Below are positions 1 through 32,914 of a DNA stretch of 32,914 bases, in pieces. Positions within the stretch are counted from its first letter, which is position 1, and each line of letters begins with the position of its first letter. This stretch comes from Thermoproteota archaeon. Its GTDB lineage: Archaea > Korarchaeota > Korarchaeia > Korarchaeales > Korarchaeaceae. The stretch is taken from positions 1 through 32,914 of the forward strand of contig JARZZM010000051.1 in the NCBI GenBank assembly GCA_030130125.1, written 5' to 3'. A program made the position numbers and the translations under genes. Below the pieces are notes generated by a model that was not told the DNA's origin, searched no databases, and saw only the letters and a list, made by a program, of their open reading frames with translations.

Positions 1-612
1 GCTATAGCCTCCAGCCTGCTTACAATAATCGTCACCTCCGCCTCTAGCTCAACAGTCTATCTCAAGGAGGGATTGGTAAATCTCAAGGCGGCACTGACGT
101 TGGAACCTTCAACCGCCTTGGGGGCTATCGCGGGGGCCTCTATGACCATAGGCCTGCCTTCGAACCTAGTTGAGAGAATCTTCGGATTCGGACTTATCGC
201 TATTTCTCTGATCATGCTCGCTAGGACATTCGCACGACCCAGAGAGGAGGGCGAGGTGAAACACTGGGCCCTCGGTGTTCTCTCGTCGTTCTTCGCCGGC
301 ATGGCCTCGGGGATGTTCGGCATAGGAGGGGGTGTCCTCAAGGTGCCTATAATGAATCTAGCAATGGGAATGCCGATAAAAGAAGCTGTGGCGACCAGTT
401 CCTTCATGGTGGGTCTCACCGCCTCCTCTGGGAGTATGGTCTATGCCATCAAGGGGTTCGTCGATCCCGTCTTGGTCCTTGGATTCGCGCTGGGAATAAT
501 ACCGGGGGCCACTCTGGGTGCAAAATCGCTCAAGGGCATGAAATCCAAGTATATAAAGCTCATCTTCGCATTAGTGCTTCTCTACGCGGGGATCAAGCTC
601 GTGGGATGGTGA
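1..612 (+). CDS. TauE/SafE family membrane permease, 5' end outside window
   Basis: The reading frame is open from base 1 with no credible start, so the N-terminus lies outside the window; the visible 203 residues are roughly the C-terminal three quarters. TauE/SafE proteins are multi-span permeases linked to export or import of small organic or inorganic anions, often sulfur compounds. The family signature is seen in both halves: a Thr-Ser-rich 'TS...SSS' helix at the start and, in the second half, GMFGIGGGVLKVP followed by AVATSSFM. Several hydrophobic helices with Gly-rich turns follow, ending in a helix just before the TGA. The DUF1634 gene begins 10 bases downstream, a pairing often seen for this family, so the two are probably co-transcribed. 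The substrate cannot be read from the sequence. Confidence 0.9.
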   Translation, partial: AIASSLLTIIVTSASSSTVYLKEGLVNLKAALTLEPSTALGAIAGASMTIGLPSNLVERIFGFGLIAISLIMLARTFARPREEGEVKHWALGVLSSFFAGMASGMFGIGGGVLKVPIMNLAMGMPIKEAVATSSFMVGLTASSGSMVYAIKGFVDPVLVLGFALGIIPGATLGAKSLKGMKSKYIKLIFALVLLYAGIKLVGW

Positions 613-621
613 GGTGATTAT

Positions 622-891
622 TTGGACGTTGATCTAGGGAATCTCCCCTCCTTCCTCAGGTGGGGCGTCATTCTGGGGCTTTCCGTGCTGGCAGCGGGTA
701 TTGCGATCGAGCACTTCTCTGGAAACTCCTTGATCAGAGAAGCAGGTCTCTTCCTTATAGTGTTGACTCCCGCGAGCTTCTTAGTGGCGCTTTCCTACAG
801 GATGTTCACTGAGGGAGAGTACAAGATAGCGGTTCTTTCTCTGCTGACCCTATCTGTGGTGGTGATCTCAGCTCTCCTATCGCTGAGCTGA
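622..891 (+). CDS. DUF1634-type small membrane protein
   Basis: This 89-residue protein starts at TTG, preceded by GAGGTGAT that also spans the stop of the permease gene. It has three hydrophobic segments, at about residues 12-30, 41-60 and 68-88, with short loops and little else. Length, topology and position directly behind a TauE/SafE gene match the DUF1634 family of predicted membrane proteins. No function is established for that family; the gene order suggests an accessory subunit or regulator of the permease, which is inference. The downstream MFS gene follows after 19 bases, so the three genes may form one transcript. Confidence 0.75.
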   Translation: MDVDLGNLPSFLRWGVILGLSVLAAGIAIEHFSGNSLIREAGLFLIVLTPASFLVALSYRMFTEGEYKIAVLSLLTLSVVVISALLSLS

Positions 892-910
892 ACTGAGCTG
901 AGGTGATGAA

Positions 911-2143
911 TTGCCCTCATCACCGCTCAAATCAGAAACCGGTAAGAAGGCCCTGAGACTGTCCATCAACTCCTTCTTCCAAGGCACATCCATGAGCTTC
1001 ACCTTCTTCCTGCTTTATGCTTACGGTGTGGACAAGTTTGGTCTCTCTCCCACTGAAGTGGCCATAGCTATCTCAATAGGGGGTCTCTCCAGCGCTGTAA
1101 CCCAGCCCCTCTGGGGATGGCTGGTGGATAGGTCTGCTAGGAGAAGGAGGTCCCTCATGTTGGCAGGTTACCTTCTCTCCGCTGTGTCCATATATTGGGT
1201 ATACAACTCCCGAGCGAGCTTGGAGTTTTACGCGGCGGGAGCTATGCTCAACTCGTTCATGGGGATGTCGAACTCTGCATGGTTGGCGATTTTGGGTGAT
1301 CTGACTGCATTGGAGGAGAGAGGAAGGATCTCTGGGGTGACCAGCACGTTCTCAACGCTGGGAACTGCGGTGTTTTCACCCATCGCTGGAATGGTCATGG
1401 ATGCGTTCGGCTACTGGTTCGCCAGCCTGGTCGGCGTCAGCCAGTTCCTCTTGGCTGCTGGAACCGTATGCCTAATTCCTCACAGAGTACCGACACCTCA
1501 GGCCGCCGGAGAGGATGAAAGTGGTAGGAAGGGAGCAAAATCAGATCACGTGGGGGGAAGCTACAGGCCGTTCCTCATAGCCAGCGTTCTGTGGTCTTTG
1601 ATATGGTCTCTAGCATGGCCACTCTTCTCTGTAGCTCAGATCAAGGTGTACGGGTTGAGTAAGGCGGAGATAGGTCTCATAAGCACCATTGCCAACGTCA
1701 CAAGGCTGATCCTGCAGCCCTTGTGGGGGTTCATGGCTGACAGGGTAGGGAGGAAGATCCTCTTAGTGATGTCCCCAGCCTTCGCTGCAGCAATTCCGTT
1801 CTCATACTCGCTGGGGAGCGACCTCATCCACATCCTGATAGGAACAGCTGTGGGCATGGTGGGGTTCTCAATGTACTTCGTGGCCTCGCCAACCTACCTC
1901 TTAGATGCATCCTCCCCTGAGAGGCGCGGTTCAGCTGTCTCAACATTCAATGCCCTCACATCGCTCACCAACTCAGTGGCACCGCTAATAGGTGGGGCGC
2001 TAGGTGACCTACTCGGGGTAAGGGAGACCATGCTCCTGCTGGGGTTCACTAGGCTCTTCTCCAGTTTGTTTTTCGTCAAGATACCTGAAACGCTCAGAAG
2101 GGAGAGAGAAGGGAGGAGATTATGGAGAAGACTTCCTTTCTGA
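911..2143 (+). CDS. Major facilitator superfamily transporter
   Basis: This is a 410-residue, 12-helix secondary transporter of the cytoplasmic membrane. The MFS loop 2-3 motif is clear in the first half (GWLVDRSARRRR) and its pseudo-repeat appears in the second half (GFMADRVGRKILL), as expected for the duplicated fold. A charged, poorly conserved central loop around residues 195-220 separates the two six-helix bundles. The start is TTG at 911, preceded by AGGTGAT at 901-907. The last 50 bases overlap the 3' end of the adenylate kinase gene on the opposite strand. Substrate and direction are unknown. It lies behind the TauE/DUF1634 pair and may share its transcript. Confidence 0.9.
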   Translation: MPSSPLKSETGKKALRLSINSFFQGTSMSFTFFLLYAYGVDKFGLSPTEVAIAISIGGLSSAVTQPLWGWLVDRSARRRRSLMLAGYLLSAVSIYWVYNSRASLEFYAAGAMLNSFMGMSNSAWLAILGDLTALEERGRISGVTSTFSTLGTAVFSPIAGMVMDAFGYWFASLVGVSQFLLAAGTVCLIPHRVPTPQAAGEDESGRKGAKSDHVGGSYRPFLIASVLWSLIWSLAWPLFSVAQIKVYGLSKAEIGLISTIANVTRLILQPLWGFMADRVGRKILLVMSPAFAAAIPFSYSLGSDLIHILIGTAVGMVGFSMYFVASPTYLLDASSPERRGSAVSTFNALTSLTNSVAPLIGGALGDLLGVRETMLLLGFTRLFSSLFFVKIPETLRREREGRRLWRRLPF

Positions 2144-2750
2144 CCCCTTCCACATCTTTAGACGCATCTATTCTTACAAGGAGTCCCTTGTCCTCGTAGT
2201 ACTTTATTAGAGGGCTAGTTTCCTTGTTAAACACGTCCAACCTCCTCAGTATCTTCTCGTAGCAATCGTCGCTCCTCTGATAGAGCTTGCCGCCGCACTC
2301 GCATCTCCTCGCATCTGGTGGAGGATCATAGAAGACGTTGTAGGATCTACCACAACTCTCGCAGACCAGGCGGCCCATCATCCGTCGAAGGACGGTCAGC
2401 TCGTCGACATCGAAGAAGAGCACCGCTGTTAGGGACCTTCTCCTCGCGTTAAGGAACTTTTCAAGCCATTCGGCCTGTTCTAGATTCCTGGGAAATCCAT
2501 CCAACACGAACCCTTTCTCCATGGCCTCTGACAGCCTCTTCTCCAAGACCCGATACACTATGTCGTCGGGTACCAAGAGGCCCCTCTCCATGTACCCTTT
2601 TATTGTCTCGCCAAGTTCCGAACCGCTCCTCACCTCCTCCTTAAGGAGTTCGCTCATGATCAGCCTAGGAACTTTGAATTTCTCGGAGATGAAGGCGCCT
2701 TGAGTTCCCTTTCCGGCTCCAGGCCTGCCTAGAAGCACGAGACGGAGCAT
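2094..2750 (-). CDS. adk: Adenylate kinase with zinc-type LID
   Basis: Adenylate kinase interconverts ATP + AMP and 2 ADP in the cytosol. The protein opens with the P-loop GRPGAGKGT, followed by the AMP-binding region, the DGFPRN signature and an RRxxG-containing LID. The LID has four cysteines in a CESC ... CEC arrangement followed by a Gly-Gly turn, pointing to a structural zinc. The 218-residue length suits the long-LID bacterial/eukaryotic-like type rather than the short trimeric archaeal AdkA type. I chose the ATG at 2750 because the conserved MLRLVLLG begins there and GAGGTG lies about 9 bases upstream; an in-frame GTG at 2762 would add four residues and sits inside that ribosome binding site. 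The 3' end overlaps the MFS gene by 50 bases. Confidence 0.92.
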   Translation of the reverse strand: MLRLVLLGRPGAGKGTQGAFISEKFKVPRLIMSELLKEEVRSGSELGETIKGYMERGLLVPDDIVYRVLEKRLSEAMEKGFVLDGFPRNLEQAEWLEKFLNARRRSLTAVLFFDVDELTVLRRMMGRLVCESCGRSYNVFYDPPPDARRCECGGKLYQRSDDCYEKILRRLDVFNKETSPLIKYYEDKGLLVRIDASKDVEGVRKEVFSIISSLLSPF

Positions 2751-2810
2751 CTCACCGCACACCTCTTCAGGTCAGGTTGGACACTGATGGGCTGGGTAGC
2801 GCGGGAAAGC

Positions 2811-2820
2811 GTATAAGTTC
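2811..2820 (+). promoter_or_regulatory. TATA box for the M20 peptidase gene
   Basis: The sequence GTATAAGTTC is centred about 25 bases before the ATG at 2839, with a purine-rich BRE-like GGGAAAGC before it. At this spacing transcription would start at or next to the ATG, giving a leaderless mRNA, and no ribosome binding site is seen. Read on the other strand it is GAACTTATAC, about 64 bases before the adk start, so it could also serve adk with a leader of roughly 40 bases. Confidence 0.6.
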
Positions 2821-2838
2821 TTACCCCCAATCAGACAT

Positions 2839-4032
2839 ATGAACGATGAAGAGATGTTCCAATTTCTGATGGATCTGGTTCGCCTCGATACTAACGCAAC
2901 AGAGAGGAAGAACTACTGGGAAGCAGCCCGGATGATAGAGGAGAAGGCAAAAGAGCTCGGATTGAATACCCATATTCATGTACACAGGGATGATAAGGGG
3001 GAGGTCCCCAACGTCATAGCGTGGGCCGATGTAGGGGCGGATAAGAACCTTATCCTCCTGTCTCACTACGACGTGGTGCCCGCTAGGGGTCCTTGGAAGC
3101 TCGACAGCAGAGAATTCGATCCCTTCGACCCCCAGAGGGTGGGAGGGAGGATATACGGAAGGGGAGCTGCAGATGACAAGTCAGCCATAGTCCTGAGTCT
3201 TTCGGCGGCTAAGAGGATTCTGGATAAGGGATCAGGCAGGTACAACCCTGTAGTAGTTGTGGTAGGGGATGAGGAAGTTGGAGGGACTGGTGTATTCGCT
3301 GTAGCCGAGAAGGGCTTTGAGGAGGTCGGTGTGAGGCCTGACAGGGTCGTGGTGATAGATGCCGCTCCCGATTTCGTGGGCATAGGTGCGAGCGGTGTGA
3401 TCCACGGCGAAATAGTTGTGAAGGGGAGGGGAGGCCATGCTGGTAGGCCCTTCGCAGCTCTCAACCCGGTTCACCAAGCCATAGCCATAGCCAACGATCT
3501 GCTCACTGGTTTCTCACAGGAACATGCTTCCAGACTGTCGGTAGTCCCGGCACCCCGTGGATCCCCTGTCCCCAAGCTTTGGGGGAGGTTCAGCCTGACC
3601 ATAATGAGGGCCGGCGACAAGCACAATGTTGTACCTCCGGAGGCGACTCTGGGGTTCGATATAAGGTTCATACCGGATGAGAAGAAGGATGATGTGATTG
3701 GGAGGTTTTTGGCTGCCGTCTCCTCTGCCGCAATCAAGTTCGGTGCCGAGGTAGAGGTCAGGTTCGAGGAGACCCTGAACCCTGGTTGGATGACCCACCC
3801 GGATCACGAGTTTGTGAGGGAAGTGCTGGACAGCTACGAAAAGTTCTTCGGGAGGAGGGATGTGGCCGGATCCCTCGGAGGTAATGATGGGTTCGTGTTC
3901 GCAGGTAAGGGCATACCAACGGTCTCCGTTGGAACGATAGAGGTGGAAAGCAGGGCTCACGGCGACTTGGAGAACGTCAGGGAGGATATAGTGATCAGGA
4001 TCAGGGACCTGCTGGTGGACCTGATGTCCTGA
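2839..4032 (+). CDS. M20 family metallopeptidase (ArgE/DapE/carboxypeptidase type)
   Basis: This is a 397-residue cytosolic two-zinc hydrolase of the M20 family, whose members remove acyl or amino-acid groups from small amide substrates. Visible metal and catalytic motifs are SHYDVV (His76, Asp78), GAADDKSA (bridging Asp113), GDEEVGG (Glu145/Glu146), a later Asp in VVIDAAPD and a C-terminal SRAHG histidine. The middle third (about 180-300) is the lid or dimerisation domain, with the typical RGGHAGRP. Members include acetylornithine and succinyl-diaminopimelate deacylases and dipeptidases; no biosynthetic neighbours point to one, so the substrate stays open. Promoter spacing suggests leaderless translation from the ATG. 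The convergent HTH/zinc-ribbon gene ends 22 bases past its stop. Confidence 0.92.
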   Translation: MNDEEMFQFLMDLVRLDTNATERKNYWEAARMIEEKAKELGLNTHIHVHRDDKGEVPNVIAWADVGADKNLILLSHYDVVPARGPWKLDSREFDPFDPQRVGGRIYGRGAADDKSAIVLSLSAAKRILDKGSGRYNPVVVVVGDEEVGGTGVFAVAEKGFEEVGVRPDRVVVIDAAPDFVGIGASGVIHGEIVVKGRGGHAGRPFAALNPVHQAIAIANDLLTGFSQEHASRLSVVPAPRGSPVPKLWGRFSLTIMRAGDKHNVVPPEATLGFDIRFIPDEKKDDVIGRFLAAVSSAAIKFGAEVEVRFEETLNPGWMTHPDHEFVREVLDSYEKFFGRRDVAGSLGGNDGFVFAGKGIPTVSVGTIEVESRAHGDLENVREDIVIRIRDLLVDLMS

Positions 4033-4054
4033 TCCATCCTCCCACATTGCCAGT

Positions 4055-4351
4055 TCATTTTATTATGAATCTAGGTGGCTCTATCCACTCACTTCCACAC
4101 TTGGGGCATTTACTGGGCTTCCGTGGCTTCTTAAGGTTCCTGAACACGTACCCGCACTTTCTGCAGACCGGAGGTTCCATCAGGAGCGTCTTGCCGTACT
4201 TGGCCCTAACCGTCTTCGCTATGTGTTCCAAGTGTCTGTAGATCTCCCTAGCTTCTCTCGGGTCCATGCCCATCTCTCTGGCTATGTCGTCAACAGACAG
4301 CGGTTCCCCGGAGTTCATGAGGAGCTCTAATATCTTCTCCCTAGAACTCAT
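4055..4351 (-). CDS. HTH-zinc ribbon transcriptional regulator
   Basis: This 98-residue protein joins an N-terminal winged-helix-like segment (about residues 3-50, with LSVDDIAREMGMDPREAREIY) to a C-terminal zinc ribbon with Cys63-x2-Cys66 and Cys82-x2-Cys85. The layout matches the archaeal family of predicted transcriptional regulators with an HTH fused to a zinc ribbon (COG3357 type). Its targets are unknown. The ATG at 4351 lies about 24 bases from a TATA element and has no ribosome binding site, so it is probably leaderless. It is divergent from the cyclo-ligase gene across only 51 bases, which makes that gene a natural candidate target; this is inference from position. Confidence 0.8.
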   Translation of the reverse strand: MSSREKILELLMNSGEPLSVDDIAREMGMDPREAREIYRHLEHIAKTVRAKYGKTLLMEPPVCRKCGYVFRNLKKPRKPSKCPKCGSEWIEPPRFIIK

Positions 4352-4370
4352 CCAGCCTTAAGCTGAGCTC

Positions 4371-4380
4371 ATTATTTAAG
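4371..4380. promoter_or_regulatory. Shared bidirectional TATA element
   Basis: The element ATTATTTAAG on the plus strand (CTTAAATAAT on the minus strand) is centred about 24 bases from the minus-strand ATG at 4351 and about 27 bases from the plus-strand ATG at 4403. It is the only AT-rich stretch in the 51-base gap and neither gene has a ribosome binding site. Both genes are therefore probably leaderless and driven from the same TATA sequence in opposite directions, perhaps exclusively of one another. Confidence 0.6.
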
Positions 4381-4402
4381 CTAGTTAGGGGATCCTCGGT
4401 CG

Positions 4403-5113
4403 ATGGATGTGAAGGAGGAGAAAAGAAGGATCAGAGAGATTGTCTGGAAGAGGCTTGAGAGAGAGGGGGTAGCTCTCTTCCCGAAGCCCATAAGGGGACG
4501 CATCCCCAACTTCAAGGGAGCCGAGAGGGCCGCGATCAACCTCACCTTCCAGCCCGAGTGGAGGTCTGCTGAAGTCGTGTTCGTCAACCCGGACTCCCCA
4601 CAGAAGTTCGTGAGGATGCTGGGCCTCATGCAAGGGAAGCTCGTGATAATGGCAACCCCTAGGCTGAGGGAGGGCTTCCTGATACTCGATCCCAGGGAGA
4701 TAGTTCCAGCGAACTACGAGCGAGCGGCCACGATCAGGGGCGCTTTCAAGTACGGGAGGAAGGTGAGGCTCGATCTCCCCCGGATCGACATGAAGGTCAC
4801 TGGATCAGTCGCCGTCGATCTGGAGGGAGGTAGACTGGGGAAGGGGCACGGGTTCTCCGACATAGAGTATGGTATATTGGGGGAGATCGGTGCCATATCT
4901 GAGGAGACGCCCGTAGCGACAACGGTGCACGAGCTTCAGATAGTCGAGAGAGTTCCGAGGGAGGAGCACGACATGCCGGTGTACCTGATAGCCACGCCAG
5001 AGAGAGTAATGAGGACCGGCGCTAAGGGGAGACCCTGCATACTCTGGGACGAGCTGGACGAGCGATTGTTATCCGAGATACCCTTGCTGACCCTACTCAG
5101 GGAGAGGCGCTGA
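4403..5113 (+). CDS. 5-formyltetrahydrofolate cyclo-ligase family protein
   Basis: This 236-residue protein resembles 5-formyl-THF cyclo-ligase (methenyl-THF synthetase, COG0212), which uses ATP to turn 5-formyl-tetrahydrofolate into 5,10-methenyl-tetrahydrofolate in the cytosol. The N-terminal helix carries basic residues (KEEKRRIREIVW), and the family's Gly-rich nucleotide-binding signature appears as GKGHGFSDIEYGIL near residues 152-165. The C-terminal part after residue 195 is less conserved. Archaea often use tetrahydromethanopterin instead of folate, so the real substrate may differ from the family name. Leaderless translation from the ATG at 4403 is likely. Its 3' end overlaps the Lrp-family gene by 17 bases on the other strand. 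Confidence 0.82.
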   Translation: MDVKEEKRRIREIVWKRLEREGVALFPKPIRGRIPNFKGAERAAINLTFQPEWRSAEVVFVNPDSPQKFVRMLGLMQGKLVIMATPRLREGFLILDPREIVPANYERAATIRGAFKYGRKVRLDLPRIDMKVTGSVAVDLEGGRLGKGHGFSDIEYGILGEIGAISEETPVATTVHELQIVERVPREEHDMPVYLIATPERVMRTGAKGRPCILWDELDERLLSEIPLLTLLRERR

Positions 5114-5603
5114 AGACCTTACTCATGGGGAAGAGACCCTCGTGAGGACTCTTGAGGACCATGAGTGTGTGCGTCCTCTCTACGTCTGGATGCCTCGCTA
5201 GCTCGGTGACGAGGAACTTCGTCAATTCGTCCATGCTTCGGGCCCTAACCTTGAGCAGGATGTCATAATCTCCAGTGATTATGTGAGCTTCCTCTACCCA
5301 CGGGAGATCGGGCCTAGATTCGGATTCGGCTGCTATGTTTTCTATGAAGATCTCTTGGTTAGATTTATCACCTACTGGCTTTCCCCTCCTTATCTGGACC
5401 AGGACGAAGGCAGTCAACTGGTATCCAAGTTTTTTGTAGTTTATTATCGCCGTAAATCCCTTCACATATCCAGATTCGACCAGTTTCTTGAATCTGGAGG
5501 TTAGGGTTGTCCTAGGAGCCTTAACTCTTTTCGCAAGCTCGGTTAGGGTAATCCTCCCATTTTTTATAATCTCGTCGAGTATGCGGGCATCCAGTTTGTC
5601 CAT
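5097..5603 (-). CDS. Lrp/AsnC family transcriptional regulator
   Basis: This is a 168-residue DNA-binding protein. Residues 1-60 form the AsnC-type HTH (MDKLDARILDEIIKNGRITL ... RTTLTSRFKKLVESGYV). The rest is the RAM/effector-binding ligand domain (VEEAHIITGDYDILLKVRARS), which in this family binds amino acids or other small ligands and mediates oligomerisation. Residues 95-120 (about) contain an insertion (GKPVGDKSNQEIFIENIAAE) not usual for minimal family members. The ATG at 5603 lies 25 bases from a TATA box without a ribosome binding site, so it is likely leaderless. It sits downstream of feoB on the same strand but with its own promoter. Targets are unknown. Confidence 0.9.
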   Translation of the reverse strand: MDKLDARILDEIIKNGRITLTELAKRVKAPRTTLTSRFKKLVESGYVKGFTAIINYKKLGYQLTAFVLVQIRRGKPVGDKSNQEIFIENIAAESESRPDLPWVEEAHIITGDYDILLKVRARSMDELTKFLVTELARHPDVERTHTLMVLKSPHEGLFPMSKVFSASP

Positions 5604-5623
5604 CGAGTTTTATGACGACTACG

Positions 5624-5633
5624 AAATTAAAAT
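5624..5633 (-). promoter_or_regulatory. TATA box of the Lrp-family gene
   Basis: On the minus strand the sequence is ATTTTAATTT, centred about 25 bases before the ATG at 5603. It lies just after the feoB stop codon, so the same AT-rich stretch could also help end feoAB transcription. No ribosome binding site precedes the ATG. Confidence 0.55.
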
Positions 5634-5640
5634 TTGGGCC

Positions 5641-7737
5641 TCAGGAGAGACCCATCAGAATGCCGACCCAGTACGCCATCCCGGCCAGTAGGAGCGCCAG
5701 CGATATCTCAATTGCCACCGTCAACAGGACGTATTTCCCAATTCTCAGCTCTGAGAAGAGGGCTGCGACAGTTGCGAGACAGGGTACGTAGTAGTTCATT
5801 GCTAGGGCCATGGACACAGCCTTGAGAGGAGTTATACCCATGGACCTCAGGGCCTCCACGGGGTCAGCTGCGCCGGTTATGCTGGAGAAGGTTATGAGGA
5901 GCCCTTCCTTCGCCACGAACCCTACCTCGAAGGCGAGAGCATACCTCCAATCGGGCAACCCTATGAGGGAGGTCACTGGAGTCAGTAGATTGCCTAGGAT
6001 GGCCGCGTAACTCATAGATATGTCTCCTTGTGACAGGTAACCAGTGGGCCCGAAATTAAGGAGAAACCATGTGGTTACTCCAAGGAAGAATATGAGCAAT
6101 CCCGCCTTCTTCACGAAGTGCTCCGTGTTGCTCCTCGCGTACCACCATATGACCCTGAGGCTGGGCCTGTGGTATGGAGGGAGCTCCATGACTAGGTCGG
6201 GCGCGTACTCCACCTTGAACACTAGCTTGTTCAGGACCTTTGACGTCAGTAGGTAGAGAACGAAGCTCAGGAGGTACACGGAGACTGTCAGGGCCGACTG
6301 CTCCAAGGGGTTCGTGAAGGCGGCGGAAGCGAGTGCCAGCAGCACAAGGAGGCGGGCCTGACAGGGGATGAGGGGCGAAGCCATGGCGGCAACCATTCTC
6401 TCTCGGTCATCGTCCATGGCTCGGGTGGACACTACGGCCGCTACGCTGCATCCCATGCCCAAGGCTGCGGGAAAGAAAGCTCTGCCACTCAATCCAAATC
6501 TCCTGAACAGATTGTCGAGGGACACAGCCGCCCTAGGGAAGAGCCCACTGTCCTGCATGGCGCCGAGAAACACGTAAGCCATCAGGAGGAGGGGAATGAA
6601 GGACGCGAGCGTGCCGATGCTTCCTATTATACCGTCGGAGACGAGGCCCACCAACCAGTCCTCGTATCCTATAGAGGTCAACCATTCCGAGAGAACGGAG
6701 GATAGCCAATCGAAGAGGGAACCTAAGATGCCAGATAGGCTGTACTCCTCCACGAGGACAGCTAGTTCGGTGTATCCCATGTGGTCTAAGAGTATGTTAA
6801 GCGGGAAACCGGTATTAACCGCGAAGATCAGGAAGAACGTGAAAAGAATCAGGAGAACTGATGCCACAGGACCCGCCACTGGATGGAGCATCAGCTGATC
6901 CAGCTTCTCGGTGAGGGTGGGGGCAGCCAGCCTCACCCTCGTCACGGTGGAGCTAACGATCTCGTCTATCAGCGAGTATCGGGAGCTTATGGCTATCCTC
7001 TCCGGATCCTCCCCAAGCTCAATTCTAGCCCGTTCCCTGATGGAATGCACTTTCCTAGCCAGTTCCGGATTCTCCTTCCTCAGCTCATCTAGAAGGACGT
7101 CATCTCCCTCTAAGAGGCGAACAGCGGCCCAACGACTCGGATATTTATCGAGAGCACCCTTATCTCTGATTAACCCCTCTACCTCGTGGATGAAGGTCTC
7201 CAGTCCGTTGTAGTCGACCCTGAGGGGGCAGGTCCTCACCCTTCCTTGGGCCACATCCAAGATCCTGTCCAAGAGTACACCCAAGCCGATACCCTTCAGG
7301 GCGGAAACTGGAACAACCGGAACCCCTAGCTTGGATTCCAGTCCCCCAGTATCTATATGTATTCCCCTCTTCTCAGCCGCATCTATCATGTTCAAAGCTA
7401 TCACTGCCTTCCGGTAGAGTTCAAGGGCCATTACCGCGAAGTATAGGGACTTCTCCAAGGAGGTAGCGTCCACTACTATGACGATTACATCTGGCTTCTC
7501 CTCTACTATGAATTCTCTCGCTATTTTCTCCCCTATGTCCTGAGCGGAAAGGCTGTACGTTCCAGGGAGGTCAATTATCCTAAGAGCGATCCCGTGGTGT
7601 TCTGCTTTTCCCTCGGCCCTCTGGAGTGTGACTCCTGGCCAGTTAGCGACGTGAACGTCACCTCCCGTTATCCTGTTGAAGAGTGTGCTTTTACCCACGT
7701 TTGGAGAGCCCGCCAGCGCTACCAGCACCTCGCTCAC
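5641..7737 (-). CDS. feoB: Ferrous iron transport protein B
   Basis: FeoB is the membrane permease for Fe(II) uptake, with an N-terminal cytosolic GTPase. The 698-residue product has G1 GSPNVGKS (residues 10-17), G3 DLPGTY (from residue 56) and G4 NMID (from residue 116). A helical spacer runs to about residue 270, followed by two Gate-like membrane halves with the conserved FIPLLLMAYVFLGAMQDSG and GMGCSVAAV segments. I chose GTG at 7737 because GGAGGTGAT sits just upstream and the start overlaps the feoA stop by 4 bases (GTGA), a classic coupled junction; an upstream in-frame GTG at 7755 would put that site inside the gene. It is the second gene of the feoAB operon. No feoC is seen. Confidence 0.96.
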   Translation of the reverse strand: MSEVLVALAGSPNVGKSTLFNRITGGDVHVANWPGVTLQRAEGKAEHHGIALRIIDLPGTYSLSAQDIGEKIAREFIVEEKPDVIVIVVDATSLEKSLYFAVMALELYRKAVIALNMIDAAEKRGIHIDTGGLESKLGVPVVPVSALKGIGLGVLLDRILDVAQGRVRTCPLRVDYNGLETFIHEVEGLIRDKGALDKYPSRWAAVRLLEGDDVLLDELRKENPELARKVHSIRERARIELGEDPERIAISSRYSLIDEIVSSTVTRVRLAAPTLTEKLDQLMLHPVAGPVASVLLILFTFFLIFAVNTGFPLNILLDHMGYTELAVLVEEYSLSGILGSLFDWLSSVLSEWLTSIGYEDWLVGLVSDGIIGSIGTLASFIPLLLMAYVFLGAMQDSGLFPRAAVSLDNLFRRFGLSGRAFFPAALGMGCSVAAVVSTRAMDDDRERMVAAMASPLIPCQARLLVLLALASAAFTNPLEQSALTVSVYLLSFVLYLLTSKVLNKLVFKVEYAPDLVMELPPYHRPSLRVIWWYARSNTEHFVKKAGLLIFFLGVTTWFLLNFGPTGYLSQGDISMSYAAILGNLLTPVTSLIGLPDWRYALAFEVGFVAKEGLLITFSSITGAADPVEALRSMGITPLKAVSMALAMNYYVPCLATVAALFSELRIGKYVLLTVAIEISLALLLAGMAYWVGILMGLS

Positions 7738-7970
7738 GGGATCACCTCCACCCACACGCGGGAGGCGACGTTCCTTCCCAAGGCCAATGTCATCCCTCTA
7801 ACCCTGAGGACGACTGGCCCCACTGAATTCGAGATAACCTCCACCACTTCTCCTGGGAGGAGGCCCAGCTCCATCAGCCTCCTAGCCTTCCCCCTGCCCA
7901 CATTCATCGTTACGATGCGACCTCTCTGACCCGGTCTCAACGCGATTAGAGGCAGTAAGTTTCCGTCCAT
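7734..7970 (-). CDS. feoA: Ferrous iron transport protein A
   Basis: FeoA is a small cytosolic SH3-like protein needed for FeoB-dependent iron uptake. The 78-residue product has the usual pattern: LRPGQRGRIV, then RRLMELGLLPGEVVEV and a terminal LALGRNVASRVWV beta-strand region. I chose the ATG at 7970 because GGAGGGGAGG lies just upstream and 78 residues is the usual size; a second ATG at 7988 would add six residues but falls inside the iron-box operator. The stop overlaps the feoB start by 4 bases. Regulation by a DtxR/IdeR-type iron repressor is suggested by the operator at 7987-8005. Confidence 0.92.
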   Translation of the reverse strand: MDGNLLPLIALRPGQRGRIVTMNVGRGKARRLMELGLLPGEVVEVISNSVGPVVLRVRGMTLALGRNVASRVWVEVIP

Positions 7971-7986
7971 CGCCTCCCCTCCGAGC

Positions 7987-8005
7987 ATAAGTTAGGCTAA
8001 CCTAA
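7987..8005. promoter_or_regulatory. DtxR/IdeR-type iron box
   Basis: By my count 17 of 19 bases match the DtxR/IdeR iron-box consensus TTAGGTTAGGCTAACCTAA; the mismatches are in the first four bases. The core is the inverted repeat GTTAGG-CTAA-CCTAAC. The site overlaps the predicted transcription start (about 8003) of feoAB, ideal for repression by metal-loaded regulator. The consensus is known mostly from actinobacteria, but archaeal DtxR-family regulators bind related sites. No DtxR-family gene is in the window. Confidence 0.75.
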
Positions 8006-8025
8006 CTTCTAGGGGAGCTCACTGC

Positions 8026-8033
8026 TTTAAAAT
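8026..8033 (-). promoter_or_regulatory. TATA box of feoAB
   Basis: TTTTAAAG on the minus strand lies about 25 bases before the iron box, so transcription should start inside the operator and give a leader of roughly 33 bases to the feoA ATG at 7970. It abuts and partly overlaps the TAA stop of the upstream helicase gene. Confidence 0.55.
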
Positions 8034-9868
8034 TTCGCGCCCCTCCTATGTCGAGAGGAGATCGGTAATCCCCTCCTTCTCATCCTAGATAGCCTTTCCT
8101 CGATCGTTCCCTTAGTAACTATCTCGTAAACATCTGCTACCTTTCCAGGAGCCCCCCTTACTACTCTCCCAACCCTCTGAGCCATCTGTCTCCTAGAACC
8201 AGAACCGCTGACTATGATAGCCACATCGGCGTCAGGCACATCGATGCCCTCATCTAGCACGCGGGTTGTCACTATTATGTTCACATCACCCCTCCTGAAC
8301 CTGTCGAATATCTCGGCCCTGTTAGTTGTCTTGCCTATCAGAAGCTCGACCCTGTAACCTAGCTCCTTGGCCTTCCTGTATATCTCCTCGGCCTGATCTA
8401 TGTACTCGGTGAATATGAGTATCTTCCTCCCCTCAAGGTCTCTCAGCAGATCCAGCACCTTTCCTACTTTAGCCTTCGCTTTGAGAGCGTACTTCTTCTC
8501 GATCAACCTCCTCTCCTCATCACTTCTGGCCATTAGAAGCTCCCTCGTCATCTGCCTCCTCTCCTCAGGAGAGAGCTCTACATATAATACGTGGTGCCTC
8601 ACCGGAGCCAAGAATCCCATGGAGAGGAGCTGCTCGTAGTCCACCTTGTAAACGACCTCCCCGGACGTGAGGAATATGAGGTGATGGTTCCCGTCTGACC
8701 TCTCTGGGGTGGCGGATAATCCCAGCCTATACTTGGCCTTTGCCTTGAACGCTATTTCCTTGAACGTGGCAGCCGGTACGTGGTGGACCTCATCGAAGAT
8801 TATCAGGCTGAACTTGTCGAATATTCCCTCTATGTGCTTGGCCACCGAGTTGTAGATTCCCACCGTGATCGGCCTTACCTCCTTCTTCCTCCCCGTGAAG
8901 ATCCCCGGCTTGAATGAGAGTTTCTCTCTAATCAGTTCTGACCACTGCTTCGCTAGCTCTTCGGTCACCACGCAGATTAAAGTGCTCTTGGAGGTTCTGA
9001 AGATCGCCTCCAAGCCAACATAGGTCTTGCCAGCCCCAGTAGGCATGACCACGGTGCCGAACCTTCCGTTCCTCTCCCAGCTGTCGACCGCCTGCTTCTG
9101 GAAGTCGTAGAGGGAGAAGTCCTTGTATAGGGCCACATCCTGATCGGGCCAGTTCACCTCATCTGAGACGGAGTAGTTGTACCTCTTGGCTATGTCCCGA
9201 ACTCTGTGATGCACGAAGAAAGGCCCTTCGAATGTAGTGTAGCTCTTCCTCTTCAACACGGTGAGCTCCTTTACCTGAATGTCCTTTAGAGTTCTCACGT
9301 AGTATTTCACCTTGGAGGTGAGTTCCAAGCTGCTTATGATACCTTCTTCAGGGTATGGTATCTCTATGACCATCTTCCTGCCTGCATCCCTCAGGATCAC
9401 CACCCTCTTGGATGAGAATAGAGATTCTAGCTTCCTCAGATGCTCTTCCAGGTAATAGCCATTTATGGAGCCTAGGATGATGTCGTATGCCTTGAGGGGT
9501 CCCTCCCTAGATATGATCCTCTCCACCTCTCTCAGGTCAAGTAGAGCCAGCCCTCCCTCCATCCTGAAAGGTCTTCTGACCTCTCCGCATGGGAGAAATG
9601 CGAAATAGCCCTTATCCATCATCTCTCCCAGCTTAACGTCCACTTCAGCCTTGAACTCCTCCAGTTCTCTCCTAATTTCTTCATCCGGCACGTGAAAGAA
9701 CTCTACTAGGACATCCCAGTTAGAGCACAGGGCTTTCCTCGGGTCGAATATCCAAGTCTTGGCCGAGGGATCGAAGCGGCATACCGACTTGACCTTCTCC
9801 TTCACCTCGTTGAAGAGACGATCGGGGACCGACCTCTCGTATATCTTACCGCCTACCTTGACCCTCAC
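8027..9868 (-). CDS. XPB/Rad25-like superfamily 2 helicase
   Basis: This 613-residue DNA helicase/translocase has an SF2 core: Walker A MPTGAGKT (residues 275-282), DEVHH (from residue 359), LGLSATPERSDG for motif III, then the second RecA domain with ILIFTEY, TTRVLDEGIDVPDAD and the XPB-like motif VI QMAQRVGRVVRG. XPB proteins open DNA in nucleotide excision repair and transcription in eukaryotes; archaeal homologues often pair with the Bax1 nuclease, which I do not see next door. About 250 residues precede the helicase core, more than I expect for a typical archaeal XPB. The GTG at 9868 follows the upstream GTPase stop by 6 bases, so the two are co-transcribed. A general COG1061 helicase is the alternative. 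Confidence 0.85.
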   Translation of the reverse strand: MRVKVGGKIYERSVPDRLFNEVKEKVKSVCRFDPSAKTWIFDPRKALCSNWDVLVEFFHVPDEEIRRELEEFKAEVDVKLGEMMDKGYFAFLPCGEVRRPFRMEGGLALLDLREVERIISREGPLKAYDIILGSINGYYLEEHLRKLESLFSSKRVVILRDAGRKMVIEIPYPEEGIISSLELTSKVKYYVRTLKDIQVKELTVLKRKSYTTFEGPFFVHHRVRDIAKRYNYSVSDEVNWPDQDVALYKDFSLYDFQKQAVDSWERNGRFGTVVMPTGAGKTYVGLEAIFRTSKSTLICVVTEELAKQWSELIREKLSFKPGIFTGRKKEVRPITVGIYNSVAKHIEGIFDKFSLIIFDEVHHVPAATFKEIAFKAKAKYRLGLSATPERSDGNHHLIFLTSGEVVYKVDYEQLLSMGFLAPVRHHVLYVELSPEERRQMTRELLMARSDEERRLIEKKYALKAKAKVGKVLDLLRDLEGRKILIFTEYIDQAEEIYRKAKELGYRVELLIGKTTNRAEIFDRFRRGDVNIIVTTRVLDEGIDVPDADVAIIVSGSGSRRQMAQRVGRVVRGAPGKVADVYEIVTKGTIEERLSRMRRRGLPISSRHRRGAKF

Positions 9869-9874
9869 TCCTAT

Positions 9875-11443
9875 CTACTCCACTATCCCCGTTATCTTAC
9901 CCAAGCCTTTGGTCCTGCCCTCCCTGAAGACGAATGTATCCCCTACCCTCACGTACTCAGGCCTTCTGACGAACCTGAACACCACTTCAGCCTTGTCTCC
10001 CGTCCGAAGGTAGGGTTTTGGTGAATCTATGAGCTTCACGGGCTGTCTTATCGTCCTGAGCTGGATGACCGGTTCGTATCCTACTCGGATCGTCGTAGGG
10101 TGATGGAGCACCCTTATGTTCGCCCTGAAGGTTCTCACGGCCCTAGGCTTCGCGTCCACATCTAGGAGGACCATCCCCTTCCTGACCTCATCATAATCCA
10201 CATTGGTAACTGCGAATGTGGCAAACTGGCCCGCAGAGACTCTCTCCACCGAGATCCTGCTCACATGGATGGACTTCACCCTGACGGTCCTAAACGAGCC
10301 ATCGTCGAACGGTCCTAGGAGGGCCCTCTGGCCTACAGAGATTGTACCTGACTCCACCAACCCGGATATGACCAGCCCCACTCCCGTAACGTTGAACTTG
10401 TCGTCCACGTAGGTGAGGAATGGCTCCCTCTCCTTATCACTCCAGTTCAGCCTAGGGGGGAGGAGGTTGAGGAACTTCTTGAGTAGATCGAGCCCTTCTC
10501 CGGTGACGTTTGATACAAGGAATATAGGAGTTATCCTTCCGTGAGGCATGTTCCTAGCAGCCACAGCGCAGTCATTCTCGTTTTTCACCGGATACGGGAT
10601 TCTGTTAACCCCGGGCAGCTTGAGATACTCGGTGACCTTTCTTATGTTGGAGGAGAGCACCTGTTTAGGGGTCATATCCACCTTCGTGATCACCACGAAG
10701 GATGGGATCTTGAGGGCCACCGAAATGCCCAAGTGCTCCTTGAAGCTCCCTATGGGCCCCGCGTTCCCAGCGACGACTATAGCCGTGTAGTCCGGAATAG
10801 AACCCAGCACGCCCTTCAGAGTGGTCCTGAGGTACTTCTCGTGGCCAGCCAAGTCCACCAGCGTTATCACCTTGGAGGACCTGAGGTATATCTCGGACTC
10901 GTTGTATCCCTCCAGCTCATCGTTTACCGATCTTCCCCTGTTATCGAATCCCAAGATGTGATAGGTGACCGATGAGGATCTCCTGTACTTAAGCTCATGG
11001 AGATACCTAGCGACCTGGCTCATGGCCAGTCCATCCCCGTCGTCGAGCATGCCGGAGACGAGGACTCCCTTCAGGGTAGACTTGCCAGCGTCCACGTTGC
11101 CCAAGAGGGCGATCGATATCTGGATCGGAGGCACATCTACAGTCTTCCTTATCAGGAGCTCGTACACATATCCTCTGGAGGCCTTCTCTCTCCTCACCAC
11201 CATGTACCTCGCTCCCAGACTCTCTACAATCCTGTCCATGACCTCAAACGTCCTCCTAGCCTCGTCCTCGGTCAGTCCCACTGGGAGCCCGTCGTCCGAT
11301 ATTCCGAGCTCGTAGAAGGCCTCCCCTCCGCCCTCGTTTAGCCTGTAATTCAGCTGAGTTACGAGTTTGGCTATCCGCTCTTCCGACTGAGGATCGAGCT
11401 TTAGCTTGTACTCTTGATTTCCCTCTTCTCTCTCGGGCCCCAA
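9875..11443 (-). CDS. GTPBP1/EF-Tu-like translational GTPase
   Basis: This 522-residue GTPase has G1 GNVDAGKS (from residue 115), G3 DLAGHE (from residue 197) and G4 TKVD (residues 253-256), followed by two beta-barrel domains like those of EF-1-alpha. About 105 residues precede the G domain, matching the GTPBP1/GTPBP2-like group (COG5258) rather than EF-1-alpha itself. Eukaryotic GTPBP1 is linked to mRNA turnover and translation; the archaeal role is not settled. The start is TTG at 11443, with GGTGGT 11 bases upstream and a TATA box at 11481-11490. It heads the operon with the XPB-like helicase. Confidence 0.88.
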   Translation of the reverse strand: MGPEREEGNQEYKLKLDPQSEERIAKLVTQLNYRLNEGGGEAFYELGISDDGLPVGLTEDEARRTFEVMDRIVESLGARYMVVRREKASRGYVYELLIRKTVDVPPIQISIALLGNVDAGKSTLKGVLVSGMLDDGDGLAMSQVARYLHELKYRRSSSVTYHILGFDNRGRSVNDELEGYNESEIYLRSSKVITLVDLAGHEKYLRTTLKGVLGSIPDYTAIVVAGNAGPIGSFKEHLGISVALKIPSFVVITKVDMTPKQVLSSNIRKVTEYLKLPGVNRIPYPVKNENDCAVAARNMPHGRITPIFLVSNVTGEGLDLLKKFLNLLPPRLNWSDKEREPFLTYVDDKFNVTGVGLVISGLVESGTISVGQRALLGPFDDGSFRTVRVKSIHVSRISVERVSAGQFATFAVTNVDYDEVRKGMVLLDVDAKPRAVRTFRANIRVLHHPTTIRVGYEPVIQLRTIRQPVKLIDSPKPYLRTGDKAEVVFRFVRRPEYVRVGDTFVFREGRTKGLGKITGIVE

Positions 11444-11480
11444 CCTAAATACGGACCACCTAGGCAGACAACCGGATCCC

Positions 11481-11490
11481 CTTAAAATTC
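11481..11490 (-). promoter_or_regulatory. TATA box of the GTPBP1-like/XPB operon
   Basis: GAATTTTAAG on the minus strand is placed for transcription to begin near 11460, giving a leader of about 17 bases that contains AGGTGGT at 11455-11461 ahead of the TTG start. Confidence 0.5.
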
Positions 11491-11513
11491 TTGACCGGGG
11501 GCGGCGGAGGGAG

Positions 11514-11523
11514 AATTAAAAGC
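11514..11523 (+). promoter_or_regulatory. TATA box of the hydroxyacid dehydrogenase gene
   Basis: AATTAAAAGC lies about 35 bases before the ATG at 11553, so transcription should start near 11543, directly at the GGTGGT ribosome binding site (11544-11549). The leader would be about 10 bases. Confidence 0.5.
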
Positions 11524-11552
11524 TTTTCCTGCCACCTCCTAAGGGTGGTCCG

Positions 11553-12551
11553 ATGAGGCCCAAGGTTTTCGTGACCCGAGAGATCCCCGAGAGGGGACTT
11601 TCCAAGATAAGGGAACACTTCGAGGTTGACCTGTGGACGGATGAGGCCCCTCCACCTAAGGGTGTGATAATAGAGAGGGTGCGGGATGTTGACGCCTTGG
11701 TCTCGCTCCTCACCGATCCCGTAGATGCTGAGGTCTTCGACGCCGCCCCGAAGCTCAGGATAGTCTCGCAGTATGCCGTGGGCTATGACAACATAGATGT
11801 CGAGGAGGCCACGAAGAGAGGTATATACGTCACCAACACGCCGGGGGTCCTCACCGAGACCGTGGCAGATTTCACTTTCGCGCTGATGCTTGCCGTAGCT
11901 AGGAGGGTTGTGGAGGCGGACAGGTACGTCAGGGAGGGTAGGTGGAAGGTGGCCTGGCACCCCCTAATGATGCTCGGCTCCGATGTGTACGGGAGGACGC
12001 TGGGCATAGTCGGGATGGGGAGGATAGGCAGCGCGGTCGCCAGAAGAGCTAAGGGCTTCGGGATGAGGATCCTCTACTACGACTCGGTGAGGAGGGAGGA
12101 CTTGGAGAAGGAGCTGGGGGCCGAGTTCGTGGACTTGAATAGGTTGCTCGAGGAGTCGGATTACGTGAGCCTTCACGTGCCCCTGACCCCTGAGACCTAC
12201 CATCTCATCGGTGAGGAGCAGCTGAGGAAGATGAAACCAACCGCTTTCCTGATAAACACCGCGAGGGGTAAGGTGGTAGATCAGAAGGCCCTCTATAAAG
12301 CTCTTAAAGAGGGATGGATAGCTGGAGCTGGCCTAGATGTCTTCGAGCAGGAACCCATATCCCCCGACGATCCCCTCCTGAAGCTGGATAACGTCGTGCT
12401 TGCGCCTCACGCTGCGAGTGCCAGCCACGAGACCAGATCGAGGATGGCCGAGATGGTGGCCGAGAACCTGATAGCCTTCCTCAACGGGAAGGTCCCGCCG
12501 AACCTTGTGAATAAAGAGGTGGTGAATGTCAGGCCTCCCGGCTTCGGCTGA
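11553..12551 (+). CDS. gyaR: D-2-hydroxyacid dehydrogenase (glyoxylate reductase-like)
   Basis: This 332-residue NAD(P)-dependent enzyme reduces a 2-oxoacid such as glyoxylate or hydroxypyruvate to the D-hydroxyacid. The Rossmann signature is [10 protein letters not shown] (residues 151-160). Catalytic residues appear in order: Arg238 (INTARGK), Glu267 (FEQEP) and His286 (LAPHAAS), with the spacing known for archaeal glyoxylate reductase. Length and the N-terminal [13 protein letters not shown] also fit that group. Phosphoglycerate dehydrogenase is less likely because there is no ACT or other C-terminal domain. The ATG has GGTGGT 3 bases upstream. The 3' end overlaps the convergent mtnA-like gene by 23 bases. 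Confidence 0.9.
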
Positions 12552-13572
12552 ACAGCCCCCTTATTCCCTCTTCTAAGGGCCTCTCTACAATCCCTTTTTC
12601 CGTGATTATCCCAGTGATATTGGAGGGAGGCGTCATGTCGAATGCCGGGTTGATTATGTCGACGCCCTCCGGCGCTACCCTCTTTCCCCCTATGAAGGCC
12701 ACCTCTCTGGGATCCCTCATCTCTATCTTCACGTCCTCTGGCCCTGAATCCAGATCGAAGGTAGAGGTAGGAGCTGCGACGTAGAAGGGAACTCCATGCT
12801 CCTTGGCCAGTATGGAGAGGGAGTATGTGCCTATCTTATTATATGTGGTTCCGTCTCCCAGCACCCTGTCCGCGCCCGTTATCACCAAGTCCACCCCCAG
12901 CTCCGACATGACGTACCCAGCCGCCCCATCTACTATGAGCTTCACTGGAATTCCAGCCCTGCTGAGCTCGAAAGCAGTGATTCGTGCACCCTGAAGGACC
13001 GGCCTAGTCTCCAAGGCCACGACCTCGAACTCGATGCCCTCCTCATATGCCCTATACATCGGAGCGGTCGCCGTTCCGTACCACACCGTGGCCAAGGACC
13101 CGGCGTTGCATATGGTCATCACCCTGTACCCGTCCTTGATGAGATTGTAACCGAACTCCCCTATCCTCCTGTTGTTCTCGACATCCTCCTCAGCGATCCT
13201 CCTCGCCTCTCCAATGACCTTCTCTCTTATCTCATCCAGAGACGAGCCCTTCGCCTCCTTCAACACCCTGTTCACGGCCCAGAATAGATTGTATGCGGTC
13301 GGCCTAGTGGATCTGAGCAGTTCGGCGGCCCTCCTGAGCTCGTTCAGCAGCTCATCCCTTTTCCCCTCGAACTTAGACGCCACCAGCGCCAAGCCGAAAG
13401 CAGCGGTAGCCCCTATGGCTGGGGCTCCCCTTACGACCATGTTCTTTATGGCGAAGGCAACGCACTCAACGTCCTTGCATTCAAAGAAAACGAGATCTTC
13501 GGGAAGCTTCCTCTGATCAACTAGGATCACTTTCCTTCCATCGAAGTCAACCGTTCTGGGTAGGTCTATCAA
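12529..13572 (-). CDS. mtnA: S-methyl-5-thioribose-1-phosphate isomerase-like protein
   Basis: This 347-residue protein belongs to the MtnA/eIF2B-alpha-like family. MtnA isomerises methylthioribose-1-phosphate to methylthioribulose-1-phosphate in methionine salvage. Visible signatures are [11 protein letters not shown] (Arg48 onward), the catalytic Cys155 in [19 protein letters not shown] (from residue 188), Asp235 in TGADRV and NKIGTYS. These favour MtnA over ribose-1,5-bisphosphate isomerase or aIF2B, although archaeal members can be promiscuous. The start is TTG at 13572, the only in-frame option near the conserved N-terminus; it lies inside the end of the upstream DUF434-type gene (26-base overlap), implying coupled translation. 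The 3' end overlaps gyaR on the opposite strand. Confidence 0.87.
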
Positions 13573-14215
13573 ACCTCAACCCCGGTGTCCGTCCCTCGGA
13601 GGGAAATAACGATTTCGGGAGTATGCCTATTCTCTCAAGCGCGATCCTAGGGAGGTCCACGATGCAGGCTGCGTGGGAGATTATGCGGGAATCGCTGCTC
13701 GCCACTACCTCGTGCTCCAATATGTCTGAGTCGACCCTTTTGGATACCACCACCTCGGCACCATCGACTGCATTCCTAATCCTACTGGCTATCCTCCCGC
13801 TCTTGGAGATCGGTGAGTCCAAGTAGATAACAGCCCTACTCGGCTCGAGCTGCTTTATCACCTCGTCTAGGAGATGGACTGCCTCATCAAACCTGCCGGA
13901 TGGCTTGTAAGATGAGTATACGAGGGAGAGGTCCCTAACCAGACCATCAGAGCAAACGTAGACCGGTTGGCCCGATAAAGCCGCTTCTAGGGTTATTAGG
14001 ACGTTGAAACCGTCAATTCCCAAGTCTCTTCCAGAGACGCACTTGGCGGGAACGACCTTGAGGGAATTACGAAGGGACTCCTCGGGCGACCTGACCAGCT
14101 TGGATAGCGCGACCACCTCCATCTTCCTCAGAGAAAACCTCCTACCCACGATCTCCACAGAGTCCCTGAATCCCAAGGTGAAAAGGGTATATGTGAGAGG
14201 GACTAGGCTCTCCAC
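13547..14215 (-). CDS. DUF434/DUF5616-type conserved protein
   Basis: This 222-residue protein matches the archaeal/bacterial family COG2454 (DUF434 with DUF5616) by its IDGFNVLITLEAAL, SDGLVRDLS and YLDSPISKSGR segments. The function is unknown. The regularly placed acidic residues at strand ends (DGFN, SDG, LDSP, SSDSR) resemble NYN/PIN or TOPRIM-like nuclease folds; this is inference from pattern. The GTG start at 14215 overlaps the alaS TAG stop by one base, and the gene in turn overlaps the mtnA-like start by 26 bases, so the three are translated from one message. Confidence 0.7.
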   Translation of the reverse strand: MESLVPLTYTLFTLGFRDSVEIVGRRFSLRKMEVVALSKLVRSPEESLRNSLKVVPAKCVSGRDLGIDGFNVLITLEAALSGQPVYVCSDGLVRDLSLVYSSYKPSGRFDEAVHLLDEVIKQLEPSRAVIYLDSPISKSGRIASRIRNAVDGAEVVVSKRVDSDILEHEVVASSDSRIISHAACIVDLPRIALERIGILPKSLFPSEGRTPGLRFDRPTQNG

Positions 14216-16920
14216 TAGTTCCCTCCTAATCGTGCTCTAATCACCTCCAAGAAGCTCTCCAGCTTCTCACTGGGTATGGATCCTCTGCCGAGTCTCTGAC
14301 TGCCTCCACCTCCACCGCCGACCGACTTGGTGGCTTCCTTAACGAGATCGCCCGCGACCAGATCATAGCCGTTGACTAGCAAAGCCACCTCCACCTTCTC
14401 TCCAGACGGTCTAGTCATGACGACTATCCTCTCCTCACCGCCGACGAGCTTGTCGACTAGCTTGACGCCCTCATCCAAGGTGACGTAGGTGAGCTGCACG
14501 TGCGAGACCCTGTATCCTCCTACCTCCTCGAACCCCTTCAGGGCTTCCTTGATCTTGGCTTCTTCTATTTCCCTCGAGTGCCTCCTGACTTCCCTCCTGA
14601 GCTCCTTCAGCTCCTCCATGGCAGCCCTAAATGCCTTATCTACATCTTCCTCGCTCACTCCCAAGGACTGAGCGATCTCCTTGAGCTTGAGGTGAGCATC
14701 GATGAGTCTCCTAGCGGCCGGCACTCCAGCGGAGAACTCCAGTCTTATCACTCCGTCTTGGATCCTCCTCGCCCTCCATATCTTTATCGGCCCTATATCT
14801 CCCGTTCTTGTGACGTGGGTCCCGCCGCATGCCTGAACGTTGTAGCCATGGATCTCGACTATCCTAAGTACGGGATCCGGCACCACCCCTCCCTGGTATA
14901 GGACGAAGCCGTACCTCTTCTCGGCATCGGTCCTCAGGAGCCAGAAAGTGTTCACGGGGAGGTTCCTCATGACCGTCTCGTTGGCGAGCAGCTCTATGTA
15001 CTTGAGTTCCTCTGGAGTTATGCTCTTGTAATGGGTTATGTCCAGCCTGCTCTCTTCATCACCCTTCTGGGCCCCCCACTGCCATACATGGGGTCCGAGT
15101 ACGCGCCTCGCGGCCTCGAGGATCACGTGAGTGGCGGTATGATGCCTCATCCTTGATAGCCTCCTTCCCTCGTCAACCCTGCCGTGCACCTTGGTGCCCA
15201 CTGGAGGTAGGGGGCCGTTCAGGCGATGGAGGACCCTCCCCTTGTACTTCTCCACCGAGACAACCTCGGCCCTCCCACCAGACCAAGACAGCGTCCCCAC
15301 ATCGCTGGGCTGACCCCCTCCCTCGGGATAAAAGGCGGTCCTGTCCAGAAGGACCATGCCATCCACATGACCCACGACGGTAGCATCGAACTCCATCAGG
15401 TAAGGATCTTGATAGTAGAGCAGTCTAGTTGGCCCGTACCTGTCCAGTTCGTCTATGAATGATGGGAGCCTAGGCGCCTCGGGCTTCCTCGTCTCATGTC
15501 TCCCAGCGATTAGCTCGTAGAAGTTATCTGGAACCTCCACGTTGACGCCGAGCTTCCCGGCCACCGTCTGCACTAGCTCGGGTGGAACCCCGTGGGAGTC
15601 GTAGAGAGTGATTAGGTCTTCCAAGTCCAGTTTCCTCTTATTTTTCACTATTCCTCTGACTATCTTCTCTCCTTTCCTGAGGATCTCCTCGTATCTAGCC
15701 TGCTCAATATCCACTATCTCCACTATCCTGTCTAGGACCTCCTTGAGCTCTGGGAACCCTTTACTTGACCAGTAATTCACCTGCCTGGCTACCAACTCCG
15801 AGAGGTTCATCTCCACGCCGAGTAGCTTCAGGAGCTTCAGGGATCTCCTGATGAGCAGTCTCCCCAAGTAGCCCTCGTTAACATTGGAGGGGACAAGGCC
15901 GTCGGCGAGCATGAAGGCTATAGTCTTCGTGTGATCTAGGAGTGCAAAGACTTTCTCCAGAGGAGCGATCTTCTCCTCCAAATAGGATTGCTCCATATCC
16001 AGCATCTCCGAAATCTTTCCCCTCAGAGCGTTGACTTTTCTTCCCCTCTCCAGCTCCCTGAGTATGGAAGAGACTTCAGAGTATCTGCTGAGGAGGACCT
16101 CATCCACCAGCTCCACTCCCAACTCGGACCTGAAGGTATCGACCAGATCCCCGTAAACTGCGTGAAAGCCAGTAGGATCACCCCTGAGGAGCCAGGTTAT
16201 CCTCTCAAGTCCATATCCAGTATCCACCACTTTGGTGTCCATCGGGACGTACTTCCCATTCTCCTCTTTGTACTCCATGAAGACTAGGGTGGCTATCTCC
16301 AATCCCCTGACTATGGGTTCCAAATCAGGACCGGCGTTCCCTCCTCCCTCCCATATACTCTCTTTGTAGATTATCTCCTCCTCAGGGATCCCCAAGACTT
16401 CGGTTGCGTACTCATGGAACAGTTCCACCGTCCTCTCCTTCCAGTAAACGAACCTCTCTTTCGTGTTGAAGGCGTGGTGGGCCATCATCTCGAATATTGT
16501 GAGATGCCTCCCCATAGTAGGCCCGACCTTGTCGACATCCTTGAGCCTTATACATGGCTGGGAGATGGTGAGCGGATTCGCTGGCGGAGGGACAAGACCG
16601 GCGGTTATAAACGGCTGGAAGTCGACTATTGATGCGCTGGTGAGGAATAGGTCGTCCCTCCACCTAGCTATTACCGGGTATCTCCCTATCCTAGTGTGAC
16701 CCTTGGATTCCATGAAGGACAGGAAGTCCTCCCTGACCTCCTCCAAGCTCTTATCCGATGTTCCCTTTCCTATAAATGAGTAAGGCTCGCAGGGAGCCTC
16801 CCCACATGTTTCTCTATCGGGATCTAATGTCCAGAAGTACTCCCCGCACTTGGGACACTTCTTCCTGACGTAACCCCTCTCTATGAGGAACTGTATCTCT
16901 ATAGGATCTCCTAGCCCCAT
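14215..16920 (-). CDS. alaS: Alanyl-tRNA synthetase, archaeal type
   Basis: AlaRS charges tRNA-Ala and edits mischarged Ser/Gly. The 901-residue protein has the archaeal N-terminal extension with a zinc-type Cys cluster (CPKCGEYF ... CGEAPC), then the class II core (FLTSASIVDFQPF, TIFEMMAHHAFN). The editing domain shows HHTATH (His594, His598) and CGGTH (Cys698, His702) as the zinc site. A basic coiled segment near 770-810 and the Gly-rich VGGGGGGSQRLGRG of the C-Ala domain follow. Length is normal for archaea. The ATG at 16920 has GAGGA a few bases upstream. It lies downstream of the P1 gene and upstream of the DUF434-type gene. Confidence 0.97.
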   Translation of the reverse strand: MGLGDPIEIQFLIERGYVRKKCPKCGEYFWTLDPDRETCGEAPCEPYSFIGKGTSDKSLEEVREDFLSFMESKGHTRIGRYPVIARWRDDLFLTSASIVDFQPFITAGLVPPPANPLTISQPCIRLKDVDKVGPTMGRHLTIFEMMAHHAFNTKERFVYWKERTVELFHEYATEVLGIPEEEIIYKESIWEGGGNAGPDLEPIVRGLEIATLVFMEYKEENGKYVPMDTKVVDTGYGLERITWLLRGDPTGFHAVYGDLVDTFRSELGVELVDEVLLSRYSEVSSILRELERGRKVNALRGKISEMLDMEQSYLEEKIAPLEKVFALLDHTKTIAFMLADGLVPSNVNEGYLGRLLIRRSLKLLKLLGVEMNLSELVARQVNYWSSKGFPELKEVLDRIVEIVDIEQARYEEILRKGEKIVRGIVKNKRKLDLEDLITLYDSHGVPPELVQTVAGKLGVNVEVPDNFYELIAGRHETRKPEAPRLPSFIDELDRYGPTRLLYYQDPYLMEFDATVVGHVDGMVLLDRTAFYPEGGGQPSDVGTLSWSGGRAEVVSVEKYKGRVLHRLNGPLPPVGTKVHGRVDEGRRLSRMRHHTATHVILEAARRVLGPHVWQWGAQKGDEESRLDITHYKSITPEELKYIELLANETVMRNLPVNTFWLLRTDAEKRYGFVLYQGGVVPDPVLRIVEIHGYNVQACGGTHVTRTGDIGPIKIWRARRIQDGVIRLEFSAGVPAARRLIDAHLKLKEIAQSLGVSEEDVDKAFRAAMEELKELRREVRRHSREIEEAKIKEALKGFEEVGGYRVSHVQLTYVTLDEGVKLVDKLVGGEERIVVMTRPSGEKVEVALLVNGYDLVAGDLVKEATKSVGGGGGGSQRLGRGSIPSEKLESFLEVIRARLGGN

Positions 16921-16971
16921 TAGTCATCCTCGAAAAGTTGCGAAGGAGGGGATAAAAAAGTAGCCGTGACC

Positions 16972-17298
16972 TCAGCCGAACAGCGCGCCGAGTCCGGCGA
17001 GGGCGGCCTCTTCCTCCTCTTTCTCCTTCTCCTCTTTCTTCTCTTCCTTCTTCTCCTCGGCTTTAGCCTCCTCGGCCTGAGCCGGAGCTGCAGGAGCGGC
17101 CGGGGCTACCGTGGCAACTGCTGCCTGGCTCACTATCTCATCTATGTCCAAGTTGGAGAGGGTGCTCACGAGCTGCTTTATCCTAGCCGGGTCGGGCTCA
17201 ACGCCTGCGGCCTTGAGCACCTGCTCGAGATCGGACTCCTCGACCTTCTTCTTTACCTCGTGCAGCATCAAAGCGGCATATATGTACTCCATGCCCAT
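16972..17298 (-). CDS. rpl12: Large ribosomal subunit protein P1 (archaeal L12)
   Basis: This is the stalk protein that recruits translational GTPases. The 108-residue chain begins [11 protein letters not shown] after two residues, has the helical dimerisation/P0-binding N-domain to about residue 58, an Ala/Pro hinge ([12 protein letters not shown]), a Lys/Glu-rich linker and the terminal LAGLGALFG that contacts elongation factors. I chose the ATG at 17298 with GAGGTG about 8 bases upstream. An upstream in-frame GTG at 17331 lies within the predicted TATA box and is rejected. A T6 run (16955-16960 region) after the stop may end transcription or act as the alaS TATA. Confidence 0.95.
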
Positions 17299-17330
17299 CC
17301 TTATCACACCTCGTGATACGGCGGACCCCA

Positions 17331-17340
17331 CTATTTTAAT
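17331..17340 (-). promoter_or_regulatory. TATA box of the P1 gene
   Basis: ATTAAAATAG on the minus strand, placed so that transcription should begin near 17310, just before the GAGGTG ribosome binding site. It lies immediately after the stop codon of the upstream secreted-protein gene. Confidence 0.55.
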
Positions 17341-17344
17341 GTTG

Positions 17345-19531
17345 CTAGCTCTCCAAGGCCCCGAATCCCGTCTTGGGCCTGCGCCTCCCCACCGACACCC
17401 TGAATCCTCTGGTCACGCCTATGACGAACATGGCCACCAAGAGGACGGAGAATGTGAATATGGCTAGATAGAACATCCTGAGTTCCAACGGGGTCACCAC
17501 GACCGTCTCATACCTGTAGCTGGAGGTGGGGGCCTTGATCACGGTCTTGCCGTCCGTCGACTTGTAGTGGATGTCCGTCACCTTTATCCACTGCATCCCC
17601 GTCGTTTGGGTCTTCATGGTGAGTATGAGCTTCACGAAACCCTCGGGCTTGACGGTGTCGCAGACCATCCTCACTCTTATCCTGTCCTCCTTTGGCTCCC
17701 ATACCGGCTGATCGCATGATACTCCCTCACCCTTCTTCACCGTCGGTGGATTGACCATGTAGAATCCCGGGGAGAGCTCCATCTCTACCGTGAGGTCCTT
17801 GGCCTCCCCACTGCCCCTGTTTATCATGTAGATGGAGAAGCCCACCAAGGAGTTCACCACTGTGACGTTCTGGGGTATGTCCTCGACCCTCACCGAGAGC
17901 TGGGGCTTCACTATCGTCACGACGACGGGAGACTTCTGAGCCGACATGAGGACCTTCTGCCCCTCCTTCGGGTCCACATACGTGACCTTGGCGGGGCCGA
18001 AGGTTGCCACGCCCTCCCTCACCGCCTTAAGGGTGTAGGAGAGGGAGAGCATGCTCCCCGGATTGAGCTTGCTTGCGGTGAGCTTGGTCTTGCCCGAGAC
18101 GAGCTTGAATATGTCTTTGGGGTAGTCGTCCTGCACTACAACGTTCGTCGCGGCTGCCGTGCCGTTGTTCCCCACGATCACGTCCACCTTTATCGTCCCG
18201 TTGATGGGTATGGTGGTTGAGGAGATGGTCTTGGTGATGTAAACCTTCGAGTACCCGAACTCCTTCACAGTTATGGTGTAAAGCTTGAACGTCTCGTTGT
18301 AGTAGCCCCTTATGTCGAAGTAGCCGACGGTCAAGTTGACCCTGTACATCATACCTTCAGCATCGCTCGGGATGACTATCCTGAACTCTATCGGCTCGGT
18401 CATCGCTCTGGGAGGCATGTCCGCGTGAACCACCAAGGGAAAGTGACCACCAGCTATGGCTGAGGGCTTGATTATCTCTATCGGGAGATTGGGCTCCACT
18501 TGGGCCTTTATCGTGACGTTGTAAGCGTGGTCGTTGCCGACGTTCTGGACCCTGAAGTTGAAGGTTATCGGGGTTCCCGGATCCACCTGAAGGTCTCCAG
18601 TGGGTTTGCTTACGGAGAGGACCACTCTAGGCGCGCCGGTGTGCCCCTTGTAGACAAGTCCAAAGACCACGTTAATGGAGTCGCTCGTTGACTTGGTGGT
18701 ATTGGGGTTGTATTCGAATATTTTAACGGACCTGTTGGCGTCAAATCCTTGGTATTGGAAGACCATCGGGTAAGTGGCTACGAATCCTATAGTGTAGTTG
18801 CCATACCGCCCCTCCCCGGGTCCCGCGTGGAAGGAGAAGGTTAGTTCGTGGGATTCGTTGACATCGACCCCTCCTAGGGAGATGTTAACTTCATTGCCTG
18901 TCCTCGTACCCATAACGGGCATGACATTGGTCAGATTTATTGAACCCTCCCCCTCCAAGCGATACCAATTCGAATAGACCTTCACCCAATCAATGGGCAT
19001 GGCACCGGTGTTCTTCAGAATGACCGGTACTTGAAACTGTGCATAGGGCTGGTCGAACTCCTTAACTTTGGGAAAATCTATCTCCATAGTCAGGTTAGTC
19101 TCCGGTGAATAAACGGAGTCCAGCAAGTCGAAGTATATTATTCCATTCACCTTGTCAGTCAGATCACCCTTTATGAAAACCTTGTAGAGGATTTTCCCCG
19201 TTCTACTGCAACCCTCCCTGACGGGTATCTCCTTCCTAGTATCCAAGGGAGGGCCGCCAGCGCTTATCTCAGTAGGGACGTAAACAAAGGGCGTGCAAGG
19301 CGCCCCCTCCTTGAGCACCCTAGCTTCTACATACTGAACCGCCCCACCCATGTACATCAACCTAGCTTGGAGCTTAAATCCCCCCGGCAAATCATATCTC
19401 GTCCCGTTCTTCATTGACAGGCCTTTCCAGTCGTATCTAATACCTTGAGCGTCTACCTCTATTATCTTAGGGCTTATCGGGATTAAAAGGGCAGTCAGAA
19501 ATAGCAACATTATTAATGTGGCGTATCTCAT
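17345..19531 (-). CDS. Secreted, C-terminally membrane-anchored CARDB/DUF11-like protein
   Basis: This 728-residue surface protein has an N-terminal signal peptide (basic MR then a hydrophobic run to about residue 20), a long extracellular beta-rich region and one C-terminal membrane helix at about 686-706, followed by a short basic tail. The ectodomain holds repeated beta-sandwich modules recognisable by phrases such as [20 protein letters not shown] and [20 protein letters not shown], typical of CARDB/DUF11-type surface domains. Many Asn-x-Ser/Thr sites suggest glycosylation. Function is unknown; the companion gene at 20354 has the same plan. ATG at 19531 has GGAG 5 bases upstream. The promoter region is shared with the divergent tRNA-Arg gene. 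Confidence 0.8.
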
Positions 19532-19562
19532 TCTCGCTCCGGGAACCGATGGATAGGGGAGT

Positions 19563-19574
19563 ATTAATTATATG
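19563..19574. promoter_or_regulatory. Divergent promoter for tRNA-Arg and the envelope gene
   Basis: TTAATTATATG lies about 30 bases before the tRNA start on the plus strand. Its complement (CATATAATTAA) lies about 35 bases before the ATG at 19531 on the minus strand. A single AT-rich element thus appears to serve both an RNA gene and a secreted-protein gene. Confidence 0.5.
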
Positions 19575-19598
19575 TTCGTCTATGGTCGTATTAACTGG

Positions 19599-19673
19599 GG
19601 GCCCGTAGCTCAGCAAGGATAGAGCGGCGGCCTTCTAAGCCGCAGGTCGGGGGTTCAAGTCCCCCCGGGCCCG
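19599..19673 (+). tRNA. tRNA-Arg (anticodon TCT)
   Basis: The full cloverleaf can be folded: acceptor GGGCCCG with CGGGCCC (7 pairs) and discriminator G at 19673, U8-A9, D stem GCTC/GAGC, anticodon stem GCGGC/GCCGC around the loop CTTCTAA, a 5-base variable loop, and T stem GGGGG/CCCCC with loop TTCAAGT. The anticodon TCT reads AGA/AGG, the arginine codons used heavily by genes in this window. There is no intron and the CCA end is not encoded. A T-rich stretch right after the gene may end transcription. Confidence 0.97.
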
Positions 19674-19696
19674 TTTCTCCGAGGAAAGTTTTCTGT
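19674..19696 (+). terminator. Possible T-rich terminator of the tRNA gene
   Basis: Directly after the tRNA comes TTTCTCC, and about 10 bases later GTTTTCTG. Short T-runs of this type are the usual archaeal stop signal for transcription; no hairpin is needed or convincing here. Confidence 0.35.
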
Positions 19697-19749
19697 GAGT
19701 GAGCCGCTTTATCGCCTAAGGTTTGGTGGATGATGGATTTCTTATTGTC

Positions 19750-20364
19750 CTAATTAGGCCAGTAGGGTCCCAGCATCATCTTCCTTAGATCTACGTATTT
19801 CTCACCGTGTACGTATATGGGAACCCTCCTCACTCGGGAAAGAGGGAGCTTACCTAGCCACTGCAGCCCCACCTTGCTCCCCTGCTTGGGATGAACTATG
19901 ATAAGGTAACTCCTAGTCTCATCCAAGTCTAAAGCGTACTCTCCGGCTATTGCCAGTATTAGCCTGTCAGTGGCGGCGTATAGGTCCTCCTGACTGCTAC
20001 CTTGGATCCGAACTGTGGAGTTCCTCGGGAATATGTGGACACCGGTTTCTCCTGAGAGAGTGATTAGGAGTGTTACGTTACCTTGGGGGACCGTGCCTAA
20101 GGGTCCGACCAGTATACTGGTCTCATTCAAATTTCCGCCAGAGAAGAACGAAAGTGTCAGTGTGATCGCGTAGGAGGATAGACCTATGCTCCCAGACCCC
20201 TCCTTCATGGTCTGGTTTAGGGGATAGGTTATGGTGACGTACCACTTGCCATGCCCCTGAGTGGGTTGAGAAGGGTTCTCCTTCAGAAGAAAGGAGTAGG
20301 CGACAAGCCCCGCGATAGCCAGAGCTGCTAGAGCTGGGATTATCACCAAGTACTTAGCTTCCAA
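19750..20364 (-). CDS. Small membrane-anchored envelope protein, function unknown
   Basis: I do not recognise this 204-residue protein. It has one N-terminal hydrophobic helix (about residues 4-26) that would act as a signal anchor or uncleaved signal, then a Ser/Thr/Gly-rich, probably extracellular beta-rich domain with several N-glycosylation-type sites, ending in PYWPN. The TTG start at 20364 has GGAGGAG 8 bases upstream and overlaps the end of the upstream toroid/CARDB gene by 11 bases, so the two are one operon. Its short length and coupled position suggest an accessory subunit of that protein; this is inference. Confidence 0.75.
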   Translation of the reverse strand: MEAKYLVIIPALAALAIAGLVAYSFLLKENPSQPTQGHGKWYVTITYPLNQTMKEGSGSIGLSSYAITLTLSFFSGGNLNETSILVGPLGTVPQGNVTLLITLSGETGVHIFPRNSTVRIQGSSQEDLYAATDRLILAIAGEYALDLDETRSYLIIVHPKQGSKVGLQWLGKLPLSRVRRVPIYVHGEKYVDLRKMMLGPYWPN

Positions 20365-22786
20365 AGGGACTCCTCCTCCCTCTTCCCCTCCTCCTAGTTG
20401 TCCGGGCCACCAAGGGCGATACTCTTCTCATGCTCTCCTTAGATCTCCTCACCCTGTTGTATAGCCTTATCGCCATGAGGACAGCTATCACTAATATTAT
20501 CACGGATATCAGGTAGATGAAGTTCTTGGATACCCTAACTCTCACCTTAATTATGGTCGAGTCAGAGAACTGGGGCATGCTCCTGCCTATGGAGTCCTTG
20601 TACTCGTATCCCACGCTGATAAAGCTGCCCAGTTCAGTGGCCGGGTAGAAGTTGGTCGCCTTTAACCTGAGAGGTATGGTCATTGTATCGCCGGACTTCA
20701 GCTTGTCTATCCTCAGAAGCATGGAACCATCTGGATTCGGCCTGAGGAGGACATCCTCGGGGACCATGCTCAGGTTCAGAGTTATTCCCTCTCCAGTGGC
20801 TATCTTCAGCTCCACCTCTGTAGCATCCTCGTTTCCGGTGTTTGAGAGGGCCACGACCAGTCCCTCCTCCTCATCCCACTCAAGTTGGAGATTGGTGGTG
20901 TTTGATGAGAGGATAACGTAGGGCCTCAATATGGTGACCTTGACCTCCTTGCTTATGTTGTGAACTTCACCCCTAGCATCGGTGTAGGTTATCAGCGTGG
21001 TGGATAGGATCTGGGGTCCGGGAGGCGCGTCGGTGGGGATAGCCTGGTAGATTAGGGCCAACCTGGCACCTGGCTCCAAGGGGTTAGGAATCACGTAACT
21101 ACCCAGACTGTTAGTTGAGGTCACTAATGCGGTTCCATTTCCGGGAAAGCTGGTAACCAGCTCGAACCCCGCGCCCAGCTTCTCGATCATGCTTATGTCC
21201 ACTATGGGCAGGTCCCCGGTGTTGGACATAACAAGAGTAACGTTGACGGGTTTCCTCAACTGGACGGTGGTTGGTTTCACGGTTTTGGACTCGAGGGAGA
21301 GCCTAGGATTCCTCAAGATCCTGAAGATGAGGCTCTTCGTGAAGAGCGGTTTACCAGAATTTGCCTCTTTTATAAACAGCTTAACCGTCACGTTCACGGG
21401 TGAGGGCACTTGATCTGGGGCGGCAATCTTTATCGAGAAATCCTTAGATTTACCGCCCGAGAGGGTGATCTTCGATTGTGGTTTAGATGAGAGGGCCGCT
21501 GGAGATCCAACATCCAAATTCATGAGTAAGGATAGGGGGTTGGATATCTTGTTCTCCACCTTAACCTTGAGGGTGATCTCAGTTCCCTCCACGACGACTG
21601 GAGGATTGTAATCGCCGTATCCTCCGATGAAATAAGCTTGGGCTGAAATTGACGACACCCTCAACCAGTAGGCGAATATTGAAACGTAAGTGTAGGTATA
21701 GGCGTACCTCAACCAAACGAAGGGCAGATTGGTAAAGAGCCCGTCCGATCTTATAGTGGACGCGAGGTCCACGAGGAGTGGTTCGTAACTTGCAACGAAC
21801 TTGTCTGTCTCTAAATAGCCCAGAGAGGAGAACTTGGCTAGGGCATTGAGCGCTAGTGCCGTGGTTATCTCGTAGGTTCCGGATGAGTAAGCCTGCTTAA
21901 CGTTACTCTCCAAGTAAGCGACGACCCCCTTCACCAGACCATAGTCCACATCGAAACCGAGGAACATGGCTTCTGCGAGAGCGTCAGCAACATCTCCAGT
22001 TACTTGGACGGATGAGGATTTCTCCTCCTGCCAGTAATTGAAGTCCTTACTCTTTTTGGAAGTGGCTACGAGGAATGATATCGCCTTCCTGACGCTATTG
22101 TCCAAGCCTGCTACTCTCACACCTGCTTCTTTGGCAGCAAGTATGGCCCTGAGGGCCTGCGCAGTGATGCTGGGGCTGGGTTCCTTCAGCTGGAACACAT
22201 CGGCCTCGGGCATCCTCCCCCACCCACCTCCCTCACTCTGAAGGGATATGAGCTGAGACACCGAGTGGGCGAGAGAGGGAAGCTTCTCTCTAGGAAGGGC
22301 GCCAGCCGCGAAGGCGCCTGCCACGGCCCTTATAGCTTGGGCGCTGAAGGACACGTCCACCAGTCTCCCGCTTACATCGGAACCCCAGAGACCGTTGTTC
22401 TTAGCACGCTCGAGCATCCAAGTGGTCATGGATGCCAGCCTAGTCTTAGCTCTAGACACCTCGCCTTCATCGAAATCCATGAAGTTAGAGGCCTGGAGAG
22501 CCTCCGCGAGAATAAGTGATGCGTATATATTGAACTCCAAGTCTGGTATGGCTCCAAAGGTGAAACCGCTCTTGTCCACATAGAGCACCCCGTTTACGTA
22601 GCCATAACTTCCCTGCGGGATCTCGCTAGGGGAGTTGTACTCGGGGACCCTAGTTACTGCCCTCAGAGGCCCTTCAACAGCCTGCTCTATTATCTCCCTA
22701 GGAGTTTGCGAGGAAGTAAGCACTATCTGAGGGATAAGCAGGACAATTAGGAGTAGAGGCAGTAGCGAAGACCTCTCCATTCCCAT
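20354..22786 (-). CDS. Secreted alpha/alpha-toroid plus CARDB-like, C-terminally anchored protein
   Basis: This is an 810-residue envelope protein: signal peptide (MGMERSSLLPLLLIVLLIP), an alpha-helical region to about residue 370 with prenyltransferase/A2M-like alpha/alpha-toroid features (repeated SFSAQAIRAV, the QW-like QSEGGGWGRM, ITAQALRAIL, TTALALNALAK), then several beta-sandwich CARDB/DUF11-like modules to about 745, one membrane helix (about 754-776) and a very basic tail of about 34 residues on the inside. Function is unknown; enzymatic use of the toroid is not implied. I chose the ATG at 22786: a TATA box about 29 bases upstream predicts an almost leaderless mRNA, while the longer in-frame ATG at 22837 lies upstream of that TATA. 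Confidence 0.8.
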   Translation of the reverse strand: MGMERSSLLPLLLIVLLIPQIVLTSSQTPREIIEQAVEGPLRAVTRVPEYNSPSEIPQGSYGYVNGVLYVDKSGFTFGAIPDLEFNIYASLILAEALQASNFMDFDEGEVSRAKTRLASMTTWMLERAKNNGLWGSDVSGRLVDVSFSAQAIRAVAGAFAAGALPREKLPSLAHSVSQLISLQSEGGGWGRMPEADVFQLKEPSPSITAQALRAILAAKEAGVRVAGLDNSVRKAISFLVATSKKSKDFNYWQEEKSSSVQVTGDVADALAEAMFLGFDVDYGLVKGVVAYLESNVKQAYSSGTYEITTALALNALAKFSSLGYLETDKFVASYEPLLVDLASTIRSDGLFTNLPFVWLRYAYTYTYVSIFAYWLRVSSISAQAYFIGGYGDYNPPVVVEGTEITLKVKVENKISNPLSLLMNLDVGSPAALSSKPQSKITLSGGKSKDFSIKIAAPDQVPSPVNVTVKLFIKEANSGKPLFTKSLIFRILRNPRLSLESKTVKPTTVQLRKPVNVTLVMSNTGDLPIVDISMIEKLGAGFELVTSFPGNGTALVTSTNSLGSYVIPNPLEPGARLALIYQAIPTDAPPGPQILSTTLITYTDARGEVHNISKEVKVTILRPYVILSSNTTNLQLEWDEEEGLVVALSNTGNEDATEVELKIATGEGITLNLSMVPEDVLLRPNPDGSMLLRIDKLKSGDTMTIPLRLKATNFYPATELGSFISVGYEYKDSIGRSMPQFSDSTIIKVRVRVSKNFIYLISVIILVIAVLMAIRLYNRVRRSKESMRRVSPLVARTTRRRGRGRRSPFGS

Positions 22787-22810
22787 ACCCGCTTGGTAGT
22801 GATGGATGAA

Positions 22811-22820
22811 TATATAAGGT
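22811..22820 (-). promoter_or_regulatory. TATA box of the toroid/CARDB gene
   Basis: ACCTTATATA on the minus strand is centred about 29 bases before the ATG at 22786, predicting a leader of only a few bases. Further TATA-like stretches (CTATATAGAT near 22843-22852, CCTTATATAT near 22886-22895) lie upstream and could be secondary promoters. Confidence 0.55.
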
Positions 22821-22892
22821 GGGATGGATGCTCGCATGAAATCTATATAGACAGTTGACTAAAGAGGGTTGATCGGACAGTGGAGATATATA

Positions 22893-22928
22893 AGGATCAG
22901 CTCGGAGTCTTCATGCTTTTCTGATCCT
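22893..22928. repeat. 8-base inverted repeat next to a TATA-like element
   Basis: AGGATCAG (22893-22900) and CTGATCCT (22921-22928) form a perfect inverted repeat with a 20-base spacer. On the minus strand it directly precedes TTATATAT, so it could be an operator; as RNA it would be a modest hairpin. It lies between the S-layer gene end and the next promoter. Confidence 0.45.
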
Positions 22929-22965
22929 AGGAGTGGAGGGAATCAGGACACAGACATAACGAGAC

Positions 22966-22989
22966 AGAACAGAAAATAAAAGAAAGGGG
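22966..22989 (-). terminator. T-rich terminator of the S-layer gene
   Basis: Starting a few bases after the S-layer stop codon the minus strand reads CTTTCTTTTATTTTCTG, a run of short T-tracts of the sort that ends archaeal transcription. No stable hairpin is required. Confidence 0.55.
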
Positions 22990-22994
22990 AGGGT

Positions 22995-25736
22995 TCAGCT
23001 GCTGGGCAGCCCGACCGGGACTACCAGCACAGGCTGCACAGTGACCTTAGTAGGCACAGTGGTCGGCCTTATACCGATGACTATGACGGCAGGAGCGTTG
23101 TCGCCGACACCAGCGTTGTAGTAGGTCTGTATTGTGGTGTTAGCCAGTTTGGTCGGGTCGGCCAACGCTATGCTAGCTGCGAGCGTACCGAACCTGTCGG
23201 TACCAGCAACGACCAGTATAGCCTTGTCCTCATTCCACGGGTTGGTCTTGGCATACTGGATCACGCCGAGGCCGTTACCACCTTCGATCTTGTACACATA
23301 GGTGGTATCTATGGTCGGGTCTATCAGCTTGATGGCGTAGGTCAAGTTAATGTCCCTCTCACCAGGAGCACCCTGTGGGTTGTACAGCCACGTGGTCTTG
23401 CCGTCGGTCTTGTACAGTATGTATAGGTTACCGGTGTCGTTCAGATAGTCCACGAGCGTATTGACCAGAGGACCACCGACGAGTATGAGGTTCTTGTCCA
23501 CTACGTCCTCGCTTAGAGTCTCACCGTCGAAGACCCAGTCGTCCATGTATGCTATCGGGGCCCTTATGAAGCTGAAGACCTCCTCCGGGTTGGCGAAGTT
23601 GAAGTACAGGTCCTTGTACTCATCTGGCGTTACATCCTCGAATACGGTGCCGCCCTCGGGCGTGGACACCGGTACGAGCTCAGTAGCGCCAGTGAATATG
23701 CCGTCACCATCCCTGTCCTCCACTCTGTCGTAGATACCAGCGAACACTCCAGTGGCGTTTATCGGATAGAGCCAGTTGAGCTGCCAGTGATAGACTGCGA
23801 GGGTCACATCCTCGGTATTATAATCAGCGTAGGTGTCGAAGCCAAGGTACTTGCCGCATCCCTCGATCTCGGGAGCGTACTCGCTCACAAGCTCGTCGGG
23901 CTCGGCGAAGGACTCACACTCGAGCTCTTTCATCACTTCATCCTTCTGTGTGAACTCGTAGAGACCCCAAGTCGGTCCACAAGCGGGTCCGCAGTATTCG
24001 CCAGCTATTCCAGGTGGCAGCGCGGGGCACTCCTGTCCAGCAACGAGCTGCTTGCTCACCACGCTGGTGAACCAGTAGTCCTTACCACCGACCACGAGGT
24101 GTCCGTCCTCGTTGAGAGGTTCATACCAGCCGGTCTCGTTCTGTGTGAAGAGCGTAGCTCCCAGCGTACCGGACTTCACCACCATGTACCAGACAACATC
24201 CTCCTTGTCGCTGTCGGTGTAGTAGCCACTTATGCCCAAGAAGGCCTCGTCCTCAGCGAGACCCTCAAGCCATGGGCCGAAGACGGTCTGCTCATCAACT
24301 ATGTAGCCCTTAGCCTCATAGAAGTGACTGGCAGCATTAGCTACGTCGCTACCTGTGGCGTATGAGAGGAGCATGTTACCTCCAGCGAACACCCTAGGAC
24401 CGGTGGGATCTGGATAGTTTGACAGCTCGATTATCACATCCACATTAGCGCTTCCCACATCGGAGTCAGCAGCATTGGCGTAGTCGGAGCCAGCAGGGTG
24501 AGGCCATCCGTAGGTGCTGTCGAAGAACCATACGGTGTTGTCCCAGTCGAAGGCCCTATCTCCAGTGCCAGTAGTCTCACCGTGGCCAGGATAGATGTTG
24601 GGAGCGAGCACTAGCGAGTAGAAGTCCATGGTCACGGTCTCGAGAACCTCGTCAACATCCCTGACGGTTATTCCGAAGTAGGGTACCAGCCTCTCATCGT
24701 CAGAGATCACGTCATCTCCATCTATGTCAGCGAGTATATAGATGTCCCTGTGTATCATGCTGTAGAGGAACTTCTCGAAGGTGGTGGGGTCGTTATCTTC
24801 AGGTACACCACCAGCACTCTCTATGTGGAAGTAGTCCACAGGCGTATCGGTCCCTATCTTGTAGACCACGAAGCCAACACTATAGGTGTCAGGCTCCTTA
24901 ACCTCGACAGTCTCAGCCACGAGCTTGTAGCCCATCCAAGGCAGGGTTATCTCGGTTCCTTTCTTAACATCTATCGGGTTAAGCGGGTGTATGAAGTAGA
25001 AACCGCCGTGGGACCAGCTGTAGGTTATGGGTCCGTCGACTGGGTCGTAATCCTTGGTGGTGTCCCAAGCATCATAGTCAAACGTGAAGCTACCGGGGCA
25101 GTCGAAGCTGAGCGGAGTAGCATACGAGGATCTCTCATTGTCAGTGTAGGCGGGCGGGAAGTAGTCAGGAGCGAAGACCACCCACTCCTTCAGATCATCA
25201 GGGTCTACCTCGAGGCCTATGGAGTAGGTTATCTGAGTGGGGTTATCAACGCTCTTCACGCTAGAGGGCACGAACACGTATCCGTCGTGTAGCGGGTATA
25301 TCTGATCAAAGCCCGGCTCTCCATCCCAATTCCAACTCCATAGGAATCCCCAGAAGGTATCGGAGTCCTTCCAGTCGCCAACAAGATCTAAAGCCTGGTA
25401 TCTGTGTCCGTACACCTCAGCAGTGAAGCTACCATGATAGAGTGTTATACCATTGGCGGCGGCGTGCTTAGCGTCCACCCACATGGCATTGGTATAGTAC
25501 AGGTGGGAGGCTATCTTGGCAGCTAAGAGAGTGGCACCAAGGACATCCTCGGGAGCGGCCTTGCTGCCCAATATTATGGCTATGTCTGGGGTACCATCGA
25601 AGTCATAGTCTATTGTGCCATCCTGCACGAAGGGTTGCGGGAACATGTGGATCGGGTAGGCCATAGCAGGGAGAAGACTAGCTCCCAGCAGCACTACTAA
25701 GGCCGCTATTATGTACATATTCTTCATAGCCTTCAT
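22995..25736 (-). CDS. S-layer protein
   Basis: This 913-residue secreted protein probably forms the paracrystalline surface layer. It has a cleavable signal peptide (to about AMA at residue 26), then an acidic, Asp/Glu/Tyr-rich, Lys-poor ectodomain. Archaeal S-layer hallmarks are the N-terminal DIAIILGSKAAPEDVLGATL and the C-terminal NLILVGGPLVN plus AILVVAGTDRFGTLAASIAL, which resemble the split S-layer domain of methanococcal-type proteins. There is no C-terminal membrane helix, so it needs another anchor. The ATG at 25736 has GGAGGTG 6 bases upstream, a strong site that suits a very abundant protein. Neighbouring genes encode anchored envelope proteins. Confidence 0.88.
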   Translation of the reverse strand: MKAMKNMYIIAALVVLLGASLLPAMAYPIHMFPQPFVQDGTIDYDFDGTPDIAIILGSKAAPEDVLGATLLAAKIASHLYYTNAMWVDAKHAAANGITLYHGSFTAEVYGHRYQALDLVGDWKDSDTFWGFLWSWNWDGEPGFDQIYPLHDGYVFVPSSVKSVDNPTQITYSIGLEVDPDDLKEWVVFAPDYFPPAYTDNERSSYATPLSFDCPGSFTFDYDAWDTTKDYDPVDGPITYSWSHGGFYFIHPLNPIDVKKGTEITLPWMGYKLVAETVEVKEPDTYSVGFVVYKIGTDTPVDYFHIESAGGVPEDNDPTTFEKFLYSMIHRDIYILADIDGDDVISDDERLVPYFGITVRDVDEVLETVTMDFYSLVLAPNIYPGHGETTGTGDRAFDWDNTVWFFDSTYGWPHPAGSDYANAADSDVGSANVDVIIELSNYPDPTGPRVFAGGNMLLSYATGSDVANAASHFYEAKGYIVDEQTVFGPWLEGLAEDEAFLGISGYYTDSDKEDVVWYMVVKSGTLGATLFTQNETGWYEPLNEDGHLVVGGKDYWFTSVVSKQLVAGQECPALPPGIAGEYCGPACGPTWGLYEFTQKDEVMKELECESFAEPDELVSEYAPEIEGCGKYLGFDTYADYNTEDVTLAVYHWQLNWLYPINATGVFAGIYDRVEDRDGDGIFTGATELVPVSTPEGGTVFEDVTPDEYKDLYFNFANPEEVFSFIRAPIAYMDDWVFDGETLSEDVVDKNLILVGGPLVNTLVDYLNDTGNLYILYKTDGKTTWLYNPQGAPGERDINLTYAIKLIDPTIDTTYVYKIEGGNGLGVIQYAKTNPWNEDKAILVVAGTDRFGTLAASIALADPTKLANTTIQTYYNAGVGDNAPAVIVIGIRPTTVPTKVTVQPVLVVPVGLPSS

Positions 25737-25741
25737 AGTAA

Positions 25742-25748
25742 CACCTCC
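25742..25748 (-). promoter_or_regulatory. Strong ribosome binding site of the S-layer gene
   Basis: GGAGGTG with 5-6 bases to the ATG at 25736; it is among the best matches to the expected 16S rRNA tail in the window and decides the start over the in-frame ATGs at codons 4 and 7. Confidence 0.75.
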
Positions 25749-25751
25749 CCA

Positions 25752-25771
25752 TTGCCACTTACCCGTGGCAA
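25752..25771 (-). promoter_or_regulatory. Leader hairpin of the S-layer mRNA
   Basis: TTGCCAC and GTGGCAA form a perfect 7-base-pair stem with a 6-base loop. The predicted transcription start (about 25777) is only a few bases before it, so the mRNA would begin almost at the hairpin, which ends just before the ribosome binding site. This arrangement could protect the 5' end or keep the binding site exposed. Confidence 0.6.
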
Positions 25772-25798
25772 GGGGGCTGAGGGTCGGTGGAGGGAGGC

Positions 25799-25808
25799 TT
25801 ATAAAATT
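25799..25808 (-). promoter_or_regulatory. TATA box of the S-layer gene
   Basis: The minus strand reads AATAATTTTATAAG through this stretch. Transcription should start near 25777, giving a leader of about 41 bases with a hairpin and a strong ribosome binding site, in contrast to the leaderless genes elsewhere in the window. Confidence 0.6.
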
Positions 25809-25823
25809 ATTGTCATCAGGACT

Positions 25824-25843
25824 GTTGCAAAACGTTGCACAAC
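25824..25843. promoter_or_regulatory. Possible operator upstream of the S-layer promoter
   Basis: GTTGCAAAACGTTGCACAAC is a gapped palindrome (GTTG, AACGTT, CAAC) that also contains GTTGCA twice at a 10-base interval, one helical turn. It lies about 45-65 bases before the predicted start, where archaeal activators commonly bind. The regulator is unknown. Confidence 0.4.
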
Positions 25844-25859
25844 ATTCATAAGGCTTCTT

Positions 25860-26190
25860 AGGCCTGATCTGCGCAGCGAACGGGGTGTATACAGTTCAAA
25901 CTCCATTAAACTTAGATCTTCAGCACTACCTACTTATGGACTTCTTATTTTGTTTGCTCCCAAGTTGCTCTGATAACCATCCTTTGAATGTATGACTGTC
26001 ATGTAAAGGTAGCTTCTCTGATGATCAGTTATAAATCATACCCAAGGTCTCTCTCAAAGCCCTTCAAGGAGGTAATTTTAGGCGTACCCCTTTTTAGACT
26101 CCTTAAAGTTTTCGGAGTTCCCTCTAGACATATTACTACCTATAACTACTTAAAAGTGTGAGCTTAGGCGTAATGCTGCTATAATTTCTA
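25860..26190. other. AT-rich intergenic stretch without a recognisable gene
   Basis: I read this stretch in both directions and found no convincing ORF, tRNA, C/D-box pair or mobile-element end. It is visibly richer in A+T than the genes around it. The 9-mer TTAGGCGTA occurs at 26078 and 26164, and again at 26691 inside the aIF2-alpha gene. It separates the outward end of the replication-translation operon from the S-layer promoter. Confidence 0.5.
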
Positions 26191-26195
26191 GGGTC

Positions 26196-26233
26196 CAAAT
26201 CCTTAGTAGAGGTAGATATCTTCTAAGGATTTG
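26196..26233. repeat. 11-base-pair perfect inverted repeat after nop10
   Basis: CAAATCCTTAG (26196-26206) and CTAAGGATTTG (26223-26233) pair perfectly around a 16-base loop. On the minus strand this hairpin comes about 43 bases after the nop10 stop, at the end of the long replication-translation operon, so it may protect or define the 3' end of the mRNA. It is not followed by a clear T-run. Confidence 0.6.
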
Positions 26234-26275
26234 CGAATTCGTGAAATTACTTGCTTGACTCGGAAGTTAGTATCC

Positions 26276-26398
26276 TTATAAGATATGTAAAAATTTTGGA
26301 ATTTTTGGGTGAGGATCAGCAGTCTCTGTACCGCAGAGGGGGCATCTGCTTTTGAAAGTGTATCTCCAGCAACGAGGGCACCTCTTCATCCTTGGCAT
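26276..26398 (-). CDS. nop10: H/ACA RNP protein Nop10, short or frameshifted
   Basis: This is a 40-residue reading frame with the Nop10 zinc-ribbon signature CPRCWRYTFKSRCPLCG (Cys7, Cys10, Cys19, Cys22) followed by T-x-T and PHP. Nop10 binds the pseudouridine synthase Cbf5 in H/ACA RNPs. Position supports the call: archaeal operons commonly run L44e-S27e-aIF2alpha-Nop10, and this lies 102 bases after aIF2-alpha. Odd points: Trp11 replaces the usual Gly in CxxCG, and the conserved C-terminal tail after HP is missing. Removing one A from the A5 run in the His30-Pro31 region continues the frame as PHPKFQNFYISYK to 26203, giving 64 residues, nearer the usual length of about 60. A sequencing error, a frameshift mutation or true divergence could explain this. 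Start ATG has GGGGGAT upstream. Confidence 0.72.
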   Translation of the reverse strand: MPRMKRCPRCWRYTFKSRCPLCGTETADPHPKIPKFLHIL

Positions 26399-26500
26399 GG
26401 ATTATCCCCCACACTGACTTACTAAGATCTTAACCCTTTCTAACTCAATAAATTTTTTAGATGAGAATAAATTTAGTGAGAACATAGCGATAGGGACCGC

Positions 26501-27310
26501 TCAGGATAACCTCCTTCTGTACTCCTTCTCCTCCACCACCTCAAATATTTCCGTATCTCCAAGATCCTTAGAGATCGATTTCAGGATGAGAGTAGACATC
26601 CTCCTAACGAGCTTGGGATCTTGGGATTTGACTGAAATCACATATCTAGGAGCCCCAGCCGTGTATATATCGACTTCAACCCCCTCAGTTTTAGGCGTAG
26701 ATAACCCTCTCATTAATGACTTACGTATTCTCTCGACTCCATCGTAAGCAAATGAGACGAGCCTGACCACAATGTTCTTTACGTATATCGGTGGCCTAAT
26801 CTGAACCTTTACTATCTCTTCCAGTTTCTCCGAGAGTTTTTGATTTAAGCCAGCTTTAAGTAATGGGTCTAGTCCCTCGTATAGAACATCCTCTAAAGCC
26901 TCCATAGGGTTCTTGTAGTAATCAGCTAATTTTCCCCAAGATTCCTTGGCAACGGCTTCAGGATCTTGGAATCCCGCTCTCTGAGCAGCTATCTTCAGGA
27001 GAGAGATTACTCTCACCCTTTCTTTCCATTCTTCTAATTTTCTCTTCTTCTGCTCCTCACTGACGTATCTAAGAGAGAGATCTACTTGACCTAACTTTCT
27101 ATTCGCTCTTATAACTCTGCCTACTATTTTATCTCCTTCCTTGACGAAATCCCTGATATCTTTTATCCTCCCCGAGGCCACATGACTTCGGGGGATGTAT
27201 GCTTCGAGCCCCTCATATTCATCCAGTTCGACTATGACCCCATGGTCCTCGACTCTCTTTACTGTGCCGACAACAAGTTCGTTCCTCCTCGGAAAGGCCT
27301 TGTAGCTCAC
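26501..27310 (-). CDS. eif2a: Translation initiation factor aIF2 subunit alpha
   Basis: aIF2-alpha is part of the trimeric factor that delivers initiator tRNA to the small ribosomal subunit. The 269-residue protein has an N-terminal S1/OB domain (ELVVGTVKRVEDHGVIVELD ... VKEGDKIVGRVIRANRKLGQ), the helical middle domain (about 88-170) and the C-terminal alpha/beta domain (VEVDIYTAGAPRYVISVKSQ). The KRKLEEW and YVSEEQKK phrases are typical. The GTG start at 27310 overlaps the S27e stop by 4 bases (GTGA), with no clear separate ribosome binding site, so translation is coupled. nop10 follows. Confidence 0.96.
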   Translation of the reverse strand: MSYKAFPRRNELVVGTVKRVEDHGVIVELDEYEGLEAYIPRSHVASGRIKDIRDFVKEGDKIVGRVIRANRKLGQVDLSLRYVSEEQKKRKLEEWKERVRVISLLKIAAQRAGFQDPEAVAKESWGKLADYYKNPMEALEDVLYEGLDPLLKAGLNQKLSEKLEEIVKVQIRPPIYVKNIVVRLVSFAYDGVERIRKSLMRGLSTPKTEGVEVDIYTAGAPRYVISVKSQDPKLVRRMSTLILKSISKDLGDTEIFEVVEEKEYRRRLS

Positions 27311-27513
27311 TCTCTCACTCTACCCAGATATTCAATGACCGTCGCTAGGATCTCGGCCTTGCCGCCCCTAGGTCTGGCCAGTACCTCGTCGCACACGTGG
27401 CACGTGACCTCTCTGGAGGCGTGGGAGAAGATTATCTGCTCGTTACCGCACTTAGGGCACCTAACCCTGACGAAGTAACTCTTGGGGAGGGGTATCAGTT
27501 CCATCCTACCCAT
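27307..27513 (-). CDS. rps27e: Small ribosomal subunit protein S27e
   Basis: This is a 68-residue zinc-ribbon ribosomal protein. The ribbon is CPKCGNEQIIFSHASREVTCHVC, with four cysteines in two CxxC pairs, preceded by the family's LIPLPKSYFVRVR. I chose the ATG at 27513 because GAGGTG lies about 5-6 bases upstream; a GTG at 27522 overlaps that site, and an ATG at 27504 is possible. Normal length for the family. It sits between L44e and aIF2-alpha in the conserved order, with a 4-base overlap to the latter. Confidence 0.94.
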   Translation of the reverse strand: MGRMELIPLPKSYFVRVRCPKCGNEQIIFSHASREVTCHVCDEVLARPRGGKAEILATVIEYLGRVRE

Positions 27514-27524
27514 GAACACCACCT

Positions 27525-27803
27525 CTACCTCTTTATCTCCACCCTAGCTAGCCTCCCTAGGTTCCTCATCACCTTCCTGCCGCACTCCTCGCATGTGAGT
27601 ATGAGAAGCACTTTCTTGGTAGTTTTAGCCTTCCTCCTCAGCTTGCCTCTGGGCTCTCCTCCGTAACCCCTCCTCTTTCTCTCAAGCTGTCTCTGACCCC
27701 ACGACATCGTCCGTGCCTTGCCCTGCTTGTACAGGGAGACCTTGTGCTTGGTATGCTTGCCGCATCTGGGGCAGTACGTGTTGATCTCTGCAGGAACCTT
27801 CAT
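27525..27803 (-). CDS. rpl44e: Large ribosomal subunit protein L44e
   Basis: This 92-residue basic ribosomal protein opens with MKVPAEINTYCPRCGKHTKH and has a second cysteine pair in LTCEECGRK, together binding zinc. The KARTMSWGQRQLERKRRGYGG segment is strongly conserved in the family. Length is normal. Its ATG overlaps the GINS stop codon (ATGA), linking a ribosomal gene directly to a replication gene. S27e follows in the same operon. Confidence 0.96.
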   Translation of the reverse strand: MKVPAEINTYCPRCGKHTKHKVSLYKQGKARTMSWGQRQLERKRRGYGGEPRGKLRRKAKTTKKVLLILTCEECGRKVMRNLGRLARVEIKR

Positions 27804-28300
27804 TCCTCGACCACCTCAACAACTCCCTTCTTTTTCAAGGCCGACGCATTCTCCGAGGGAATGAATGCGATGTCACCCTCGGAGAACGGTCCGTAGACCT
27901 TCATGTCTACACCAACGAATCTGGCCACGGGAGTTTTAAACGTTACTAATACCCTCTCGACCTCATCACTCAGGGGGGCGAAAACCCTTCCCTCCTCGGT
28001 TTCCTCCTCGGCCTCGACTTTTTCGGCTCCATGAACAGATCTTTTGATCTCTTCTGAGATTATTCCTCCATAGAGAGCTCTCTTGAATGTTTTAGAGATG
28101 GACAGCGCGTTTTCCATCTCTATTCGCAGATCTCTGATCACCTCGGCAGCCTTGAGGTATATCCTACCCTCCAATCCCTCCGGTAGGTTCGTCAATAACT
28201 CCTCTTCGGCCGACCTGAGCCGGTCGATTAAGGAATCATCAACTCGGCCCTCAGCCAGCGAGATGAGAACCTCCCTTATCACATCCTTGTATTTTGCCAT
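27800..28300 (-). CDS. gins51: GINS complex protein, Gins51 (Gins15) type
   Basis: GINS is part of the replicative helicase complex with MCM and the Cdc45/RecJ-like protein. The 166-residue protein has an alpha-helical A domain (about 1-90), an acidic linker (VEAEEETEEGR) and a C-terminal beta B domain (about 116-164) containing FVGVDMKVYGPF and IPSENASALKKKGVVEVV. The order A then B is that of Gins51. The ATG at 28300 has only a weak GGTAG nearby; a possible internal promoter overlaps the PriS stop. Placement between PriS and L44e is the known archaeal arrangement. Confidence 0.9.
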   Translation of the reverse strand: MAKYKDVIREVLISLAEGRVDDSLIDRLRSAEEELLTNLPEGLEGRIYLKAAEVIRDLRIEMENALSISKTFKRALYGGIISEEIKRSVHGAEKVEAEEETEEGRVFAPLSDEVERVLVTFKTPVARFVGVDMKVYGPFSEGDIAFIPSENASALKKKGVVEVVEE

Positions 28301-28324
28301 CTACCGGTAGGATGGGTACGCGAC

Positions 28325-28334
28325 CATAATTAAT
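28325..28334 (-). promoter_or_regulatory. Possible internal promoter before the GINS gene
   Basis: ATTAATTATG on the minus strand overlaps the PriS stop codon and is centred about 30 bases before the GINS ATG. It could let the GINS-L44e-S27e-aIF2alpha-Nop10 half be transcribed apart from the upstream replication genes. It is a prediction from spacing only. Confidence 0.35.
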
Positions 28335-29484
28335 GATTGAGTGGCTCCGCCCTCCCCCTCAAGATAACGAATGCCGCCGCGAAACCGGGCAGCTGAACCT
28401 CCTCACCCGGCGAATATGGCCCGAAAGCCTCATCTTTCAATCTGAATGCGGGGACGGGCATCTTCACTCGGACTTTGATCTCCGGCTCTGAGGGCAGGCC
28501 AACTGCGTCTTTGAACGGATTGAAGACCTCATACTCATCTAAGGAGAGTCGTAAAGCCCTGAATCCGGTCTTACCGTGGACGCTGTTTGGTATCCTAGTC
28601 AGCCTCCCCGTGTCCATGGTGACCATCCAGTCGATTCTCGCACCGGAACTCTGAGCCGACTCCTTTAGAAGGTTGAGGAGTCGCTTCCTCTCCCTAGAGC
28701 CGAGTTTGATCCCCATACCCTTGGAGAGGAGGAGTACTTTCTCCCTTATGGAAGGAGCTAGTTTCACGTGAGCACTCAACAGGTGTTCTAGGGCCCTCCT
28801 AGCGATACTGCTCCTCAGGTCCAGTCGCACGAGCCCCCTCTCTACCATGAAGAGGAAGGTTGGATCGAAGCCCCTACCCATCGCGTAGAAGGCGACTTCC
28901 CTCCTTCCCTCCTTGGATAGAGTGGTCAGTTTTCCCTCCGAGACCCTGACGTGGAAACCCCTGTTTCCTGTGTATGAGACCGCTATCTCGTCCAAGGAGG
29001 CGCCGAGGTCCTCAGACAGCACCTCTATGAGCTTCCCCACTTCCTTCTTAGTGAGAGATATACATCTCTCGTTGAGCCAGTGGTTGACCTCCATCCTCTT
29101 GGACCCGCATTTCGGACACTTACCTGGCGGAATACCCTTTCCACTGAGGCCGCAATTCTTGCACCTCCATATGGATTCCCTCTCGCACTCCTCGTCCTTG
29201 AAGTCCGTGGAGTCTATATCAAAGAGGAGTTCTGCCCTTATGGGCTCCTTCTCGGCCATTGGAGCCGTCGGGTTCCTGTAAAGGGAGACAGAGTAGTAGG
29301 CGTGCATAGGCGGGTTGTCAATTAGGTACTTCCTGAGCTCCGAGAGATCCCTAAAGGATATGTGCCTCCTGACCTTCCCCTCGAAGTCCCTAAACATGAA
29401 CTCCCTGAGAGGTACATCCGAAACGTATATGGTGCTAGCCATGCTCCTGTAATACCTAGCGAAGAGTTTCTCGAGTTCCCTCAA
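28330..29484 (-). CDS. priS: DNA primase catalytic subunit PriS
   Basis: PriS synthesises primers as the catalytic half of archaeal primase. The 384-residue protein has the catalytic Asp pair in LLFDIDSTD (Asp89, Asp91), a zinc-binding region with Cys100, Cys108, Cys111, Cys123 and Cys126, the GNRGFHV nucleotide-binding motif and the third metal Asp in MDTGRLTRIPNSVHGKTG (Asp291). Residues 334-384 form an extra tail (FGPYSPGEEVQLP) resembling the GINS B domain. TTG at 29484 overlaps the PriL stop (TTGA) and has GGAGGG 7 bases upstream. Confidence 0.95.
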   Translation of the reverse strand: MRELEKLFARYYRSMASTIYVSDVPLREFMFRDFEGKVRRHISFRDLSELRKYLIDNPPMHAYYSVSLYRNPTAPMAEKEPIRAELLFDIDSTDFKDEECERESIWRCKNCGLSGKGIPPGKCPKCGSKRMEVNHWLNERCISLTKKEVGKLIEVLSEDLGASLDEIAVSYTGNRGFHVRVSEGKLTTLSKEGRREVAFYAMGRGFDPTFLFMVERGLVRLDLRSSIARRALEHLLSAHVKLAPSIREKVLLLSKGMGIKLGSRERKRLLNLLKESAQSSGARIDWMVTMDTGRLTRIPNSVHGKTGFRALRLSLDEYEVFNPFKDAVGLPSEPEIKVRVKMPVPAFRLKDEAFGPYSPGEEVQLPGFAAAFVILRGRAEPLNH

Positions 29485-30410
29485 TCAAAACCCTCCAGCA
29501 TGTATCTCCTTCCGCAGTCACTGGGACACAGACCCCAGTTCTTCATAGTCTCGCAGCTAGGGGGTTTATACTTCCTCTTGGCTATGTGGGAGATTTGGGA
29601 GGAGGCTATCCTCTCGTTGAAGTCCGGCACACTCCTGAACAGGTCCAGCACCTGTTCCTCTGACCAGCCCACATTGAGTAAGAAGGCCGTCAGGGCGAAC
29701 CTGGCTTGGTGAGTCAGGTTCTCTCCCCTCCTGAGTTTGGATATGAGCTCCCTTATGCAGGGCGGGAAGTCTCCTTTCCTAGGTCTCTTGAACCTCTTCT
29801 TCATCCTCTTGGCGAACATATCTGAGATCTCCCTAGCTATCTCCTCCAGCGGATCGGGCAGCTCTATTCTAGGGGTTTCCATTATCCTCAACTTCACATA
29901 CTCAGAGATCAGCCTCCTCAAATCTCTCTCATTTACGAGGACATACCCCTTCCTCACCACACGATTGACGAGCCTCCACTTCGGCCCGCCTATACCTGCA
30001 CAGCCGTTAGAGTAGCTGATCACATCGACCCAGAGTCCATCACTAAGCCTGAACTCGAAACCGAACGTCCCCCTAGCCAAGTCTATCAGTTTCTCCGTGG
30101 ATAAGCGTTCAGACAGTTCCATGAACCTCTTGGCCTCGTAGTTGGCCAATCTGCTGAGCATCGATCTCCCTACTCTGGAGGCTATTAGCTTAGCCGCGAC
30201 GAAGGCGTATACCTCGTTCACTGGATTTGTCATGTCTGGGTAGAGGATCCTTCCCTCGATGGCCCTGATCAGCCTCTCTCTAGCGAGCCTCCTGGCGTTC
30301 TCCAGCAAGGGGTCGAAGGCCAAGTCATCCAGCGTCAAACCCTGCTCTTCTAGAAGGGCTGCAGCCTCCCTTGAAAAAGGGGCGATGAGAAGGATCTCCC
30401 CTTCCCTCAT
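29481..30410 (-). CDS. priL: DNA primase large subunit PriL
   Basis: PriL is the regulatory partner of PriS, with a 4Fe-4S domain needed for initiation. The 309-residue protein has a helical N-domain and a C-terminal Fe-S domain with four cysteines: Cys218 (FPPCIREL), Cys286 (KPPSCETM), Cys295 and Cys299 (LCPSDCG). The spacing is typical. The ATG at 30410 lies 4 bases after the PCNA stop, with AGGTA just upstream overlapping the PCNA end. It precedes PriS with a 4-base overlap, so the two subunits are made from coupled reading frames. Confidence 0.93.
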   Translation of the reverse strand: MREGEILLIAPFSREAAALLEEQGLTLDDLAFDPLLENARRLARERLIRAIEGRILYPDMTNPVNEVYAFVAAKLIASRVGRSMLSRLANYEAKRFMELSERLSTEKLIDLARGTFGFEFRLSDGLWVDVISYSNGCAGIGGPKWRLVNRVVRKGYVLVNERDLRRLISEYVKLRIMETPRIELPDPLEEIAREISDMFAKRMKKRFKRPRKGDFPPCIRELISKLRRGENLTHQARFALTAFLLNVGWSEEQVLDLFRSVPDFNERIASSQISHIAKRKYKPPSCETMKNWGLCPSDCGRRYMLEGFD

Positions 30411-30414
30411 CTGA

Positions 30415-31167
30415 TCATACCTGTAGGTGGGCTAAGTAGTAGGTTATGCCTGCCCCCTCTATGCCTCCGAGGGGGTATGTGAGTTTGAGAGGGGCCTGCG
30501 TCTTCAATTCCAAATCAGCCTCCTCGGAGATCTTCGCTGGTTTCGTCATCTTCTCCAAGTAGGCCATGTTGTAAACGCTCTTAGAGGGTTCCTCAGCCCA
30601 CACATCTATCAGGGCCCTATCCTCCTTAGAGATGGATATTGTAGCCTTTCCCTTGTCGCTCTCGGCCCTGAATTCTACCTTCTCGCCGTCTATGTAGATC
30701 TCAACGTCGGATCCTATTATCTTCAGGTCCTTTATGGCATTTGGTATCACGTCGCTGTCTAACCTCGCCTTGGCTTTGTAGTCCACCTTTATCGTCTTGA
30801 ACTCGAATGGAGTCCCAGCCAGCAGGGGCAGCTCGAAGGTCTTCCTGTATCCATCGGTAGCGGTAACCTTCATCAGGGACTCGGTGAACTCCAGCTCCAC
30901 CCTCTCCTTGGCCTTCACCCTCTTAAGTATCTTGGAGAGGTCGGTGAAGTTTATCCCGTAGAAGTTGGACTGATCCACCTCAAAGTCTATGAAATATGTT
31001 CTAGGAAGTATCAGCTGGATCATGGCGGTTTTCGAGGGATCCAAGGCCTGAAGGCCCATGCCCTCCTCCGGATCCAGCTTAATGGAGGCCTCGCCCACTA
31101 GGGATTCAACCGCGTCAACTATGGCCTTGAGGGTACTGGCCTCCTCGAAGACCACTCTATTCACCAT
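30415..31167 (-). CDS. pcn: Sliding clamp PCNA
   Basis: PCNA is the ring-shaped processivity clamp for PolD and other DNA enzymes. The 250-residue protein has the two clamp domains joined by an interdomain connector region (about 115-130) and the typical GLQALDPSKTAMIQLILP and the C-terminal APLKLTYPLGG ... ITYYLAHLQV. A single pcn gene here suggests a homotrimer, though other copies may lie elsewhere. I chose the ATG at 31167, preceded by AGGTGGT at a good distance, over an in-frame GTG at 31176 inside that site. It overlaps the OB-fold gene by 11 bases. Confidence 0.95.
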   Translation of the reverse strand: MVNRVVFEEASTLKAIVDAVESLVGEASIKLDPEEGMGLQALDPSKTAMIQLILPRTYFIDFEVDQSNFYGINFTDLSKILKRVKAKERVELEFTESLMKVTATDGYRKTFELPLLAGTPFEFKTIKVDYKAKARLDSDVIPNAIKDLKIIGSDVEIYIDGEKVEFRAESDKGKATISISKEDRALIDVWAEEPSKSVYNMAYLEKMTKPAKISEEADLELKTQAPLKLTYPLGGIEGAGITYYLAHLQV

Positions 31168-31486
31168 CCCTACCACCTTTCAATTTTCTCTCCACTTCTC
31201 GCCTTACCTCATCCACGTCCCTGAGCAAACTTATATCTATTCCTGATATGTCGGCAATTGCGTATCCCTGCAGCTCTTTGAAATCCTCCGAGGACGTGAT
31301 CACTGAACCCACCACCAGCACTATGTCCTTGGGCTTGAAGTCGGAGGCCCTATCGTAATACACCCTAGCTCGGGATGTACCATCATCCAAGATCAGGTAA
31401 TTCTCTATCACGTTTATGACCACACCTATTATGGCCACCTCGCCTTCCCTAACCTCCCTTATCCTGACCCACTTCAAGTGGAGCAT
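31157..31486 (-). CDS. Small OB-fold protein between PolD and PCNA genes
   Basis: This 109-residue protein reads as one OB-fold: strands in EVAIIGVVINVIENYLILDD, DGTSRARVYY and KDIVLVVGSVI, then a charged C-terminal helix (LLRDVDEVRREVERKLKGG). This is the style of RPA/Stn1-like single-OB or tRNA_anti nucleic-acid-binding proteins. I cannot name a family. Placement between PolD DP2 (stop 5 bases upstream) and PCNA (11-base overlap) suggests a replication role: a small single-strand binding or PolD/PCNA accessory factor. GGGAGG touches the ATG at 31486, so a TTG three codons later at 31477 may be the real start. Confidence 0.7.
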   Translation of the reverse strand: MLHLKWVRIREVREGEVAIIGVVINVIENYLILDDGTSRARVYYDRASDFKPKDIVLVVGSVITSSEDFKELQGYAIADISGIDISLLRDVDEVRREVERKLKGGRDGE

Positions 31487-31491
31487 CCTCC

Positions 31492-32914
31492 CTACAGGAA
31501 ATCCACGAGTTTCCTAGCGATGGGCCTATCCTTGTTCCCCTCTTTCCTCTTCCCTTTTCTGTTCCTTGAATGCTCCAGCTCAGTATCAGGGGTCTTCTCA
31601 CCCAGAACGGATTCAAGTGTGTTGAAAGAGCCTGTGTCCTCTTCCTCCCTGAAGAGGGACCTAGCCTCGGCCTCCAGCACCTTTATCCTCTGGGACAGGT
31701 ACCCTTCAATTCCGTACTCGCGCATGAGTGATAGTGTGGGCTCCAAGTACTTCAGCACCGTTCCCTTGTGCACGGTGAGCTGCACGGGCCCACCGCACAC
31801 GAGGCATTTGCCCGAGAGCGGCGGCCTCCTGTACTTGGCATTGCACTTGGTGCACCTGAACGTCTGCTGGCCGAACTTCCTCAGGTTGCCCACTATGTCC
31901 CTTATGAAGTGGGAGGAGATGGCTCTCGAGAGGGCGTCCATCTTATCCACAGCCTTTATCCTCTCTTCTAGGGAGAAATGAGCCCTCATCTTATCCTCCA
32001 TCTTGTTCAGCTTCCTATACATCGTCTGGAGTGGTCCACCATAAACGTGAGAGGTGGGTACGGAGTACCCAATTTCTGGGTACTTGACGCCCCTCGCGAG
32101 CTCGGTCTCCACCGTCGGCACCAAGTCCTTCAGCTTGCCTGGATCCTCGTACCTGTAGGTGGCCTCGTAAAATGCTGAGGGCAGGGAGGTCGCCACCTCC
32201 ATGTTGTACACCTCGTCGTCTATGTACTCCGGATCCACCCTAGTCACCATCAAGAGGGGAGCATCTTCCCTTCCTCCCGGAGTGGAGGGCAGGAAGTCTT
32301 GGGAGAAGTTGATGAGCCCGTCTAGGGCGAGCATTATGGAGTCCTCATCCCCGTCGATGTTTCTCCTCTTGGCGGCGTGGAGGAAGGGGTGGGCATAGAG
32401 AACATCCGCGTCGGTGAATCCAATTATCCGGGCGACATTAGCCACGAACGTGTGGGGTGAGATCGTCAGGACCAGGTGCCCCACCAAATCCTCCTCGCTC
32501 TCCAAGTTGTAGAAGGATTCCAAGCCATACACCCTCTCCAAGAGCTCGTCCACGTATTTGGAGACCCTGAACAGGTACTTCGCAGCCTCCCTAGGTATTA
32601 TCACGTCCTGCACCTTCAGCACCAAGATCTGATCCTCGCTCACCAATTCATCCCCGCGGATGTCGTGGGTGTAGCCCAGCTCCCTCAGCTTCGAGATGGG
32701 GACCCCCGCTTCCTTGGGCTTGAAGTGGGTAAGCGCTGCGTTAACCGCGTCGAATCTTATCGTTCCGTCCTTGAATACGTAGAGGTCGTACTTACCCCTC
32801 AAAATGCCCTTCTCTATCAGCTCGGGTGATTTGGATCCGCTAGTCAGCCCCTTAACACCTTTAACCTTTTTTAGGAGTTCTGCGGGCTCTCTCAGGTTGG
32901 AGAGGGCTCTATCC
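31492..32914 (-). CDS. polC: DNA polymerase D large subunit DP2, C-terminal part
   Basis: DP2 is the catalytic subunit of archaeal family D DNA polymerase. About 473 residues are visible; the frame is open to the window edge, so the N-terminal portion (DP2 is usually over 1,000 residues) lies outside. The catalytic acidic cluster is in AAKRRNIDGDEDS, followed by the conserved SQDFLPSTPGG and VTRVDPEYIDDEVYNMEV. A zinc ribbon with two cysteine pairs (CTKC, CLVC) lies near the C-terminus. The last residues, ARKLVDFL, fit a degenerate PCNA-interacting peptide. It heads the visible part of the replication-translation operon. Confidence 0.95.
   Translation of the reverse strand, partial: DRALSNLREPAELLKKVKGVKGLTSGSKSPELIEKGILRGKYDLYVFKDGTIRFDAVNAALTHFKPKEAGVPISKLRELGYTHDIRGDELVSEDQILVLKVQDVIIPREAAKYLFRVSKYVDELLERVYGLESFYNLESEEDLVGHLVLTISPHTFVANVARIIGFTDADVLYAHPFLHAAKRRNIDGDEDSIMLALDGLINFSQDFLPSTPGGREDAPLLMVTRVDPEYIDDEVYNMEVATSLPSAFYEATYRYEDPGKLKDLVPTVETELARGVKYPEIGYSVPTSHVYGGPLQTMYRKLNKMEDKMRAHFSLEERIKAVDKMDALSRAISSHFIRDIVGNLRKFGQQTFRCTKCNAKYRRPPLSGKCLVCGGPVQLTVHKGTVLKYLEPTLSLMREYGIEGYLSQRIKVLEAEARSLFREEEDTGSFNTLESVLGEKTPDTELEHSRNRKGKRKEGNKDRPIARKLVDFL

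Follow-up and report, generated by a model that had tools for sequence, protein, structure and literature searches.

The protein encoded between the DP2 and PCNA genes of the window (the whole stretch of korarchaeal DNA analyzed here, 32,914 nucleotides long) is very probably the korarchaeal RPA14 (Rpa3), a scaffold at the replication fork within a heterotrimeric RPA whose three genes are dispersed. We describe here its family identity, its fold, its two partner genes, and their co-occurrence and synteny across archaea. The original prediction had seen a family without a known name; instead, sequence, profile, and fold comparisons all lead to RPA14/Rpa3, which assigns a function to a protein named by no Pfam or NCBIfam model. 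This is a newly assigned member of a known protein family. Less expected are the scattered RPA genes, in a lineage described as being without RPA, and a widespread RPA14-PCNA gene pair.

Gene neighborhood and start codon

The relevant features of the window, all on the reverse strand, are as follows.

31492..32913, reverse strand: C-terminal part of DP2, the large subunit of PolD, truncated at the end of the window (Pfam PolC_DP2_cat, E=4e-117)
31487..31491, reverse strand: GGAGG, a Shine-Dalgarno-like motif between the DP2 stop and RPA14 (from the sequence)
31157..31486, reverse strand: RPA14/Rpa3-like subunit, 109 aa from ATG, predicted to consist of a single OB fold followed by a C-terminal helix
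31477, reverse strand: probable alternative TTG start of RPA14 (codon 4; 106 aa)
30415..31176, reverse strand: PCNA sliding clamp (PCNA_N, 8e-14; likely ATG start at 31167)
29481..30410, reverse strand: PriL, primase large subunit
28330..29484, reverse strand: PriS, primase small subunit
27800..28300, reverse strand: Gins51 (Gins15), GINS subunit
27525..27803, reverse strand: ribosomal protein L44e
27307..27522, reverse strand: ribosomal protein S27e
26501..27310, reverse strand: translation initiation factor aIF2 alpha

The 109-codon open reading frame (ORF) thus has the 3' part of the DP2 gene on one side and the PCNA gene on the other. GGAGG and then the RPA14 ATG come right after the DP2 stop codon TAG, and the RPA14 stop is overlapped by 11 nt from the PCNA ATG (31167), so that the three genes are tightly coupled. 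A single-sequence search finds orthologues of this ORF in 25 of the 29 genomes of the phylum, with identity from 99% down to ~35%, which, together with the conserved gene order, excludes a chance ORF; it is a genuine conserved gene. Its start is uncertain. There is zero spacer between GGAGG and the ATG, the TTG at 31477 lies 9 nt downstream of GGAGG, and most orthologues begin at approximately codon 4 of the window ORF, matching this TTG; translation may therefore start there and yield 106 residues.

The window carries the PPsG-LSIN supercluster (PCNA-PriS-Gins15 with L44E-S27E-aIF2alpha-Nop10; PMC2643942) in the known order. Unlike in the published account, it is headed here by DP2 and RPA14; the text of that paper mentions RPA14 only for the RPA cluster of Thermococcales. 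Several other features of this region deserve mention. The DP2 in the window ends in a PIP-like RKLVDFL, and in most Korarchaeaceae the C-terminus of DP2 is a conserved [KR]LVDF[LM] (or an LSxFL-like sequence) that resembles a PCNA-binding motif (window positions 31492-31512; loci L001-L023). PriS (28330-29484) has a zinc-ribbon-like insertion at residues ~98-137, with sub-threshold rubredoxin/Zn-ribbon matches, and a large S-layer-like protein (22995-25736; PF05124, E=2e-35) is encoded downstream of the replication-translation cluster.

Assignment to the RPA14 family

A phmmer search of the PDB with the single sequence retrieves Pyrococcus abyssi RPA14 (8c5y_C) with E=4.7e-5 over residues 8-104, the next unrelated match being at 0.71. 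With a profile of 16 exclusively korarchaeal relatives (A1), P. abyssi RPA14 is found at 2.1e-12, followed by yeast RPA2 at 0.003. A closer sequence set (A2) reached 12 near relatives. The match of a wide profile (A5; E=3.6e-29) was not counted as independent evidence, since P. abyssi RPA14 itself (L147) is probably among its sequences. In the RPA14/RPA32 tree, a branch with support of 100/99 separates RPA14 from RPA32, and the PCNA-linked and operon-borne RPA14 fall together on its RPA14 side; branches are long, and positions within that side are unsure. Since sequence, profile, and fold (see below) agree, these comparisons identify the protein as almost certainly RPA14.

Several observations speak against this assignment. 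The protein shares only ~30% identity with P. abyssi RPA14, with similarity spanning the whole length; Pfam and NCBIfam scans of the window protein alone give only sub-threshold OB matches, and no Pfam or NCBIfam model gives a curated yes for archaeal RPA14. Besides, the RPA genes occupy separate loci, unlike those in Thermococcales, and RMI2, Ten1, and RPA32 are reasonable fold matches as well. The RPA14 of P. abyssi and P. furiosus (Rpa3; PDB 8aaj, 8aas, 8c5y) likewise combines a single OB fold with a C-terminal trimerization helix in about 110-120 aa, and is accompanied by RPA32 and RPA1 in the genome, as in the window's genome. However, it is encoded in an RPA1-RPA14-RPA32 operon, whereas the window gene lies between DP2 and PCNA. 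The Pfam model of eukaryotic RPA3 (Rep_fac-A_3, PF08661) weakly matches 12 of 32 archaeal RPA14 members (best 6e-6), with the korarchaeal protein itself too diverged to be within its reach.

Predicted fold and C-terminal helix

The AlphaFold2 model (mean pLDDT 88) consists of an OB barrel, with strands across residues 16-79, and a C-terminal helix at residues 85-103, bearing out the expectation of a single-OB protein with a charged C-terminal helix.

31247..31465, reverse strand: OB-fold beta barrel, residues 8-80 (AlphaFold2 model; most of the barrel has a pLDDT of about 92-97)
31178..31234, reverse strand: C-terminal amphipathic helix, residues 85-103 (AlphaFold2 model; predicted counterpart of the RPA trimerization helix)

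Among 120 archaeal sequences, helix positions 85, 87, 88, 91, 94, and 98 are hydrophobic in 71-94%; the predicted korarchaeal helix retains the hydrophobic spacing of the RPA trimerization helix. Foldseek searches of the PDB with this model rank P. abyssi RPA14 in places 1 to 3 (TM 0.71-0.76). RMI2 and Ten1 occupy ranks 4 to 7, and RPA32 is also a reasonable match, as expected for members of the same OB superfamily. The mention of RPA and Ten1 as comparisons in the original prediction was apt.

Partner subunits in the same genome

The partner candidates come from a scan for OB domains across the genome that contains the window. A 225-aa protein with OB and winged-helix domains (contig C6) has P. 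abyssi RPA32 as its best PDB match (E=6e-9); its model shows the OB fold plus winged helix, and its top PDB fold matches are also P. abyssi RPA32. The start of contig C17 encodes a Zn-finger OB domain most similar to P. abyssi RPA41 (E=4e-15), which makes it the RPA1 candidate. Its full-length orthologues in Korarchaeaceae (family f1) are about 556-578 aa long, with several OB domains and matches to Pfam REPA_OB_2 and Rep_fac-A_C. Judged by these similarities, the genome has a complete RPA set spread over three loci, with RPA14, RPA32, and RPA1 on separate contigs (C51, C6, and C17, respectively). The clustering of rpa1/rpa2 with RPA14, a non-defining lineage trait of Thermococcales, is absent in this genome.

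A 2023 structural survey states that RPA and RPA-like proteins are absent from Thermoproteota (PMC10122647); with the full predicted RPA set, this would fail for Korarchaeia when these are assigned to Thermoproteota. NCBI taxonomy does place Korarchaeum there, and the named relatives are mostly "Thermoproteota" or "Crenarchaeota" MAGs.

Genes next to those of the partner subunits were identified by eye. Genes after RPA32 appear to encode aIF2 beta, aIF1A, and a Rio-type kinase (L031, L044, L052, L055, L061, L062), also in the distant genomes of family f4. The RPA32-like protein of that family is a short single OB (about 136-149 aa) without the winged helix (L061, L062; genomes G001, G002). The RPA1 gene abuts one for an XPF/Hef-like nuclease, with a convergent Asp/Asn-tRNA synthetase gene beyond (L065, L067, L075).

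Gene order in Korarchaeia and other archaea

The DP2-RPA14-PCNA-PriL order is found in every Korarchaeaceae locus with enough contig (in L015 the contig ends before PCNA), so that the replication-linked position noted originally is conserved in every intact locus of the family. The family name for f1 is taken from the complete genome G009, probably that of "Candidatus Korarchaeum cryptofilum." In two deeper relatives (L024, L025), the gene upstream of RPA14 codes for a TFS-like Zn-ribbon protein, not DP2. The profile adds both f4 genomes to the RPA14 carriers from the single-sequence search; their gene order is RPA14-PCNA-PriL-PriS (L131, L132).

The korarchaeal profile detects RPA14 in 155 of 394 sampled archaeal genomes. 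The wide profile A5 gives a tally of 232 in the same genomes, often with two matches per genome, the second probably being RPA32, and was not used as an RPA14 count. Neighborhoods were read at 116 RPA14 loci outside Korarchaeia, counting the two f4 genomes, which belong to the same phylum. At 86 of these loci, from 34 families, PCNA follows immediately downstream of RPA14 in the same orientation, with a median gap of ~8 nt. An RPA1-RPA14-RPA32 operon occurs at 16 loci, among those inspected only in families f10 and f26, which we take to be, perhaps, Thermococcaceae and Methanocaldococcaceae. Other arrangements account for 13 loci, several of which lie at the end of a contig or have PCNA in divergent orientation or a little farther away; one of the 116 was not re-found. 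The link to DP2 is limited to Korarchaeaceae, and that to PCNA is far wider. At 29 of the 91 loci where both genes could be seen, RPA14 is preceded by a TFS gene, in keeping with the TFS-PCNA link reported earlier (PMC2643942).

RPA14-positive archaea almost always encode the partners as well: RPA32 is found in 150 and RPA1 in 149 of the 155 genomes (Fisher test, 6e-22 and 5e-9, values that are optimistic because the genomes are related). Position upstream of PCNA provides a simple rule for finding the third RPA subunit where only RPA1 or RPA32 is annotated, and the presence of the pair in 34 archaeal families outside Korarchaeia bears on the age of the eukaryote-type trimer. In the part of the literature accessible to us, we found no prior report of the RPA14-PCNA pair or of a korarchaeotal RPA, and priority is unproven.

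Alternative assignments

Proteins of the SSB, RMI2, and Ten1/Stn1 types and a PIP-type accessory were considered and rejected. The small size and single OB fold would suit a stand-alone SSB of the crenarchaeal/TACK type that coats single-stranded DNA independently, and single-OB SSBs and Rpa3 are described as hard to tell apart (PMC10122647). However, the window's genome encodes a separate Ssb-like OB protein of that type (L034:1333-1830; PF21473, E=1e-10), which coexists with RPA, and the Pfam scan of the window protein finds no match to PF21473. Its model lacks a long disordered tail, the protein is closest to RPA14 rather than SSB in both sequence and fold, and P. abyssi Rpa3, according to the same source, does not bind single-stranded DNA alone. 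An SSB is therefore very improbable, and the small single-strand-binding factor proposed originally is probably, by homology with Rpa3, a scaffold subunit instead. Membership in an OB complex of another kind, as an RMI2-, Ten1-, or Stn1-like subunit of a dissolvasome or CST-like assembly, is the most improbable of all. RMI2 and Ten1 (CST) share the OB superfamily and topology with the window protein, follow RPA14 in the Foldseek ranking, and weakly match family members in Pfam searches (RMI2 in 15 and Ten1_2 in 9 of 32). Yet both match less well than RPA14 by sequence and by fold, there is no evidence for partners of the CST or RMI kind, and RPA1 and RPA32 are both present. The RMI2 match is also non-discriminating, as P. 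abyssi-type RPA14 itself weakly matches RMI2 (E=1e-4); for the window protein, the RMI2 model PF16100 scores 12.8 bits, below the cut-off of 29.4.

A dedicated accessory of PolD or PCNA had been suggested from the gene position; such a protein would be bound to DP2 or the clamp and unrelated to RPA assembly. The fixed place between DP2 and PCNA in Korarchaeaceae and the PCNA linkage in 34 further families agree with this suggestion; direct binding to either PolD or PCNA gained no support. The protein is orthologous to RPA14 of RPA operons and tracks RPA1 and RPA32 across genomes, no PIP-type motif occurs in any of the 120 RPA14 family members, and DP2 is missing as a neighbor in the deeper relatives, all of which makes such an accessory highly unlikely. 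It is also rather doubtful that the widespread RPA14-PCNA arrangement reflects a genuine link to the clamp, either through joint synthesis with RPA14 or through a handoff from it, that sets RPA assembly or stoichiometry at the fork.

Proposed role of korarchaeal RPA14

The proposed scaffold role of RPA14, with its assembly into a trimer, its lack of DNA binding, and a functional purpose of the operon, is inferred from P. abyssi RPA. There, according to PMC10122647, each subunit contributes one C-terminal helix that holds the trimer core together, and Rpa3 makes no DNA contact in the structure and binds the N-terminal part of a neighboring Rpa1. The winged helix of archaeal RPA (RPA32) is reported to bind PolD and primase (PMC11686378). 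By analogy, the korarchaeal protein would use its OB fold and C-terminal helix to pack against the OB of RPA32 and the Zn-finger OB (DBD-C) of RPA1 via a three-helix bundle, building the trimerization core of an RPA that would coat single-stranded DNA at the fork; RPA14 would scaffold the complex, probably without contacting DNA. Located after DP2 and before the PCNA, primase, and GINS genes, the RPA14 gene would be co-expressed with the machinery that RPA serves. Together with the Rpa3 behavior and the winged-helix contacts, the retained helix spacing points to a scaffold subunit that would be co-expressed with PolD, the clamp, and primase.
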